Below are positions 1 to 64,000 of a stretch of 64,000 bases of DNA, piece by piece; within the stretch, counting starts at the first letter, position 1; every line of letters begins with the position of its first letter. The notes beneath the pieces are model-generated. The model saw nothing but the letters and a program-made list of their open reading frames with translations. It was not told where the DNA came from and did not search any database. The DNA comes from Xanthomarina arctica. GTDB taxonomy: Bacteria; Bacteroidota; Bacteroidia; Flavobacteriales; Flavobacteriaceae. The stretch spans positions 186,001 to 250,000 of the forward strand of contig NZ_BMFQ01000001.1 in assembly GCF_014638915.1 (NCBI RefSeq), written 5' to 3'. The position numbers were made by a program, and so were the translations under genes.

Positions 1-1092
1 ACACCTACAGAAGCTTTTAAAATCCCAGCTTTCTTAGACTGTAAAATCAATGCAGACGCTAAAACAGTCTATTACGATAACCTAACTTTATCCAATGTTA
101 AAGGGAATTTATATATAAAGGATGAAAAAGCGGTACTAAGAAATATGAGTTCTAATATTTTTAATGGGAAACTCTTGTTGGATGGTTATGTAGATACAGC
201 TACAACTACCCCAACATTCATGATGAATTTAGACATGAATCAGTTTGATATTTCTCAAGCATTCAACGGTTTAGAACTCCTGCAAAGCTTAGCTCCAATT
301 GCTAGCGCCCTTCAAGGAAAGTTAAATAGTATTATTTCACTTTCTGGAAATTTAGATGACAGTTTCACACCAGATTTAAACAGTATTAGCGGTAATGCTT
401 TTGCCGAATTACAAACTACAGAAATTAAGCCTAAAAATGAAGCACTTATAAGTGCTTTAGACAACGCACTTAGTTTTGTCGATTTTAGCAAATTAGATTT
501 AAAAGACTTAAAAACCAATCTAACTTTCGAAAATGGGATGGTAAACATCAAGCCTTTTAATGTTAGCTATAAAGATATTGGGATTACCATAGACGGTTCT
601 CATAGCTTTACTAACAACATGAATTACAACGCCGTATTCCAAGTTCCAGCAAAATATTTAGGAAGTGATATTAATCGATTAATTGGAAAAATAGATGAAC
701 AAGCCGTGAATAACTTATCCATTCCAGTTTCTGCCAATATTACAGGAACTTTTAATAAACCCGTTGTAAAAACAGATTTAACTAGTGGTGTTACAAGCTT
801 GACCAAACAGCTTATAGAAATTGAAAAACAGAAACTATTAAATCAGGGTAAAGATCAATTATTACAATTAATTGGAGGTGTTGCCAATACCCAAAATCCT
901 ACTACTCCAAAGGATTCTACTAGTACAACCAACCCAATTTCCGATCCAATAAAGAATGTTTTAGATGGAATTATTAATAGCGGTTCAACCAAGCCGAAAG
1001 ATTCAATAACGACAACAAAACCAAAATCGATTAAAGATCTATTAAACGAATCTTTGAACAAAAAACCTAAAAAGACAGATTCCATTAATTAA
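1..1092 (+). CDS. AsmA-like protein, C-terminal part (5' end outside window)
   Basis: The reading frame is open from base 1 to a TAA at 1090-1092, so only the last 363 residues are visible; internal ATGs such as 145 are not the true start. The visible part alternates short amphipathic strands and small loops (for example GNLDDSFTPDLNSISGNAFA and VSANITGTFNKPVVKTDLTS), as in the C-terminal repeat region of AsmA/TamB-like proteins of the Bacteroidota, which are anchored in the inner membrane and span the periplasm, with a presumed role in lipid or outer-membrane homeostasis. The last ~80 residues are a low-complexity Ser/Thr/Lys/Pro linker. The family call rests on pattern alone; function is inferred. 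Confidence 0.7.
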   Translation, partial: TPTEAFKIPAFLDCKINADAKTVYYDNLTLSNVKGNLYIKDEKAVLRNMSSNIFNGKLLLDGYVDTATTTPTFMMNLDMNQFDISQAFNGLELLQSLAPIASALQGKLNSIISLSGNLDDSFTPDLNSISGNAFAELQTTEIKPKNEALISALDNALSFVDFSKLDLKDLKTNLTFENGMVNIKPFNVSYKDIGITIDGSHSFTNNMNYNAVFQVPAKYLGSDINRLIGKIDEQAVNNLSIPVSANITGTFNKPVVKTDLTSGVTSLTKQLIEIEKQKLLNQGKDQLLQLIGGVANTQNPTTPKDSTSTTNPISDPIKNVLDGIINSGSTKPKDSITTTKPKSIKDLLNESLNKKPKKTDSIN

Positions 1093-1172
1093 TGTAAATC
1101 CTAATTATATGTTAACTTTTACTGATTATCAGGAATTTAGTTTATAATTTTTTAAAAGAAATGCTCTTTTAC

Positions 1173-1202
1173 TTGGATTTGTCAGCTAAAAGGTTACATT
1201 GA
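1173..1202 (+). promoter_or_regulatory. Candidate rpoD promoter (TTG-N19-TAcaTTGa)
   Basis: TTG at 1173-1175 and TACATTGA at 1195-1202 are 19 bp apart, close to the Bacteroidota consensus TTG-N17-23-TAnnTTTG with one mismatch in the -7 box. The rpoD start lies 28 bp downstream. This is a pattern match only. Confidence 0.35.
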
Positions 1203-1229
1203 TAGATTCACACTAATACAGCAATCTGA

Positions 1230-2093
1230 ATGAGGCAATTAAAAATTACAAAGCAAGTTACAAATAGAGAATCTAAGTCTTTAGATAAATATTTGCAAGA
1301 CATTAGTAAACTCCCTTTAATTACAGCCGATGAAGAAGTTGAATTGGCACAACGTATTCGAGAAGGAGACCAACTTGCTTTAGATAAATTAACTACCTCT
1401 AACTTACGTTTTGTAGTATCTGTTGCAAAACAGTACCAAAATCAAGGGTTAACATTACCGGATTTAATTAATGAAGGAAATGCAGGATTGGTTAAAGCTG
1501 CCAAACGTTTTGATGAAACCAGAGGTTTTAAATTTATCTCGTATGCTGTTTGGTGGATAAGACAAGCCATTTTACAAGCTCTAGCAGAACAATCTAGAAT
1601 TGTACGTTTGCCTTTAAATAAAATTGGTTCTATTAACAAAATCAATAAAGCTTATTCTTATTTAGAACAAGCGCATCAGCGACCTCCAAGTCCTGAAGAA
1701 ATTGCAAACGAGTTAGAAATGACCGTTAGTGACGTAAAACAGTCCTTAAAAAATTCTGGACGTCACTTATCCATGGATGCTCCTTTAAAAGAAGGTGAAG
1801 ATTCTAGCTTATACGATGTTGTTAAATCTGGTGAGTCACCAAATCCAGATAGAGAACTGATGAGTGATTCGTTAAACTTAGAAGTCAATCGTGCTTTAAA
1901 CACCCTGTCTCAAAGAGAAGCAGATGTGATTAGACTTTACTACGGAATTAGTAACGAACAACCTATGAGTCTTGAAGAAATTGGTGAAACCTTTGGTTTG
2001 ACTAGAGAACGTGTAAGACAAATAAAAGAAAAAGGTATCCGAAGATTAAGACATACCTCAAAAAACAAAATACTTAAAACATATTTAGGTTAG
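1230..2093 (+). CDS. rpoD: RNA polymerase primary sigma factor RpoD/SigA
   Basis: This 287-residue sigma-70 protein directs core RNA polymerase to housekeeping promoters. Visible in order are a short region 1.2 ([15 protein letters not shown]), region 2 ([20 protein letters not shown] and the 2.3/2.4 block [16 protein letters not shown]), region 3, and the region 4.2 helix-turn-helix ([20 protein letters not shown]). It lacks the long acidic region 1.1 and the non-conserved insert of proteobacterial RpoD; the ~287-residue size is normal for Bacteroidota, whose primary sigma factor reads TAnnTTTG -7 boxes. Boxes of that form occur throughout this window. rpsU follows after 41 bp and may be co-transcribed. 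Confidence 0.97.
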
Positions 2094-2134
2094 GCCTATA
2101 TTAAGGTTTAACTTTACCCCCTTATAAGAAACAC

Positions 2135-2329
2135 ATGATAAAGATTGAAATTAAAGAAGGAGAGAAAATTGATAGAGCTCTAAAACGCTACAAAAAGAAA
2201 CACAGAAATGTGAAAATAATGCAGAATATTAGAGAAAATCAGTTTTTCACTAAACCTTCAGTGAAAAAAAGAAGACAATTACAAAAAGCTTCATATATTC
2301 AAAACTTAAGAGATCAAGAGGATATTTAG
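2135..2329 (+). CDS. rpsU: 30S ribosomal protein bS21
   Basis: A 64-residue, very basic protein with the bS21 pattern: MIKIEIKEGEKIDRALKRYK at the N-terminus, then Lys/Arg-rich helices (KKHRNVKIMQNIRENQFF, KPSVKKRRQLQKASYIQNLR). It binds the 30S subunit near the 3' end of 16S rRNA. In Bacteroidota, bS21 helps to hide the anti-Shine-Dalgarno sequence, consistent with the scarcity of Shine-Dalgarno sites here. The upstream stretch 2094-2134 is pyrimidine-rich just before the start and holds no GGAGG-like motif. It sits 41 bp after rpoD. Confidence 0.95.
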   Translation: MIKIEIKEGEKIDRALKRYKKKHRNVKIMQNIRENQFFTKPSVKKRRQLQKASYIQNLRDQEDI

Positions 2330-2334
2330 AAAAT

Positions 2335-2781
2335 ATGCTTTCTTTTAAAGTATATCATTCTAAAATAAAACCTTCAGAAGAAGAAAAACAAGACATTGTA
2401 ATTTTTTTACATACACATTTACAGGAATTTAGTGATACCAAAGAAGATATTACTAAATGCTTGGATTATGCAGTAAAAAACAATGTTACTTCCTTTGGAG
2501 GTTTTGTATTGGTTATCAAAGAACACGATATGCTTCAAGGGATAACCATTATCAATAAAACGGGCATGAACGGTTATATTCCAGAAAATATTTTGGTATA
2601 TATTGCTGTGCATGAAAATGCCCGAGGGAAAGGTATTGGGAAAAAACTCCTTTTAGAAGCTATTTCTTTGGCCGAAGGCGATATTGCCTTGCATGTAGAA
2701 CCTAGCAATCCAGCTATAAAACTATATGAAAGCTTAGGATTTTCTAATAAATATCTAGAAATGCGACTGAATAAAAGTTGA
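2335..2781 (+). CDS. GNAT family N-acetyltransferase
   Basis: A 148-residue acetyltransferase of the GNAT fold. The acetyl-CoA pyrophosphate-binding motif A is clear (VHENARGKGIGKKLLLEAIS, the R/Q-x-x-G-x-G/A pattern) and is followed by the motif B block HVEPSNPAIKLYESLGF that closes the fold. The substrate cannot be read from sequence. Only 5 bp separate it from rpsU, so it probably shares the rpoD-rpsU transcript. It is convergent with the DUF2797 gene 6 bp downstream. Confidence 0.88.
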   Translation: MLSFKVYHSKIKPSEEEKQDIVIFLHTHLQEFSDTKEDITKCLDYAVKNNVTSFGGFVLVIKEHDMLQGITIINKTGMNGYIPENILVYIAVHENARGKGIGKKLLLEAISLAEGDIALHVEPSNPAIKLYESLGFSNKYLEMRLNKS

Positions 2782-2787
2782 TTTCTA

Positions 2788-3579
2788 CTATATAGAAATA
2801 GTCACCACCAAACCTTCATTACTCCGCACATTAAAAACGGTGTCATCTTCAAAAATCAGGTATTGCCCTTTTATTCCTGCTAATTTTCCAGTGTAGTTGG
2901 GTGTTTTTCCTAAATTCAAACTTTTAGGTTTTGTTGGATAATGCAAAACTGGAAAATGGATATTCGTTTCAGAATTTGAAGCCAGATAATAGTCCTTAGC
3001 CTCGTCTGGAATGTATTGCTTTAACTTGTCTCTCCAAATCACTAAATCTTCGTCTGCTATCTCATTTTTCAACATAGTTCGCCAATTTGTTTTATCAGCT
3101 ACGTAATCTTTTAAAGCTATTTCGGTAATACCAGCCAAATATCTGTTTGGTACTTCAACAATTTCAATGGCTTCATGAGCTCCTTGATCTATCCAACGCG
3201 TTGGCACCTGACTTTTTCTGGTCACTCCAACCTTTACATTACTAGAATTAGCTAAATACACAATATGTGGTTGCAATTGCACATGTTTTTCATATTCCAA
3301 ATCTCTGTCTTCTTGGTCTAAATGCGCTGTACTTAATTCTGGTCTTATAATCCAATCTGCTGCTTGTGGAATTTCAAAAAAACAACTCTTACAAAACCCT
3401 TGTCTGTAAATAGGTTTATTCAAACTACAATTTAAACATTGGTATTTTACAAACTGAATGTTTATTGTCTTTCCCAGTAACTGATTCATATTAATGAAAT
3501 CTGTTTCAAATATTAAATAATATTGAACGGGATCAGAAAATTCTGTTTTCATTTTTGTTAAAACACCTTGGTAAGTCAT
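2788..3579 (-). CDS. DUF2797 domain-containing protein
   Basis: A 263-residue protein of the DUF2797 family, whose biochemical role is not established. A zinc-ribbon-like set of four cysteines is visible near the N-terminus (C48-x2-C51 and C63-x2-C66), followed by the family block HIVYLANSSNVKVGVTRKSQ, then VPTRWIDQGAHEAIEIVEVP. That middle part resembles a GIY-YIG-like segment, which would hint at nucleic-acid contact, but I could not identify a catalytic set. It is divergent from the GH3-like gene, with only 42 bp between the starts. The start at 3579 is the first ATG in frame and gives a typical family N-terminus. Confidence 0.85.
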   Translation of the reverse strand: MTYQGVLTKMKTEFSDPVQYYLIFETDFINMNQLLGKTINIQFVKYQCLNCSLNKPIYRQGFCKSCFFEIPQAADWIIRPELSTAHLDQEDRDLEYEKHVQLQPHIVYLANSSNVKVGVTRKSQVPTRWIDQGAHEAIEIVEVPNRYLAGITEIALKDYVADKTNWRTMLKNEIADEDLVIWRDKLKQYIPDEAKDYYLASNSETNIHFPVLHYPTKPKSLNLGKTPNYTGKLAGIKGQYLIFEDDTVFNVRSNEGLVVTISI

Positions 3580-3621
3580 AAAAAAAAGTCTTATTTTTAT
3601 TTTCTTAAATATAATGCAAAT

Positions 3622-5136
3622 ATGCCAATTCCTATAGTAAATTCTATTGCTTCCTGGTTTTTAAAAAAACGATTCCATCAAATTGATTTGTTTTTAAAGT
3701 ATCCTAATGAAGTACAGCAGGAATTACTTTTACAACTTATCAATAAGGCAAAAGACACGGAAATTGGTAAACAATATGGTTTTGAATCTATTACAGATTA
3801 TAAAACATTTGCTGATCGCGTTCCCGTCTCAACCTACGAAGAATGCCAAGAAAACATTGAACGTTCAAGAAAAGGAGTGAATAATATTTTTTGGCCTCAG
3901 CCTATTAAATGGTTTGCAAAATCTAGTGGCACAACCAATGCAAAAAGTAAATTTATTCCTGTAAGCGAAGACTCTCTTGAAGATTGTCATTACGCAGCTA
4001 GTAAAGATTTGCTTTGCATGTATTTGAACAATAATGAAAATTCGCAATTATTTACAGGTAAAAGTTTACGACTTGGAGGTAGTAAAGAACTTTACAAAGA
4101 GAATGGGACAACCTTTGGCGACCTTTCCGCAATTTTAATAGATAACATGCCTTTTTGGGCAGAATTTAGTAGTACTCCTAGTAATAAAGTCTCTTTAATG
4201 AGCAATTGGGAAGAAAAAATGCAGGCTATTGTAGACGAAACTATTCAAGAAAATGTGACTAGTTTGGCTGGGGTTCCATCTTGGATGTTGGTTCTACTAA
4301 ACAATGTTTTAGAAACCACAGGAAAAAATAGTTTACTTGATATTTGGCCTAACTTAGAAGTATATTTTCATGGAGGCGTAAGTTTTCTTCCTTATAAAGA
4401 GCAATACAAAAATATTCTACCAAAGAAAGATTTTAGATATTATGAAATCTACAATGCTTCTGAAGGCTTTTTCGCCATCCAAGACCAAAACAATTCTAGC
4501 GAATTACTTCTTATGTTAGATTATGGTATTTTTTATGAGTTTATTTCCATGGAAACCTATGGCACTAAAAATGAAAAAATTATTCCACTTAGCGAAGTAG
4601 AAATGAACGTAAACTACGCTGTTATTATTACTACCAATGCAGGACTCTGGCGCTACAAAATTGGCGACACCGTTAGATTTACATCCATAAGTCCTTACAG
4701 AATTAAAGTCTCAGGAAGAACGAAACACCATATAAATGCTTTTGGAGAAGAGTTAATTATCGAAAACGCAGAAGATGCTTTAAAAAAAGTATGCAAAAAA
4801 ACCAAAGCTGAAATAGTGGAATATACCGCTGCCCCTATTTTTATGCAAGGCAAGGAAAAAGGAGCTCATGAGTGGTTGATAGAGTTCAAAACACCTCCCG
4901 CAGACATCCATTATTTTAATGAGCTGTTTGATAATGCCTTAAAAGCCTTGAATTCTGATTACGAAGCCAAGCGATACAACAACATGACACTTAATAAACC
5001 AACCATTCATATTGCAAGAGAACAACTGTTCTACGACTGGCTGAAGCAAAACAATAAACTTGGAGGACAACACAAAGTACCAAGACTCTCTAATACTCGT
5101 GATTATTTAGATGCCTTATTGGATCTGAACAAATAG
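3622..5136 (+). CDS. GH3 auxin-responsive promoter family protein (acyl-adenylating enzyme)
   Basis: A 504-residue protein of the GH3 branch of the ANL adenylating superfamily. Visible are an N-terminal helical segment, the ATP phosphate-binding loop WFAKSSGTTNAKSKFIPVS (near residue 92), the nucleotide motif YEIYNASEGFFAIQD, the hinge region GLWRYKIGDTVRFTSISPYR, and a C-terminal domain. In plants GH3 enzymes couple amino acids to jasmonate or auxin; substrates of the common bacterial homologues are not known. The ATG at 3622 (protein starts MPIPIVNSIASW) is preferred over an upstream in-frame start at 3568, which would overlap the divergent DUF2797 gene and add a non-conserved basic stretch. 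Confidence 0.88.
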   Translation: MPIPIVNSIASWFLKKRFHQIDLFLKYPNEVQQELLLQLINKAKDTEIGKQYGFESITDYKTFADRVPVSTYEECQENIERSRKGVNNIFWPQPIKWFAKSSGTTNAKSKFIPVSEDSLEDCHYAASKDLLCMYLNNNENSQLFTGKSLRLGGSKELYKENGTTFGDLSAILIDNMPFWAEFSSTPSNKVSLMSNWEEKMQAIVDETIQENVTSLAGVPSWMLVLLNNVLETTGKNSLLDIWPNLEVYFHGGVSFLPYKEQYKNILPKKDFRYYEIYNASEGFFAIQDQNNSSELLLMLDYGIFYEFISMETYGTKNEKIIPLSEVEMNVNYAVIITTNAGLWRYKIGDTVRFTSISPYRIKVSGRTKHHINAFGEELIIENAEDALKKVCKKTKAEIVEYTAAPIFMQGKEKGAHEWLIEFKTPPADIHYFNELFDNALKALNSDYEAKRYNNMTLNKPTIHIAREQLFYDWLKQNNKLGGQHKVPRLSNTRDYLDALLDLNK

Positions 5137-5264
5137 GAAACCTTTAAACGAGGAAAATTGAAAAAAATATTTTTACAACGACTATTTTTTGTCCTTCATC
5201 TAAAAATGGAGTCAGTCATTTTTTTCTTACAAACAAAATGCTAAATTTACCATGCTATTAATCT

Positions 5265-5325
5265 TAAACGATATCAATTTGGCATTTTATCAACCAATTA
5301 AATACCAAATTGCTGTCGTTTTTTT
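5265..5325 (+). terminator. Candidate intrinsic terminator with long loop
   Basis: Arms AAACGA-tat-CAATTTGG (5266-5282) and CCAAATTG-ctg-TCGTTT (5305-5321) pair as an 8-bp stem, a 3x3 internal loop and a 6-bp stem, followed by seven T (5319-5325). The loop is 22 nt. It lies 130 bp after the GH3 stop, so it may end a long 3' UTR or a small RNA. Confidence 0.5.
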
Positions 5326-5473
5326 AGAACAAATTTTCTTATAGTTTTAGGAATATTTCAAAATATAGTGTCAAATTATTAATTAAAATCCATACCCTAC
5401 ATAAAATCCCACTCGAACCAGATACCTATCTAGAGAGTGGGTTTTTATTTTTACGTGCTTTTTTTAAATAACC
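5326..5473. other. Rest of the 337-bp gap between the GH3 gene and the carH-like gene
   Basis: The gap 5137-5473 has no open frame of more than about a dozen codons and no tRNA-like fold. It holds two stem-loops with T-runs (5265-5325 and 5408-5450). The AT-rich stretch between them could encode a short transcript, but I see no convincing promoter. Confidence 0.4.
5408..5450 (+). terminator. Intrinsic terminator before the convergent carH-like gene
   Basis: CCCACTC (5408-5414) pairs with GAGTGGG (5435-5441), followed by TTTTTATTTTT. It lies 23 bp before the stop of the convergent gene at 5474 and would stop plus-strand transcripts entering it. Confidence 0.65.
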
Positions 5474-6346
5474 TTATTGCTGTTCCTTTAATATATTTAT
5501 AAAATCGTCTGGATGAGGCACGTAAGTAAGACGTTTATCATCCATAAACCCTTCCATAATACCTGGATTGCCAGACACCAATAAGGGAATACCTGCTTGT
5601 GTTATAATAGTGTCCAACTTGAGTTTTAATGATTCATGAGTTGGTGTAATAAACATTGATAACATTACTTTAGGCTGAACAAGTTCAACAACCTGCTTGA
5701 TATTTTCAGTAGGCACATTCTGCCCTAGATAATATACTTTCCATCCCATTTTTCTCGCAACAAAATAGGCGAGTAACAACCCTATTTCATGATGTTCGCT
5801 TTCTGTTAAGAACATTAAAATAATTGGAGCATTTTTATCGGCATTGGGTAATTGATCGATGGCTGAAAACATTTTTTTCTTAATCAAATTAGAAACAAAA
5901 TGCTCTTGAGCAGGCATGACCTTATTAATGCCCCAAAGCACACCAATCTGATTTAAAAAAGGATATATTAATTGGGTAGTTGTATGTAATAGTCCCTTTT
6001 TTTTAATCTGAGCATTTAATACATTGTTAAAAGCAACTTCGTCCATTTCAAGTGTACTCACGACTAGGGAGCTAATGTCATCCTCTTGTTTACCAAGGAT
6101 TAATTTGGTGGCAACAACACTGTTGATATCTTCTTCCGACATTTTATCAATCTTAGAAATCCGATACCCATTTCGGGTAAGAATACTAATATTCATCAAT
6201 TTTTTCAATTGAGTATCTGTATAATACCTAATGTTTGTTTCGGTTCTTGATGGTGCTAAGAAACTATATCTGGTTTCCCATTTACGTAATGTATGTGCTT
6301 TAACACCTGTTAACGCAACAATTTGCGCCATAGAATATGTACTCAT
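5474..6346 (-). CDS. CarH/LitR-type MerR family regulator with B12-binding photosensory domain
   Basis: A 290-residue protein in three parts: MerR winged helix (about 1-75; VKAHTLRKWETRYSFLAPSR), a four-helix cap domain (about 85-170) and a cobalamin-binding Rossmann domain (about 173-285). The cap has the W-x9-E-H motif (W138, E148, H149), and the B12 domain has E-x-H-x2-G with ligand His186 (SEHHEIG). In CarH these residues bind adenosylcobalamin; in the dark the protein is a DNA-bound tetramer that represses carotenoid genes, and light releases it. The GG loop is GN here (SGNPG). ATG 6346 gives the standard MSTYSMAQ start; an in-frame start at 6397 would add residues lying in the control region. 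It is divergent from the fasciclin gene and next to the crt genes, which fits carotenoid control. Confidence 0.9.
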   Translation of the reverse strand: MSTYSMAQIVALTGVKAHTLRKWETRYSFLAPSRTETNIRYYTDTQLKKLMNISILTRNGYRISKIDKMSEEDINSVVATKLILGKQEDDISSLVVSTLEMDEVAFNNVLNAQIKKKGLLHTTTQLIYPFLNQIGVLWGINKVMPAQEHFVSNLIKKKMFSAIDQLPNADKNAPIILMFLTESEHHEIGLLLAYFVARKMGWKVYYLGQNVPTENIKQVVELVQPKVMLSMFITPTHESLKLKLDTIITQAGIPLLVSGNPGIMEGFMDDKRLTYVPHPDDFINILKEQQ

Positions 6347-6399
6347 GTCTAATGTTTTACCAGACAAAGTTAAACAAAAAATATTGTTAAACGACAAAA
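6346..6399 (-). promoter_or_regulatory. Candidate carH promoter region with degenerate half-sites
   Basis: Between the carH start and the two strong dyads lie TGTCTAA (6346-6352) and two copies of GTTAAAC (6369-6375 and 6386-6392), which resemble the half-site sTTRGACA with one or two mismatches. On the minus strand a TATTTTTTG (one base longer than TAnnTTTG) lies about 18 bp after a TTG. Autoregulation is plausible but inferred. Confidence 0.3.
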
Positions 6400-6412
6400 C
6401 TCAAAAATGTTT

Positions 6413-6442
6413 TGTCTAACTTTTTTACTTTTTACTTGGACA
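6413..6442. promoter_or_regulatory. Operator dyad 1 for the CarH-type regulator
   Basis: TGTCTAAC (6413-6420), a 13-bp spacer, and ACTTGGACA (6434-6442) form an inverted repeat of the half-site TGTCYAAs. The right arm contains the TTG (6436-6438) proposed as the -33 box of the fasciclin promoter. Its spacer length equals that of dyad 2. Binding by the adjacent MerR protein is inferred. Confidence 0.7.
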
Positions 6443-6467
6443 GTATTAAAATTTATTACTATATTTG
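6436..6467 (+). promoter_or_regulatory. Fasciclin gene promoter (TTG-N21-TATATTTG)
   Basis: TTG at 6436-6438 and a perfect TAnnTTTG box TATATTTG at 6460-6467 are 21 bp apart. The -33 box lies inside dyad 1 and the last bases of the -7 box inside dyad 2. Transcription should start near 6473, leaving a leader of about 25 nt. Confidence 0.65.
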
Positions 6468-6495
6468 TCCAAGTTATAATTAAAATACTTAGACA
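6466..6495. promoter_or_regulatory. Operator dyad 2 for the CarH-type regulator
   Basis: TGTCCAAGT (6466-6474), a 13-bp spacer, and CTTAGACA (6488-6495) repeat the architecture of dyad 1. In addition ACTTGGACA/TGTCCAAGT (6434/6466) and TTTTGTCTAA/TTAGACAAAA (6410/6489) are perfect long-range inverted pairs. The dyad centres (6427.5 and 6480.5) are 53 bp apart, about five turns of B-DNA. Dyad 2 covers the predicted transcription start and ends 2 bp before the ATG. Confidence 0.7.
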
Positions 6496-6497
6496 AA

Positions 6498-7925
6498 ATG
6501 AAAACAAAACTTTTTTACCTCGTATTATTTAGCCTATCTATATTTATTACTTCTTGTAGTAATGACGATGATAGCACGCTGCCTACTCCAACAACTCCAC
6601 AACAGGAAAATATTGTTGAGATAGCGTTAGGAACTCCAGAATTAAGCTCTTTGGTTGCCGCTTTATCTAGAGCAGAAGGAGATTTAGTAAACGTATTAAG
6701 TGGTAACGGACCATTTACAGTACTTGCTCCAACAAACGCAGCCTTTGCTACGTTTCTTTCAGACAACGGTTTTAGCTCTTTAGAGCAAGTACCGACCGAT
6801 GTTTTATCTCAAATTCTGTTAAATCATGTAATTATGGCCGATGTTAAGGCTAGCGATTTAATATCTTCAGGTTCTGGATATGCTTCAGGTAGCGCCACAG
6901 GTGCAGGCGATCAAAATATCAGTATCTTTTTTGATACCATGAATGGTGTTATGTTTAACGGCGTAGCCTCTGTAACAACAGCAGATGTAGATGCATCTAA
7001 CGGAACTATTCATATAATAAATGCCGTATTAGGTTTACCAGATGTTGTGGATCATGCACTTGCAAATCCATCTTTTTCAAGTTTAGTTGCTGCTTTAGGA
7101 GCTGCAGACGGGAATTTGGTAAATGTTCTTCAAGGAACTGGACCTTTTACAATTCTAGCACCAGACAATAATGCATTTACTACATTTTTAGATGGAACTC
7201 CTTTAGGAAACGTTGATACTGCAGCACTTTCTCAAATACTATTAAATCACGTGATTATAGGGTCTTCAATTACTTCTAGTTACTTAGTTGATGCTGGTTC
7301 AGGATATACAAATACAGGAGCAACAGGAGCTGGCGGAAATGCTATGAGTTTATACTTTAATACAAGTAGTGGTGTTATGTTTAACGGATTTTCTACAGTG
7401 GCTCAAGCAGATGTTGTAGGAACCAATGGAATTATCCATGCAGTAGATACTGTTATAGATATTCCAACAGTTGTAACCTTTGCTGTTGCAGATCCTAACT
7501 TCTCAACATTAGTAACAGCTTTAACAGATTTAACTCCGGCAACCGACTTTGTATCTATTTTATCTAGAACTCAAGGAGGTAATGGAGATGGCATTAACCC
7601 AGACTTTACGGTTTTCGCACCAACAAACGATGCATTCTCTGCATTAGGAACAGTACCTGCCGAAGGAGTTTTAACCCAAGTTTTATTACACCACGTTATT
7701 GCTGGGGCAAATGTAATTTCTGGCGATTTAAACAATCCAGGAAACACAACTGCTTCTACTTTAGAAGGAGATAATATAACCATTACACTTCCTGGAACAG
7801 GAGGGAATATTGCAAATATTACAGATGGTTCAGGAGCGACAGATATTGGAATAATAGCTGTAGATGTTCAAGCTGGAAATGGCGTGATCCATGTTATTAA
7901 CAAAGTGATGATTCCAAATCTATAA
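6498..7925 (+). CDS. Surface lipoprotein with three fasciclin (FAS1) domains
   Basis: A 475-residue lipoprotein: signal peptide with lipobox (FITSC, lipidated Cys at about residue 20), a short Asp/Pro linker, then three FAS1 domains (about 45-180, 185-325 and 330-475). Each domain shows the FAS1 H1/H2 blocks: FTVLAPTNAAF, FTILAPDNNAF and FTVFAPTNDAF, then NGTIHIINAVL, NGIIHAVDTVI and NGVIHVINKVM. FAS1 domains mediate adhesion or matrix contact; the bacterial role here is unknown. The gene is divergent from the CarH-type regulator and its promoter is overlapped by both predicted operators, so it is the most direct candidate target. A terminator and 111 bp separate it from crtI. Confidence 0.93.
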   Translation: MKTKLFYLVLFSLSIFITSCSNDDDSTLPTPTTPQQENIVEIALGTPELSSLVAALSRAEGDLVNVLSGNGPFTVLAPTNAAFATFLSDNGFSSLEQVPTDVLSQILLNHVIMADVKASDLISSGSGYASGSATGAGDQNISIFFDTMNGVMFNGVASVTTADVDASNGTIHIINAVLGLPDVVDHALANPSFSSLVAALGAADGNLVNVLQGTGPFTILAPDNNAFTTFLDGTPLGNVDTAALSQILLNHVIIGSSITSSYLVDAGSGYTNTGATGAGGNAMSLYFNTSSGVMFNGFSTVAQADVVGTNGIIHAVDTVIDIPTVVTFAVADPNFSTLVTALTDLTPATDFVSILSRTQGGNGDGINPDFTVFAPTNDAFSALGTVPAEGVLTQVLLHHVIAGANVISGDLNNPGNTTASTLEGDNITITLPGTGGNIANITDGSGATDIGIIAVDVQAGNGVIHVINKVMIPNL

Positions 7926-7990
7926 AATAAATAAATCGTCTTTAAATTATTATGAAAAAGAATAGGCTATAGTTGGTTGGTTAGTAGTAA

Positions 7991-8025
7991 GCCGATAACT
8001 CTTATGGTTGTCGGTTTATTTTTTT
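7991..8025 (+). terminator. Intrinsic terminator between the fasciclin gene and crtI
   Basis: CCGATAAC (7992-7999) pairs with GTTGTCGG (8007-8014; one G-U pair) and is followed by TTTATTTTTTTT. No clear TAnnTTTG box follows before crtI, so crtI may depend on read-through, making this a possible partial terminator. Confidence 0.7.
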
Positions 8026-8036
8026 AAAAAAGACAA

Positions 8037-9500
8037 ATGAAAACAAAAAAAATTATCATTATTGGTTCAGGATTTTCTTCACTTTCAGCCTCTTGCTACT
8101 TAGCTAATCAAGGTTATGAAGTAACTGTTTTAGAGAAGAACAAAACTGTAGGAGGTAGAGCTAGACAATTAAAAAGAGATGGCTTCACGTTTGATATTGG
8201 TCCAACTTTTTATTGGATGCCAGATGTTTTTGAACGTTTTTTTAACGATTTCAATACCTCAGTCTCGGCGCACTATACCCTAAACAAACTTAATCCTGCT
8301 TATCAGATTTATTTTGGCAAAAAAGATTCAGTATCCATATCAGATAATTTTGAAGATATCAAGAATACCTTCGAGCGTATAGAAAAAGGAAGTGGTAAAA
8401 AGCTTCAAAAATTTATTAATAAGGCTCATAGGAATTATGATATTGCCATTAAAGATTTAGTTTACAAACCAGGAGAACATGTTTTTGAAATCATTAATCG
8501 TAAAACTTTCTTAAAACTTTATGAGTTCATTTTAACCATAAAAAATCAAGTTTCTGGTTATGTGAAAAACAAACAACTTCAAAAAATATTAGAATTTCCA
8601 GTGTTATTTCTGGGTGCAAAACCAAGTAACACACCTTCATTTTATAATTTCATGAATTATGCCGATTTCAAACTTGGCACTTGGCATCCGCAAGGAGGCA
8701 TGTACGAAGTTGTAAAAGCCATGACTACTCTTGCCCAAAGTTTAGGTGTGAAAATTATTTCTGATAGTGAGGTTGAAAATATAGAAATCGAAAACAACAC
8801 AGTAACAGGAGTGACTACAAAAACTAGTTTTTTTCCTTGTGATATTTTATTGAGTGGAGCGGATTATCATCATACAGAAACCTTATTACCACAAAAATTA
8901 AGACAATACTCAGAAGCTTATTGGGACAAGAAGGTATTTGCGCCTTCTGCCCTATTATTTTATGTTGGTTTTGATAAAAAACTAGAAAATGTATCTCATC
9001 ATACCTTATTTTTTGATACCGATTTTGACGCTCATGCAAAAACCATTTACGACACCAAAGAATGGGCAGAAAAACCGTTGTTCTATGCTAGTTTTCCAAG
9101 TATCACAGATGCTTCAACCGCACCAAAAGGACAAGAAGCAGGTATTTTTTTAATTCCTATTGCACCAGATGTTGAAGATACACCAGAAATTAGAGAACAT
9201 TATTTCAAGCAGTTAATTGATAGAGTCGAAGATATAACCGGTGAAACTTTAAAAGAGCACATTCTATTTAAAGAATCCTATTGTGTAAATAATTTTAAAG
9301 ACGATTACCATTCCTATAAAGGCAATGCTTACGGTTTGGCAAATACACTCACACAAACCCATGTGCTTAGGCCAAAATTAAAAAGTAAAAAAGTAGATAA
9401 TCTGTATTTCTGTGGCCAACTGACAGTTCCCGGACCAGGAGTTCCACCTTCCTTAATTTCAGGAAAAATTGTGAGTGATTTAATATTAAAATATCATTAA
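8037..9500 (+). CDS. crtI: Phytoene desaturase (CrtI type)
   Basis: A 487-residue FAD-dependent desaturase that converts phytoene to lycopene at the cytoplasmic membrane. The N-terminal dinucleotide-binding fold is clear (IIGSGFSSLSASCYLANQGY, then EVTVLEKN and the GGRARQLKRDGFTFDIGPT block). The C-terminal family signature is YFCGQLTVPGPGVPPSLISG. Length is normal for bacterial CrtI (~490). The stop at 9500 abuts the crtB start at 9502, so crtI and crtB form a tight operon with crtZ and crtY. An alternative in this family is a 4,4'-diapophytoene desaturase, but the neighbouring crtZ and crtY favour the C40 pathway. Confidence 0.93.
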   Translation: MKTKKIIIIGSGFSSLSASCYLANQGYEVTVLEKNKTVGGRARQLKRDGFTFDIGPTFYWMPDVFERFFNDFNTSVSAHYTLNKLNPAYQIYFGKKDSVSISDNFEDIKNTFERIEKGSGKKLQKFINKAHRNYDIAIKDLVYKPGEHVFEIINRKTFLKLYEFILTIKNQVSGYVKNKQLQKILEFPVLFLGAKPSNTPSFYNFMNYADFKLGTWHPQGGMYEVVKAMTTLAQSLGVKIISDSEVENIEIENNTVTGVTTKTSFFPCDILLSGADYHHTETLLPQKLRQYSEAYWDKKVFAPSALLFYVGFDKKLENVSHHTLFFDTDFDAHAKTIYDTKEWAEKPLFYASFPSITDASTAPKGQEAGIFLIPIAPDVEDTPEIREHYFKQLIDRVEDITGETLKEHILFKESYCVNNFKDDYHSYKGNAYGLANTLTQTHVLRPKLKSKKVDNLYFCGQLTVPGPGVPPSLISGKIVSDLILKYH

Positions 9501-9501
9501 A

Positions 9502-10338
9502 ATGAAACAACTTTTCGATACTTCCAGCCTAAAGTGTAGCAAAATTGTTACAAATACGTATAGTACGTCGTTTTCTTTAGGCATTAAATTATTTGCACCT
9601 TCAGTACGTCCACATATCTATGCCATTTATGGGTTTGTACGTTATGCAGATGAAATTGTAGATTCTTTTGAAGGATATAATCAGAAAGATTTATTTCAGG
9701 ATTTTGTTGAAGACTATAAGAAATCTTTAGATAGAAAAATAAGTTTAAATCCCATAATTAATGCCTTTCAGGAAGTTGTTCATCATTACAAATTATATAC
9801 ATACGCTGATGATTTTCTAAAACGAATGGAAGCAGATTTATATGTTACAGATTACACAACCAAGGAAGCTTATGACAATTACATTTATGGTTCAGCAGAT
9901 GTAGTTGGTTTGATGTGTTTACGTGTGTTTGTAAATAATGATGAAGAGAAATTCAACCAATTAAAAGATTCGGCAAAACATTTAGGTTCCGCTTTTCAAA
10001 AAGTAAATTTTTTAAGAGACATTAAGGATGATATAGAGTTATTAGGACGTTCCTATTTCCCTAATTTATCCCATAACACATTGAATAACGGCAACAAAAA
10101 AGAGATTATAGCAGATATTGACCGAGATTTAGAAATAGCTTACAAAGGGATTATCCAGCTACCTTTAGAAAGTAAATTGGGTGTTTATATTGCTTACAGA
10201 TATTATTTAAAATTGCTTAAGAAACTAAAAAAGGCAGATTCTGAAAAAATACTAAGTGGCCGTATCCGGATTTCTAATGCGTTGAAAGTTTTTATTCTTA
10301 CTAAGTCGTATATCAGATATAAGTTAAACTTTTTTTAA
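9502..10338 (+). CDS. crtB: Phytoene synthase
   Basis: A 278-residue squalene/phytoene synthase that condenses two geranylgeranyl diphosphates to phytoene. Both Mg-diphosphate-binding DxxxD motifs are visible: D50-E-I-V-D54 in VRYADEIVDSF, and D173 to D177 in NFLRDIKDDIELLGRSYFP. The substrate-tunnel segment YIYGSADVVGLM lies between them. It overlaps nothing but starts 1 bp after the crtI stop, and crtZ follows after 22 bp. Hydroxylase and cyclase neighbours support a C40 rather than a C30 substrate. Confidence 0.93.
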   Translation: MKQLFDTSSLKCSKIVTNTYSTSFSLGIKLFAPSVRPHIYAIYGFVRYADEIVDSFEGYNQKDLFQDFVEDYKKSLDRKISLNPIINAFQEVVHHYKLYTYADDFLKRMEADLYVTDYTTKEAYDNYIYGSADVVGLMCLRVFVNNDEEKFNQLKDSAKHLGSAFQKVNFLRDIKDDIELLGRSYFPNLSHNTLNNGNKKEIIADIDRDLEIAYKGIIQLPLESKLGVYIAYRYYLKLLKKLKKADSEKILSGRIRISNALKVFILTKSYIRYKLNFF

Positions 10339-10360
10339 TCTAAAATCAGTAACTTTCATT

Positions 10361-10810
10361 ATGAACATTCTATTATACATTTTAATAACCCTTGCTACTT
10401 TTTCACTAATGGAATTAGTAACATGGCTCACGCATAAATATGTGATGCATGGATTTTTATGGATTTTACATGCAGACCATCATCAACCTAAATACCCACA
10501 TGTGTTTGAAAAAAATGATACTTTTTTTATCATTTTTGCCACTCCAAGTATCCTCTTATTCTATTTTGGAGCCATTCCAGAATTAAACTTTATGTTTTTT
10601 ATTGGTTTGGGGATTTTCTTCTATGGTTTAACCTATTTTTTAATTCATGATGTGTTAATTCATCAGCGCTTTAAATGGTTTAAAAACACGAAGAATAAAT
10701 TTCTTATCGGTTTACGAAAAGCTCATAAAGTGCATCATAAACATTTAGGCAAGGAAAAAGGCGAATGTTTTGGAATGTTATTTGTTCCAGAGAAATATCA
10801 TAATAAATAA
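10361..10810 (+). CDS. crtZ: Beta-carotene hydroxylase (fatty acid hydroxylase/sterol desaturase superfamily)
   Basis: A 149-residue membrane di-iron hydroxylase with the eight-plus histidine set of CrtZ: H25-x4-H30, H37-x2-H40-H41, H96-x4-H101 and H122-x2-H125-H126, between about four hydrophobic helices. CrtZ hydroxylates the beta-ionone rings of beta-carotene to give zeaxanthin, the usual yellow pigment of marine flavobacteria. Its place between crtB and the cyclase gene supports this over a sterol desaturase activity. The stop is 3 bp before the next start. Confidence 0.9.
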   Translation: MNILLYILITLATFSLMELVTWLTHKYVMHGFLWILHADHHQPKYPHVFEKNDTFFIIFATPSILLFYFGAIPELNFMFFIGLGIFFYGLTYFLIHDVLIHQRFKWFKNTKNKFLIGLRKAHKVHHKHLGKEKGECFGMLFVPEKYHNK

Positions 10811-10813
10811 CTC

Positions 10814-11494
10814 ATGGAAGTCTACACCTATTTATTGGTAAATTTAGCTTGTGTTTTCGTGCCTTTTATAGCTAGCTTTTATCCGAAACACGCGTTTTAT
10901 AAAGATTGTAAACCATTTTTCAAAGCCAATCTTATTGTAACTTTATTATTCGTGATTTGGGATTCTATATTTACAGGAATTGGTGTTTGGGGTTTTAATG
11001 AAACCTATTTGACAGGTATTAAAATAGGTAATTTACCAATTGAAGAGGTTTTATTTTTTATCTGTATTCCTTACGCCTGTGTGTTTAGCTATTTTGCCTT
11101 TCAGTATTTTTTTAAACCGAATATATTACAGAGGTCTCAAACTTTTATCTCTTATATTCTTATTGCGGTTTTGCTAATTGTAGCCATTTTCAATTACAAC
11201 AAATTATACACAGCTGTCACTTTTTTCGCCACCAGTTTTTATTTGATATTTCTAGTCTATAAAAAGACAGATTTATCCTTGCATTACCTCAGCTATTTTT
11301 TTGTATTGCCTTTCTTCTTTTTAAGCAATGGTGTATTAACCGGGAGTTTTTTGGTAGAACCTATTGTTTGGTACAACGATGCTGAAAATTTAGGAATCAG
11401 ATTATTTAACATCCCAATTGAAGATTCTGTTTATGGGTTATTAATGATTTTTATGAATATTGAATTGTATAACTATTTTAAGCGAAAGGTGTAA
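10814..11494 (+). CDS. Lycopene beta-cyclase, CrtYcd-like fused membrane type
   Basis: A 226-residue, seven-helix membrane protein made of two tandem lycopene cyclase domains. Each carries the Pro-x-Glu-(Glu/Asp) motif: LPIEEVLFFICIPY (about residue 75) and IPIEDSVYGLLMI (about residue 200). This is the fused form of the heterodimeric CrtYc/CrtYd cyclases found in Bacteroidota, fungi and archaea, and it closes both ends of lycopene to form beta-carotene. As last gene of crtI-crtB-crtZ-crtY it completes a predicted path from phytoene to zeaxanthin. It is convergent with a GNAT gene 4 bp away, leaving no room for a separate terminator. Confidence 0.9.
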   Translation: MEVYTYLLVNLACVFVPFIASFYPKHAFYKDCKPFFKANLIVTLLFVIWDSIFTGIGVWGFNETYLTGIKIGNLPIEEVLFFICIPYACVFSYFAFQYFFKPNILQRSQTFISYILIAVLLIVAIFNYNKLYTAVTFFATSFYLIFLVYKKTDLSLHYLSYFFVLPFFFLSNGVLTGSFLVEPIVWYNDAENLGIRLFNIPIEDSVYGLLMIFMNIELYNYFKRKV

Positions 11495-11498
11495 AAAC

Positions 11499-12020
11499 TC
11501 AAAACGATAAGGTATAAATATTATTGTTTGGAAAGCCTTCATCAAATCTATCCTTCTGATATTCAAAATTATGTTTTTCCAACAAAGAGATCGAACCTTT
11601 ATTATACTTACTAGTAAAAGCCTCGACTGTCTTTAATTGAAGTTTTTGAAATCCAACATCTAAAACCACCTCTAAGGCCTCACTCATAATTCCCTTATTA
11701 TGAAAATCTGGTAATAAATCATAGCCAACTTCAGCTATTTTTCTGTCTTTGCTAAAATTCCATAAACAAATGGAACCCACTTTTTTTGATTCTGAACTCA
11801 GCTTAATTATCCATGTAACTGATTCTTGATTGTCCAATAACCCTAAGACTTTTTTTAGCTGTGTTTCTGCTTGTTCATGTTTTTTAAATGGCTCTCTATC
11901 TATATACTTTTGCACTTCAGCATTGGAGCGTAAGTCATATATAATATTTGCATCTTCTTCACTTATTAAACTCAATGTTAATCTTTGAGTTTGTAATTCC
12001 TTAATGTTTTTAAAAATCAT
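11499..12020 (-). CDS. GNAT family N-acetyltransferase (RimJ/RimL-like)
   Basis: A 173-residue acetyltransferase of the RimJ/RimL type. The N-terminal LQTQRLTLSLISEEDANIIY block, the strand GSICLWNFSKDRKIAEVGYD, motif A with DFHNKGIMSEALEVVLDVGF and the tail SLLEKHNFEYQKDRF follow the family order. The usual targets are protein N-termini or small amines, but the substrate cannot be predicted. It is transcribed toward the crt genes and overlaps none of them. A strong terminator (12038-12071) separates it from clpX. Confidence 0.88.
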   Translation of the reverse strand: MIFKNIKELQTQRLTLSLISEEDANIIYDLRSNAEVQKYIDREPFKKHEQAETQLKKVLGLLDNQESVTWIIKLSSESKKVGSICLWNFSKDRKIAEVGYDLLPDFHNKGIMSEALEVVLDVGFQKLQLKTVEAFTSKYNKGSISLLEKHNFEYQKDRFDEGFPNNNIYTLSF

Positions 12021-12037
12021 ACATCAATTTAAATAAA

Positions 12038-12071
12038 AAAGCCATCTGTAAACAAATCTACAGATGGCTTT
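12038..12071 (-). terminator. clpX terminator
   Basis: AAAGCCATCTGTA (12038-12050) and TACAGATGGCTTT (12059-12071) form a 13-bp stem with an 8-nt loop. On the minus strand it continues into T-rich sequence. It lies 21 bp after the clpX stop. Confidence 0.8.
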
Positions 12072-12091
12072 CTACGTTTATAATATTGATA

Positions 12092-13324
12092 TTAAGAAAC
12101 AGCTTTCAATTTCTTAATAGTTGTTTTAGATAATTTTTCTTCAGCATAGGCCTTAGTTACCTTAATTTCCTTTTCATCAGTACTAGGTAATTCGAACATG
12201 GCATCGGTTAGAATTTCTTCGCATAACGAACGTAATCCACGTGCTCCAAGTTTGTATTCTATAGCTTTTCCAACAATAAAATCTAATGCACCATCTGTAA
12301 TTGTGAATTCTATTTCATCCATTTCAAACAACTTTTTATATTGTTTGATAATGGCATTTTTAGGTTCCGTTAAAATGGCTCTTAAAGTTTCAGCATCTAA
12401 TGGGTCCATGTAAGTTAATACTGGAAGACGTCCAATTATTTCAGGAATCAGGCCAAAATCTTTTAAATCTTTTGGAATAATGTACTGCAATAAATTATTT
12501 TGGTCTACTTTTTCTTCAGACATAGAAGCACTATAACCAACGGCTTGCATGTTTAAACGTTTTGAAATTACTTTTTCAATGCCATCGAAAGCTCCACCAG
12601 CAATAAATAAAATATTTTCGGTGTTGACTTCAATAAACTTCTGGTCTGGATGCTTACGACCTCCTTTTGGTGGTACGTTAACAACGGTTCCTTCTAATAA
12701 TTTCAATAAGGCTTGTTGTACGCCTTCCCCAGAAACATCTCTAGTTATGGAAGGGTTATCGCTTTTACGAGCAATTTTATCTATTTCATCAATAAATACG
12801 ATGCCTTTTTCAGCTTTGTCTAAATTGTAATCTGCTGCTTGTAACAAACGCGTTAAAATACTTTCTACATCTTCACCTACATAACCCGCTTCTGTTAAAA
12901 CCGTAGCATCTACAATAGCTAAAGGTACATTCAGCATTTTAGAAATGGTTTTTGCCATTAAGGTTTTACCTGTTCCTGTTTGTCCAACCATGATGATATT
13001 TGATTTTTGAATTTCAATATCGTCATCACTTGCTGGTTGTAAAAGTCTTTTGTAGTGGTTGTAAACTGCCACAGACATCACTTTTTTAGTCATTTCTTGA
13101 CCAATAATATATTCGTCTAAAAATGTTTTTATTTGTTTTGGTTTACGCAACATGAGTTCAGCAGAAAGCTCGCTTTTATCTCCTTGTTTAGATTCCTCTA
13201 AAACAATTCCATGAGCTTGCTCAATACATTTATCACAAATGTGCGCATCTAATCCTGCAATTAATAAATTTGTTTCTGGCTTTTTCCTACCACAAAACGA
13301 ACATTCTAAATCTTCCTTTGCCAT
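12092..13324 (-). CDS. clpX: ATP-dependent Clp protease ATP-binding subunit ClpX
   Basis: A 410-residue AAA+ unfoldase that selects and threads substrates into ClpP. Visible are the N-terminal zinc-binding domain (C8, C11, C30, C33), Walker A GQTGTGKT (114-121), the pore loop GYVGED (about 147-152), Walker B IVFIDEID (about 175-182), the RKH loop [10 protein letters not shown] and the C-terminal sensor-2 region [17 protein letters not shown]. Length is typical. It lies 87 bp downstream of clpP on the same strand; two 11-bp direct repeats lie just upstream of its start. Confidence 0.98.
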
Positions 13325-13333
13325 TACTAAATA

Positions 13334-13365
13334 AATTCCAAGTTAAAAATTCCGAATTCCAAGTT
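13334..13365. repeat. Pair of 11-bp direct repeats upstream of clpX
   Basis: AATTCCAAGTT occurs at 13334-13344 and 13355-13365, offset by 21 bp (two helical turns), immediately upstream of the clpX start. It may be an operator or a chance low-complexity repeat. Confidence 0.4.
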
Positions 13366-13411
13366 TTCCTTAGAGAGGAATCATTTTTATAGTTTTAATA
13401 TCAATGAGTTT

Positions 13412-14086
13412 TTAGCTACGCACTAAAATTTCATCAATCATTCCGTATTCTTTAGCTTTATCGGCTTTCATCCAATAATCTCTATCACTATCTGAATACA
13501 CTTTGTCGTAATCTTGTCCAGAATGCTTACTAATAATTTTGTAAAGCTCTTCTTTTAAGATTAAAATTTCTCTGGCCGTAATTTCTATATCACTTGCTTG
13601 TCCTTGAGCGCCACCTAATGGTTGGTGAATCATAACACGAGAGTGAGTTAAACCACTACGTTTTCCTTTTGCCCCAGCACATAATAAAACAGCTCCCATA
13701 GAAGCAGCCATTCCTGTACAAATTGTTGCAACATCTGGTTTGATAAACTGCATGGTATCGTAAATACCAAGTCCTGCATAAACAGAACCACCTGGAGAGT
13801 TAATATATATTTGAATGTCTTTAGAAGAGTCTGTACTTTCTAAAAACAATAATTGTGCTTGAATAATATTAGCGACCTGGTCGTTAATTCCTGTTCCCAA
13901 GAAAATAATACGATCCATCATTAAACGAGAAAACACATCGAAGATGGCAATATTCATTTGACGTTCTTCAATAATATTTGGCGTTAAGTTATTTGGATAC
14001 ATACTTCCAATAATTTGGTTGTAGTACGTACTGCTTATTCCTTGATCTTTTATAGCGAATTTTTCAAATTCTTTTCCGTAATCCAT
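13412..14086 (-). CDS. clpP: ATP-dependent Clp protease proteolytic subunit ClpP
   Basis: A 224-residue serine peptidase that forms the two-ring proteolytic chamber used by ClpX. The catalytic Ser129 sits in [11 protein letters not shown] and His154 in [11 protein letters not shown]; the Asp lies in the C-terminal handle region. The substrate-binding strand [16 protein letters not shown] is intact. The N-terminus is about 25 residues longer than E. coli mature ClpP, which is common for Bacteroidota ClpP. It lies between tig and clpX, the familiar tig-clpP-clpX order. Its leader holds several hairpins. Confidence 0.98.
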
Positions 14087-14115
14087 AAATTTTATAATTG
14101 TTTTCTTAAAGTTAG

Positions 14116-14135
14116 ATCCTGACCTTCGTCAGGAT
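14116..14135. repeat. REP-like hairpin in the clpP leader
   Basis: ATCCTGAC-cttc-GTCAGGAT is a perfect 8-bp palindrome with a 4-nt loop, 30 bp upstream of the clpP start. It resembles the short TCCTG...CAGGA repetitive hairpins scattered through flavobacterial intergenic DNA. Confidence 0.5.
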
Positions 14136-14175
14136 GAGTTCAATTAACTATTTAAAGAAATAGTTTTCACTCAAT

Positions 14176-14209
14176 TAAAAAGGCGTTAAAATTATAAATT
14201 TCAACGCCT
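14176..14209 (-). terminator. tig terminator
   Basis: On the minus strand AGGCGTT-(gaaatttataatttt)-AACGCCT is followed by TTTTT. The A/T loop can pair further (AAATT/AATTT). It lies 80 bp after the trigger factor stop and before clpP. Confidence 0.65.
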
Positions 14210-14288
14210 AAATATAAGGATTTATTCTTTAAACTTTGTTAACACTTACATAAGGTCTGTGTTAGATTAAATAATTTATTTTGACGTC

Positions 14289-15617
14289 TTATTTGTCTCC
14301 ATAAACTTCTTTAACAAACTCTTCGTAAGTAAGTTCCTTAGTTTTAAGGTTTGCTTTTTCTTTATAAAGGTCTAATAATTTCTGACTGATAATTTGTTCT
14401 GAAATTCTACGAGCTTCATCTTGGTTAGACAACACACGAGCTGCAATATCTTCCAATTCTTTATCTGTAGGATTCATTTGACCAAACTGAGCCATTTGAG
14501 CTTTAATCATTTGCTTAGCATGATCTTTAATATCATCCATAGTTACTTTGACGTTATTCTCAGTAATTAATTTCCCTTCAATTAATTGGTAACGTAAGCT
14601 TTTTTCAGATTTTTCATATTCATCTTTAGCTTCATCTTCACTTAATTGATTTTCACCTGAAGTTTGCATCCATTTTGTAAGGAATGCCGCAGGTAAATCG
14701 AATTTTGTATTTTCAACAAGATATTCAGTAACATCGTTTAATAGTTTCTGATCTGCTTGTTGCTTGAATTGCTTTGCAGCATCTTCTTTTATTTTATCTT
14801 TTAATTCTGAAACAGATTTTACAGCATCTTTTCCAAATAATTTGTCGAATAACTCTTGGTCTAAATCTGCTAATTCGCGTCCATTTATTTCGGTAACTGT
14901 AAAAGTTACTTCAATATCTAATCCGTGAATAGCATCATGATCTAATTTTAATGCATGCATTAATTCGTGATCATCGTTATAAAGTCCTTTTGTTTTTAAA
15001 GTAATAACATCGCCAACTTTAGCTCCAACAAATTTCTTTTCGGTAGCTTTTCCTTTAAATTTATCTAAAGTTAAAGTGACTGTGTTTTCAATCTCTTTTT
15101 CTTCATTTTGAAAAACACCTGTTATCTCACTGTCTTTAGCTATTTCAGTTTGAGGAGTTAATTTCCCGTATTGCTTTTGAATGTTTGTTACTTGCTCTTT
15201 AATCATCGCTTCTCCAGCAACAATATTGTAGCTAGTTATCGCTTTTTTGCTTTTTAGATCAACGTTGAATTCTGGTGATAGACCAAGTTCAAATTCAAAA
15301 GATAATTTTTCTGAATCCCAATCTAAATCGTCTTGAGGCTTTGGAATTGGATGTCCAAGAACATCTAATTTTTCTTCAGTTAAATATTTATTTAAAGCTT
15401 CTTGTAATAATTTGTTTACTTCATCAACTAAAACAGCTTTACCATATTGTTTTTTTACCATTCCCATTGGGACATGACCTTTTCTAAAACCTGGTATGTT
15501 AGCCGTTTTTCTGTAGTCTAATAAGATTTTTTCAACTTTATCGTTATAATCGTCTTTAGCGATATCTACTTTTACTACAGCATTTAATGCATCGATATTT
15601 TCTCTTGTAATATTCAT
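14289..15617 (-). CDS. tig: Trigger factor (ribosome-associated chaperone)
   Basis: A 442-residue chaperone that docks at the ribosome exit tunnel and shields nascent chains. The N-terminal ribosome-binding domain carries the signature FRKGHVPMGMVKKQYG (G-F-R-x-G-x-x-P), followed by a PPIase-like domain (about 150-250) and a long helical C-terminal domain. The ATG at 15617 (MNITRENIDALN) matches the family start; the frame runs upstream to 15674 but that stretch crosses the stem-loop and promoter region. The order tig-clpP-clpX links nascent-chain folding and proteolysis. Confidence 0.95.
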   Translation of the reverse strand: MNITRENIDALNAVVKVDIAKDDYNDKVEKILLDYRKTANIPGFRKGHVPMGMVKKQYGKAVLVDEVNKLLQEALNKYLTEEKLDVLGHPIPKPQDDLDWDSEKLSFEFELGLSPEFNVDLKSKKAITSYNIVAGEAMIKEQVTNIQKQYGKLTPQTEIAKDSEITGVFQNEEKEIENTVTLTLDKFKGKATEKKFVGAKVGDVITLKTKGLYNDDHELMHALKLDHDAIHGLDIEVTFTVTEINGRELADLDQELFDKLFGKDAVKSVSELKDKIKEDAAKQFKQQADQKLLNDVTEYLVENTKFDLPAAFLTKWMQTSGENQLSEDEAKDEYEKSEKSLRYQLIEGKLITENNVKVTMDDIKDHAKQMIKAQMAQFGQMNPTDKELEDIAARVLSNQDEARRISEQIISQKLLDLYKEKANLKTKELTYEEFVKEVYGDK

Positions 15618-15630
15618 TGTATTATGACAT

Positions 15631-15671
15631 AAAAATTGGGTTGCAAAAATACATATTTTTTTACAACCCAA
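15631..15671 (-). terminator. Stem-loop before tig: terminator of the upstream gene overlapping a tig promoter
   Basis: TTGGGTTG (15636-15643) and CAACCCAA (15664-15671) form a perfect 8-bp stem; inside it AAAAATA and TATTTTT can extend the pairing. On the minus strand TTTTT follows. The same DNA holds a minus-strand promoter: TTG (15669-15671), N17, and TATTTTTG (15644-15651). Both readings are structural predictions. Confidence 0.55.
15644..15671 (-). promoter_or_regulatory. Candidate tig promoter (TTG-N17-TATTTTTG)
   Basis: The -33 TTG and the perfect TAnnTTTG box are 17 bp apart and lie 27 bp upstream of the tig start. They fall within an inverted repeat. Confidence 0.5.
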
Positions 15672-15699
15672 CAAAGATTTTAACGTATTGTATGTCAGC

Positions 15700-16047
15700 C
15701 TATTTTACATCTTCTTTTAATAAAGAAAATAAGATAGATTGAAGCACAGATAGTAACAAGCTAAATAGCAAGGCTATCCAAAAACCACTAACCATAAAAC
15801 CATCTATAAAACTGTTAGCCATTAATATAATCAAGGCATTGATAACAAGTAAAAATAGGCCCAATGTTACCACAGTAATTGGCAAAGTTAAAATGACCAA
15901 AATAGGCTTGATAAAAATATTAAGTAAGCCTAATACGATAGCCACAATAATGGCAGATCCAAAACCAGAGACTTCAACTCCTGGTAAGATGTAAGCTAGA
16001 ATAACAACTGCCACTGCAGTCAATAAAAGGCGAATAATTAAGTTCAT
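15700..16047 (-). CDS. Phage holin family protein (YvlD-like small membrane protein)
   Basis: A 115-residue protein with four hydrophobic helices and the family pattern LGLLNIFIKPILVILTLPIT between helices two and three. It belongs to the group named after mycobacteriophage holin 4 and Bacillus YvlD, which is widespread on bacterial chromosomes and not tied to prophages. Function is unknown; a membrane or stress role is sometimes proposed. No phage genes lie nearby. It is transcribed in the same direction as tig, with a stem-loop between them. Confidence 0.85.
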   Translation of the reverse strand: MNLIIRLLLTAVAVVILAYILPGVEVSGFGSAIIVAIVLGLLNIFIKPILVILTLPITVVTLGLFLLVINALIILMANSFIDGFMVSGFWIALLFSLLLSVLQSILFSLLKEDVK

Positions 16048-16090
16048 AATTTTGTTTTAGTTAGATTTAAAGATAGTAAACTAGGATATA

Positions 16091-16858
16091 TTACCCTAAA
16101 AAATTCATGACTTCGTCAAAAAAGGCTTTCGGGTTTTCAGCATGTAACCAATGTCCAGCTTTTGGAATGGTTATAATTTTTGAATTTGGAAAATGGTTTT
16201 TAATAATGGATTCATCTTGTAATCCAATATATTCAGATTTATCTCCACGAAGAAAAAGCGTCTCTCCTTTATATTGCGCATGAATTGGTAATGCTTCGCC
16301 TATTTCATCGATATTTTCATTTAACACTTCTAGATTTATTCTTAAAGCCAATTCTTTAGCATCATTCCAATAGAGATTTTTTAATAAAAATTGGCGTGTC
16401 CCAAAATCTGAAACATATTTCGCCAATTGATCGTCTGCATCTCCTCTACTTTCCATGTTATTAAAATCCAGACTGCTTAAGCCTTCTAAAATGGCATCAT
16501 GATGGGTTGGATAAAATCTTGGTGAAATATCGGCAATTAGGAGTTTCGAAACTAGTTCTGGGTACGTTGTAGAGAAAAGCATCGCAGTTTTCCCACCCAT
16601 AGAGTGGCCAAGAAGCACAATGTCTTTTAACTGATGCGTGTCGCAATAGTTTTTTAAATCTTCAACTAAAACCTCATAGTTAAAATTGTCACTATGAAAA
16701 CTTCTTCCGTGGTTACGTTGATCTATTAAATGTACCTGATAATTTTGTTTACTAAACTTTGCGCCAAGGGTTTTCCAATTATCACTCATGCCTAAAAAGC
16801 CATGAAGAATGACAAAGGGTTTTCCTTCACCTAGAATATTTGAATATAGTTCTTCCAA
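16091..16858 (-). CDS. Alpha/beta fold hydrolase (YbfF-like esterase)
   Basis: An alpha/beta hydrolase with the nucleophile elbow GHSMGG, the oxyanion segment LHGFLGMSDNW near the N-terminus, and the catalytic His in AGHWLHAENP. It resembles the YbfF/acyl-CoA-esterase group; substrate unknown. Start choice: the frame is open to a GTG at 16906, but residues 1-11 from that start are encoded by a REP-like repeat (16883-16906). The TTG at 16856-16858 gives MEELYSNILGEGKPFVILHG, which fits the family N-terminus, so I prefer it. pdxJ lies upstream on the same strand, with the repeat pair between them. Confidence 0.82.
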   Translation of the reverse strand: MEELYSNILGEGKPFVILHGFLGMSDNWKTLGAKFSKQNYQVHLIDQRNHGRSFHSDNFNYEVLVEDLKNYCDTHQLKDIVLLGHSMGGKTAMLFSTTYPELVSKLLIADISPRFYPTHHDAILEGLSSLDFNNMESRGDADDQLAKYVSDFGTRQFLLKNLYWNDAKELALRINLEVLNENIDEIGEALPIHAQYKGETLFLRGDKSEYIGLQDESIIKNHFPNSKIITIPKAGHWLHAENPKAFFDEVMNFLG

Positions 16859-16882
16859 TGGTTTGTATGTTTGTTTTTTTTG

Positions 16883-16946
16883 GTGGCTAAGCGTAGTCGA
16901 AGCCACATTAAAATCTTAAACATGACTTCGATTACTCTCAGTCATC
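16883..16946. repeat. Inverted pair of REP-like elements
   Basis: GTGGCT-AAGCGTAGTCGA-AGCCAC (16883-16906) and ATGACTTCGATTACTCTCAGTCAT (16922-16945) are each palindromic at the ends. The reverse complement of the first matches the second at 17 of 24 positions. They lie head to head between the hydrolase and pdxJ, like paired REP units. Confidence 0.6.
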
Positions 16947-16952
16947 AATATA

Positions 16953-17666
16953 CTACTGCAATTTCTGTAAATACATTTGAATAACGTTTTCAACTCCTAA
17001 ATATAAACTTTCTGAAATTAACGCATGACCAATAGACACTTCCAAGAGACCCGGAATATGCTCTTTAAAAAATTTAATGTTTTCTAAAGACAAATCGTGG
17101 CCTGCATTAACACCTAAACCTAAAGCATTTGCTAATTCAGCACAAGCCGTATATGGTTTGATAGCGGCTTTATTACCTAAGCCATATTCATGAGCAAAAG
17201 CTTCAGTATACAATTCAATTCTATCTGCTCCAGTAGCTTTAGCACCTTCAATTTGTTTTAAATCTGGATCGATAAAAATAGAGGTTCTAATCCCATGATC
17301 TTTAAATTCTTTAATAACGTCTATTAAAAAATGTTTATGTTTTATAGTGTCCCAACCAGCATTACTAGTAATAGCATGTTCGGCATCTGGAACTAAAGTT
17401 ACCTGAGTTGGTTTTAATTCTAAAACCATTTTTAAAAATTTATCGACCGGATTTCCTTCAATATTATATTCTGTATATACTTCAGATTTTAAATCGTAAG
17501 CATCTTGATATCTTATATGTCTTTCGTCTGGTCTTGGATGAATGGTGACTCCTTCTGCTCCAAAAGCTTGGACATCTCTAGCAAATTGAACCACATTTGG
17601 CATATTGCCTCCTCTAGAATTTCTTAAAGTAGCAATCTTATTTATATTAACACTTAATTTTGTCAT
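16953..17666 (-). CDS. pdxJ: Pyridoxine 5'-phosphate synthase
   Basis: A 237-residue TIM-barrel enzyme that condenses 1-deoxyxylulose 5-phosphate with 3-amino-2-oxopropyl phosphate to give pyridoxine 5'-phosphate, the last ring-forming step of DXP-dependent vitamin B6 synthesis. Family blocks are LSVNINKIATLRNSRGG at the N-terminus, VTIHPRPDERHIRYQD with active-site His and Glu, the phosphate-binding region GLGVNAGHDLSLENI and the final EVSIGHALISESLYLG. ATG 17666 (MTKLSVNINK) is chosen over an upstream in-frame start at 17702 that adds a non-conserved hydrophobic stretch. A TATTTTTG box lies at 17686-17693 on the minus strand. Confidence 0.96.
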   Translation of the reverse strand: MTKLSVNINKIATLRNSRGGNMPNVVQFARDVQAFGAEGVTIHPRPDERHIRYQDAYDLKSEVYTEYNIEGNPVDKFLKMVLELKPTQVTLVPDAEHAITSNAGWDTIKHKHFLIDVIKEFKDHGIRTSIFIDPDLKQIEGAKATGADRIELYTEAFAHEYGLGNKAAIKPYTACAELANALGLGVNAGHDLSLENIKFFKEHIPGLLEVSIGHALISESLYLGVENVIQMYLQKLQ

Positions 17667-17755
17667 GACTTCAATTTTAATCCTACAAAAATACAAAGTC
17701 ATTCAAGGTTATTGTAGTAATTTTTAATTAATTTGCAGTAACTTTAATAGACGCA

Positions 17756-18415
17756 ATGAATATTTCAGAATACATAATAAACGATATTAAACCTCTTCAG
17801 AATGATGATAAAATTAGCGACTTGCAATTGCTGTTTAATCAACTTACCTATTCTCATATTCCAATAAAAAACAAAGAAGGTGTTTATTTAGGTTGCATGT
17901 CTGAAACTGATGCACATTGTTTTAGCAGTAATAAGCCTATTTCAGATTACAGCCATGCCATAGAAGGTTTTTTTGTTAGACAACAAACCATTTGGTTGGA
18001 TGTGCTGGAAGCATTTGCTCAAAATTCAACGAATATTATGCCTGTTTTAAATGAAAATAACATTTATTTAGGCTATTATGAATTGAATGATGTAATTAGT
18101 CTTTTTAATGAAACTCCTTTCTTTGCTGAGGCTGGAAACATTTTAATTGTTGAAAAAAGCTTAAATGATTATTCTTTTAGTGAACTTAGCCAGATTGTAG
18201 AATCCAACGACGGCAAATTATTAGGTGCTTTTATTTCGAAAATTGAAAATGGCCTAGTCCAAGTGACTCTTAAAATTGGCAACACAGGATTAAACGATAT
18301 CATGCAAACGTTTAGACGTTACAGTTACAACGTTGTTTCTGGACATGAAGAAGATAGTTATCTCGAAAATTTAAAAGACAGATCGGATTATTTAAATAAA
18401 TATTTAAACATTTAA
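17756..18415 (+). CDS. CBS domain-containing protein
   Basis: A 219-residue protein with two N-terminal CBS motifs (about 1-125), visible as the pattern SHIPIKNKEGVYLGCMSETD and NIMPVLNENNIYLGYYELND. The C-terminal half (LIVEKSLNDYSFSELSQIVE onward) looks like an ACT-like small-molecule fold. CBS pairs usually bind adenine nucleotides; no fused enzyme or channel is present. It ends 1 bp before nadK, an arrangement that suggests co-expression and possibly nucleotide sensing, although the link is inferred. It is divergent from pdxJ. Confidence 0.88.
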   Translation: MNISEYIINDIKPLQNDDKISDLQLLFNQLTYSHIPIKNKEGVYLGCMSETDAHCFSSNKPISDYSHAIEGFFVRQQTIWLDVLEAFAQNSTNIMPVLNENNIYLGYYELNDVISLFNETPFFAEAGNILIVEKSLNDYSFSELSQIVESNDGKLLGAFISKIENGLVQVTLKIGNTGLNDIMQTFRRYSYNVVSGHEEDSYLENLKDRSDYLNKYLNI

Positions 18416-18416
18416 T

Positions 18417-19301
18417 ATGAAAATTGCAATTTCCGGTCAATTCTATCATAAAAACGCTGAAGAAGCGGTAGAGATTCTATTAGATTATCTTTACGAAAAG
18501 AACATTAATGTTTATATAGAAGAAACCTTTTTCGATATTATAAACCACAATTTAACCAACCATACAAACTACGATAAGTTTAAAACCTTTAAGGCTTTAG
18601 ACAAAAGTTTCGACTTACTTATTAGTATTGGTGGAGATGGAACCATTTTAAGAACTATTACTCTAGTTAAAGATTTAGACATTCCAATAGTTGGAATAAA
18701 TACTGGGAGACTAGGATTCCTTGCAACCATCCAAAATGAAAATATTACAAGCGCTATAGACGATATCTTATCTGGGAATTACAAAATATCGGAACGTAGT
18801 TTAGTTTCTGTAAAAACGTTCCCAGAACACAAAGATTTTAAAGACTTAAATTTTGCATTAAATGAAATTACCGTTAGCAGAAAAAACACAACATCTATGA
18901 TAACGGTAGAAACGAAACTAAACGGAGAGTATTTAACCTCTTATTGGAGTGATGGTTTAATTGTTTCAACACCTACAGGTTCTACAGGGTACTCCTTAAG
19001 TTGTGGCGGACCAGTTATTACACCAGACACAAATAGTTTAGTATTAACACCTATTGCACCTCATAATTTAAGTGCGAGACCATTAATTATAACAGATTCT
19101 ACTGAAATAGAACTCAAAGTACACGGAAGAGAAGAAAACTTTTTAATCTCTTTAGACTCCAGGATAGCAACTTTAAGCAATGACACGATTGTTACCATAA
19201 AAAAAGCCCCATTCAAAGTAAAAATGATTGAATTATTAAACGAAAGCTTTTTAGATACACTTCGAAAAAAACTTCTTTGGGGTGAAGACAGACGTAATTA
19301 G
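18417..19301 (+). CDS. nadK: NAD kinase
   Basis: A 294-residue kinase that phosphorylates NAD to NADP with ATP or polyphosphate. The diagnostic GGDGT motif is present (LISIGGDGTILRTI, near residue 65), followed by the NE/D motif FALNEITVSR and the glycine-rich conserved region TPTGSTGYSLSCGGPVI. The C-terminal domain ends in the typical beta region IAPHNLSARPLII. It starts 1 bp after the CBS gene stop. Length is normal for bacterial NAD kinases. Confidence 0.97.
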   Translation: MKIAISGQFYHKNAEEAVEILLDYLYEKNINVYIEETFFDIINHNLTNHTNYDKFKTFKALDKSFDLLISIGGDGTILRTITLVKDLDIPIVGINTGRLGFLATIQNENITSAIDDILSGNYKISERSLVSVKTFPEHKDFKDLNFALNEITVSRKNTTSMITVETKLNGEYLTSYWSDGLIVSTPTGSTGYSLSCGGPVITPDTNSLVLTPIAPHNLSARPLIITDSTEIELKVHGREENFLISLDSRIATLSNDTIVTIKKAPFKVKMIELLNESFLDTLRKKLLWGEDRRN

Positions 19302-19376
19302 ACAATAATTTGCATGAAAAGCAGTTTTATTCCTATAACAATTTGATTCAAATTATTATAGGCTAATCTTATTTAT

Positions 19377-19384
19377 TATATTTG
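19377..19384 (+). promoter_or_regulatory. -7 promoter box TATATTTG
   Basis: A perfect TAnnTTTG match lies 17 bp before the start of the DUF6089 gene. No TTG is found at the expected -33 distance, so only the -7 box is supported. Confidence 0.4.
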
Positions 19385-19401
19385 CAAACTTTTGAACATT
19401 T

Positions 19402-20091
19402 ATGAGGTATTTAACCACAATATTTTTATTCATTTTAACTTTTCAATTAAGCCAAGCGCAAACCCATGAACTTGGGGTTTTTGTTGGTGGCAGTAATTTT
19501 ATTGGAGATGTTGGGGCTACCACTTACATTTCACCAAACCAAATTGCTTTTGGTGGGGTTTATAAATGGAATAGAAGTCCAAGGCACTCGTTTAGACTTT
19601 CTTTATTATATACCGATTTGGAAATTAACGATCTAAAATCTGACGATCCGAAAAGACAGCAAAGAGGTTATCAACTTACCAACGACTTGGTAGAAGCATC
19701 TTTGGGAATTGAATTTAATTTTTTAGATTTCGATTTGCATGATGGAACAAAAAAAGCAACACCTTATTTATATAGTGGTATATCGGTAGCCCACTACGAT
19801 AATTTTTATTTTACTCAAAATGGACAACTTACCTCAGAAGGCACAAGCAGTTTTGCTTTTGGCATTCCAATGGTTTTAGGATTTAAGTACCGTTTTATGG
19901 GGAATTTTATTATTGCTGCCGAAATTGGAGCTAGATACACTTTTAGCGACGAAATTGATGGAAGCGCTCCAGATTATGACCATGATGCTAACACTGCTTT
20001 TGGAAATAAATACAACAACGACTGGTATATGATTACAGGAGTAACACTAACCTATACCTTTGGTAGAAAACCTTGCTATTGCGTTTTTTAA
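19402..20091 (+). CDS. DUF6089 family outer-membrane protein
   Basis: A 229-residue protein with a cleavable signal peptide (MRYLTTIFLFILTFQLSQAQ, cleavage after about residue 20) and an eight-stranded-barrel-like sequence rich in alternating aromatic and small residues, such as HELGVFVGGSNFIGDVGATT, LGFKYRFMGNFIIAAEIGAR and a terminal strand ending YTFGR. The C-terminal CYCVF is unusual for a barrel. The stop abuts the uppS start (20092). In flavobacteria this gene commonly precedes uppS-bamA-ompH, so a role in envelope assembly is possible but unproven. Confidence 0.85.
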   Translation: MRYLTTIFLFILTFQLSQAQTHELGVFVGGSNFIGDVGATTYISPNQIAFGGVYKWNRSPRHSFRLSLLYTDLEINDLKSDDPKRQQRGYQLTNDLVEASLGIEFNFLDFDLHDGTKKATPYLYSGISVAHYDNFYFTQNGQLTSEGTSSFAFGIPMVLGFKYRFMGNFIIAAEIGARYTFSDEIDGSAPDYDHDANTAFGNKYNNDWYMITGVTLTYTFGRKPCYCVF

Positions 20092-20832
20092 ATGGATTTA
20101 AAATCAACTATAAATACAAGTAAATTACCTAAACACCTAGCTATTATAATGGATGGCAATGGACGTTGGGCGAAACAACAAGGCATGTTACGGGCTTTTG
20201 GTCATGAAAATGGCACCAAATCCGTAAGACATGTTGTAGAAGCGTCTGCAGAACTAGGTATTGAAAATTTAACACTTTACGCCTTTTCTACAGAAAACTG
20301 GAATAGACCCAAATTAGAGGTTCAAACACTCATGAAACTTTTAGTGTCTTCTTTAAAAAAAGAAATTAAAACGCTACAAGACAACAATATAAAACTTTTA
20401 GCCATTGGTAAACTAGATGAACTCCCTAAGAAGGCGCATAAAGAACTTTTTGAGGTAATTGAAAAAACCAAGAACAACAAACGTATGGTTTTAACTCTTG
20501 CATTAAGTTATGGCTCTAGAGAAGAATTAATAAATACAGTAAAAAAAATAAGCATTAAAGTTAAAAATAATATAATTTCGCCCGAAAATATTGATGAATC
20601 GGTTATTAATGAGCATCTTTACACGCAAAATTTACACGACGTAGATTTGCTTATCAGAACAAGTGGTGAACAACGAATAAGTAATTTCCTTTTATGGCAA
20701 ATTGCTTATGCTGAATTGTATTTTACAGATGTACTTTGGCCAGATTTTACGAAGCAACATTTATATGCAGCAATTATTGAATATCAAAAAAGAGAACGAC
20801 GGTTTGGGAAAACAAGTGAACAAATTAACTAA
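20092..20832 (+). CDS. uppS: Isoprenyl transferase (undecaprenyl diphosphate synthase)
   Basis: A 246-residue cis-prenyltransferase that makes undecaprenyl diphosphate, the lipid carrier for peptidoglycan and O-antigen. The catalytic signature is HLAIIMDGNGRWAKQQG with the key Asp, followed by LTLYAFSTENWNRP and the C-terminal RTSGEQRISNFLLWQIAYAE, which contains the conserved Arg and Glu. It follows the barrel gene without a gap and overlaps the bamA frame. Grouping with bamA and ompH fits a shared envelope-biogenesis operon. Confidence 0.97.
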   Translation: MDLKSTINTSKLPKHLAIIMDGNGRWAKQQGMLRAFGHENGTKSVRHVVEASAELGIENLTLYAFSTENWNRPKLEVQTLMKLLVSSLKKEIKTLQDNNIKLLAIGKLDELPKKAHKELFEVIEKTKNNKRMVLTLALSYGSREELINTVKKISIKVKNNIISPENIDESVINEHLYTQNLHDVDLLIRTSGEQRISNFLLWQIAYAELYFTDVLWPDFTKQHLYAAIIEYQKRERRFGKTSEQIN

Positions 20833-23446
20833 TAAAGTACTATTGAAGACATACTTACTATTCATTTTTACATTGCTATTTTTTGTAAATTTTCAAGGAT
20901 TACAAGCACAAGACACGAATGCTCAAAATGGCAAAAAATATACGGTTGGTGGCATTGATGTAATAGGAGAAACAAGTTTTAGCAAACAAACTATTGTAAC
21001 TTATTCTGGTTTACGAGTAGGCGAAGAGGTGATTATTCCTGGCGATAAAATAAGTAATGCGATAAAAAAACTTTGGAATTCCAACCTTTTTAATAATATT
21101 GAAATATATATCAATAGAATTGAAGATAACGTCGTCTTTCTAGAAATTAGGCTAGATGATTTACCTGAACTTAACGAAGTTAAAATAAATGGTGTTAAAA
21201 AGTCCAAGGTAGAAAAACTTATTACTGAAAACACCTTAAATAAAGGTGTTAAAGTAACCGAGAACCTTATAACTACTACAAAAAACTACCTTATTAGCAA
21301 GTATAAAAAAGAAGGTTTTTATAATACCAAAGTTAATATCAATACCATAGAAGTTCAAGACACCATTCAAACATCTAAAAGTGTTATGAACATGGTTGTT
21401 AATATTGATAAAGGAAAAAAAGTAAAAGTAAAAGAGATTCATTTTAGTGGGAATACGGTTATCCCAGATAGCAAACTTAAAAAAGCTATGAAAAATACCA
21501 AGCAAAAAAGTATTACTCACGTTCTTAAACGTTCCAAGTTTATAGAAACCGATTTCAAAGCAGATTTAAAAAGCATTGTAGATAAATACAAAGAAAACGG
21601 GTATCGAGATGCACGTGTACTTTCTGATAGTGTTGTTGTTATAGATAGTAAAAATGTATCTGTCTATATTAATTTAGAAGTTGGAGAATTATATTCCTTT
21701 GGTAAAATTAGCTTCATTGGAAACACGGTTTATTCAGATGATGTTTTAAGAAGAATTTTAAGAATATATCCAGGTGAAACATATAATGGAACCCTACTGT
21801 CTAAAAGAATTGCAGACAACGAGAATCCTGATGCTTCAGATATTACCAACCTATATCAAAACAATGGTTATTTATTTTCTACCATTAATCCAGTAGAAAT
21901 TAGTGCCGAAGGAAATATTATTGATTTGGAAATTAGAATTTCTGAAGGAAAACCTGTTTATTTTACAAATGTAACTGTAGTAGGAAATGACGTTACAAAC
22001 GATCATGTTATTTACAGAGAATTACATACACGACCAGGCCAACTTTACAACAAATCGAATGTTATTAGAACCATTAGAGAGCTTAGTCAGTTAGGATTTT
22101 TCGATGCGGCACAAATTGCAACCAACTTTAACAATCCAAACCCCAACGAAGGAACTATTGATTTAGAATATGTTGTTGTAGAAACAGGATCTAGCCAGAT
22201 AGAACTACAAGGTGGTTATGGTGGAGGTGGATTTATTGGTACCTTAGGATTATCTTTTAACAACTTTTCTTTAAGAAATCTTTTTAATATTAAAGAATAC
22301 AAACCTGTACCAAGAGGAGATGGTCAACAATTGTCTTTACGATTACAAGCAAGTCAATTCTATCAAACATATAGCTTTTCATTTTCCGAACCATGGTTAG
22401 GAGGGGAAAAACCAGTTCAATTTTCAACATCTGTATCTCATACAAAACAATTTTTATATGATGCTCAAACAGGAAAAGCAGATAGAGACAAGGCCTTTAC
22501 TATTACTGGACTATCTGTTGGATTAGCAAAGCGTTTAAATGAACCAGATAACTTTTTTACTTTATCTCAAGCTATTAGCTACCAACATTATAATTTAAAA
22601 GATTATAATACTGGCTTGTTTACTTTTGGAGATGGGTACTCAAACAATTTAGCTTATACTATTGGAATAAGTAGAAACAGTACATATAACGACCCTGTTT
22701 ACCCTGTTGGTGGATCAAGTTTCAGCGCAAGTGCCAAAGTAACCTTACCTTATTCGTTATTTAATAATGTTGACTATTACGCATTAAAACACGATAGAGA
22801 AGATTTACAAGCTATCGTTGATGATCCAAATTATTCAAATTCACAAAGAGTAACAGCTGCTGAAGGAATTGCAGAAATAGATCAAGAACGTTTTAAGTGG
22901 TTAGAGTTTTATAAAATTCAATTTAAAGCAGAATGGTTTGCCGAAATTGTTAAAAAATTCGTTTTAAAACCAAGTGTTGAATTTGGTTTCTTAGGAGCAT
23001 ACAATCAAAATAGAGGAGATATTCCTTTCGAGCGCTTCTTTCTAGGAGGTGATGGCCTTGGGTCTTATAGTTTAGATGGTAGAGAAACTATTTCACTTCG
23101 TGGATATCCAAACCAATCTATTCAACCTTTAGATGAAAACGGCTACGCAACATCTGATGGTGGTACCATATATAATAAGTTTTCGTTGGAATTAAGATAT
23201 CCAATTACCTTAAAAGCACAAGCAAAAATTTATGTTTTAGGATTCGTAGAAGGTGGTATTTCATACAATGCATTTAATGACTACAACCCTTATGACTTGA
23301 AACGATCTGCTGGTGCTGGACTACGTGTCTTCATGCCTGCATTTGGTTTATTAGGTATTGATTTAGGGTATGGATTCGATGCACTTCCTGGGCAAACACA
23401 ACCAAATGGATGGGAAACACACTTTATAATTGGACAACAATTTTAA
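20816..23446 (+). CDS. bamA: Outer membrane protein assembly factor BamA (Omp85 family)
   Basis: The central beta-barrel insertase. After the signal peptide (TYLLFIFTLLFFVNFQGLQA, cleaved before QDTNAQNG) come POTRA domains over about residues 45-440 (motif KVKEIHFSGNTVIPDSKLKK and similar), then an Omp85 barrel with the lid-loop region RFFLGGDGLGSYSLDGRETI (VRGF-like SLRGYP) and a terminal strand ending IIGQQF. The start is not an ATG in any sensible position: ATGs at 20702-20765 lie inside uppS. GTG 20816 (overlapping uppS by 17 bp) or TTG 20843 (10 bp after the uppS stop) both give a good signal peptide; I list GTG. Confidence 0.94.
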   Translation: MNKLTNKVLLKTYLLFIFTLLFFVNFQGLQAQDTNAQNGKKYTVGGIDVIGETSFSKQTIVTYSGLRVGEEVIIPGDKISNAIKKLWNSNLFNNIEIYINRIEDNVVFLEIRLDDLPELNEVKINGVKKSKVEKLITENTLNKGVKVTENLITTTKNYLISKYKKEGFYNTKVNINTIEVQDTIQTSKSVMNMVVNIDKGKKVKVKEIHFSGNTVIPDSKLKKAMKNTKQKSITHVLKRSKFIETDFKADLKSIVDKYKENGYRDARVLSDSVVVIDSKNVSVYINLEVGELYSFGKISFIGNTVYSDDVLRRILRIYPGETYNGTLLSKRIADNENPDASDITNLYQNNGYLFSTINPVEISAEGNIIDLEIRISEGKPVYFTNVTVVGNDVTNDHVIYRELHTRPGQLYNKSNVIRTIRELSQLGFFDAAQIATNFNNPNPNEGTIDLEYVVVETGSSQIELQGGYGGGGFIGTLGLSFNNFSLRNLFNIKEYKPVPRGDGQQLSLRLQASQFYQTYSFSFSEPWLGGEKPVQFSTSVSHTKQFLYDAQTGKADRDKAFTITGLSVGLAKRLNEPDNFFTLSQAISYQHYNLKDYNTGLFTFGDGYSNNLAYTIGISRNSTYNDPVYPVGGSSFSASAKVTLPYSLFNNVDYYALKHDREDLQAIVDDPNYSNSQRVTAAEGIAEIDQERFKWLEFYKIQFKAEWFAEIVKKFVLKPSVEFGFLGAYNQNRGDIPFERFFLGGDGLGSYSLDGRETISLRGYPNQSIQPLDENGYATSDGGTIYNKFSLELRYPITLKAQAKIYVLGFVEGGISYNAFNDYNPYDLKRSAGAGLRVFMPAFGLLGIDLGYGFDALPGQTQPNGWETHFIIGQQF

Positions 23447-23519
23447 TTTGGCACGATATTTTCTATAAACAATTTGCATATTTAAATTGAGAATTAAAAT
23501 TTTTAAAGTTAAATTTCGT

Positions 23520-23527
23520 TAATTTTG
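23520..23527 (+). promoter_or_regulatory. -7 promoter box TAATTTTG
   Basis: A perfect TAnnTTTG match in the 162-bp gap between bamA and ompH, 81 bp before the ompH start. No -33 TTG is seen at 17-23 bp, so this is tentative. Confidence 0.3.
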
Positions 23528-23608
23528 AAAATAACAATTGGAAAACAAACAGACAATTTAAATAATTAGCTGTCGTTTTAGAATTTATAGAACCATCAAT
23601 TATAAAAT

Positions 23609-24628
23609 ATGACACAAATGAAATTAAAAGTTCTTTTTTTACTGATAATAGTTTCTACAATAAGTATGTCTACTTATGCACAACGTGGTGTAAGAATCGG
23701 ATATATTGATACCGAATACATTTTACAAAATGTACCAGAATATCAAGAAGCATCTGCGCAATTAGAAAATAAAGTTCAAAAATGGAAAATAGAAATTGAA
23801 ACCCAATTAAGCCAGATTGAACAAAAACGCAAAGATTTAAGCAATGAAAAAGCGCTTCTAACAAAAGAGCTTATTGAAGAACGTGAGGAGGATATATCAT
23901 TCGAGGAAAAAGATATTCTTGACTATCAGCAAAAACGTTTTGGTCCGAATGGTGATTTAATGATTCAAAAGAGACAATTAATTCAGCCTATTCAAGATCA
24001 AATATTTGCAGCGGTTCAAGATATGGCAGAAAAAAGGAAATACGATTTTGTTTTCGACAAATCTGCAGATGTTGTTATGTTATATTCGGCAGAAAGATTT
24101 GATTTTAGCGACGAAGTTATTAGAAGTATATCTAGAACCTCTAAACGTACTCAAGCTGAAACAAAGCAGGAACGAAAAGCTGCTGAAGCCGAAGAAAACC
24201 TTCCAGAAATAGATAAAGAACAGGAAGCAAAAGAGGCTGAACTTGAAGAAAAGAGACAAGTAGTCTTAGATGAAAGGGAACAAAAGCAACTTGATGCTCA
24301 AAAAAGAAGAGATAGTATCATTGCAGAAAGACAACGCTCAAGAGATGAAAAACTAGAAGCTAGAAATACGCAAAGCCAAGAGACCACAACTACAGAAGAT
24401 GGAGAGGTAGTAACGGAAACTGGGGAACCTGTAGAGCAAAAATCTGCTGAAGAGATTCAGGAAGAACGAAGACAGCAAAAATTACAAGATCGCGAAAACA
24501 GACAGAAAGAGCTAGATGAGAGAAGACAAAAAATTCTAGACGATAGACAAAAAGCGAAAGAAGAAAGAGAAAATCAAGAGAATACAAACAATAGTGGCAC
24601 GGTGCCCGAAGAATCAGATAATAATTAA
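23609..24628 (+). CDS. OmpH/Skp family periplasmic chaperone, long form
   Basis: A 339-residue Skp-like protein. A signal peptide (KLKVLFLLIIVSTISMSTYA) is followed by the OmpH block RIGYIDTEYILQNVPEYQEA and a helical-hairpin tentacle region to about residue 175. The rest (about 180-339) is a highly charged Glu/Lys/Arg/Gln coiled-coil tail not found in E. coli Skp (~160 residues). Skp chaperones carry unfolded outer-membrane proteins to BamA, encoded just upstream. ATG 23609 or ATG 23618 (three codons later) could be used. Confidence 0.92.
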   Translation: MTQMKLKVLFLLIIVSTISMSTYAQRGVRIGYIDTEYILQNVPEYQEASAQLENKVQKWKIEIETQLSQIEQKRKDLSNEKALLTKELIEEREEDISFEEKDILDYQQKRFGPNGDLMIQKRQLIQPIQDQIFAAVQDMAEKRKYDFVFDKSADVVMLYSAERFDFSDEVIRSISRTSKRTQAETKQERKAAEAEENLPEIDKEQEAKEAELEEKRQVVLDEREQKQLDAQKRRDSIIAERQRSRDEKLEARNTQSQETTTTEDGEVVTETGEPVEQKSAEEIQEERRQQKLQDRENRQKELDERRQKILDDRQKAKEERENQENTNNSGTVPEESDNN

Positions 24629-24664
24629 CAATTAAATTATAACACTTATTAATACTATTTAAAA

Positions 24665-25174
24665 ATGAAACATTTCAAGACCTTTTTATTTGCAGCAGCA
24701 TTATTTATTGGAGCAACAACTTTTACACAAGCTCAAAGCAAAATCGCGCATATTAACACACAAGATTTAATTAAAGCCATGCCAGATATGGGTATAGCTC
24801 AAGCTGAAATGGATAAGTTAGGTAAAACTTACGAAGCAGATATTCAATCTATGGTTACAGAGTATCAAAACAAAATGAAACAATACGAAGCTGAAGCAGC
24901 AACGAAAACGGACGAGGAAAACCAAAAACGTTTAGTTGAAGTTCAAACAATGCAACAAAACATTCAGCAGTATCAAGGACAAGCACAACAAGAAATGCAG
25001 AAAAAAGAAATTGACTTATTAAAGCCAATTACTGAAAAAGCAAAAATGGCAATCTTAAAAGTAGCTAGAGCTCAAGGTTTCGAATACGTTTTAGATTCTA
25101 CTCAAGGTGGAGGCGTAATCATGGCAGATGGCAACAACTTAATGGATGCTGTTAAAAAAGATTTAGGTATCTAA
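24665..25174 (+). CDS. OmpH/Skp family periplasmic chaperone, short form
   Basis: A 169-residue Skp homologue with signal peptide (FKTFLFAAALFIGATTFTQA), the OmpH block KIAHINTQDLIKAMPDMGIA, a Gln/Glu/Lys-rich coiled-coil hairpin (about 55-125) and the family C-terminus ARAQGFEYVLDSTQGGGVI. It is the standard-length paralogue of the gene 36 bp upstream and is followed by a strong terminator, closing the uppS-bamA-ompH-ompH block. Function as a shuttle for outer-membrane proteins is inferred from family and context. Confidence 0.94.
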   Translation: MKHFKTFLFAAALFIGATTFTQAQSKIAHINTQDLIKAMPDMGIAQAEMDKLGKTYEADIQSMVTEYQNKMKQYEAEAATKTDEENQKRLVEVQTMQQNIQQYQGQAQQEMQKKEIDLLKPITEKAKMAILKVARAQGFEYVLDSTQGGGVIMADGNNLMDAVKKDLGI

Positions 25175-25196
25175 TCTTTTTTTAAAAGATAATTTT

Positions 25197-25228
25197 AAAG
25201 CCACTTAAATTAAGTGGCTTTTTTTTAT
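25197..25228 (+). terminator. Terminator after the ompH genes
   Basis: AAAGCCACTT (25197-25206) and AAGTGGCTTT (25212-25221) form a 10-bp stem with a 5-nt loop, followed by a T-run. It lies between the short ompH gene and murI. Confidence 0.85.
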
Positions 25229-25239
25229 TTTTGATTCTC

Positions 25240-26019
25240 ATGAGCAGGCAACCTATTGGCATATTCGATTCTGGTGTTGGCGGCACTTCCGTATGGAAGG
25301 AGCTTAATCTCTTGTTGCCTAATGAAAACACTATTTATCTTGCAGATAGTAAAAATGCCCCTTATGGCGAAAAATCCAAAGAGGAGATTATAAAACTTAG
25401 CAAAAAAAACATCGATTTACTTTTAAGCAAGAATTGTAAGTTGATAGTTGTAGCATGCAATACTGCCACAACCAATGCCATTAAAATTTTAAGGGAAACT
25501 TACTCTGTTCCTATTATTGGTATTGAACCTGCAATAAAGCCTGCCGCTTTACAAACTAGAACTAAAGCCATAGGCATTCTAGCTACCAAAGGGACACTCT
25601 CTAGCGAGTTATTCCATAAAACCACAGATTTGTTTGCAAGTAGTATTAACGTTGTAGAACAAGTTGGAGAAGGCATTGTTTCCTTAATAGAATCCGGAAA
25701 AGTAAATACTCCAGAAATGAAGGCTCTTTTAGAAATCTATTTAAAGCCCATGCTGGATGCTAACATAGATTATTTAGTTTTAGGTTGCACTCATTACCCG
25801 TACCTCATTCCACAATTATTAGAAATATTGCCAGCCCATATTAAAATAATTGACTCTGGTAAAGCTGTTGCCAAACAAACGGAAACCGTTTTAAAACAAC
25901 ATCAGCTATTGAATATAGCTTTAAACAAGCCAAAGTTAGAATTCTATTCTAATGCCCATTTAGAGGTTTTAAAATCCCTTATTGGTGACACGAAAACAAT
26001 TTCTTATTTAGATTTTTAA
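25240..26019 (+). CDS. murI: Glutamate racemase
   Basis: A 259-residue cofactor-independent racemase that makes D-glutamate for peptidoglycan. Both catalytic cysteines are present: Cys73 in VVACNTATTNA and Cys183 in LGCTHYPYL, with the N-terminal IGIFDSGVGGTSVW and the PYGEKS block. The ATG at 25240 (MSRQPIGIF) is preferred to an in-frame TTG at 25231. It starts 12 bp after the preceding terminator, so its promoter must overlap that region or it depends on read-through. The following genes are on the opposite strand. Confidence 0.97.
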   Translation: MSRQPIGIFDSGVGGTSVWKELNLLLPNENTIYLADSKNAPYGEKSKEEIIKLSKKNIDLLLSKNCKLIVVACNTATTNAIKILRETYSVPIIGIEPAIKPAALQTRTKAIGILATKGTLSSELFHKTTDLFASSINVVEQVGEGIVSLIESGKVNTPEMKALLEIYLKPMLDANIDYLVLGCTHYPYLIPQLLEILPAHIKIIDSGKAVAKQTETVLKQHQLLNIALNKPKLEFYSNAHLEVLKSLIGDTKTISYLDF

Positions 26020-26046
26020 TCCTAATTTAAGTTTTCTAGGAATCCC

Positions 26047-26534
26047 CTATTCTCGTTTAAAATTAAAATCCATTTTCCTTAATTCCCCCTCTATTGTTCC
26101 TTCTATCCAAGCATGAATAGCATTTGTTTCAGGATTGGAATATGAAATCCTTGTTGGGAAAGCATGTTTTGGATTTTCAAATGTAAAAATCCCCTTCTCG
26201 GATGGAATCTTTTTAAAAGTTATCGGCATATCAGCTTCTTCTCTATAGCCAACAACTGTTAAATACAAGCCGTTTTCAACCTGCTCAACAGTTATATGTT
26301 CAGCAAAAACTGTATCCTTTTTAACTAGAGCAAAACTATGCGAGAATATCGTGCTATTATTTAATTTAGACCAGTTTTCATAAGATTGCTGTTCATTTGT
26401 AATATTTGACCAATTTCCAATTAACCATTGTAGATCCTCTATCTGATCATAACTTTTTAATGATTTAACAAGTTCCTTTTGTTCATTTTTACATGAAATA
26501 AAAAAACCAATCCTAATAGCAATAACTATTTCAT
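26047..26534 (-). pseudogene. DUF6265-type lipoprotein with a disrupted start
   Basis: The frame is open from 26535 to a stop at 26047 and encodes a ~160-residue protein: lipobox-like FFISCKN, then LQWLIGNWSNI, YENWSKL, TVFAEHITVEQ and FENPKHAFPTRISY, a lipocalin-like DUF6265 pattern. No ATG, GTG or TTG opens it: the only ATG (26534) reads ATG-AAA-TAG in another frame. One extra A there would give a signal peptide MKIVIAIRIGFFISC; alternatively an extra T in the T7 run (26500-26506) plus loss of the TAG would give MK-LLLLGLVFFISC. Either way the start region is damaged, unless a sequencing error is present or ATT/ATA is used. It begins 1 bp after the upstream carbonic anhydrase stop. Confidence 0.6.
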
Positions 26535-26535
26535 T

Positions 26536-27054
26536 TTAATCTTCTTGAAACCAACTAGCGTATTTTACGTAGTTTTCAGCTATTCTATGTATTTCACCAG
26601 ACAATAACTCCTGACTAATGTCTTTAACTTTTTTGGCAGGAACCCCTGCATAAATACTTCCAGCTTCAATGGTGGTGTTTTGAGTAACTACAGCTCCTGC
26701 CGCAACAATACTATTACTTTCAACCACACAATTATCCATTACAATACTTCCCATTCCTATTAATACATTATCGTGTATGGTACAACCATGAACAATGGCA
26801 TTATGACCAATGGACACATTATTACCAATGTTGGTTGGGTGTTTTTTGTAGGTTGCATGAATAACTGCTCCATCTTGTACATTTACTTTATCGCCCATTT
26901 TTATATAGTGGACATCGCCTCTAATAACGGCATTAAACCAAACACTACAATTATTACCCATGGAGACATCTCCAACAATAGTGGCATTTTCTGCTATGTA
27001 ACATGTCTCAGGAATCTGAGGTTCTTTTCCGTTAACTGGCTTTATAATGGGCAT
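26536..27054 (-). CDS. Gamma carbonic anhydrase family protein
   Basis: A 172-residue left-handed beta-helix protein of hexapeptide repeats. Family blocks are NATIVGDVSMGNNCSVWFNA, VIRGDVHYIKMGDKVNVQDG and the metal-site histidines in HATYKKHPTNIGNNVSIGHN and NAIVHGCTIHDNVLIGMGSI. These three histidines place it with YrdA/PaaY-like proteins; many such members lack measurable carbonic anhydrase activity. A damaged lipoprotein gene follows after 1 bp on the same strand. Confidence 0.92.
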   Translation of the reverse strand: MPIIKPVNGKEPQIPETCYIAENATIVGDVSMGNNCSVWFNAVIRGDVHYIKMGDKVNVQDGAVIHATYKKHPTNIGNNVSIGHNAIVHGCTIHDNVLIGMGSIVMDNCVVESNSIVAAGAVVTQNTTIEAGSIYAGVPAKKVKDISQELLSGEIHRIAENYVKYASWFQED

Positions 27055-27150
27055 AAAATATTGGCTTAATTATTTAAATGAATAATAAAAATACGATAAT
27101 TTTTGAAGAGTGAAAGTGAATTTTTTCAAAAAACGAACAAGTTTAAAACA

Positions 27151-27178
27151 AAAAAAAGCCTTGATAGATTCAAGGCTT
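27151..27178 (-). terminator. Terminator after the PorP/SprF gene
   Basis: AAGCCTTGA and TCAAGGCTT form a 9-bp stem with a 5-nt loop; on the minus strand TTTTTTT follows. It lies 10 bp past the stop of the PorP/SprF gene and upstream of the carbonic anhydrase. Confidence 0.85.
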
Positions 27179-27187
27179 ATACTTTTT

Positions 27188-28198
27188 TTAATTTACTGCC
27201 GGACAATTACAATGGTAACGTTCTTTTTTACAAGCAAAATTGAAACCTAAGGTTAATTGATGAAATCCGCCGTTATTATAAACTACAGAATTCGCCTGAT
27301 AAGAATAGGTATATGCAAACATAAATTGATCGTAATTAATTCCTAAAAATGGAGTTACATATTGTAGATTCTGACTTGCTATTTCAGTTCCATCTTGATA
27401 TTCTGCACCATCTAAACTTCTTCTATAAGAAATACCTCCCCAAAGAACTCCAAAGTCCATTTGTTTAAAAGCTTTACCATTTATATCAATAGAAGATTCT
27501 TTCGTACCATCTTTATACATAAACATAAGCGAAGGTTCAAAACTCCATTCACTTCCATATTTTTGAAAGACATTTCCGGCACTTAACAAAAACTCTCTTG
27601 GGTTATCGTAAACGTATAAACCATTTTCATTAGAGTTTACACCATCATTTTTAAGCATGTTTTTAACTGTAGCATGTGCATAAAAATTATATAAGAAATA
27701 TGAGAACCCGAAATCTATGTTAAAATCCGTAGCACTTTGTTCGATACCTGCTATAATTGGATCAAATGGTTCGTCTATAAAAGCAGTTTCGTCAAGTTTA
27801 TATTGCAAAGCCCCTATACTTAGTCCAAATGACAACATGTTTAAATCAACTTCCGTTCTAGAAAACATGATATGATGTGCATAAGTAAGGTAAACACCAC
27901 TTTGAGAATGGTATCCATTTTTATCTGAATAAAAGATGGCTCCTATTCCAGAATTAGACTCCCCTATTCGACCATTAATATTAGCTGTTAAAAGGCTAGG
28001 TGCATCATCATCTCCAAACCATTGTTGACGTCCAGTAACTCTAATCTTGGCGCAATTGGCGGCTCCAGCCATGGATGGGTGAATTAAGTAGTAATTATCT
28101 GTTAAATAATCGGAGTAAATAGGCATACCTTCCTGGGCGATAGCTGTTTGCGCTATTAAAAACACAAAAGCTAACATATAAAACCTTTTTAATATCAT
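27188..28198 (-). CDS. PorP/SprF family type IX secretion-associated membrane protein
   Basis: A 336-residue outer-membrane barrel protein. Signal peptide (FYMLAFVFLIAQTAIA) is followed by the PorP/SprF start PIYSDYLTDNYYLIHPSMAG, then barrel strands, including RQQWFGDDDAPSLLTANING and SNSGIGAIFYSDKNGYHSQS, and a C-terminal strand GFHQLTLGFNFACKK. PorP/SprF proteins work with type IX secreted, gliding or adhesion proteins and often sit beside a large adhesin gene; none is adjacent here, so it is an orphan copy. It carries a short Cys-rich tail (CKKERYHCNCP). Confidence 0.9.
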   Translation of the reverse strand: MILKRFYMLAFVFLIAQTAIAQEGMPIYSDYLTDNYYLIHPSMAGAANCAKIRVTGRQQWFGDDDAPSLLTANINGRIGESNSGIGAIFYSDKNGYHSQSGVYLTYAHHIMFSRTEVDLNMLSFGLSIGALQYKLDETAFIDEPFDPIIAGIEQSATDFNIDFGFSYFLYNFYAHATVKNMLKNDGVNSNENGLYVYDNPREFLLSAGNVFQKYGSEWSFEPSLMFMYKDGTKESSIDINGKAFKQMDFGVLWGGISYRRSLDGAEYQDGTEIASQNLQYVTPFLGINYDQFMFAYTYSYQANSVVYNNGGFHQLTLGFNFACKKERYHCNCPAVN

Positions 28199-28286
28199 AA
28201 TTTTAGTTTAAGGGATCCTGTTTAAATACTTGTTAAATTGGCTATTAATGAAACTTAATTTTTACAAAAAAATTATAAACAGAAAC

Positions 28287-28294
28287 CAAATATA
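28287..28294 (-). promoter_or_regulatory. -7 promoter box TATATTTG for the PorP/SprF gene
   Basis: A perfect TAnnTTTG match on the minus strand, 89 bp upstream of the PorP/SprF start; a second copy lies at 28390-28397. No good -33 TTG accompanies either. Confidence 0.35.
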
Positions 28295-28421
28295 TAAAAA
28301 TTACTTTTTATCAGTATCCCTATTAAGTTAAAGGTTTTATTTTTTTTAGACCATTAATGACAAAAACGCACCTTTTAAAGCGAAAAAACCAAATATATGG
28401 ATAACTGAAATTAACTTTTAG

Positions 28422-28429
28422 TATTTTTG
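28422..28429 (+). promoter_or_regulatory. -7 promoter box TATTTTTG for the Nfu gene
   Basis: A perfect TAnnTTTG match 16 bp before the start of the NifU-like gene on the plus strand. The -33 element is not recognisable. Confidence 0.4.
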
Positions 28430-28445
28430 TAAAAAATTTTATCTT

Positions 28446-29354
28446 ATGAGTACCTTCGAAGTTTCAATTAAAGAAACTAGCAATAATAACATCATAAAAT
28501 TTGAAATTAATCAATTTATTACCCAGCATCAAAGTTTCGAATTTAATAATATAGACGAGGCCAAATCGTCACCTTTAGCACAACAGTTATTCTATTTACC
28601 TTTTGTTAAAAAGATTTATATCTCTGGCAATTTCATTGCTATTGAAAGATATAACATTATAGAATGGAAGGATGTACAGGAAGAAGTATCCGAACAAATA
28701 GCAACTTATTTAAATAGTGGAGGTCTTGTAGTTGAAGAAAAAGAAAAACCTACACCAAAGGCATCATCAGTTTCTGTGTATGCCGAAAGCACGCCCAATC
28801 CTACTACGATGAAGTTTGTTGTTAATAAGAGATTAGTACCCACTTCTTACGAATTCACTTCTATAGAGGAAGCAAAACTTTCTCCTTTAGCTTCAGAATT
28901 ATTTCATTTCCCATTTGTTAAGGGCGTTTTTCTTGATGAGAATTTTGTTTCTGTCACCAAATACGACATGGCGGATTGGAACGATATTACCATGGACCTT
29001 CGTGAGTTTATTAGAAATTATTTAGAACAAGGCAAAGAAATAATAGTTACTGAGGTTTCAAACGCAGTAAATAAAACCTCAGAGCAACTGGATAAATCTT
29101 ATGAAGAATTAGACGATATCTCTAAAGAAATTATCAGTATTCTGGATGAGTTTGTAAAACCTGCCGTTGCTAGAGATGGTGGAAATATCCAATTTACGTC
29201 ATACAACCCTGAAACCAAAGTGGTGGAAGTTGTATTACAAGGTGCTTGTAGTGGTTGTCCTTCTTCAACATATACTTTAAAAAGTGGGATAGAAAATATT
29301 TTGAAGGAAATGCTTCAAGGTAAAGTTAACAGTGTTGTTGCTATAAACGGATAA
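28446..29354 (+). CDS. NifU family Fe-S scaffold protein with two Nfu N-terminal domains
   Basis: A 302-residue protein. Two Nfu_N domains are in tandem: residues about 1-95 (weak copy, FEFNNIDEAKSSPLAQQLFY) and about 112-200 (ESTPNPTTMKFVVNKRLVP, then EEAKLSPLASELFHFPFVKG). The C-terminal NifU domain (about 222-300) has the Fe-S-binding C-x2-C motif in GACSGCPSSTYTLKSGIENI. Nfu proteins build or carry 4Fe-4S clusters to target enzymes. The duplicated N-domain is longer than the usual ~200-residue Nfu layout; its first copy lacks the TPNP motif. Confidence 0.92.
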   Translation: MSTFEVSIKETSNNNIIKFEINQFITQHQSFEFNNIDEAKSSPLAQQLFYLPFVKKIYISGNFIAIERYNIIEWKDVQEEVSEQIATYLNSGGLVVEEKEKPTPKASSVSVYAESTPNPTTMKFVVNKRLVPTSYEFTSIEEAKLSPLASELFHFPFVKGVFLDENFVSVTKYDMADWNDITMDLREFIRNYLEQGKEIIVTEVSNAVNKTSEQLDKSYEELDDISKEIISILDEFVKPAVARDGGNIQFTSYNPETKVVEVVLQGACSGCPSSTYTLKSGIENILKEMLQGKVNSVVAING

Positions 29355-29405
29355 TTTTTTCTTAACTTTAAGATTCACTAAAGTTTCATTTAAAAAATTA
29401 AAATT

Positions 29406-29606
29406 ATGGCAGTATTAAAAGTAATCGAAGTTTTATCCAATTCAAACGAAAGTTGGGAAGATGCCACCAAAAAAGCAGTGAAAGAAGCATCTAAAACTGT
29501 AAAGAATATTAAGTCTGTATATGTTCAAGAACAAAGTGCTATTGTTAATGGCGATAATGTTACAGAATTTAGAGTGAATTTGAAACTCACTTTCGAAGTA
29601 AAATAA
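29406..29606 (+). CDS. Dodecin family protein
   Basis: A 66-residue protein with the dodecin pattern: VIEVLSNSNESWEDATKKAV, then KEASKTVKNIKSVYVQEQSA and a final strand FRVNLKLTFEVK. Dodecins assemble into hollow dodecamers that store flavins or coenzyme A. The Trp in the SWEDA segment is the residue that stacks on flavin in known members. It lies 51 bp downstream of the Nfu gene, followed by a terminator. Confidence 0.93.
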   Translation: MAVLKVIEVLSNSNESWEDATKKAVKEASKTVKNIKSVYVQEQSAIVNGDNVTEFRVNLKLTFEVK

Positions 29607-29630
29607 CTAATTTATTAAAAACATAAAACT

Positions 29631-29658
29631 AAAGCGTTCTTAACCGAGCGCTTTTTTT
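29631..29658 (+). terminator. Terminator after the dodecin gene
   Basis: AAAGCGTTC (29631-29639) pairs with GAGCGCTTT (29646-29654; one G-U pair), with a 6-nt loop and a T-run. It lies 24 bp past the dodecin stop. Confidence 0.75.
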
Positions 29659-29686
29659 GTGCCTTTAATATCATTAACTTTGATAG

Positions 29687-31792
29687 ATGAAATATGTTCA
29701 GTTATTAATTTGTAGCATTTTAATAAGTTGTCAAGGACAAAATAAAAAACCCATGGATCACCCATATACAAACCAATTAATTCACGAAACTAGTCCGTAT
29801 TTACTGCAACACGCTCATAATCCTGTGGATTGGAATCCATGGAATGAAGCCGCTTTAAACCAAGCCCAAACAGAAAACAAATTATTATTAATTAGCGTTG
29901 GTTATGCCGCTTGCCATTGGTGCCATGTCATGGAACATGAAAGTTTTGAAGACACCATTGTTGCTCAATTGATGAATTCTAAATTCATAAACATTAAAGT
30001 GGATAGAGAAGAGCGTCCAGATATCGATCAAGTTTATATGAATGCTGTGCAACTTATGACAGGAAGTGGTGGATGGCCAATGAACGTGATAGCACTTCCA
30101 GACGGCAGACCCGTTTGGGGAGGCACTTATTTTAAAAAAGAGCAATGGATGAGTGCTCTGGAGCAGATCTCTGATTTATATGTTAGAAACCCAGAAAAAC
30201 TCTACGAGTATGCCGATAAGTTAGAAAAAGGCATTAAAGCCATGGATGTGGTCTCCATAAATAAAGATGAAGCGGATTTTAACAATCAGTTCATAGACGA
30301 AACTGTAAACAATTGGTCTTCATATTTCGATCATCAGCAAGGCGGATTAAAGCGTGCGCCAAAATTCATGATGCCTAATAACTATCATTTTTTAATGCGA
30401 TATGCTTATCAAAATAAGTATCCAGTACTCCAGAAATTTGTAAACTTAACACTTACTCAAATGGCTTTTGGTGGACTTTACGACCAGGTTGGCGGTGGTT
30501 TTTCCAGATATTCTACTGATGTAAATTGGCACATACCTCATTTTGAAAAAATGCTTTACGACAATGCCCAATTAGTAAGTTTGTATTCCGATGCCTATTT
30601 AATTACAAAGAATGAACTTTATAAAGATGTTGTTTATGAAACTTTAAAATTTGTTGAAAGGGAACTGACTGCGGAAAATGGTGCTTTTTACTCCTCTTTG
30701 GATGCAGATAGCAACACTCCCGAAGGTCATTTGGAAGAAGGGGCTTTTTACGTTTGGAATAAAGAAGAGCTCCAAAAATTACTTGCATCAGAATTTGAAT
30801 TATTTTCAGATTATTATAACATCAACGATTACGGTTTTTGGGAAAATAAACATTACGTGTTGATTAGAAAAGCTGATGACACTACTGTTTTAAAGAAACA
30901 CCATATTAGTATTGAAGAGTTAAAGCAAAAGAAAGTTAAATGGAAAGCGCTCCTATTAAAAAATCGAGAAAAAAGATCCAAACCCAGATTGGATGACAAA
31001 ACCCTAACTTCATGGAATGCATTAATGATAAAGGGATATGTGGATGCCTATCGTGTTTTTGCTGAAGAAGATTTTTTAGAAGTCGCCGAAAAAAATGCTA
31101 ATTTTATATTAGACAACCAATTACGGGAAGATGGTGGTTTATACCATAATTACAAAAACAATACAAGTACTATAAATGGCTATCTCGAAGATTATGCAAC
31201 AACCATTGAAGCCTTTATAACTCTTTACGAAAATACACTGGATGATAAATGGTTGCTTACAGCTAGAGATTTAACAAATTATGTATTCGATCATTTTTAT
31301 GAAGAAAACAATAGCATGTTTTATTTCACTTCTAATGAAGATCCATTACTTGTAAGTAGAAGCACTGAATATAGAGACAATGTTATTCCGGCTAGCAACT
31401 CTATAATGGCTAAGAACTTATTTAAATTATCGCGTTACTTCGATAATAATTACTATTATGAAACAGCAACTAACATGCTAAATAATGTGAAACCAGAGAT
31501 TCAAGAATATGGCTCTAATTATTCAAATTGGTTAGATTTAATGTTAAATTACACAGAGCCTTTTTACGAAGTTGCCGTTAGTGGCACAAAAGCTCATTAT
31601 AAAATAAAGGAAATAAATGAGGTTTATCTTCCAAATAAAATTATTGCAGGAAGCACTAAAGAGAGTCACCTACCGTTGTTAAAAAATAGATTGCAAGAAA
31701 ATGAAACCTTTATTTACGTATGTGTAAACCATGCTTGTAAACTTCCAGTAAAAAGTAGTATTGAAGCAATTAACTTAATAAAAAAACCATAA
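29687..31792 (+). CDS. DUF255 thioredoxin-fold protein (YyaL/SPATA20-like), predicted lipoprotein
   Basis: A 701-residue protein with a lipobox (SILISC, Cys15), an N-terminal thioredoxin-like DUF255 domain and a C-terminal alpha/alpha toroid like those of glycan-modifying enzymes. The start [20 protein letters not shown] and the redox motif C76-H-W-C79 ([15 protein letters not shown]) are diagnostic. The family includes human SPATA20 and Bacillus YyaL; its substrate is unknown. The lipidation signal would put this copy in the periplasm. The DUF1304 gene follows after 2 bp. Confidence 0.9.
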
Positions 31793-31794
31793 TT

Positions 31795-32148
31795 ATGACA
31801 CCTGTTACTATTTTCCTAATTTGCTTAGTTGCGATAGAACATTTCTACTTTTTGTATTTAGAAATGTTTTTATGGACCAAGCCAAAAGGTATTAAGGCCT
31901 TTGGATTAAAATCTAAAACATTCGCAGAAGAGACGAAAGTCTTGGCCGCCAACCAAGGTTTGTACAATGGTTTTTTAGCCGCAGGATTATTATTTTCCCT
32001 TGCAAACAATGATATTAAAACTATTCTTTTCTTTTTAGGCTGTATTGTTATTGCAGGAATTTGTGGTGGATATTCAACCAAACAAAAAAAACTTTTTTAC
32101 TTACAATCTATCCCTGCAATTTTGGCAATCGTCTCTATCTATTTTTAA
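31795..32148 (+). CDS. DUF1304 domain-containing membrane protein
   Basis: A 117-residue protein with four predicted transmembrane helices and the DUF1304 pattern: an acidic-aromatic N-terminus (IEHFYFLYLEMFLWTKPKGI), the LAANQGLYNGFLAAGLLFSL block in the middle and a Gly-rich third helix (IVIAGICGGYSTKQKKLFYL). Function is unknown. It lies 2 bp downstream of the DUF255 gene and probably shares its transcript. Confidence 0.88.
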   Translation: MTPVTIFLICLVAIEHFYFLYLEMFLWTKPKGIKAFGLKSKTFAEETKVLAANQGLYNGFLAAGLLFSLANNDIKTILFFLGCIVIAGICGGYSTKQKKLFYLQSIPAILAIVSIYF

Positions 32149-32195
32149 ATAAGCACTTGTTTTTACTTGAAAACCAGATTTTAAAGATTTTTTTT

Positions 32196-32203
32196 TAACT
32201 TTG
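32196..32203 (+). promoter_or_regulatory. -7 promoter box TAACTTTG
   Basis: A perfect TAnnTTTG match 22 bp before the mscS-like start. The nearest upstream TTG is about 26 bp away, slightly too far. Confidence 0.4.
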
Positions 32204-32225
32204 CACCTTAATTAAAAAAATATAT

Positions 32226-33038
32226 ATGGATATTGAAAAGTGGACAACCAGAGGAATTGAATTAGGAACCGAATATGGCTTAAAAATATTAGGAGCTATT
32301 ATTATTTGGATCATTGGTTCTTGGGTTATTAAGAAATTAATAAAAGGTACTCGTGTTGTAATGACTAAAAGAGGTTTTGATATAAGCCTTCAAAAATTCT
32401 TATTAAACTTAGTAGGATGGATATTAAAAATACTCTTAATTCTTACTATTTTATCACAATTAGGTGTTGAAACCACTTCATTTGCTGCCATTTTAGCGGC
32501 TGCAGGTTTGGCTGTTGGTTTAGCTTTACAAGGTTCTTTAGGGAATTTTGCTGGAGGTGTACTAATTATGATTTTTAAACCTATTAAAATTGGGGATTTA
32601 GTAGAAGCACAAGGTGAGATTGGTGTTGTTAAAGAAATTGAAATCTTTACAACCAAATTAATCGGACTGTCTAACAAGGAAATAATCATCCCAAATGGCG
32701 CCCTATCTAATGGAAACATTGTTAATTATTCAACAGAAGGAACTAGAAGGGTTGATTTAACTATTGGAGTTGGTTACGATTCTGACATTAAAAAAACCAA
32801 AGAAGTTTTAATGAATGTACTGACTTCTAACCCAAAGGTTCTTTCAGATCCTGCACCAACTGTAAATGTATCTGAATTAGCAGATAGTTCTATAAATTTT
32901 GCTGTAAGACCTTGGTGTAAAACAGCAGATTACTGGGCGGTATACTTTGAGTCAATGGAAAACATTAAAGAAGCTCTTGATGCTGCTGGAATAGAAATTC
33001 CTTACCCACATCAAGTTGAAATTCATAAAAAAGAGTAA
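32226..33038 (+). CDS. Mechanosensitive ion channel, MscS family
   Basis: A 270-residue MscS-type channel that opens under membrane tension to release osmolytes. There are three N-terminal helices; the pore helix TM3 has the Ala/Gly packing pattern AAAGLAVGLALQGSLGNFAG, followed by the beta domain GVLIMIFKPIKIGDLVEAQG and IIIPNGALSNGNIVNYSTEG. The C-terminal alpha/beta cage ends PYPHQVEI. Length and layout match E. coli MscS (286). It is convergent with tsaB with 1 bp between stops. Confidence 0.95.
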   Translation: MDIEKWTTRGIELGTEYGLKILGAIIIWIIGSWVIKKLIKGTRVVMTKRGFDISLQKFLLNLVGWILKILLILTILSQLGVETTSFAAILAAAGLAVGLALQGSLGNFAGGVLIMIFKPIKIGDLVEAQGEIGVVKEIEIFTTKLIGLSNKEIIIPNGALSNGNIVNYSTEGTRRVDLTIGVGYDSDIKKTKEVLMNVLTSNPKVLSDPAPTVNVSELADSSINFAVRPWCKTADYWAVYFESMENIKEALDAAGIEIPYPHQVEIHKKE

Positions 33039-33039
33039 T

Positions 33040-33717
33040 CTATTTTTTAGATTTTGGCTTTAAGGCTATAAAATCTTTTAAATAATAAGGTTCAAAATAA
33101 GCGACATCTTCGGTGTCGCTTTTTTTGTACTTATTATAAGCTATTTGGCCCATTTCTTTTGCTGAAGGCAAACTGTCATCCACAAAATGTGCATTTGTAT
33201 GATTAATGATGGTTTTAGTTTTTTCAACCCCATTTCCAACAAAATAAACAGCTCCTTTCTCTAAATATTCTACAAACGAATCTGCTTCTAAGATCTGAGC
33301 TTCAACTTGTCTAATTTCATTATAATTAGAATCAAAAACTGCTGAATACACCTCCATTCTCCTAGCATCTAACATTGGAACTATGGCGCCATTTTCTAAA
33401 TGAACTTGATGAGCCAAAGCTTCTAAAGTAGAAACAGAAATTAAAGGCTTATCTAAAGCAAAACAAAGCCCTTTTGCAGCGGAAACACCAATTCTTAGGC
33501 CCGTGTAAGAGCCAGGGCCTTTACTTACCGCAATAGCATCTAATTGGCTTGCAGTTACATTATTTTCATCTAAAAGTCTTTCTATATACACATGCAAACG
33601 CTCTGCATGAGAATATTCTTTACTATTATCTTCTAAAACGGCAAAAGTCTCTCCTTGTTTAGAAAGAGAGACTGAGCAATTTGTTGTGGATGTTTCTATG
33701 CTTAAAATTAGCGCCAT
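33040..33717 (-). CDS. tsaB: tRNA threonylcarbamoyladenosine biosynthesis protein TsaB
   Basis: A 225-residue ASKHA-fold protein that partners TsaD in making the t6A37 modification of tRNAs reading ANN codons. The N-terminal ILSIETSTTNCSVSLSKQGE, the VSKGPGSYTGLRIGVSAAKG block and SVSTLEALAH are diagnostic. It lacks the metal-binding residues of TsaD, as expected. It lies 4 bp downstream of the TolC-like gene and ends the minus-strand operon. Confidence 0.95.
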   Translation of the reverse strand: MALILSIETSTTNCSVSLSKQGETFAVLEDNSKEYSHAERLHVYIERLLDENNVTASQLDAIAVSKGPGSYTGLRIGVSAAKGLCFALDKPLISVSTLEALAHQVHLENGAIVPMLDARRMEVYSAVFDSNYNEIRQVEAQILEADSFVEYLEKGAVYFVGNGVEKTKTIINHTNAHFVDDSLPSAKEMGQIAYNKYKKSDTEDVAYFEPYYLKDFIALKPKSKK

Positions 33718-33721
33718 AAGT

Positions 33722-35107
33722 TTAATCTGTTAACGGTATACCAAGGTAGAAATCTAATACTTTGGTAGTAAATACAAAATTATATTTTGCATTAATTAAA
33801 CTTGCTTCCGCATTAACCAACCTATTTCTAACTTGCTCAAATTCTAAAGAATTCATAACACCATAATTAAAGCTTTCTTGGGCATTTTTAAAAGTTACTT
33901 TTTGAGCCTCTAATGAAACTTGAGAAGCCTCAAATTGTTTAAAAGCTGCCTTTGCATCTGCATAAGATTGTTCGATGGTTGAACGCAAGTCTTGTTTTGC
34001 CTGATCTAAAGAATATTCAATACGTCTGTTGTTTATTATGGCTCTATCAACATTAGCTTTTGTTTGCATTCTATTAAAAATTGGGACGTTAAGACTAAAA
34101 CCTACAGCATATCCTAAATTATCTTCAAATTGTTGTCCGAAGCCATTAGGGACCACCTCAAAATATAATGGATCTTCAGGATCTGGAAAAATAACTCTTT
34201 GATCATCTTGTCCTTGATAGTGTTGGTAGGAAGTACCTGCGCGAGCATAAAAATTTAATGTAGGATAATAGGCGCTTTTAGCTATATCAATTCCCAATAC
34301 AGAATTTTCAATATCTAATTCAGCCTTTTTTATCTCTGGTCTATTTAAAAGTGCATAATCATAAATGTCATTAGAAGTTTTATGATCAATTAAAACAGCA
34401 GGAAGTGACAATTCAATTTCTTCAACATCAAAACCATCATTAGAGATTTGTAAAAGCTGAGCCAACGCCAATTTCGACAATGCTAGACTATTCTCTACAT
34501 TGGTAAGTTTCTCATTATCACTAGCTAATTGAGCTTGAACTTCATACAAATCTGCTCGAGGTCTAACTCCTGCATCTACTAAGTCCGTTATTTGAGTCAC
34601 TTGTTTCTCTGTTATTGCAACTTGTTCCAAGGCAACTTTTAGGTTTTCCTTATTAAGTAAAATATTTAAATATTGATTAACAACATTGACAGAAATATTA
34701 TCTTTTAAAATATTTAATTGTAAAACACTTGTTTCAATTCCTAATTTAGCTTGTTTGTAAATACTGGTATTTCTAAAACCATCAAATAACGTTACTCCTG
34801 TATTTAAACCGAAACTGTTACCTCTTGAATCTGCAGAAACACGATTACCATCTTGTCCAATAAAAGAACCAAAATTCCAATCTTGCGAAGCGGATCCATT
34901 TAAATTAGGTAAGAAATTCCCTTTAGCGGTTACTAAATCTTGTTCTGCCGTGTCCGTATTTAATGCTGTTTGATTAATCGAAATATTATTCTCTAAAGCA
35001 TAATTTATACATTCCTCAAGAGTCCATAACTTTTCTTGGGCAAAGGAAGAAAATCCTATAAACAGCGTTAAAGCTACTGTAGTAAATATATTTTTATTCA
35101 TCTTCAT
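33722..35107 (-). CDS. TolC family outer-membrane efflux protein
   Basis: A ~461-residue TolC-like trimeric channel. Signal peptide (NIFTTVALTLFIGFSSFA), then two repeats of the outer-membrane efflux domain with long coiled-coil helices; the characteristic block LWTLEECINYALENNISINQ starts the mature part and the equatorial repeat RLVNAEASLINAKYNFVF lies near the end. ATG 35107 or 35101 can serve; both overlap the adaptor gene by 8-14 bp. As last structural gene of ABC ATPase-permease-permease-adaptor-TolC it completes a MacAB-TolC-like exporter. Confidence 0.93.
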   Translation of the reverse strand: MKMNKNIFTTVALTLFIGFSSFAQEKLWTLEECINYALENNISINQTALNTDTAEQDLVTAKGNFLPNLNGSASQDWNFGSFIGQDGNRVSADSRGNSFGLNTGVTLFDGFRNTSIYKQAKLGIETSVLQLNILKDNISVNVVNQYLNILLNKENLKVALEQVAITEKQVTQITDLVDAGVRPRADLYEVQAQLASDNEKLTNVENSLALSKLALAQLLQISNDGFDVEEIELSLPAVLIDHKTSNDIYDYALLNRPEIKKAELDIENSVLGIDIAKSAYYPTLNFYARAGTSYQHYQGQDDQRVIFPDPEDPLYFEVVPNGFGQQFEDNLGYAVGFSLNVPIFNRMQTKANVDRAIINNRRIEYSLDQAKQDLRSTIEQSYADAKAAFKQFEASQVSLEAQKVTFKNAQESFNYGVMNSLEFEQVRNRLVNAEASLINAKYNFVFTTKVLDFYLGIPLTD

Positions 35108-36209
35108 CGTTATTTTCTTTAGAGGCTTTATTCCACACTTTAATTTTATCTCCTTCTTTAACACCTTCTAAAATTTCAACGTTAATTCCATCTGAAATAC
35201 CTAGATCCACATAAACTTCCTCGTAGGTACTATCCCCATTTGAAATTTCAACAAATGGTTTTTCTGTTATTCTATTAAATTGAAGTAAAGCTTCTTTAAT
35301 TACTAAAACACTGTCTTTACTTTCTAAATCTATTTCAGCATTGGCACTATAACCTGCTCTAATTTTTGTAGATGGAGTAACAGACACGTCAGCTTTTATT
35401 GTAAACTGAACTGCGCCATTCTCTTCTTGTCCTTTAGGTGCTACGAAAGTTAATTTTGCAGGAAATTCTTGCTCATTTAATGCTCCAAGAACCACTATAA
35501 TGTCTCTCCCTTCTTCTATCTTTCCTACCTCTGCTTCATCTACTTTTCCTTCGAAAATCATTTTACTCATATCTGCAATAGTTGCAATAGTTGTTCCTGC
35601 ATTAAAACTATTAGCTTCAATAACTTGGTCTCCTTCTCGAACAGGGATTTCTAAAACGGTACCAGGAATTTGAGCTACAATATTAGTATTTGCTGAACCT
35701 CCTCCAGAAAGCGACCCTTGTCTGATAATTTGATAATCGTTCTGAGCTTGAGATAAAGATTCTTTGGATTGATTATAAGATAACTCGCTATTTTCAAAAT
35801 CTTGTTTAGAAATAACACCTTTTTCGAAAAGACCTTTGTTTCTATCGTATAGTATTTGTGCATTATCCAAAGCTAATCTTGACGTACGTGTTCTACTATT
35901 TGCACTTGCTAAGCTTTGCTCGTTTGGTACCACACGAATTTTAGCAATTAGGTCCCCTTTTTTAACGATATCGCCTTCTTCAACATATATTTTGTCAATA
36001 ATTCCAGCAATTTGAGGTTTTAATTCAATTTCTTCTTCAGGATTTAGTTTTCCTGTTGCAACCACTTTTGTTTTAATTGAAGTATAAAATGGCTCTTCTA
36101 CTTTAAAATCTTCAATTCCTTTTGAATTTGAATCTTTAAAATATTTAATTACCCATACAAAAAGTATTATTAATACAATTCCAATGATGATTTTTACTGT
36201 TTTATTCAT
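35094..36209 (-). CDS. MacA-like periplasmic adaptor (membrane fusion protein)
   Basis: A 371-residue HlyD/RND-type adaptor: one N-terminal transmembrane helix (VKIIIGIVLIILFVWVIKYF), the biotinyl-lipoyl barrel block LNPEEEIELKPQIAGIIDKI and VEEGDIVKKGDLIAKI, a coiled-coil hairpin (about 95-170), the second lipoyl half AQIPGTVLEIPVREGDQV and beta domains. It ends in a basic-acidic tail (KENNDEDE). It bridges the two ABC permeases and the TolC-like channel; the exported substrate is not predictable. Confidence 0.93.
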   Translation of the reverse strand: MNKTVKIIIGIVLIILFVWVIKYFKDSNSKGIEDFKVEEPFYTSIKTKVVATGKLNPEEEIELKPQIAGIIDKIYVEEGDIVKKGDLIAKIRVVPNEQSLASANSRTRTSRLALDNAQILYDRNKGLFEKGVISKQDFENSELSYNQSKESLSQAQNDYQIIRQGSLSGGGSANTNIVAQIPGTVLEIPVREGDQVIEANSFNAGTTIATIADMSKMIFEGKVDEAEVGKIEEGRDIIVVLGALNEQEFPAKLTFVAPKGQEENGAVQFTIKADVSVTPSTKIRAGYSANAEIDLESKDSVLVIKEALLQFNRITEKPFVEISNGDSTYEEVYVDLGISDGINVEILEGVKEGDKIKVWNKASKENNDEDE

Positions 36210-36283
36210 GTGATTTTTGTTATTGTTCTTGATTGGCCAAATAGCTTATTAAAATAAGCTATTCTATTTTTAGTTTTGATTGA

Positions 36284-37528
36284 TTATTCTTCCCTTAATG
36301 CGTCGATTGGTTTAATACTGGTTGCTTTAAAGGCCGGAATTAGCCCTATTAAAGTTCCTAAAATAACTAGTATAATTAAAGATATAAATATGACTGATAT
36401 AGAAACTGATGCATTTACAATAACTGCTTCATCTCCTTGCCCAAAGGCCGAATCGATACCTATTAATATCCAACCTCCACTAATAATTCCGAAAAATCCT
36501 GCTAAAAGAGTTATAGAAACTGCTTCCACAACAATTTGTCTCTTAATTTCAAAAGGAGTTGCACCTAAGGCTCTCCGGACTCCAATTTCTTTGGTTCTTT
36601 CTTTTACCGTTATCAGTAAAATGTTCCCAATAGCAAAAACTCCTGCTATTAAAGTTGCGATTCCAACAAACCATGTTAAAAACTGCATCCCAACTAAAAA
36701 TCCTGTGATTTTAGCGAACTCTTTCCCTAGATTAAAACTTCCAAATGCACGTTTGTCTTCTGGATGAATGTGATTTAAATTTCTTAGGATAAGTTTAGCA
36801 TCTTCTTCGATTTGAGATATGTCGGCATCAGGTTTTCCGGTAAGCATCATCCAACCTATTTGGTCTCCTTGATTATAAATTTGTTGAAAGGTTGTAAATG
36901 GAATATGAATGTCACTTGTTGGTCCCATATTGACATTTCCGTTTTCAAACATGCCAACAACTGTAAAATTAATACCATTGATTTTGATTAATTCACCAAT
37001 AACTTCAGCGTCCTTTTCAAAAAGTTGCTTGTAAATATCTTCTGAAATAACGGCTACTTTTCTTTTATCATTAATATCGCTTTGGTTTATAAAGCGACCA
37101 ACTATCATTTTCTTTTTTTGGACTTTATCTAGCAATGGAAAATCGCCATTAACACTGTAATTTCCGGATAAAAAACCTCTTACAACTAAAGATTGATTTT
37201 GATTTCTTGGAACAACAAACTCGATACCCTCTACGTTTTCTTCAATTAATTTAGCATCTGTAAGGGTTAACTTTACTTGTTTTCCCTCTTGAAACCCTTT
37301 AAATGGTTTACTGGTACTTTGTCCCCAAACAAAAACACTATTGGTTGCAAAACTACCAAAGAGTCTATTAAAAGAATTTTCTAAACCTTTAGCAGAACCA
37401 AGTAAGCCGATAAGTAGTAAGATTCCCCACCAAACACCAACCATAGTAAGCATAGATCTTAGTTTATTTTTACTAAGACTATCCCATACTTCTTGCCATG
37501 TATCTCTTTCAAATAAAAATTTAAACAT
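36284..37528 (-). CDS. MacB-like ABC transporter permease
   Basis: A 414-residue FtsX/MacB permease: N-terminal helix (KLRSMLTMVGVWWGILLLIG), a large periplasmic MacB_PCD domain (about 50-270), then three helices in the C-terminal FtsX domain with LIAGVFAIGNILLITVKERT, KEIGVRRALGATPFEIKRQI and LIGLIPAFKATSIKPIDALR. It has no nucleotide-binding domain; that is encoded separately at 38752-39453. The neighbouring permease (1 bp apart) is a paralogue, so the exporter may use a heterodimer. Confidence 0.93.
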   Translation of the reverse strand: MFKFLFERDTWQEVWDSLSKNKLRSMLTMVGVWWGILLLIGLLGSAKGLENSFNRLFGSFATNSVFVWGQSTSKPFKGFQEGKQVKLTLTDAKLIEENVEGIEFVVPRNQNQSLVVRGFLSGNYSVNGDFPLLDKVQKKKMIVGRFINQSDINDKRKVAVISEDIYKQLFEKDAEVIGELIKINGINFTVVGMFENGNVNMGPTSDIHIPFTTFQQIYNQGDQIGWMMLTGKPDADISQIEEDAKLILRNLNHIHPEDKRAFGSFNLGKEFAKITGFLVGMQFLTWFVGIATLIAGVFAIGNILLITVKERTKEIGVRRALGATPFEIKRQIVVEAVSITLLAGFFGIISGGWILIGIDSAFGQGDEAVIVNASVSISVIFISLIILVILGTLIGLIPAFKATSIKPIDALREE

Positions 37529-37529
37529 A

Positions 37530-38759
37530 TTAATCGTCTCTTAAGGCTACTATTGGTTTAATTAGTGATGCTTTTTTAGCCGGTAAATATCCAGCAATTC
37601 CTCCTGCTACAATAAGTGTTATGGTTGCTCCAATTACTAATGATGTGCTAACACTTGGGTCTTTTATAAAATAAACTTCTAAGCTTGGTCCAACAAATTT
37701 TAAGACTGCCATGCCAATTAATAATCCTACATACCCTGCAATGGCCGTAATTAAAACAGACTCTGCTAAGATGATAGTAACGATAGATTTAGGAGAAGCA
37801 CCTAGGGCTTTTCTAATGCCAATTTCTTTAGTTCGTTCTTTAACAATAAAGATCATGATGTTACTGACACCAACAATACCAGCTATTAAGGTTCCAAAAC
37901 CTATGACTAAAATAATGATACCTAAGCCAAAAGTCATTTGATTTACTGTTTTCGATTCGTTTGCTAGATTTCTAACACGAATGGCTCTTTGATCACTACT
38001 AGCAACATCAAATCGATCTTTTAAATCTGTTGTAAGTGTGTTACTAAAAGAAATAGCTTTATCGAAATCCATTTCTGGATTATAGGTTAAATTAATTTGA
38101 TCTATATAATCATTATTCCCATATACTCTTTGTGCCGTACTTACTGGCATGTATATTAAACGTTCTTCGTTATCTCCACCATCATCTTCAAAAATTCCCA
38201 CAATTTTATATTGCAAGCCATTCAAACTTAAATATTTGCCTAGAGCCGTAGTTTTAAGAAATAAATCTTCTTCTACAAGTCTTCCTATTACAATTACTTT
38301 AGATTTATTATCTATATCCAATTGATTGATATATCGACCTTCTTTAATTCTGGTATTTTCTAAAAATTGATGATCTGGATGTACAGCTCTTACAGAATAA
38401 GCGTCTTTTTCATTTCTAAAGGAAGCATTGACATTTAGATAATTTCTAGAAGTTATATACTGGACTTTATCTCCATAGGTTTCTTTGATATAGTCGAAAT
38501 CTTTATTTTTAAATTGAATTTGTCTTCCTGCTTGGTAGCCTTTACTGGCAGTTGTAGTTGTTCCAGATTGAATAAAAATAGAATTATTAGCATCATCGGA
38601 AAAAGCTTCAGCAAAGGTGTTATTCAACCCATTTGCGATACCAAAAAGTATGGTAAATAGCAAAATAGCAAATGCCACAGTAAAACCAGAAAGGACACTT
38701 CTGGTTCTGTTCATATTTATACTTTGAAATATTTCTCTCCAAAGGTCTCTATCAAACAT
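37530..38759 (-). CDS. MacB-like ABC transporter permease (paralogue)
   Basis: A 409-residue permease of the same layout as its neighbour: N-terminal helix (RSVLSGFTVAFAILLFTILF), periplasmic MacB_PCD domain and FtsX helices with LIAGIVGVSNIMIFIVKERT, KEIGIRKALGASPKSIVTII and GGIAGYLPAKKASLIKPIVA. It overlaps the ATPase gene by 8 bp (38752-38759), typical of tight translational coupling, and ends 1 bp before the next permease. Confidence 0.93.
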   Translation of the reverse strand: MFDRDLWREIFQSINMNRTRSVLSGFTVAFAILLFTILFGIANGLNNTFAEAFSDDANNSIFIQSGTTTTASKGYQAGRQIQFKNKDFDYIKETYGDKVQYITSRNYLNVNASFRNEKDAYSVRAVHPDHQFLENTRIKEGRYINQLDIDNKSKVIVIGRLVEEDLFLKTTALGKYLSLNGLQYKIVGIFEDDGGDNEERLIYMPVSTAQRVYGNNDYIDQINLTYNPEMDFDKAISFSNTLTTDLKDRFDVASSDQRAIRVRNLANESKTVNQMTFGLGIIILVIGFGTLIAGIVGVSNIMIFIVKERTKEIGIRKALGASPKSIVTIILAESVLITAIAGYVGLLIGMAVLKFVGPSLEVYFIKDPSVSTSLVIGATITLIVAGGIAGYLPAKKASLIKPIVALRDD

Positions 38760-39453
38760 ATTGCGAGGCTCTTACTTGTTCTACTTTAACGTCTTCTACC
38801 ATAACACCATCTTTTAAACGCACCAATCTTTTACACATGTGTGCAATATCTTCTTCGTGTGTTACAATTAGAATGGTTTTTCCTTCATCATTAAGACTCT
38901 GAATAAAATCCATAATCTCATAAGATGTTTTAGTATCTAATGCTCCTGTAGGCTCATCAGCCAATAATAATTTTGGATTTGCTGCTAAAGCTCTAGCAAT
39001 GGCTACACGTTGCTTTTGACCACCAGATAACTCATTTGGTAAATGATGAGCCCAAGGTTTTAATCCTACTTTTTCTAAATGAAACAAGGCTTTTTCTATT
39101 CTATCCTGTCTTTTCATCCCTTGATAATACAACGGTAAGGCCACATTATCTAAAGCATTTTTATAATTTATGAGGTTGAAGGATTGAAAAATAAAACCTA
39201 AAAACTTGTTTCTGTAAATAGCGGCTTTCTTTTCTGTTAGATTTTTAATAGGAACGCCATCGAGGATGTATTCGCCCTCGTCGGCCTCGTCTAACATTCC
39301 AATAATATTTAATAAGGTAGATTTTCCAGATCCAGAAGACCCCATAATAGCAACCATTTCTCCATCTTCAACAGAAAGGTCGATTCCTTTTAATACATGT
39401 AAACTTGTGTCTCCTATTGGATAGGATTTGTGAAGTTTCTTAATGTTTAACAT
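38752..39453 (-). CDS. ABC transporter ATP-binding protein (MacB/LolD type)
   Basis: A 233-residue ATPase. Walker A is GSSGSGKST, the Q-loop lies in FIFQSFNLIN, the signature is LSGGQKQRVAIARALA, Walker B is LLLADEPTGALD and the switch His is in ILIVTHEEDIAHMC. It powers the two FtsX-type permeases downstream, and the set with adaptor and TolC forms a tripartite exporter. A minus-strand TAATTTTG box at 39518-39525 is a candidate promoter for this five-gene operon. Confidence 0.95.
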   Translation of the reverse strand: MLNIKKLHKSYPIGDTSLHVLKGIDLSVEDGEMVAIMGSSGSGKSTLLNIIGMLDEADEGEYILDGVPIKNLTEKKAAIYRNKFLGFIFQSFNLINYKNALDNVALPLYYQGMKRQDRIEKALFHLEKVGLKPWAHHLPNELSGGQKQRVAIARALAANPKLLLADEPTGALDTKTSYEIMDFIQSLNDEGKTILIVTHEEDIAHMCKRLVRLKDGVMVEDVKVEQVRASQYV

Positions 39454-39517
39454 ATTTCTTTTGTTGCTAGTTATCGCTTTATAACAGTTAGACTGTATAA
39501 GCCTTAAAATGTTACAA

Positions 39518-39525
39518 CAAAATTA
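39518..39525 (-). promoter_or_regulatory. -7 promoter box TAATTTTG for the MacAB-like operon
   Basis: A perfect TAnnTTTG match on the minus strand 64 bp before the ATPase start. A matching -33 TTG is not obvious. Confidence 0.35.
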
Positions 39526-39533
39526 AATATTTT

Positions 39534-39761
39534 TTAGAGGCTTGGTTTTTTTGACTTGTTAAATTTTCTATAAATAAAAAACCCTATTCCACCTATAAGC
39601 ACATAAGGTATAGCCATTAAGTAGACAATCCCATCGTTGATGCCTTCAGCCATTTCTTGGCCTTCTGCGTTTTCCAATACGGCTCGGCACATGGCACATT
39701 GCGCATTTGATTCCAGGAAAAAGAAAACAGTAAACAGTAAAAAAAGAATTTTGCGCTTCAT
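39534..39761 (-). CDS. Small membrane protein with N-terminal CxxC motif
   Basis: A ~75-residue protein not assigned to a named family. A signal-like helix (KILFLLFTVFFFLESNA) is followed immediately by QCAMCRAVLENAEG, a C-x2-C pair at the probable mature N-terminus, and one transmembrane helix (YLMAIPYVLIGGIGFFIYRK) with a basic tail. The ATG at 39761 (MKRKILF) is preferred; a start at 39779 adds six residues and overlaps the DUF420 gene. Its place at the end of the oxidase-assembly genes suggests a metal or redox role, which is inference. Confidence 0.8.
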   Translation of the reverse strand: MKRKILFLLFTVFFFLESNAQCAMCRAVLENAEGQEMAEGINDGIVYLMAIPYVLIGGIGFFIYRKFNKSKKPSL

Positions 39762-39771
39762 AATAAAAATA

Positions 39772-40317
39772 TTAAACATAATATGGAGAAATCATAAGAT
39801 ACACAATAACTCCAGTAACTGCTACGTATAACCACAATGGAAAAGTAATTCTAGCAATTTTTTTGTGTTTTTCAAAATTCGCTGTTATTGCTCTTACATA
39901 AGTTATTAATACGAAAGGAATAATAACAATAGATAGTAAAATATGTGTTATTAATATAAAGTAATAGATGTATTTAATAGCACCCTCTCCTCCAAATGTA
40001 GTAGAATCGCTAGTCATGTGATAAATAACATATAAAACTAAAAACACGGCTGAACAACCAACGGCAGTTGTCATTAAATTTTCATGAAGTACAACGTTCT
40101 TATTTTTAATCGCAAAAAAAGCTAAAATAAGTAATAAGGCTGTTAAGCCATTAATGGTTGCATAAATTGGTGGCAAAAAGGTTAATGGCTCCACATCAAA
40201 ACCTAAATCACGTAAATTAACACCAAAAAGACCTGCAACTACTAAAGGAATTGCAATGGATAGAATAACAATCCATTTATTATATTTTTTTTCGTCTCTA
40301 TTTTTAGTGTTATTCAT
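39772..40317 (-). CDS. DUF420 domain-containing membrane protein
   Basis: A 181-residue protein with five predicted transmembrane helices and the DUF420 pattern: LPPIYATINGLTALLLILAF near the middle, HENLMTTAVGCSAVFLVLYV and a helix pair near HILLSIVIIPFVLITYVRAI. Members (also called CtaM-like in Gram-positives) are found next to cytochrome c oxidase and SCO genes and take part in oxidase maturation. It overlaps the SCO gene by 8 bp, so a common transcript is likely. The C-terminus is hydrophobic to the last residues. Confidence 0.88.
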   Translation of the reverse strand: MNNTKNRDEKKYNKWIVILSIAIPLVVAGLFGVNLRDLGFDVEPLTFLPPIYATINGLTALLLILAFFAIKNKNVVLHENLMTTAVGCSAVFLVLYVIYHMTSDSTTFGGEGAIKYIYYFILITHILLSIVIIPFVLITYVRAITANFEKHKKIARITFPLWLYVAVTGVIVYLMISPYYV

Positions 40318-41056
40318 TAAGCAATTTTTTAATATCTTCTTTTAACAAACTAACTTCTTCTTTTTCGCCATCGTCGTTCACCTTTTCGGTTTCAGAAACC
40401 GTACCTCGGTAATAAATTAGTGGATTACCAAATTCGTCCATTCTAGAACGAATAAACCCATTTTTATCTATCAAGGCAAAATTTCCTGAATGTTCAAATC
40501 CACCTTCTACTTCTTGCGCTTCTGCAGTATACAAATTAAAACCTTGGTTTGCCAACGTATAAATAGCATCTTTCTTTCCTGTCATTAAATGCCAGTTAGG
40601 ATTTGTAATTCCATATTGGCTAGCATAATCTTTTAAGACTTCTGCAGTATCGTGATCCGGATTTATTGAAAAAGAAGCGATTCCAAATTCAGGATTTCCT
40701 TTAAAAGCATTTTGAATATCGACTAGGTTTTTATTCATTTTTGGGCAAATAGTTGGACATGTAGTGAAGAAAAATTCTACAACATATACTTTACCTTCAT
40801 AATCCTTATTTGAAACGGTATTGCCATTTTGATCCATAAAACTAAAGGAAGGGACTTTTTTGGCTTCTCCATCGATTTCTAGAAAAGATAATTTGTTGTT
40901 GTCTTCAAAATTATTGTCTTGCCCTTGGCTCATTCTATCACTTCTAGTAATGTCGTCGTTTTTAATTCTATCAATAATTTTTGGGACAAAAATAATTCCA
41001 AACACCAAGATAATGAAGGCCATGCCTATGTACGAATAATTGGTTTTATTGCTCAT
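40310..41056 (-). CDS. SCO family copper chaperone for cytochrome c oxidase
   Basis: A 248-residue membrane-anchored thioredoxin-fold protein. After one N-terminal helix, the copper-binding C-x3-C motif is Cys100 and Cys104 in FFFTTCPTICPKMN, and the third ligand is probably His189 in GGFEHSGNFALID. SCO proteins insert or reduce the CuA site of subunit II. It overlaps the upstream gene by 11 bp and the DUF420 gene by 8 bp. This is the canonical SCO of the cluster. Confidence 0.94.
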   Translation of the reverse strand: MSNKTNYSYIGMAFIILVFGIIFVPKIIDRIKNDDITRSDRMSQGQDNNFEDNNKLSFLEIDGEAKKVPSFSFMDQNGNTVSNKDYEGKVYVVEFFFTTCPTICPKMNKNLVDIQNAFKGNPEFGIASFSINPDHDTAEVLKDYASQYGITNPNWHLMTGKKDAIYTLANQGFNLYTAEAQEVEGGFEHSGNFALIDKNGFIRSRMDEFGNPLIYYRGTVSETEKVNDDGEKEEVSLLKEDIKKLLNE

Positions 41057-41768
41057 TTGTTTGTTTTAAATCGTTAGCTCTTCTAGTTGAGGAATCGAAA
41101 TTCCCTTTTCTTCTTTCTCTATATTCTTGAAATAAGACTCGTAAGTCGTCTGCGCTTAATTTATTCTTTATTTCGGCTACCTCTATACAATCATAAGCAT
41201 ATAAAGGATATACTTCTTTCCCTTTTTCCTTTTCGCTGTCTGATCTATCGTCTAGTCTTCCTCGTTGATTTAAGTCTTTATCAATAATGAACACATCATG
41301 AGTCGATAGATCTGTTTTCAAAGAGTTTCTAGATTTTAAGCTATTATAGACCGCTTGAATTTGGGATTCTTCACCAAAAACAAAATGCCAGTATTTTAAG
41401 TCTTCGTAAGATTTTATTTCTTCCTTAAGTGCTTCAATATCATCTTGAGTTCCATTAGGCAACAATATAACTACCTGAAATTTTTTAAAGCCTTTAAACT
41501 TATCGTAAACCAGTTCTTTTAAATTTGAAGCTGCTATGGCATTACTCATTGGGTCTGTGCCTAAAAACCCAAGAATAGTAATATGCTCTGTAAGTAGGAC
41601 TTCCTGATTATCTTCTGAAGTGAAACTATTTATATCCATTACATTTCCATGAACGACATCTAACGGATTATAATGATGTTTAGCAGGAAATAACATAAGT
41701 AAGAAAATAACTGGAAGGAAGAACAATATTCCTAGAGTCGTATAACGTTTTATAAGCTTCTTATTCAT
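41046..41768 (-). CDS. Membrane-anchored SCO/thioredoxin-like protein lacking CxxxC
   Basis: A 240-residue protein with one N-terminal transmembrane helix (TTLGILFFLPVIFLLMLFPA) and a thioredoxin-like pattern: strand-helix segments ITILGFLGTDPMSNAIAASN, FQVVILLPNGTQDDIEALKE and HDVFIIDKDLNQRGRLDDRS, matching the IDKxGxIRxR end of SCO proteins. No C-x3-C is present; the only Cys is at YAYDCIEVAE. It overlaps the true SCO gene by 11 bp, so the two probably work together. I know no named function. Confidence 0.8.
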   Translation of the reverse strand: MNKKLIKRYTTLGILFFLPVIFLLMLFPAKHHYNPLDVVHGNVMDINSFTSEDNQEVLLTEHITILGFLGTDPMSNAIAASNLKELVYDKFKGFKKFQVVILLPNGTQDDIEALKEEIKSYEDLKYWHFVFGEESQIQAVYNSLKSRNSLKTDLSTHDVFIIDKDLNQRGRLDDRSDSEKEKGKEVYPLYAYDCIEVAEIKNKLSADDLRVLFQEYRERRKGNFDSSTRRANDLKQTNEQ

Positions 41769-41860
41769 TTATAGCTGTATGAAAAATTGATTTTAAATGA
41801 TATAAAAATCAGGGGTTATAAATCTTAAATCTGTTTTAAGTCTTGTCTTGCAAAAATAAA

Positions 41861-41887
41861 AAAAGACGGTTTAAAAACCGTCTTTTT
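41861..41887 (-). terminator. Bidirectional-looking terminator after the oxidase subunit IV gene
   Basis: AAAAGACGGTTT and AAACCGTCTTTT form a strong stem with a 3-nt loop, with T-runs on both strands. It follows the subunit IV gene on the minus strand (28 bp past its stop). Confidence 0.85.
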
Positions 41888-41914
41888 TTATCTATTTAAC
41901 TTTAATAAAGCTTG

Positions 41915-42295
41915 TTAAAAATCATGTTTCATAAAACCATTGGAAATAACACTTCCTACGTAACCACCTTCCTGTAAAAGGATAAATAATAAATAGCTAA
42001 TTAAAAAAACGGTAGTCCAAACAACCATTCTTCTTAAAGCGGCTGTTTCATCCCTCATGTGCATAAAGTCCCAAGTAATATAGTAAGCTTTTACCAAAGT
42101 TAAGATAATGAATATCCAGTTTAATATTTTCATACCAACTATATGTCCCATTAACATTTCTGGCTTATATATTCCAAGTATAACTTCAACCATAGTTATA
42201 ATTGATAGAAGAATAAGTACTCCCCAAATTTTTTGTGTGTTAGATTTAAATTTAACTAACCCTCTAAATATTTCTAATTTATGTGCGTGTGCCAT
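41915..42295 (-). CDS. Cytochrome c oxidase subunit IV family protein (caa3 type)
   Basis: A 126-residue protein with three transmembrane helices and the subunit IV (CtaF/CyoD-like) block KAYYITWDFMHMRDETAALR. It stabilises the caa3/aa3-type oxidase. The gene follows two subunit III genes and CtaB on the same strand, with a terminator after it. The helix pattern (VLILLSIITMVEVILGIYKP first) is normal. Confidence 0.9.
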   Translation of the reverse strand: MAHAHKLEIFRGLVKFKSNTQKIWGVLILLSIITMVEVILGIYKPEMLMGHIVGMKILNWIFIILTLVKAYYITWDFMHMRDETAALRRMVVWTTVFLISYLLFILLQEGGYVGSVISNGFMKHDF

Positions 42296-42351
42296 TTTTT
42301 AAATGCTTTTTAGATCTCGATATCAATCGTGACAAAATATATTCTATTTAA

Positions 42352-43329
42352 TTAAACTAGGTAAAAGAATGTAAATACAAATACCCAAACTAAATCTACA
42401 AAGTGCCAATATAAACCAACTTTCTCGACCATTTCGTAGCTTCCTCTTTTTTCGTAGGTTCCAAGAATCACGTTAAAGAAAATAATTATGTTTAGCAATA
42501 CTCCAATAGATACGTGAAAACCGTGAAATCCAGTAATAAAAAAGAAGTAGTTTGCAAATAATGGTGGGCCATATTCATTGTGAATAAGGTTAGCACCTTC
42601 TACAACACCTTTTCCTTTGGTTTTTAATTCTTGTAACGATGCTGCTCTAGACAAAATAGTTTTATGTCCGTTTTCATCAGAATAGGTAGTTTTAACTAAT
42701 AAATCTTTATTTGCTTCAAAACCTGCAACAACCTCATCGATGGTATAGCTAGGTAATCCATTTTCTTTATTAAACCAAAGTCCATTTTTGGATAAATGTT
42801 GAGTACGTTCAACAGGTTGCCCAATGGCAAAATCTTTTAAAGCTACTCGATTTCCATCTGCATCCACAAATTGAATGATATTACCTCCATTGGTTGTAAC
42901 AGCTCCATATTCTCCTTTTATAAATGTTGTCCATTCATAAGCCTGAGAACCTAAGAATGTAAGTCCACCAATAATGGTTAAAAACATGTAAATGGTTACT
43001 TTTGCTTTATTCATTTGGTGACCAGCATCTACAGCTAATACCATAGTTACGGATGACATAATTAATATAAAGGTCATGAATGCCACGAAAATCATAGGAT
43101 AATTTCCATGAATAAAAGGGACGTGTGTAAACACATCGTCTGCTATTGGCCAAATTTCAGGAAATTTAAATCTTGAAAATCCGTAGGCTGCTAAAAATCC
43201 ACAGAACGTTAAAGCATCGGAAAGAATGAAAAACCACATCATCATTTTACCATAACTAGCGTTTAAAGGCTTGTTGCCTCCTCCCCAAGTTTTTTCTTCT
43301 GTTCCAGTATTTACAACTGTCGTGTTCAT
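42352..43329 (-). CDS. Cytochrome c oxidase subunit III, with a large internal insertion
   Basis: A 325-residue heme-copper oxidase subunit III. Helices one to three (about 28-130; GKMMMWFFILSDALTFCGF, MTFILIMSSVTMVLAVD, AYEWTTFI) are normal, then residues about 139-254 form a hydrophilic insertion, and the fold resumes with FANYFFFITGFHGFHVSIGV and WHFVDLVWVFVFTFFYLV. Bacterial subunit III is usually ~200 residues; the excess is this loop, which should face outward. It is the second subunit III gene of the cluster. A TATTTTTG box lies at 43362-43369. Confidence 0.93.
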   Translation of the reverse strand: MNTTVVNTGTEEKTWGGGNKPLNASYGKMMMWFFILSDALTFCGFLAAYGFSRFKFPEIWPIADDVFTHVPFIHGNYPMIFVAFMTFILIMSSVTMVLAVDAGHQMNKAKVTIYMFLTIIGGLTFLGSQAYEWTTFIKGEYGAVTTNGGNIIQFVDADGNRVALKDFAIGQPVERTQHLSKNGLWFNKENGLPSYTIDEVVAGFEANKDLLVKTTYSDENGHKTILSRAASLQELKTKGKGVVEGANLIHNEYGPPLFANYFFFITGFHGFHVSIGVLLNIIIFFNVILGTYEKRGSYEMVEKVGLYWHFVDLVWVFVFTFFYLV

Positions 43330-43470
43330 ATATTTGGTTTAGTATTTATTTAAAAGTTGAACAAAAATAATCAATTTATCTTTCTAACGAAATTTCCTTA
43401 TCTAAAATTTAAACACTCTAAATAAGGTTTGCCACAGTTATTAAAGCATATTGCTTAAAAACAATGGTTT

Positions 43471-44052
43471 TTATTTCACAAAATATAAAAATAAAAAGAG
43501 ATATAACCATAGTATATCTATAAAGTGCCAAAACGTTGCTGCTAGCTCTAGGCCAAGCATATTTGAAGGTTGATACTTTTGTTTAAAATGATTATAAATA
43601 ACCACCAACAAACAAATTAGACCAACAACCACGTGTAAAATGTGTACAACAGCTATTAAATAGATGTAAGACATGGTAATATTACTGGTTGGTCCAGTAA
43701 AATTATATCCTAAATCGATGATTTGCTGAAATCCTGAAAACTGACATATAATAAAGACAATACCAAGTACCAAGGTCGCTAATAATAACAGCGTGGTTTG
43801 TTGTCTTTTATTCTTTTCCAAGGCCTTTTTAGCTAATGCAAACGTTACACTACTAATTAAAAGAATAATGGTACTTATTATAAAAGCATTTGGTAATTGA
43901 AAATCGCTTAACCAATCTGGTCGGGTACTACTAACAACAAAAGCACTTGTCCATCCAGCAAAAGACATGACCAATGATATGATTCCAAACCAAAGCATCA
44001 TTTTTTTTGCTCTGTTATTTTTCTCTTCTAAAGTACCTTGAGTTAAATCCAT
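43471..44052 (-). CDS. Cytochrome c oxidase subunit III family protein (short form)
   Basis: A 193-residue, five-helix protein of the subunit III family: KKMMLWFGIISLVMSFAGWT, then LKKNKR-linked helices, VHILHVVVGLICLLVVIYNH and the C-terminal ATFWHFIDILWLYLFLFLYF, whose His-Phe-Asp/Asp residues are typical. It is the usual size and lies 3 bp downstream of ctaB. Having two different subunit III genes in one cluster is common in Bacteroidota. Confidence 0.93.
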   Translation of the reverse strand: MDLTQGTLEEKNNRAKKMMLWFGIISLVMSFAGWTSAFVVSSTRPDWLSDFQLPNAFIISTIILLISSVTFALAKKALEKNKRQQTTLLLLATLVLGIVFIICQFSGFQQIIDLGYNFTGPTSNITMSYIYLIAVVHILHVVVGLICLLVVIYNHFKQKYQPSNMLGLELAATFWHFIDILWLYLFLFLYFVK

Positions 44053-44055
44053 GAA

Positions 44056-44991
44056 TTATCTTATAAACTTATCTAATACGTAAACTATTTGTAACAGGGT
44101 AATGTAAGACACACTTGCCAACATTAATTGTTTTGCTGCCACAACAGTCATTTTTTTATACAATTGAATCGCGTAATAAAGCATTCCTAATCCTAATAAG
44201 AATACAATAATAGCCGAAATGGGTGTTAAATATAATCGTCCTGTAAACCCAAAAGCAGGAACAATAGATACCAAGATAGTCCAAATGGTATACATAATAG
44301 TTTGTACGGCAGTCCCTTTATCTTGTTTCCCAGTAGGCAACATAAAGAAGCCTCCTTTTTTATAATCTTCAAATAAGAACCAACCTATGGCCCAAAAATG
44401 AGGAAACTGCCAGAAAAATTGAATGGCAAATAAGGTTCCGGGTTCAACACCAAAGTTATTAGTAGCCGCAACCCACCCCAACATAAACGGAATAGCTCCA
44501 GGAATGGCTCCAACAAAAACTGCTAAGGGCGTTTTGGTTTTTAAAGGCGTGTATGCACAAGTGTATAGAAATATAGATATAGCACCAAACATAGCAGTTT
44601 GCGGATTGATACTATATAATATGGCAATTCCTAAAATAGTAAAAAGCGACGCTATAATAAAAGCTGTAGTCACGCTCATTCTACCTGCAGGAATAGGCCT
44701 GTCTTTAGTCCTATCCATTAAGGCATCTAAGTCTTTTTCAATAATTTGATTGAATGCATTGGAAGCACCAACCATGAAAAAACCACCAAATGCTAGAAGG
44801 ATTAATGTTGTATAATCTACAGTTTCAACACCTAAAAGATATCCAGCCAAGGAAGAAAAAACCACACTAACCGACAAGCGGACTTTAGTGATTTCCTTAA
44901 AATCTGAAATAACAGAATGTTTAACCGGTGAAGTGACTGTTTGACTCAAAGTAATTATTGCTTTGCCTGAGGCATTATATTGCGTTTGCAA
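44056..44991 (-). CDS. ctaB: Protoheme IX farnesyltransferase (heme O synthase)
   Basis: A 311-residue UbiA-family prenyltransferase that adds a farnesyl group to heme B to give heme O for heme-copper oxidases. The first Asp-rich motif is ASNAFNQIIEKDLDALMDRT (N-x3-D-x3-D) with the adjacent KDRPIPAGRMS; the second region is FEDYKKGGFFMLPTGKQDKG. About eight hydrophobic helices are present. It heads the ctaB-coxIII-coxIII-subunit IV-SCO set on the minus strand and supports the oxidase identity of its neighbours. Confidence 0.95.
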   Translation of the reverse strand: MQTQYNASGKAIITLSQTVTSPVKHSVISDFKEITKVRLSVSVVFSSLAGYLLGVETVDYTTLILLAFGGFFMVGASNAFNQIIEKDLDALMDRTKDRPIPAGRMSVTTAFIIASLFTILGIAILYSINPQTAMFGAISIFLYTCAYTPLKTKTPLAVFVGAIPGAIPFMLGWVAATNNFGVEPGTLFAIQFFWQFPHFWAIGWFLFEDYKKGGFFMLPTGKQDKGTAVQTIMYTIWTILVSIVPAFGFTGRLYLTPISAIIVFLLGLGMLYYAIQLYKKMTVVAAKQLMLASVSYITLLQIVYVLDKFIR

Positions 44992-45012
44992 AGATACTTT
45001 GAAAAGTTAATT

Positions 45013-47133
45013 CTACAAATCAAAATACCAATTAAATAGGTCTGTTCTAATTCCTATATTAAACCAAACCGTATTACTGTCCATAGTATTGGCCGTTTGA
45101 ACTTCTGGATTAAAATTCCTAAACGTAATATCTGTAAAAATCTTCAAATTAGTAGCTGGGTTAATTAAATAACCTGCCTGAAGATTTGCAAAAAATGTCG
45201 AGGATTTATTCCCTTGTCCAACTGTTACGTTATTATCATAAGGTCTTTCATTATAATCTTTATATATATTCCCCCCGTAACTATAATAATCTGTTCCTTC
45301 ATCAAAATCAAACCCTTTGGTTCCCACAACCAGTTTTGCATTTCCAAACCAACGTTTGTAATGATAGCGACCAATAAGAACGAATTCACTGAAATTTGCA
45401 CCCCAAAGATGCGCCATAGATTGGTTGGCATTTCCATAATTTAAAATAACCGTATTATGGGAATATGTATAAGGCCTAACTCTATTATACTCTGTTTGCA
45501 ATAATAAATCCTTCACTTTAAAAGCATTATAATACTTAAAGCCTATTTGATATCCGTATTTATTTTTCCAGCTTTTCTCTCCTCCAGAGACATCGCTCAA
45601 TGAAAATTCATCTAAAATAAATTGTCCATAGACATTCATATTATCATTTAACTTATATTTTCCAGAGAGTCCCACAAGGGCGTTTCCAGCACCTTGTCCT
45701 GTTTCAAATTCTATGGCTCTGAAAAAGATAATTGGGTTTAAATAATTTATATCAAACCCTCTATCGTTTGAATTAGTCCAAATTACAGATTCAAACAGTC
45801 CTATATTTAATCTTTTAGAAACATTCCAACTTAAAAAATGAGTTGCCATATATTTTTGCTTGTAAGCTCCATCTACCTCAACTTGTGGTCTGACATCTTT
45901 TAGCCACAACCAAGTATTTGTATATTTTATCTTCCAAAAGGTTGTGTTCAATTTTAAGAATGGATGTGGTGTTGAAACATCACTTATAAATAACGAGCGA
46001 TAACCATCTCCAATAAAGTTTTTACCATGTCCAAATTGTACATTTAAAAATTTGATAGGCGTGTAAGACAAATAGGCCTCAGCAACGGGATAATCAAAAC
46101 CATTATCTTTAAATGATTTAGCAATACCACGACCAGGTATTATGGCTGCTTCATCTGCTCCCCTTATAGATATAGCATATTGATTGTAATATTCTGCGAA
46201 GCGTCCTTGGCTTTCAAAAAAAGACGTATAAAAACTAAACTTTTTACCCAAACCACCTTGAATACTTACTCCCCTGGTATTATTATAAGTACTTGAAAAA
46301 TCGGCATCAAAATCTTTACCAACTTCAAAATCAAAAATTGGATCTATGGTAAACCAATAGTCTTTTCCTTCCACTCGAACCAACCTCTCATTCCAAAGTT
46401 TTCTTCCCGCAAAAGTTTTAGTGTCTTTCGCCAAAGTGTCTATAGCTGCTTGAAAATCGTAATAGGGAGCAACATCTTCATACATATAAGGTTTAGAGGC
46501 TGTATGACTATTTGTACCAACTAAATTGATGCTTCTGTCGAATTTTGCATAATTACTATTACTTAAAGGAATATTTAATTGACTGGTATATTCTCTGTTT
46601 GAGAAAGGAATCAATTTCATATTGACGCTATCGTATTGCTTTTTAGCCGCATTTTCCAAAACAGTTAATTCCTTGTTTACAGTAGGATCTTCATTTTTTG
46701 ATAAATCTTTAGTAGCCACAGCCTGATTAACCAAAGGAATTTTTATAGCTATGGAATATTGTTTGTAAGTGGGTTTTCCATTATAAGTTCCTGGTTCTAT
46801 TTTTGGAAGATCGCTAAAAACGCGTTTGGCTTCTTCTTTAAGTTCATTATAGGTAGCGTCAACATAAATTACTCGGAAGTCACCTTCCTTATCCACTTCA
46901 AAAAGCACAACAACATCTCCCTTATAATTTTCTTGAGTTACCTGTTCAGGAACTTTAAAGTTATTAAATACGTGAGCAAAAACCTGATTATCAAAACACT
47001 TTTGTAAAAGTTCTATTTCAACACTTTCACATTCAGAAAACACTGGTGGCCTTTCATAAGAAAAGTCGTTTTGAGCGTAAGAAAGAATTTGGAATAATAA
47101 AAAAACAATTACGAAGAACTTCTTCATATCCAT
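45013..47133 (-). CDS. Outer-membrane barrel protein with N-terminal TonB-C-like domain (RemB-like)
   Basis: A 706-residue protein. Signal peptide (KKFFVIVFLLFQILSYA) is followed by a TonB-C-like domain (about 27-135) with PPVFSECESVEIELLQKCFD, the core VVVLFEVDKEGDFRVIYVDA and EAKRVFSDLPKIEPGTYNGK, which parallel the two TonB proteins upstream. After a linker, residues about 210-706 form a Wzi/capsule-assembly-like barrel (GGLGKKFSFYTSFFESQGRF, FGHGKNFIGDGYRSLFISDV). Its make-up resembles gliding motility protein RemB of Flavobacterium, but I cannot verify orthology. Either ATG 47133 or 47127 fits. Confidence 0.8.
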   Translation of the reverse strand: MDMKKFFVIVFLLFQILSYAQNDFSYERPPVFSECESVEIELLQKCFDNQVFAHVFNNFKVPEQVTQENYKGDVVVLFEVDKEGDFRVIYVDATYNELKEEAKRVFSDLPKIEPGTYNGKPTYKQYSIAIKIPLVNQAVATKDLSKNEDPTVNKELTVLENAAKKQYDSVNMKLIPFSNREYTSQLNIPLSNSNYAKFDRSINLVGTNSHTASKPYMYEDVAPYYDFQAAIDTLAKDTKTFAGRKLWNERLVRVEGKDYWFTIDPIFDFEVGKDFDADFSSTYNNTRGVSIQGGLGKKFSFYTSFFESQGRFAEYYNQYAISIRGADEAAIIPGRGIAKSFKDNGFDYPVAEAYLSYTPIKFLNVQFGHGKNFIGDGYRSLFISDVSTPHPFLKLNTTFWKIKYTNTWLWLKDVRPQVEVDGAYKQKYMATHFLSWNVSKRLNIGLFESVIWTNSNDRGFDINYLNPIIFFRAIEFETGQGAGNALVGLSGKYKLNDNMNVYGQFILDEFSLSDVSGGEKSWKNKYGYQIGFKYYNAFKVKDLLLQTEYNRVRPYTYSHNTVILNYGNANQSMAHLWGANFSEFVLIGRYHYKRWFGNAKLVVGTKGFDFDEGTDYYSYGGNIYKDYNERPYDNNVTVGQGNKSSTFFANLQAGYLINPATNLKIFTDITFRNFNPEVQTANTMDSNTVWFNIGIRTDLFNWYFDL

Positions 47134-47188
47134 ATGTAAGTTTAATTTGCGTTGAAAGATACTATTTTTTTAATAATGATAGAATGAA

Positions 47189-47217
47189 AAAAGCCGTTAA
47201 CAAAGACGTTAACGGCT
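47189..47217 (-). terminator. Terminator after the tonB gene
   Basis: AGCCGTTAAC (47192-47201) and GTTAACGGCT (47208-47217) form a 10-bp stem with a 6-nt loop; the minus strand continues with TTTTTT. It lies 24 bp past the stop of the tonB gene at 47242. Confidence 0.85.
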
Positions 47218-47241
47218 AACAATATAAAATAATTTTAATCA

Positions 47242-48030
47242 TTAATTAATAATATTAAACTTTATAGGCAAACTATAAAGCACTTCCACATTATTATCCT
47301 TTTGTTTACCTGGTGTCATTTGTGGTAATTTTTCAACTACTCTTGAAGCTTCCCTATCTAATTGAGGCTGTTTCGCATTCGTTTTAATATCTGTTACCCT
47401 CCCCTCTTTGTCGATTTTAAACATGACGGAAATTTTTTGTTCCCCTTTTAACCCAATATCTCCCGCAATGCCTGTATTGAATTTTTTCTGAACATGAGCC
47501 GCAATCTTATCAGACATACACTGTCTTCTTTCTGCATTTGTTTTAGCATCTTCACAGCCTGGGAAAATAGGAACTTGCTCTACTGCCATAATATTCATTG
47601 GAGGTAAATCTTCTGGAACATCTAAAACAGTTACATTTCTTGGATCCACTGGTGGCTCGTTGGTAGTTGGCTCCATTACCACATCTTTTGTTTCAATTAT
47701 TGGTTCGTCATCATCACTAATTACGGGGTTATTGAAAACAACTGGTTCTTTTTTCTTTTTCTCAATTTGCTCTATCTCCTTATATATTTTAATAGGAACG
47801 TTATAAACATAAAAATCTTCCTCCTCTGTTCCCGTTCTATCTATTATGACAATTTCATTTGTTTTAAATGTCATTTCAAAAAGAGCATAGGTTAAAAGCA
47901 AACATAGAATAATACCGACTTGGAAAAAGAGGGTCGAATTAGACTTTAGACTTACTTCATGTTTTAAGGATTTTGTAACATTTGGCTCTTTTTCTTGAGC
48001 AAACTCATTTCTTCGATGTAGATTTTTCAT
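47242..48030 (-). CDS. Energy transducer TonB (copy 1)
   Basis: A 262-residue TonB-type protein: cytoplasmic basic N-terminus, one transmembrane helix (LFFQVGIILCLLLTYALFEM), a Pro/Glu/Val-rich periplasmic linker and a C-terminal TonB domain (QKISVMFKIDKEGRVTDIKT, EASRVVEKLPQMTPGKQKDN). A preceding block VPIFPGCEDAKTNAERRQCM carries two Cys, shared with its neighbours. TonB passes energy from the ExbBD motor to outer-membrane transporters. It is a paralogue of the gene 120 bp upstream, and both have their own terminators. Confidence 0.9.
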   Translation of the reverse strand: MKNLHRRNEFAQEKEPNVTKSLKHEVSLKSNSTLFFQVGIILCLLLTYALFEMTFKTNEIVIIDRTGTEEEDFYVYNVPIKIYKEIEQIEKKKKEPVVFNNPVISDDDEPIIETKDVVMEPTTNEPPVDPRNVTVLDVPEDLPPMNIMAVEQVPIFPGCEDAKTNAERRQCMSDKIAAHVQKKFNTGIAGDIGLKGEQKISVMFKIDKEGRVTDIKTNAKQPQLDREASRVVEKLPQMTPGKQKDNNVEVLYSLPIKFNIIN

Positions 48031-48081
48031 AATAATTAAATTTAAATGTTAATATTATGTCAAAAAATCAATAAACGTGCC

Positions 48082-48121
48082 AAAAAAAATCCCGTTACAA
48101 TTTCTAAATTGTAACGGGATT
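48082..48121 (-). terminator. Terminator after the second tonB gene
   Basis: AATCCCGTTACAATT and AATTGTAACGGGATT form a 15-bp perfect stem with a 4-nt loop, followed on the minus strand by TTTTTTTT. It lies 30 bp past the stop at 48151. Confidence 0.9.
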
Positions 48122-48150
48122 ATATATTTTTAAAAGAGTCTAAGTATTGC

Positions 48151-48870
48151 TTAGTCTTGCACTTGGAATTTAATAGGTAAGTAGTAAGGTACTCTTACTG
48201 CTTTTCCACGTTGTTTTCCAGGTTTCATTTTAGGCAATAAACCAACAACTCTGATAGCTTCTTGTTCTAATCTTGGGTGTGGTGCTCTTGCTTTAATATC
48301 TACAATTTCACCAGTTTTATCAATTTTAAAGAACACACTAATTTTTTGGATACCACTTAATCCTAATTCTCCTGCTAAGTCTGTATTAAACTTCTTTACA
48401 ATAAATTTCTGTAATTGCTCGTTCATACAAGCTTTCTTATCTTCATTATTTCCAGACTCACAGCCAGGAAATACAGGAACGTTTTCAATAACTGCAAAAG
48501 GAACTTCAATATCCTCTTCAACCTCTTCAACCTGAACTTCTTCTACTTCAACAATTTCTTCTTCTTGACTTGTTTCTGTAGATTCAATAACCGTTTCTTC
48601 TACTTCTTCTTCATCTTCAACTACTTCAATAACTTCTGGAGCAGCAGGAGGTGGCGGTGGAGGTGGCGGTGTTTGAAGTTGTTCCGTAATTGGAATTTCT
48701 TCTTCGAAATCTTCATCCATATTTAATTGCCCAATGTCGATTGCAGATTTATCATACGTCTTGAAATTGATAGTCTGATAAGTTACAAATAGCATTACCG
48801 CTAAACCAACAGCAAAGTATAATGAGCTATTACGTCCCACATTTGCCTTCGGATTTTTCTTTTGTTCCAT
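48151..48870 (-). CDS. Energy transducer TonB (copy 2)
   Basis: A 239-residue TonB: one N-terminal transmembrane helix (SSLYFAVGLAVMLFVTYQTI), a linker with a run of eight prolines followed by a Glu/Val-rich acidic stretch, the two-Cys block VPVFPGCESGNNEDKKACMN, and a TonB-C domain (QKISVFFKIDKTGEIVDIKA, RVVGLLPKMKPGKQRGKAVR). A minus-strand TTG-N21-TATTTTAG upstream is a weak promoter candidate. It stands first of three TonB-C genes in a row. Confidence 0.92.
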   Translation of the reverse strand: MEQKKNPKANVGRNSSLYFAVGLAVMLFVTYQTINFKTYDKSAIDIGQLNMDEDFEEEIPITEQLQTPPPPPPPPAAPEVIEVVEDEEEVEETVIESTETSQEEEIVEVEEVQVEEVEEDIEVPFAVIENVPVFPGCESGNNEDKKACMNEQLQKFIVKKFNTDLAGELGLSGIQKISVFFKIDKTGEIVDIKARAPHPRLEQEAIRVVGLLPKMKPGKQRGKAVRVPYYLPIKFQVQD

Positions 48871-48930
48871 GATTTTAAATTTTCCTGAATGCTAAAATAA
48901 CCATTTATTTGGCAATAATGCAAACGATTA

Positions 48931-49311
48931 TTATTTTTTAACGTCTATTTTCATTTTGATATTTATAAGAAAGGCTGCAAATAAAACACCTAAGATGTTT
49001 GCGAGTATGTCTAATAAATCAAAACTTCTGGATGTGGTTACCAGCATTTGTAATACTTCAATAATTATACCAAAAGCAACTGAAAGAAAAATGCTACTTA
49101 AAATGCTTTTTCTTTCACTAAAATTAAATTTGAAAGCGAATGTGTTAAACCAAAGATAAGTAAATAAAATATAAGCTAAGAAATGAAATATTTTATCACT
49201 AAATGATGGCACAATGTCTTCAACAGATCCTAAATCTAGTTTCGCTAAACTTACCGTTAGTAAAACGATGCTGTAAGTTAATGAAATTAATAAGGCCTTT
49301 TTTTTAAGCAC
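48931..49311 (-). CDS. VanZ family membrane protein
   Basis: A ~126-residue protein with four helices and the VanZ-like pattern [20 protein letters not shown], then [20 protein letters not shown] and [18 protein letters not shown]. VanZ relatives are of unknown general role; the namesake gives low-level teicoplanin resistance, which cannot be inferred here. There is no ATG: GTG at 49309-49311 or TTG at 49312-49314 overlap the gcvH stop region by about 8-11 bp. It sits between gcvH and tonB, an order often seen in flavobacteria. Confidence 0.85.
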
Positions 49312-49684
49312 CAATCAATTCTTTGTAAGCTTCAGCACTCATTAACCCATCTACTTGAGATAAGTCTGAACATTTTACTTTAATCATCCAACCCTCTCCA
49401 TAAGGATCGCTATTTACTTTTTCTGGTTCGTCTTCTAGAGACTCGTTAAACTCGATAATTTCTCCAGAAAGAGGAAGGAAAAGGTCTGAAACAGTTTTTA
49501 CTGCTTCTACAGTTCCAAAAATCTCATCTGCATCAAGAGTTTCATCTACTGTTTCTACTTCTACGTAAACGATATCTCCTAATTCGCTTTGAGCAAAATC
49601 TGTTACACCAATAGTTGCAACATCACCTTCTATACTAACCCACTCGTGATCTTTTGTGTACTTTAAATTTGATGGAATATTCAT
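49304..49684 (-). CDS. gcvH: Glycine cleavage system protein H
   Basis: A 126-residue lipoyl carrier that shuttles the aminomethyl group of glycine among the P, T and L proteins. The lipoylated Lys lies in [20 protein letters not shown] (ETVEAVKT motif) and the C-terminal [20 protein letters not shown] is normal. ATG 49684 ([16 protein letters not shown]) matches the family; an upstream in-frame start at 49708 is not conserved. Genes for P and T proteins are not in the window. Expression is probably from TTG-N19-TACATTTG upstream. Confidence 0.97.
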
Positions 49685-49705
49685 TTTATATTGTATTTGT
49701 TTTCG

Positions 49706-49735
49706 CAAATGTATTTATTCAAATTAGAATATCAA
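49706..49735 (-). promoter_or_regulatory. gcvH promoter (TTG-N19-TACATTTG)
   Basis: A perfect TAnnTTTG box (49706-49713) and TTG (49733-49735) are 19 bp apart on the minus strand, 21 bp before the gcvH ATG. This is one of the best consensus promoters in the window. Confidence 0.6.
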
Positions 49736-49745
49736 ATAGATTTTA

Positions 49746-52700
49746 TTAATTCCCGAAATTATATCTCAAAGTAATACCTCCACGTACGGTAGTTTGTGGG
49801 TAAGCCGTTGAAATAGCGTATTCTGAAAACATATAATCGAAATAGAAAATTCCTGTTAAGTTTCTACTAAATGAATAATCTGCTGTTAGTTTTCCGGACC
49901 AAACGGTTTGGCCGGAAGTTATTTGATTGTTTATAACGTCTAGATACCTTATTATGGTTTCATTTCTTCTAAGCGAAAGATCTGCTTTCATGTTTAAATC
50001 ACTAACAATTCGCTTGGAAGGTCCAGCCAATTTGGATTTTATACTTACGTCCTTAATTCTATAACCTAAACCAACAATATACTCATTTCCATGAATCTCT
50101 GTCATTAAGTTATTATCGAAACTTAAGGAAAGCAATCTATCCTTTCTAATTTCTGCAAGAATCTTTACAGAATTTTTCATTTCCATATCAATACGTACTA
50201 AAGGACTAAACATTTCTGTTAAGTTGATATTACTATAAAGTGTTTCGTTTTTAAAATTTCCTCCTTGGTTTAAAGCGTCTGGATCTAACGGATCGTAATC
50301 TAGATTTGTTCGGAATTGATTAATAGTATAAGAAGCGCGATACCCATGAATTATAGAGAATCTTTTAAAACGTTTTTTAAACCATTTCACGTTCATTAAA
50401 CCAGTGTATTTAATATCCCAGTTTGGAATTGGAAATTCCTTTATGGCAGACAACGAAATTCCTTCTGATTTCTCTCCAGTATAAGCTGATAAAAAGGATG
50501 GTAATAGAACGGCTTGATTATTTTTTCCATAACCCACTGGATATCCTTCTACATCTAATGGAAAGGTTGCACTTCCATAATGATCTTCTGCCAATCTGTT
50601 TGCTACTATAAGCCTGTTTGATCTAAAATTATCGAAGGTTTCCGATTGAGCAACATCACTTTTACTGAAAGCTGTTTTAAACAAAATGGTAGAAATACTA
50701 TAGTTTCCAAAAGAATTTGGGGTCAAAGATTCGTATTCTAGACCATCGCCATAATCGTTTACTCTATAGTTCTCAGTATAATTTTCAGCATAGGTTCTAT
50801 TTGCAACTAAATCAATTTTTAAGTCTTTTATAGGCTCAATGTTAACGGAGTAATCCAATTGTTGCGTTTTAACAGCAGTGTATTGGTCGTTAAAATCTTG
50901 ATATACTGTTAACCAACCATTTTTAGCTGCTAAATATCTCACATCTTTTTGGCTTCCAAAAGTAAAACCAACCGTTGGTTTTAATGTTCCAATAAAACCT
51001 GGAGATCTTAAGTAACCCGGCAAATATGTTCCGTTGGTTTCTGAATAATTTATTTGTATTCTTTTTACACTAGTTATAATATCTATTCCAACGTTGGTTA
51101 ATTTTTGTCCACCTTTATTGGATTTCACTGGTTTTTGATCGGTATCCTTATTCGAATCCGGAGGGGTACCTGGTCTAGATGCTGGAGCGGCTGTTCTTCT
51201 AACTGTTTTCTTTTTAAGTCCTATATAGTTATAGAGCTTATTCATGTTTAGGGTTGTGTTAATATTATGCCTGTTGGCATTAGAAACTGTATTCCCTAAA
51301 TTGTAATTCTGTCCATCAATTTCTATATCTTCAAACAAACTTGACCCTTTTTGCCATTGGAAATCGCCACTATAAGTATAGGTAGCATCAACAAAACTCA
51401 ATGCAGGGATTTTATCTATAGGAATATCATAGTTAACAGCAAGTTGTTGGAATTGCATGTTTGGATCTCCTAAATCAAAAAAGCCATTCCAAACATTTAA
51501 ATTTGGATCTGGTACGTCTCCAGCAATATTATCCTTGAAATAATTTTGTACGATATTATTGTTTGAAGCCGATAGGTTAAATTGGAGTGATTTGGTTAAG
51601 TTATAATTAATGGTATAACCATAATCGAAGGTGTAATTTCTTCTATAAAATTCTTCTAAGCCAATATTATCGCCTGCTAATTCTATTTCTCTAAATTTTT
51701 GTTGATTGTACTGACGATTAATATTTGTATTTATGGTAAAAACTGAAGGCAACGGATTAAAATTAAAATCCTTTAATAATTTCCAGTAATCTCCTGTAAA
51801 TAACGAATCGTTCTTTTTAAATGGTTCAATGGTAAAAGGTGCGAAATTGTAAGCATAATTTACACCCGTTCTAACTGTTTGATCAATTGAATTTTCAATT
51901 TCAAAATCCCTGAACTTTATTTTATTATAAGAATAATTAAACGTTAAGTTTTCTACATCGTAAAATCTAGGCTTTTCTTCGTTTGTCTTTACTTTTCTAA
52001 CACCTATAAAATTAATACTCTTTCTATTGGTATAAGTTTCAGACTGTTCTTTAATAGTATTTTTTTCATCATCTGTTTCTGCCGCATCAATTCTAGATTC
52101 TAAAGTTAAATCCTTATAGTATTGATCGTATTGTGGAGTAATCAATTCTTCACCTTGACCATAATTAAAAGGGAGTTGAATTCCCCATTTAGGTGGTAAT
52201 AATTGTCCAACATTTACATTTGTTACTACATCGTACTGCTCAACATCTTCTCTACTTCTTTGGTTTGGCTCTTGTTCTATGGAACCAAAACCAGTGGTAC
52301 TTTTTCTTCCAGTTGCACTTACGCTTGCAAAATCGGCAAAGTTGGTGTCTATGGTTAAAATGGTTGCCCAACCGCCTTCGTTATCCATATCAGACAAACG
52401 AAGCTCATCAACCCATAATTCTCCGCACTTATCTGTAGATGCTGCGTTTTTAACACCAATCATTAAAACTCTAATATCTCCAAAATTCGGATTTCCTATA
52501 ATTCCAATACGTTGCTGTCCCAAGGTATAAGGTGAAAATTCTGCTACAGGATTATCACTTAAACCATCATTAATAACATCATAAAACGTTGGTGTTGTAC
52601 TACTAATGGTACCATCACTGATGCTTTCCGATTTAATTTGCTGCAGTAATTCTAAAGGTAAATCTATATTGTTTTCAGTTGGCCATAATAATTCTCTAGT

Positions 52701-55700
52701 ATCTCCATCGCTGACTTTTAAAGGCACTTCTATCTGGTAGTAGTTTTGAGTTAAATCGTTACCCATTCTAATAAAACCAATAAAATCTTCGTCTTGTAAT
52801 CCAGGTATTTCGTCTTCTTCAAGATGTATAAACATGTTTAAACGTTTATACTGACGCATGTCTATATTAATGTTTTTATAAACGGCTCTACCATCTTCTG
52901 ACTCCAAATCGCATACATCTAAAACCAGGGATTGCTCGTTTTCCCGTATTACTGTATTATTATTATAAAATTCTTCTGGCTCTACTCCAGGAGGTGAAAT
53001 ATATTTTCCATCATTTTCTATAGTTCCAATAACTCCAACACTAAATTCTGTGTCGTCTAAAGCAGGATCTCCTCCATCTGCATCTAAAGAAAGTGTGTAT
53101 TTTCTCCAATCGCTTCTTACAAGGTCTAAAGTTCCAAAACGGAAAACTGTTTCTTCTGAAAATTCTTTCAAAAACATACGTGTAAAACGAATGGATCTGA
53201 AATCTGAAATCCCTCCAATAGCTCCCGTATATCCGCTAATTGGAATTCTAAATTGTATCCATCTTGGCGTTACTGTTTGACCGTTAGGCAAAACTCTTAC
53301 TTCATCATTTTTAATATCTACAATGAATGGGTTGTTTAAGTTTAAGGTTGAAGGAGTTAAATCCAATTCGTATTCGTAATAACTATCAATGGTATTCATT
53401 GTATTATCACGATTCAAATCTTCAACGTCTGGTAGCGTTGTAGAACCACGATTTGTATCTGAAAACTCATCCGGAGAATTTCCTTGAACGTTATTATATT
53501 TTTTATAACGATCAAAAATATTTCCTTCTGCGTTTAAGAAATAAGCGTAATTATCGTTTGCTGGATCGGGTAATGAAGCATAATCTGAAAATATTTGAGC
53601 TTCATCTACATCGTCATATCCATCATAACCTACATCTTGATTAGTTCGCTCTTGTCCAGTTGTGTCGAAGGCATAAATTAAAGATTGGTTTTGAGGGTAA
53701 ACAGTTTCCCAGGAAGGAGATGTTGGTAAAACACCAACAACATTTCCATCTGATGGCAATCCGTTTTCGTAAACTTTTCTACCATCCTTTAAGATATCTT
53801 CAGAAATATTTCCAAGGTTAAAAACTAATTTCCCTCCTGGATTTGAAGCATTGTCTTGATATGGATCTTGTAACCAAAATTCGATATATTCTACATTCGA
53901 TTGCTCAAAATCTGTTGATGTTAATGCTCTTGTAATTCCCGCCCAACTTTGTTGTGGCGTTAATAACGTATTTCCATCCACATTGGAGGATTGGAAATTA
54001 TAAGATCCTCTTTCTGCAGGGTAATATGCTAAATCTAATGTATTAATAACTGTTGTTTGTCCTTGCGAAATATCTTGATTAGGAAATAATTCCTCTATAA
54101 ATACACGGCTGTCGTAAAGACCAGATATATCCTCTACTGTAATATCACTTGGGCTTTGATTTCCATAAAAAATTGGATCTATAGTATACCAGTTCAGTAA
54201 GGCTCTGTTGTAACCATTTTGAATTCCATTTACATTATCGTCGTTGGCATTTATACCATTCGGACGACTTGACATAAACCAGGATTGAGGCGATTTTAAA
54301 TCGATAGCATTTTGCGAACCTTCAAAATCATCTATATATGATGTTGATTCTCCTCCAAATTCTGTTCCTTTTGGTGATCCCGGAGTTAAATAAGCAAATT
54401 CTCCCCTTACAGCAAGATTGGAAGGTACATCTGTATCTATATTTGGTAACTTGTTTACCAATCTAGTAAAAAATGGCACTTCTGTAGAGTAGTTACCATT
54501 AATTCCAAAAATATGGTTATTGATTGGTTCTTGGCCGTAATTAGCCTTTTGAGTTATCGGTCTTTCGTTTAAATGCAACCATGTGGCTCCAAGAACAAAA
54601 TTTTCGTTGAATTGATGATCGACATTTATTCCTGTAAAACGTTTTGTTTGTTGTCCAAAAACTGCATTGTTTTCAGTTGAAACTTGAATAGGTGTGTTTG
54701 AAGCTTTTAAAGCTTCATCAAGTATTTGGACGGTTCCTTGTTGGTAATTTACGGTATAATCTATTCCTTCTACCAACAATCTTCCTCCAGCAGTAACTTT
54801 CACAGAACCTCTAGGGACATTAAAGGCACCAATTGGAATTCCATCTCCACCAGAAGACTTATAACGCCCTTGCATTTTAAACTTGTTCTTTTCCGGAACT
54901 TGTAAAGCCGCGGTTTTGGTTTCTTTGTAAAGTATGTCATAAACATACTTTGACTGGTTGTCGTTATAGGTTACGTCGTTGTTATAATCTTCTCCTGCAC
55001 CTACTGATAATTTATCGAATAAATACTCTCCAAAAGGTTCCGCTTTATTAAAGATTATCTTTCCGTTTTGAGGAATAACTGTTATTCCAGGAACATAATC
55101 GAAAAACCCATCTCCATTTGCCTGTAAATCCCCATTAAAATTTAATCTATCTAAATTAAATAATTGCAATAAGGTTGTATTTTGAATTAAATCCTCTTGT
55201 GGTGTACTTGGTGTTACAGGAACTCCATTAATATCCACTCCAAAAGAGGTTCCATCAACCGGTGAAATATAGTTTAAAAGCGAGGCCTCATTATAAAAGA
55301 TATTTAATTTAAAATCTTCCTGACTTAATTGGTAGGCTCCCGTATTATAAATATTCTTCATCATTAAGTCCCAAATAGGCTGATTAACATTTGTAATAGG
55401 ACTTTTTAATAATTTTAAAACTAAGTTATTGTTAGTAACTGTTGTAATACCACCTGGATTTGTATTAACATCTTGAGCGTCTAGTCCATCGTTAGCAAAT
55501 TCTCCTACTTGATACACTTGTCCGCCAACCGTAAATTGGAAAGCAACTGCTAAGATTTCATCGTTATTTAATCTCTGATTTAAGGAGATATATCCCAATT
55601 GAGAATCCAAGGTATATTCTTGACCCTCTAGTAGTTTTTTCGCATTTTCCAATTTGGCGTAATCGGAACCTTCATTCACGGAACTAGCCAGTGACCCAAA

Positions 55701-56948
55701 ACCTTGTTGCACGGTTGCAATATCTCTAATTTGTTGCGTTAGCACAGAACCTGAACCTATTGCTGTTGGGTTATAATCGTTATTTGCATTATTAGGAAAC
55801 GCATTTGGACCTACATTGATAAATCCTGGAGGAATTGGTTGCAATAACATGTTATTAGCATTTGGGTCTGGGTTAGATTCTCCTAAATCCTGTAAAGCCA
55901 CAATGTTTCTAACGTTTTCTGTGTTATTATTCCTATTGGTTATCCATACTTCCACTCTGGTAATTTGAACGTTGGTATTTATAAACGGATAATTAGAAAG
56001 TGCGTAGTCGAAATTATCTCTAAAGTAATGTGCTAAGAAATAGTGTCTATTCTCGTCGTAGTCTCTTGCGAAGAAATCGAATTCTTCAATGGTTCCTCCA
56101 CCTTGTGCAACCACTGTTTTAGTATCTGATTTTTGTTCAGAGAAAACACCTGTTACAGTTGTTTTACCAAACTGCAATTGCGTTTTAACTCCAAACAAAC
56201 TTTGTGCTCCTGTAATTAAGGCACTATTTAAAGGCATACTAACATTACCAACTTCTATTTTTTGAATAATATCGTCTTCAGTTGGTGTGTACTCCAATTT
56301 TATTAAGTTCTGAAAATCGAAAGTAGACTCCGTATCATAATTAGCGGTAACTTGCAATTTAGTTCCTACTTTTCCTAATAAACTTAAACTAATACGCTGA
56401 TCGAAATCAAAAGTAAAACTACTTCTGTTTTGAGGAGAAAAGGTAGGATTATCTTGTTTAGTAAATAAAACACCCAAATCTATTTCTACCGAACCTTGAG
56501 GAATAACGTTAATGGTATTTCCTCCAAAAATTGATTCGAACAATCCAGATCTTACATAAAATTCTGGCAATAAATTTTTCTGTTCTTCTTCGGCACCTTC
56601 TTTTTTACCATCGAAAGCATCTATTTTTTGTTTGTAGTATGCTTTTAAATTTTCTTGTAAAACTAGTTCCCTATATTCTTCTGGCGATAATATTATTGGA
56701 TAATTAATATTGAATCTTCCAACGGATTGGGTATAGATGTATCTATCGGTTAATGGATCGTAGGTATAAAAAGATTCAATACTAGATGGATTAGGCATGT
56801 TTAAATTTCCTAATGAAAATCCTGTACTTGTAGAATCTTGAGGTGTTGGAGTTACCTGTGAAAATGAATAAAGGCTAAGAAGCAAAAAAACGCTTAATAG
56901 CAAATACTGTTTGTTGGTTTTTAAATAATTATGGGTGGTTGTACTCAA
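49746..56948 (-). CDS. sprA: Cell surface protein SprA, type IX secretion translocon
   Basis: A 2400-residue protein. It is the giant outer-membrane barrel through which type IX secretion substrates pass; SprA is also needed for gliding. A signal peptide (YLLLSVFLLLSLYSFSQ) precedes many barrel strands and large loops; the N-terminal block SFTFDFDQRISLSLLGKVGT, the repeated GNVSMPLNSALITGAQSLFG and YLTPGSPKGTEFGGESTSYI match the family, as does the C-terminal strand ending TLRYNFGN. Length is typical (about 2350-2450). It lies 5 bp downstream of ruvA, and gcvH follows. Confidence 0.97.
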   Translation of the reverse strand: MSTTTHNYLKTNKQYLLLSVFLLLSLYSFSQVTPTPQDSTSTGFSLGNLNMPNPSSIESFYTYDPLTDRYIYTQSVGRFNINYPIILSPEEYRELVLQENLKAYYKQKIDAFDGKKEGAEEEQKNLLPEFYVRSGLFESIFGGNTINVIPQGSVEIDLGVLFTKQDNPTFSPQNRSSFTFDFDQRISLSLLGKVGTKLQVTANYDTESTFDFQNLIKLEYTPTEDDIIQKIEVGNVSMPLNSALITGAQSLFGVKTQLQFGKTTVTGVFSEQKSDTKTVVAQGGGTIEEFDFFARDYDENRHYFLAHYFRDNFDYALSNYPFINTNVQITRVEVWITNRNNNTENVRNIVALQDLGESNPDPNANNMLLQPIPPGFINVGPNAFPNNANNDYNPTAIGSGSVLTQQIRDIATVQQGFGSLASSVNEGSDYAKLENAKKLLEGQEYTLDSQLGYISLNQRLNNDEILAVAFQFTVGGQVYQVGEFANDGLDAQDVNTNPGGITTVTNNNLVLKLLKSPITNVNQPIWDLMMKNIYNTGAYQLSQEDFKLNIFYNEASLLNYISPVDGTSFGVDINGVPVTPSTPQEDLIQNTTLLQLFNLDRLNFNGDLQANGDGFFDYVPGITVIPQNGKIIFNKAEPFGEYLFDKLSVGAGEDYNNDVTYNDNQSKYVYDILYKETKTAALQVPEKNKFKMQGRYKSSGGDGIPIGAFNVPRGSVKVTAGGRLLVEGIDYTVNYQQGTVQILDEALKASNTPIQVSTENNAVFGQQTKRFTGINVDHQFNENFVLGATWLHLNERPITQKANYGQEPINNHIFGINGNYSTEVPFFTRLVNKLPNIDTDVPSNLAVRGEFAYLTPGSPKGTEFGGESTSYIDDFEGSQNAIDLKSPQSWFMSSRPNGINANDDNVNGIQNGYNRALLNWYTIDPIFYGNQSPSDITVEDISGLYDSRVFIEELFPNQDISQGQTTVINTLDLAYYPAERGSYNFQSSNVDGNTLLTPQQSWAGITRALTSTDFEQSNVEYIEFWLQDPYQDNASNPGGKLVFNLGNISEDILKDGRKVYENGLPSDGNVVGVLPTSPSWETVYPQNQSLIYAFDTTGQERTNQDVGYDGYDDVDEAQIFSDYASLPDPANDNYAYFLNAEGNIFDRYKKYNNVQGNSPDEFSDTNRGSTTLPDVEDLNRDNTMNTIDSYYEYELDLTPSTLNLNNPFIVDIKNDEVRVLPNGQTVTPRWIQFRIPISGYTGAIGGISDFRSIRFTRMFLKEFSEETVFRFGTLDLVRSDWRKYTLSLDADGGDPALDDTEFSVGVIGTIENDGKYISPPGVEPEEFYNNNTVIRENEQSLVLDVCDLESEDGRAVYKNINIDMRQYKRLNMFIHLEEDEIPGLQDEDFIGFIRMGNDLTQNYYQIEVPLKVSDGDTRELLWPTENNIDLPLELLQQIKSESISDGTISSTTPTFYDVINDGLSDNPVAEFSPYTLGQQRIGIIGNPNFGDIRVLMIGVKNAASTDKCGELWVDELRLSDMDNEGGWATILTIDTNFADFASVSATGRKSTTGFGSIEQEPNQRSREDVEQYDVVTNVNVGQLLPPKWGIQLPFNYGQGEELITPQYDQYYKDLTLESRIDAAETDDEKNTIKEQSETYTNRKSINFIGVRKVKTNEEKPRFYDVENLTFNYSYNKIKFRDFEIENSIDQTVRTGVNYAYNFAPFTIEPFKKNDSLFTGDYWKLLKDFNFNPLPSVFTINTNINRQYNQQKFREIELAGDNIGLEEFYRRNYTFDYGYTINYNLTKSLQFNLSASNNNIVQNYFKDNIAGDVPDPNLNVWNGFFDLGDPNMQFQQLAVNYDIPIDKIPALSFVDATYTYSGDFQWQKGSSLFEDIEIDGQNYNLGNTVSNANRHNINTTLNMNKLYNYIGLKKKTVRRTAAPASRPGTPPDSNKDTDQKPVKSNKGGQKLTNVGIDIITSVKRIQINYSETNGTYLPGYLRSPGFIGTLKPTVGFTFGSQKDVRYLAAKNGWLTVYQDFNDQYTAVKTQQLDYSVNIEPIKDLKIDLVANRTYAENYTENYRVNDYGDGLEYESLTPNSFGNYSISTILFKTAFSKSDVAQSETFDNFRSNRLIVANRLAEDHYGSATFPLDVEGYPVGYGKNNQAVLLPSFLSAYTGEKSEGISLSAIKEFPIPNWDIKYTGLMNVKWFKKRFKRFSIIHGYRASYTINQFRTNLDYDPLDPDALNQGGNFKNETLYSNINLTEMFSPLVRIDMEMKNSVKILAEIRKDRLLSLSFDNNLMTEIHGNEYIVGLGYRIKDVSIKSKLAGPSKRIVSDLNMKADLSLRRNETIIRYLDVINNQITSGQTVWSGKLTADYSFSRNLTGIFYFDYMFSEYAISTAYPQTTVRGGITLRYNFGN

Positions 56949-56953
56949 ATCTT

Positions 56954-57535
56954 TTATAAATTTTTTAAAGCCTGTTTTATAATTACTTCTACACTTGCAT
57001 CTGGTTCAATAGAAATTATTTTATCTATAACACGTTCTGATTGTTTTTTATTGAATCCAAGAACTTCTAAAGCAGATAACGCTTCATCTTTATTTGTATT
57101 GCTTTTCTGAGTTGAAAGTTCGTCAATATCATAGACTTTCAAAATTTTATCTTTTAAATCCAAAATTACTCGTTGAGCTGTCTTTGCTCCAATGCCTTTT
57201 ATGGATTGTATTAAAGCTACATCTCCAATGGCAATTCCTTCTCTAACTTGTTTTGGTGTTAATGATGACAACATGGTTCGGGCTATACTTGCGCCAACAC
57301 CACTTACTGAAATTAATAATCTAAAAATCTCTCTTTCTGCTAAGGAAGAAAAACCAAATAAGGTGTGCGAATCTTCCTTTACTTGAAGATGAGTAAATAG
57401 TTTGATATTTTCTTGATCGGGAATTTGAGAAAAGGTATGCAATGAAATATTTAACATATAGCCTACGCCATTGCAATCTATAACAACATCTGTTGGATTT
57501 TTCTCAACTAGTTTCCCTTGAATATGTGTAATCAT
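56954..57535 (-). CDS. ruvA: Holliday junction branch migration protein RuvA
   Basis: A 193-residue RuvA that binds four-way junctions as tetramers and loads RuvB. The OB-fold domain begins MITHIQGKLVEKNPTDVVID; the helix-hairpin-helix domains include LLISVSGVGASIARTMLSS and IQSIKGIGAKTAQRVILDLK, and the C-terminal RuvB-binding domain DEALSALEVLGFNKKQSERV is present. ATG 57535 is preferred over an in-frame TTG at 57541. ruvB lies on the same strand but is separated from it by maeB, queG and a P450 gene. Confidence 0.97.
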   Translation of the reverse strand: MITHIQGKLVEKNPTDVVIDCNGVGYMLNISLHTFSQIPDQENIKLFTHLQVKEDSHTLFGFSSLAEREIFRLLISVSGVGASIARTMLSSLTPKQVREGIAIGDVALIQSIKGIGAKTAQRVILDLKDKILKVYDIDELSTQKSNTNKDEALSALEVLGFNKKQSERVIDKIISIEPDASVEVIIKQALKNL

Positions 57536-57592
57536 TAACAAAACTTTAATAAACTCTCAAATGTAATAAAATAATTCACATTATAAAGCTGT

Positions 57593-59896
57593 TTACTTTT
57601 CTATTGCAACTTTATTATCAAGTTCTTTTTTTTCTTTTTGTTGTGCGTCTATTACAGCAATAGCAGTCATATTTACAATTTCATCAACACTTGCATCTAA
57701 TTGAAGTATGTGCACTGGTTTCCTTAAACCCATCATTATAGGGCCAATAGAATCTGCTTTGTACAACTCCTTCAACAGTTTATAAGTAATATTTGCTGAT
57801 TCTAAGTTGGGAAAAATTAAGGTATTTACCTTTTTTCCTGCCAATTTAGAAAATGGAAAGATGTCTTGAAGCATTTCTTTATTTAACGCAAAATCTGCTT
57901 GAAGCTCTCCATCTACCAACAAATTAGGATGTCTTTTATGTAAATAACTAACAGCTTCTCTAACTTTAGTAGCTGTTTTATTTTTTGAAGAACCAAAATT
58001 AGAATAGGATATCATGGCCATTACAGGTTCCATTCCAAACATTTTTACCACTCCTGCAGTCATTTGTGCAATTTTAGTCAAATCTTCGGCAGTAGGATTG
58101 ATATTAATAGCTGTATCGCTTAAAAACATCGGGCCACGTTGGGTCATCATAACATTAGTTGTAGCAATTCTAGTAGAGTCTGGCGCCAAACCAATAAGCT
58201 CTAAAACAGGTTTTACTACTAAAGGATAAGATCTTGAGAAACCAGAAATCATGGCATCTGCATCTCCTTCATTTACCATCATAGCTGCAAAATAATTACG
58301 TTCTCTCATAATATTTTGAGCAGAATATAAGGTAACACCTCGTCTTTTACGCTGCTTCCAATATGTTTTAGCATAGATATTTTTGCGTTCTTCTTCTTCG
58401 TCTGATTTTGGATCAATAATTTCCACATCAGCATCGAATTCCAACTCTTCTTTTAGTTTCTCTATAACATCACGTCTTCCTAAAAGGATAGGAATTGCTA
58501 TTCCCTCATCATGAACAATCTGGGCTGCTTTTAGCACATCTAAATGATCTGCTTCAGCAAACACCACTCGTTTCGGATTAATTTTAGCTCTATTAAGCAG
58601 CAATCTAACAAGCTTATTATCTGAACCTAAACGCTCTAAAAGCTCTTCTTTATATTTGTCCCAGTTTTCAATAGGCTCTTTTGCAACGCCACTTTCCATT
58701 GCCGCTTTGGCCACTGCAGGAGGTACTTCTGCAATTAATCTAGGATCGAAAGGTTTTGGAATAATATATTCTTTTCCAAAGGTTAAACGAGTTTCGCCAT
58801 AAGCGATATTTACTTGTTCTGGAACAGCTTCTTTTGCTAAATTAGCTAGAGATTTTACGGCTGCCATTTTCATGGCCTCGTTAATTTTAGTAGCACGAAC
58901 ATCTAAAGCCCCTCTAAAAATAAAAGGAAACCCAAGAACATTATTAACTTGGTTCGGATTATCAGAACGTCCAGTTGCCATTATAATATCTTTTCGTGTA
59001 TCAATAGCAAGTTGGTAATCTATTTCTGGATCTGGATTAGCTAAAGCAAAAACTATTGGGTCTTTTGCCATAGACAACAGCATATCTGGAGAAACTATAT
59101 TTGCTTTTGAAAGCCCGATAAATACATCGGCATTTAACATGGCTTCATCTAAAGTATCAATAAGTCTATGTGTAGCAAATTCTGCTTTTTCTGATGTTAA
59201 ATCGTCCCTATCTTGTCTAATTACTCCCTTGCTATCCAACATTACAATGTTTTCACGCTTGGCGCCAAAGGCCTGATATAATCTGGTGCAAGAAATAGCT
59301 GCGGCTCCTGCTCCACTAATAACAATTTGTACTTGGTCTATTTTCTTTTTTGTAAGCTCTAAAGCATTCAACAAGGCCGCAGACGAAATAATAGCTGTTC
59401 CATGTTGGTCGTCGTGCATGACTGGAATATCCAACTCTTCTTTAAGTCTTCTTTCTATTTCGAAGGCTTCGGGAGCCTTAATATCTTCTAAATTGATTCC
59501 ACCAAAAGTTGGGGCTATCATTTTTACAGTTTGAATAAACTCTTCAATATTTTCTGTTCCAACTTCAATATCGAAAACATCGATGTCTGCAAAAATTTTA
59601 AAAAGTAAACCTTTTCCTTCCATTACTGGTTTTGAAGCTTCAGGTCCAATATTTCCTAGTCCTAAAACTGCAGTTCCATTAGAAATAACGGCAACTAAGT
59701 TTCCTTTGGCAGTATATTTATAGACATTATTGACATCTTTTGCTATTTCCAGACAGGGTTCTGCAACGCCCGGAGAATAGGCTAAAGATAAATCTCTTTG
59801 GGTTGCATATTTTTTAGTTGGTACCACCTGAATCTTTCCTGGTGTTGGTTTTGCATGATATACTAAGGCTTCTCGGCGTTTACTTTGTTTACTCAT
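57593..59896 (-). CDS. maeB: NADP-dependent malic enzyme with C-terminal phosphotransacetylase-like domain
   Basis: A 767-residue MaeB-type enzyme that decarboxylates malate to pyruvate, supplying NADPH. Malic domain motifs are in the first ~420 residues ([20 protein letters not shown], the NAD(P)-binding [17 protein letters not shown] and [15 protein letters not shown]). The C-terminal ~330 residues form a phosphate acetyltransferase-like domain ([40 protein letters not shown]) usual in MaeB and thought to bind acetyl-CoA as a regulator. A TACATTTG box lies at 59940-59947. Confidence 0.96.
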
Positions 59897-59939
59897 ATTT
59901 GCTATAAATTAAAGCTTTATTCAAATAATTCTGAACTAA

Positions 59940-59947
59940 CAAATGTA
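59940..59947 (-). promoter_or_regulatory. -7 promoter box TACATTTG for maeB
   Basis: A perfect TAnnTTTG match on the minus strand 43 bp before the maeB start. No clear -33 TTG is found at the expected distance. Confidence 0.45.
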
Positions 59948-59967
59948 ACAATCCTGAAACTTAAAGC

Positions 59968-60894
59968 CTAATCTTTTATGAATTTGATATTCCGTGTTAA
60001 ACCTGCAAATTTAGTGCGTTTCACAGCCGATTTTTGAAACACTTTTTTAAATGTGTCTTCAGTAATCTCTTCCCAATCTTTTTTGGTCATTGCCAACAAT
60101 TCAGGATGTGGATTAAATAAAGGTTCGTTATGAGGTTTTGAAAACTTGTTCCACGGACATACATCCTGACAGATATCGCAACCAAACATCCAATCTTCAA
60201 ACTGTCCTTTATAATCTGTTGGAATATTTTCTTTTAACTCGATTGTAAAATAAGAAATACATTTACTCCCATCTACCACATAAGGTTCTGTAATGGCATT
60301 TGTTGGGCAGGCATCGATGCATTTAGTGCAAGTGCCACAATGGTCTGAAGTAATACCATCATATTCCAATTCTAAATCGATAATCAATTCGGCAATAAAA
60401 TAAAAAGATCCAACTTGTTGAGTTAATAAATTAGAATGTTTCCCAATCCAACCTAAACCAGATTTTGCAGCCCATGCTTTATCCAAAACTGGAGCTGAAT
60501 CTACAAAAGCTCGTCCTTCAACCTCTCCTATTTCATCCTGAATAAAATGCAAAAGAGATTTTAATTTATCCTTAATAATAAAATGATAATCCGTTCCGTA
60601 AGCATATTTAGACAGCTTAAACGTATTTTCTTTTTGAGTTTCTTCAGGGTAATAATTTAGCAATAATGAAATAACACTTCTGGAACCTTCAACTAACTTT
60701 GTTGGGTCTAAACGTTTATCAAAATGATTTTCCATGTATTGCATTTCACCATGGCTATTATTTTTTAGCCACTTTTCAAGTCTTGGTGCTTCTGCTTCTA
60801 AAAACCCTGCTTTACTGATACCACATGATAAAAACCCGAGGCGTTTAGCTTCGCCTTTAATAAGTTGACTGTATTTAGATTTATTTTCAATCAC
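59968..60894 (-). CDS. queG: Epoxyqueuosine reductase QueG
   Basis: A 308-residue cobalamin- and Fe-S-dependent enzyme for the last step of queuosine synthesis in tRNA. The two ferredoxin-like cluster motifs are [12 protein letters not shown] and [11 protein letters not shown], with the N-terminal [20 protein letters not shown] and [20 protein letters not shown]. Its start overlaps the P450 stop by 4 bp, suggesting coupling, although a functional link is not obvious. This copy needs B12, as does the CarH-type regulator. Confidence 0.95.
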
Positions 60895-62234
60895 GAAACA
60901 CGCGTTTCAAATTTTAATATAGCATTTTTAGGCCTTAAAGTAATTAGTGGTTGGATATCTATTGTTTCATTAACTGGATGAATATTAAATTTTGTTACCA
61001 TTTCAGATACTGCAAGTACCATTTCAAACATCGCAAAATTATTACCAATACACTTTCTTGGTCCTGCTCCAAATGGAAAATAGTGTGAGGAATACGCTTT
61101 TGCTTTTTCAGGGGAAAATCGGTCAGGATTAAATTCTTCAGGGTTTTTCCAAAGTTTTTTATGCCTATGAATTTCAAATATTGAAAATAAAAAACTGCTC
61201 CCTTTTTTAAAATGAAAATCTTTGAAAGTATCATCTTCTATATTTACTCGATCCATAAAATAAGCTGGTGGATATAATCGTAATGACTCTTCAATAACTT
61301 GTTTTGCGTATTGAGATTGCATGATAACCAACATAAGATCTGAATGACTATCTGCTATAACGTCTTGATATTGCTTCCGAATTTTTTGCTGCCATTCTGG
61401 ATGATGTGCCAAAAACTGCAATGTAAAACTTAAAGAATTGGCAGTGGTTTCATGTCCTGCAACAAATAAGACTAAAATTTCATCAATAAGTTGTTCGTTG
61501 TTCATAACAGAACCATCATCGTACTTAGCGTTTATAAGCATATCCAGTAGATCGTTATGTTGTTCTTTGGAATGTTTTCTTCTGTTAATAATATTGAGAA
61601 GAATATCTCTTGATTCTTGAGATCTTGAAAGGTGCTTTTTAATTATTCCGAAAGACTTAAAATACCATTTTAAATAGGGTTGTCTTAATTCTTTTACCAA
61701 CATAAGTTGATTTTCTTCTGTTACTTCCTGAAGAACCTTTATTTCATTATTTGTTGCCGCATTACTGAAAAGAGATTTCACAACAACCTTAAAGGCCAGA
61801 TCACCAAAAACAGGTAATACATTAATATGAGTCTCGGTTTGAATTTTCAGAATTTCTTCCACAATAGTCTCTTTGACCGTTGCTAATAACTTATCTAAAT
61901 TTTTTTTATGAAAAGCAGGTTGAATTAATTTTCGCTGAGTTCGCCAATAATCACCTTCAGAAGTTAGTAAACCTTTTCCTAAGTATTTTGCGAGTTGTAC
62001 GGTTTGGATTTCAGATTTTTTATAGTTTTTCCAATTTTTCTGAAGAACGTATTCTGCCAATTCAGCGTCTCGTGAAAAAATGGCATAATTACCTAACCCA
62101 ATATTAAGTTTAAAAGTATCACCATGCTTTTCAAAATTTTCATGATGAAAAGGCAACGGGTTATTCAATATTTTTATGGCTTGCCTTAAAAAGGTAAATG
62201 TAGAAACTTCTGGTATTTTCTTAATTTGGGTCAT
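60891..62234 (-). CDS. Cytochrome P450
   Basis: A 447-residue P450 without a membrane anchor. The I-helix motif is AGHETT (259-264), the K-helix E316-x2-R319 is in EESLRLYP, and the heme-binding loop [14 protein letters not shown] has the Cys ligand at 395. It resembles CYP4/CYP102-like fatty-acid or alkane hydroxylases of bacteria, but the substrate and redox partner are unknown. The start overlaps the ruvB stop by one base and its stop overlaps queG, so it lies in a ruvB-P450-queG operon. Confidence 0.93.
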
Positions 62235-63256
62235 TAAAACAATCCTCCTTGCGTTGGTCCTTTTATTTTCCCTAGATGTTTATAGGCTAATTCGGTTACT
62301 TCTCTCCCACGCGGGGTTCGCATAATAAATCCTTGTTGGATTAAAAAAGGCTCGTAAACTTCTTCAATGGTTTCGGCACTTTCACTTACAGCAGTTGCTA
62401 TAGTTGTAATTCCGACAGGTCCGCCTTTAAATTTATCAATCAGGGTTGTTAGAATTTTGTTATCCATTTCGTCTAAGCCATGAGCATCCACATGAAGTGC
62501 TTCTAAAGCAAATTTGGCAATTTTAATATCAATATTACCATTTCCTTTAATTTGAGCAAAATCGCGTACACGACGTAACAAGGCATTTGCAATTCTAGGA
62601 GTACCACGACTTCTACCAGCAATCTCAATAGCCGCTTCCATAGAAATTGGAACTTTTAATATTTCTGAACTACGTTGCACAATAGTAGTCAGTAATTCGG
62701 TATTATAATATTGTAACCTACTTTGTATTCCAAAACGGGCTCTCATTGGAGCTGTTAATAGACCAGAGCGTGTTGTTGCTCCAACTAATGTAAAAGGATT
62801 CAGGTTAAGTTGAACGGTTCTGGCGTTTGGGCCAGACTCAATCATGATATCAATTTTGTAATCCTCCATTGCCGAGTATAAATACTCTTCTACAATGGGA
62901 CTTAATCTATGTATTTCGTCAATAAATAAAACATCTCTTTCATCTAGATTTGTAAGCAGTCCAGCTAAATCTCCTGGCTTATCTAAAACAGGGCCAGAAG
63001 TTACTTTAATACCTACACCCAACTCGCTTGCTAGAATATGGGCTAAGGTCGTTTTCCCTAATCCGGGAGGTCCATGAAATAAGGTGTGATCTAATGCTTC
63101 CTCACGTAAATTTGCCGCTTGAACAAAGATTTGAAGATTCTCCAATACTTGATCCTGACCTGTAAAATCATCGAATGATAAAGGTCTCAATTTCTTTTCT
63201 ACATCCAGTTCTTCTGGCGTAAAACTGTCTCCTGTAGGATCTAGGTTGTCGTTCAT
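62234..63256 (-). CDS. ruvB: Holliday junction branch migration DNA helicase RuvB
   Basis: A 340-residue AAA+ motor that drives junction migration with RuvA. Walker A is [12 protein letters not shown], Walker [10 protein letters not shown], sensor 1 lies in [20 protein letters not shown], and the winged helix ends [20 protein letters not shown]. The ATG at 63256 ([10 protein letters not shown]) is preferred over an in-frame GTG at 63262, which runs into a REP-like hairpin in the leader. Minus-strand TATATTTG at 63312-63319 is the probable promoter box. Confidence 0.97.
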
Positions 63257-63262
63257 GTGCAC

Positions 63263-63282
63263 ATCCCACGAAAGTGAGAATC
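63263..63282. repeat. REP-like imperfect hairpin in the ruvB leader
   Basis: ATCCCAC-gaaa-GTGAGAAT is an imperfect palindrome of the type ATTCYCAC-tttc-GTGGGAT. It lies 7 bp upstream of the ruvB ATG. Confidence 0.4.
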
Positions 63283-63311
63283 TAAATTTATTATTGAAAA
63301 ATCATTATAAG

Positions 63312-63319
63312 CAAATATA
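63312..63319 (-). promoter_or_regulatory. -7 promoter box TATATTTG for ruvB
   Basis: A perfect TAnnTTTG match on the minus strand, just after a terminator and 56 bp before the ruvB start. The -33 element is unclear. Confidence 0.45.
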
Positions 63320-63323
63320 AAGA

Positions 63324-63352
63324 AAAAGCCTTTCCGAATTGGAAAGGCTTTT
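63324..63352 (-). terminator. Second tandem terminator upstream of ruvB
   Basis: AAAAGCCTTTCC and GGAAAGGCTTTT form a 12-bp stem with a 5-nt loop and T-rich flanks on both strands. It separates the oxidase gene from ruvB. Confidence 0.8.
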
Positions 63353-63404
63353 GAATAATATGTAATCTCTTTTGTTGAAACCCGTTTTTAAAAGGCAATA
63401 ACAA

Positions 63405-63443
63405 AAAAGACCTTTGAAATTTTAAGCATTTCAAAGGTCTTTT
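63405..63443 (-). terminator. First tandem terminator after the oxidase subunit I gene
   Basis: AAAAGACCTTTGAAAT and ATTTCAAAGGTCTTTT form a 16-bp perfect stem with a 7-nt loop. On the minus strand it follows the oxidase subunit I stop by 40 bp. Confidence 0.88.
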
Positions 63444-63455
63444 CTAATCTATTGT

Positions 63456-63480
63456 GAGATTCCCATCTTCGCAGGAATTA
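63456..63480. repeat. REP-like short repeat after the oxidase subunit I gene
   Basis: GAGATTCCCATCTTCGCAGGAATTA carries the ATTCC...GGAAT ends and CTTCGCAGG core of a repeat found often between flavobacterial genes. It abuts the stop codon of the subunit I gene. Confidence 0.45.
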
Positions 63481-63482
63481 GT

Positions 63483-64000
63483 TTAATGTTGAAGTTCTTC
63501 TTCACCTTCTTTTAAAGGAACGTTTTGTGGTACGAAATCGACATCATGTCCTGGTTTACTATAATCGTAAGCCCAACGGTATACATGAGGAATTTCACCT
63601 GGCCAGTTTCCGTGAATATGTTTCACAGGAGCAGTCCATTCTAAAGTTGTAGATCTCCAAGGGTTTTGAGGCGCCTTTTTTCCGAAGAACATACTTCCAA
63701 AGAAATTATATAAGAATACTAGTTGGAATACCCCTCCAATGATAGCAAACACCGTTATTACAACGTTAACATTCGCTAAATCGTCAAATAATGGGAAATT
63801 AGAGTTTGTATAATAACGTCTTGGTAAACCTGCCATTCCAATAAAATGCATTGGGAAGAACACACCGTAAGCACAGATAGCTGTAACCCAGAAGTGAATG
63901 TAACCTAAGTTTTTATTCATCATTCTACCAAACATTCTTGGATACCAATGGTAAACCCCAGCAAACATCCCGTAAAGAGCAGAAATACCCATTACTAAGT
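63483..64000 (-). CDS. ctaD: Cytochrome c oxidase subunit I, C-terminal part (continues past the window)
   Basis: The last ~170 residues of a heme-copper oxidase subunit I. The sequence includes MFAGVYHWYPRMFGRMMNKN, FFPMHFIGMAGLPRRYYTNS and the C-terminal helix VNVVITVFAIIGGVFQLVFL, then the soluble tail APQNPWRSTTLEWTAP that is typical of A-type subunit I. The 5' part, with the metal-ligand histidines, lies beyond 64000, so this is a window edge, not a truncation. Two tandem terminators follow. Subunits III, IV and CtaB are encoded about 20 kb away. Confidence 0.92.
   Translation of the reverse strand, partial: LVMGISALYGMFAGVYHWYPRMFGRMMNKNLGYIHFWVTAICAYGVFFPMHFIGMAGLPRRYYTNSNFPLFDDLANVNVVITVFAIIGGVFQLVFLYNFFGSMFFGKKAPQNPWRSTTLEWTAPVKHIHGNWPGEIPHVYRWAYDYSKPGHDVDFVPQNVPLKEGEEELQH

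Follow-up and report, generated by a model that had tools for sequence, protein, structure and literature searches.

Inverted repeats at a carH-fasciclin promoter of Xanthomarina arctica as predicted operators of a Bacteroidota branch of CarH

Among B12 light sensors, CarH serves as a model, and it is also used as an optogenetic part. The three-dimensional and operator data that we covered come from Thermus, Bacillus, and the Myxococcales, and in the accessible text of these reports the known operators share the single-domain core TnnACA, repeated in tandem every 11 bp (PMC9304148, PMC8156234). The operators of Thermus thermophilus and Bacillus megaterium CarH contain three or four such direct repeats and lie over the promoter of carotenoid genes, as far as the same text goes. 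The CarA/CarH operator of the Myxococcales, about 55 bp long and overlapping the promoter, was once described as two inverted repeats; in the sections available to us, these inverted repeats decay across species and the direct repeats are the functional ones (PMC9304148, PMC8156234). Ligation by His132 has been tied to break-up of the Thermus CarH tetramer, and the available part of that study has the H132A variant mostly remaining tetrameric in the light, whereas an earlier report cited there saw it fall apart upon illumination (PMC10442372).

The closest described layout belongs to the class II LitR proteins PmlR2 (Pseudomonas mendocina) and PplR1 (P. putida), which use two TGTACA-N12-TGTACA sites, one over the -35 element and the other between the transcription start and the ATG; the accessible portion of the report describes light-induced genes, names folM, and has PmlR2 acting via a LOV protein (PMC9758184). 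Two further kinds of MerR-type regulator are relevant here, again from partial text: metal-type regulators, whose sites of 21-22 bp lie within 19-20 bp -35/-10 spacers (PMC5045206), and MliR of Bizionia argentinensis, a MerR-like regulator of 109 residues in the Flavobacteriaceae that has no effector domain and serves iron homeostasis (PMC9478572). In the literature that we covered, with subscription journals mostly outside its scope, we did not find a CarH operator described for Bacteroidota.

We analyzed a stretch of 64,000 nucleotides from Xanthomarina arctica (hereafter, the window, to which all positions refer). The features of the locus are as follows.

5474 to 6346, minus strand: carH-type regulator of 290 aa, with a MerR DNA-binding domain, a B12-binding_2 helical bundle, and a weak B12-binding Rossmann domain
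6346 to 6376, unstranded: probable third operator, looser, TGTCTAAT-N15-GTTAAACA, over the carH start codon (putative autoregulation)
6413 to 6442, unstranded: dyad 1, TGTCTAAC-N14-CTTGGACA, covering the -33-like TTG of the fasciclin promoter
6436 to 6438, plus strand: -33-like TTG, 21 bp before the -7-like element
6460 to 6467, plus strand: -7-like element TATATTTG (TAnnTTTG)
6466 to 6495, unstranded: dyad 2, TGTCCAAG-N14-CTTAGACA, overlapping the end of the -7-like element
6498 to 7925, plus strand: secreted protein with three fasciclin domains, the first gene downstream of the operators
8037 to 9500, plus strand: crtI/D phytoene desaturase (NCBIfam CrtID, 723.6 bits, cut-off 640)
9502 to 10338, plus strand: crtB phytoene synthase (SQS_PSY)
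10361 to 10810, plus strand: FA_hydroxylase-family protein, probable carotene hydroxylase (crtZ-like)
10814 to 11494, plus strand: lycopene cyclase (Lycopene_cyc, CarR-type domain)

The carH gene is divergent from the fasciclin-crtI-crtB-hydroxylase-cyclase series, and the dyads lie over a promoter next to carotenoid genes, which is the setting expected of a CarH family member. The carH and fasciclin start codons are separated by 151 bp that hold two inverted repeats of identical geometry. A strong terminator-like hairpin stands between fasciclin and crtI, and control of the crt genes by the dyads may therefore be partial in this genome. TTG and TAnnTTTG are what we take to be the -33 and -7 elements of the Bacteroidota promoter form.

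The initial annotation had read four half-sites in alternating orientation, and all four are present, at 6413-6420 (+), 6435-6442 (-), 6466-6473 (+), and 6488-6495 (-): its positions 6413, 6466, and 6488 are correct, 6434 becomes 6435, and the spacer given as 13 bp measures 14 bp between the 8-mers of both dyads. Its remaining measurements hold, with dyad centers at 6427.5 and 6480.5 (53 bp apart), the TTG inside dyad 1, the last two bases of the -7-like element common to dyad 2, and dyad 2 ending 2 bp short of the fasciclin ATG. Within each dyad the 8-mer centers are 22 bp apart, that is, about two helical turns or two 11-bp steps, which places both half-sites on the same face of the helix; given that the two dyads are five turns apart, all four half-sites lie on one face. 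The third dyad, which was absent from the earlier list, combines TGTC-type and TGTT-type letters.

The regulator aligns with Thermus CarH over residues 3-230, and the top 12 Foldseek PDB matches of its AlphaFold model (pLDDT 86.9) are full-length Thermus CarH chains. MerR_1 (57.7 bits) and B12-binding_2 (30.8 bits) both score over their cut-offs, giving the domain architecture of CarH, and the B12-binding domain reaches 20.1 bits, under its cut-off of 32.1. NCBIfam's CarH equivalog, NF052513, is the best match but at 94.8 bits stays under its cut-off of 400, leaving the protein outside that model. As in the Thermus and Bacillus proteins (MerR domain, B12 bundle, and Rossmann fold, with Wx9EH and ExHxxG), both cobalamin motifs of CarH are present; the equivalents of Trp131, Glu141, and His177 of Thermus CarH are kept, and the genome encodes a cobalamin adenosyltransferase (209 bits). 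Among 47 CarH proteins read, Wx9EH occurs in 46 and [DE]xH[DE]xG likewise in 46. We call clade A those CarH proteins at least 47% identical to the window's and clade B a second group in other Flavobacteriaceae, which is 31-39% identical to the window's among the matches listed. Unlike Thermus CarH, none of these regulators carries His132, its light-state ligand: the equivalent position, directly after the Trp of Wx9EH, is Gly in the window regulator and never His in the 46 readable proteins (Gly/Thr in clade A, Gln/Ser in clade B, and Asn in a Flammeovirgaceae set). With His132 absent, the light step of window-type CarH may be different or weaker.

Judging from sequence comparison, we consider it likely that the adjacent B12-binding MerR-type regulator uses the dyads as its operators; this regulator would represent a Bacteroidota branch of CarH. 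The initial annotation had proposed just such operators over the promoter, a reading that the conserved dyads and the five-turn separation support as a prediction. It had also taken the half-site to be foreign to published CarH operators, and this needs amending: TTRGACA/TTAAACA contains TnnACA, the contact core of one CarH domain in the accessible text (PMC9304148, PMC8156234), whereas the inverted arrangement with its 14-bp spacer indeed differs from the three or four tandem 11-bp repeats of the nnnnTnnACAn type, which are not found here. What is new is a variant of the CarH operator and not a new kind of system. The class II LitR operator, as far as the source extends, measures 24 bp (TGTACA-N12-TGTACA) against 30 bp for TGTYYAAS-N14-STTRRACA, so that the dyads do not have the LitR form, and the regulator here retains Wx9EH and ExHxxG in contrast to PmlR2 with its LOV protein (PMC9758184). 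Compared with the Myxococcales operator, for which decay of the inverted repeats is described, the inverted form is the conserved one here. Classical MerR activator sites are likewise palindromes inside a promoter recognized by a MerR-type DNA-binding domain, but the geometry of metal-regulator sites does not fit dyads of 30 bp that lie over -33, over -7, or just upstream of -7, positions that would fit repression. MliR was ruled out as the dyad regulator, given that it has no B12 domain according to the part of the report available (PMC9478572).

Exact TGTCYAA-N15..17-TTRGACA has two copies in the 3,906,292-base genome, both of them the window dyads, and none in the control; when the 151-bp intergenic region was shuffled 20,000 times with dinucleotides preserved, not even a single such dyad arose (0/20,000). 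The paired arrangement of the half-sites is not due to chance. Single half-sites are mildly enriched, about twofold, with 14 in the window against 6.5 +/- 2.7 expected, a number reached in 1 of 100 shuffles.

Upstream of clade A carH genes, where all N16-spaced pairs of seven-letter half-sites were scored, both dyads (each with at least 12/14 letters, 51-53 bp apart) are present in 18 of 22 loci. With the window itself set aside and each of the two duplicate pairs counted once, 15 of 19 distinct relatives keep both, one or both dyads being missing in the other four (L008, L010, L012, and L014); absence from relatives, which had been named beforehand as grounds for abandoning the idea, was thus not what we observed. 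In one locus (L011), the dyad pair stands immediately upstream of crtI without a fasciclin gene. When the window is aligned with ten relatives, identity per column is 0.85-0.93 in the half-sites, 0.80 and 0.71 in the two spacers, and 0.67 in the inter-dyad stretch, and the -7-like element has the highest mean column identity of the stretches compared (0.95). The right half of dyad 1 reads TTTGACA or GTTGACA in all ten aligned relatives, one letter off the consensus and containing the -33 TTGACA, which shows that the -33 element and the half-site have letters in common. At the third dyad, GTCTAAT is kept in 9 of the 10 aligned relatives and exact GTTAAACA in 7 of 10.

A sister form of the dyad, TGTTTAAC-Nx-GTTAAACA, was scanned in 199 Flavobacteriaceae genomes with spacers of 4 to 34 bp permitted (31 spacers), and x is 14 in 65 of 75 forward sites among the matches listed. 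The exact N14 form accounts for at least 100 sites in at least 69 of the 199 genomes, compared to 2 in the control. Among the matches listed, it is found in 68 of 165 genomes with CarH (called at E 0.001, a threshold that also admits a few weak MerR matches) versus 1 of 34 without, the sole exception among these matches being G079, a genome that is 81% complete; one-mismatch sites in genomes without CarH number one in G016, two in G030, and four in G079, beside its exact site. In an order-wide set of 296 genomes that partly overlaps the first and in which CarH was called at E 1e-20, 37 of the 127 genomes with CarH contain N14 sites versus 0 of 169 without, and the Fisher p values for these co-occurrences were computed ignoring shared ancestry. 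Order-wide, the spacer is 14 in 42 of 64 sites, with 15 second commonest (8/64), and 21 N14 sites lie at most 1 kb from carH. The presence of CarH does not imply an exact TGTTTAAC-N14 site, which is missing from 97 of the 165 CarH-containing genomes (among the matches listed) and from 90 of 127 order-wide. The arrangement extends to a second family (f7), with a spacer of 14 in 22 of 26 sites; in four of six regions fetched the dyad separates carH from a gene for an ECF-type sigma factor with crtI behind it, in the fifth it lies between carH and crtI, and in the sixth it precedes a gene whose product resembles fasciclin lipoproteins. Upstream of carH in seven Flammeovirgaceae/Cyclobacteriaceae MAG loci, where the CarH proteins are 48-49% identical, no such dyad was found.

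The letters of the half-site appear to follow the recognition helix. Of the 11 LRKWE genomes, 7 have TGTC-type dyads (19 sites) and none has a TGTT-type dyad; among the other 188, the numbers are 14 (17 sites, which is the control level) and 69, respectively. Divided by clade, 14 of 187 non-clade-A genomes have TGTC-type dyads (17 sites), the control giving 20 sites in 199 genomes. Exceptions to the rule are the mixed dyads in G021 and G025 and a TGTC dyad beside a clade-B carH in G185; G025 belongs to clade A by identity but has LRIWE and a TGTT dyad. Lys or Ile in the helix would thus broadly track TGTC or TGTT half-sites, a correlation across few lineages and derived from 47 loci, not the full 199 genomes.

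Away from carH, dyads are mostly single and precede other genes, which means that the operator is not specific to the carH-fasciclin promoter. In 20 hand-picked regions, mostly distant from carH, 25 of 28 dyads are centered 37-83 bp before a start codon. The dyad precedes an operon of a TetR_C_23 protein and an ABC1/UbiB-type kinase in 11 of these regions; a protein of 139-145 aa to which no family was assigned, and which as a rule has a DUF2805 gene behind it and photolyase-type genes as neighbors, in 8; fasciclin-like genes in 4; and folE in 1. In clade A genomes, TGTC-type dyads precede fasciclin, PTPS and folE, CIA30, the ABC1 operon, a DPRP photolyase with DUF2805, a photolyase, glutathione peroxidase with TspO, and crtI (Pfam confirmation of the target families covers representatives only). 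Light damage is repaired by photolyases, whose antennae are supplied by pterins; with such targets, the dyad-headed gene set reads as a light regulon. We therefore predict a light regulon of crt, fasciclin, photolyase-linked, pterin, and ABC1-kinase genes behind N14 dyads, wider than that of Thermus or Bacillus CarH. Relative to the dyad start, TAnnTTTG falls at -6 (11 of 41 sites), +15 (7/41), or +35 (9/41), and about 13 of the 41 sites, which like the 49 dyads used below were chosen by hand, lack its strict form. The -6 register is that of dyad 2 in the window, and letters common to dyad and -7-like element favor this class. In each of the three registers, the protein would sit over the core promoter, which fits repression.

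These observations suggest the following mechanism. Each inverted repeat TGTYYAAS-N14-STTRRACA would offer room for the two DNA-binding domains of one dimer on the same face, and the dyad pair of the window could be filled by one tetramer or by two dimers; given that single dyads suffice elsewhere, a tetramer bridging two dyads is possible in the window but not a general rule. In the dark, the AdoCbl-loaded regulator would sit on the dyads and block RNA polymerase at the fasciclin (and hence crt) promoter, while also damping its own gene via the third dyad over the carH start. In the light, the cofactor would be cleaved and the protein would release the DNA, switching on carotenoid and light-protection genes. 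Elsewhere in the Flavobacteriales, the same operator grammar stands before a broader group of light-repair and photoprotection genes. The full picture of a CarH branch that combines an inverted-N14 operator grammar, a light step independent of His132, Lys (LRKWE) or Ile (IRIWE) setting TGTC or TGTT, and a light regulon in two families of Flavobacteriales is put forward tentatively, as we give it somewhat less than an even chance of being right in all its parts.

The alternative that deserves most attention accepts CarH as the binder but replaces direct light by cobalamin level, oxygen/redox, or a partner protein as the signal. The residues found in place of His132 in all 46 readable proteins speak for it, as do the mostly tetrameric H132A variant in one study (PMC10442372) and the B12-free class II LitR of Pseudomonas with its LOV partner (PMC9758184), both known from partial text. 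Set against these, the earlier report had H132A fall apart on illumination, again as cited in the accessible text (PMC10442372), the Trp131, Glu141, and His177 equivalents are kept, and the targets are light-protection genes, so that we hold this explanation to be unlikely, if the strongest of the alternatives. Binding to palindromes in their own promoter is common among TetR-type regulators. It is thus conceivable that the TetR-like protein (TetR_C_23) of the ABC1-kinase operon binds the dyads, which most often precede this operon (in 11 of the 20 carH-distant regions), and that CarH is a co-regulated neighbor. We find this improbable, since the half-site holds the CarH core TnnACA, dyad presence follows carH, the second family has sites between carH and crt genes, and the one member examined has no TetR DNA-binding domain by Pfam. 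Furthermore, the window genome's own TetR/ABC1 operon lacks a dyad (best match 10/14 letters), yet two dyads stand at carH.

The inverted look of the dyads could also be accidental and hide tandem 11-bp direct repeats of the Thermus/Bacillus style, and there is precedent in that the Myxococcus CarA inverted repeats were later reread as direct ones, as far as the accessible text shows (PMC9304148). However, at distances of 11 or 22 bp from the one or the other half-site, TnnACA is seen in only 0-1 of 49 oriented dyads, a test that is uninformative at columns inside the half-sites because these are fixed by selection, and promoters unrelated to one another share the constant spacer of 14. This argues that the conserved form is the inverted one, and we regard hidden direct repeats as very improbable. 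The set of 49 does not include L072 and L076, whose target is unclear; L136 and L140, which have no clear target; L135, where no site reaches the threshold; L092 (13/14); L151, with its spacer of 15; or the second site in each of L059 and L069. Least credible of all, to the point of being nearly negligible, are inverted repeats arisen by chance in an AT-rich intergenic region: the roughly twofold enrichment of single half-sites speaks for such an origin, but conservation and the spacer spectrum contradict it, as do the uniqueness of the dyads in the genome, the shuffling result, and the co-occurrence with CarH.

If the dyads are CarH operators, this protein family has a second geometry of DNA recognition, and the Bacteroidota, which are rich in pigmented surface-water bacteria, have a light regulon that can be scanned for and predicted. 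Several questions then become open to testing: in what way a protein whose tetramer or dimer is made for direct repeats sits on an inverted one, by what step light acts when His132 is absent, what role a light-controlled fasciclin lipoprotein plays, and which regulator lies behind light-induced pigment in Flavobacteriales. With regard to the last point, Chryseobacterium lacus makes light-induced carotenoids and has no car or lit genes according to its authors, in the available text (PMC7064467).

In the window genome, no target beyond carH-fasciclin emerged. A one-mismatch scan of this genome gave 36 sites compared to 40 in the control, a level at which no further targets can be named. Two single sites may be recorded here: a weak candidate at C3:101357 (L092, 13/14 letters) and one exact TGTTTAAC..TTGAACA site at C1:886272.

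Predicted CarH operator dyads recur in a second Flavobacteriales family, in which the first gene behind the dyad encodes an ECF-type sigma factor and is followed by crtI. This was seen in four loci:

L142 4036-4542, ECF-type sigma factor, Pfam-tested
L143 4001-4504, ECF-type sigma factor, Pfam-tested
L145 3519-4025, ECF-type sigma factor (Pfam test covered L142 and L143)
L147 4031-4552, ECF-type sigma factor (Pfam test covered L142 and L143)

Given this order of dyad, sigma gene and crtI, a cascade from repressor to sigma factor is possible in this family.

In the window, the fasciclin gene and crtI are separated by a hairpin, and a gene for a GH3-family protein lies shortly past carH:

7986-8020, terminator-like hairpin (15 pairs, -20 kcal/mol, z -3.2)
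3616-5133, GH3-family protein, three GH3 domains

Among six relatives, crtI was located in four, and in each of these a similar hairpin, with altered stem letters, is visible by eye 5' of crtI. The hairpin may set fasciclin expression high relative to that of crt.

The dyad also heads a gene for a 139-145-aa protein in 8 of 20 hand-picked regions, usually with DUF2805 next. The one member tested had no Pfam match, and the protein is a candidate new light-response protein. Elsewhere in the window's own genome, a one-mismatch dyad, similar to the ABC1-operon dyad of a congeneric genome (G038), lies ~150 bp ahead of two genes, one encoding 74 aa and the other of photolyase type:

L060 4329-4754, 139-145-aa protein and orthologues, dyad in front
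L092 4358-4387 (own genome C3:101357-101386), one-mismatch dyad TGTCTAA-N16-TTAGACG

In genome G135, crtI lies beside the gene for a second CarH-like MerR/B12-binding protein (L130 3733-4620). Upstream of carH in the Flammeovirgaceae/Cyclobacteriaceae MAG loci L043-L049 the dyad is absent; a block with TTTGTTCA and TTTTGAACTAAA, common to these loci about 100-200 bp upstream of carH, is perhaps their own operator.
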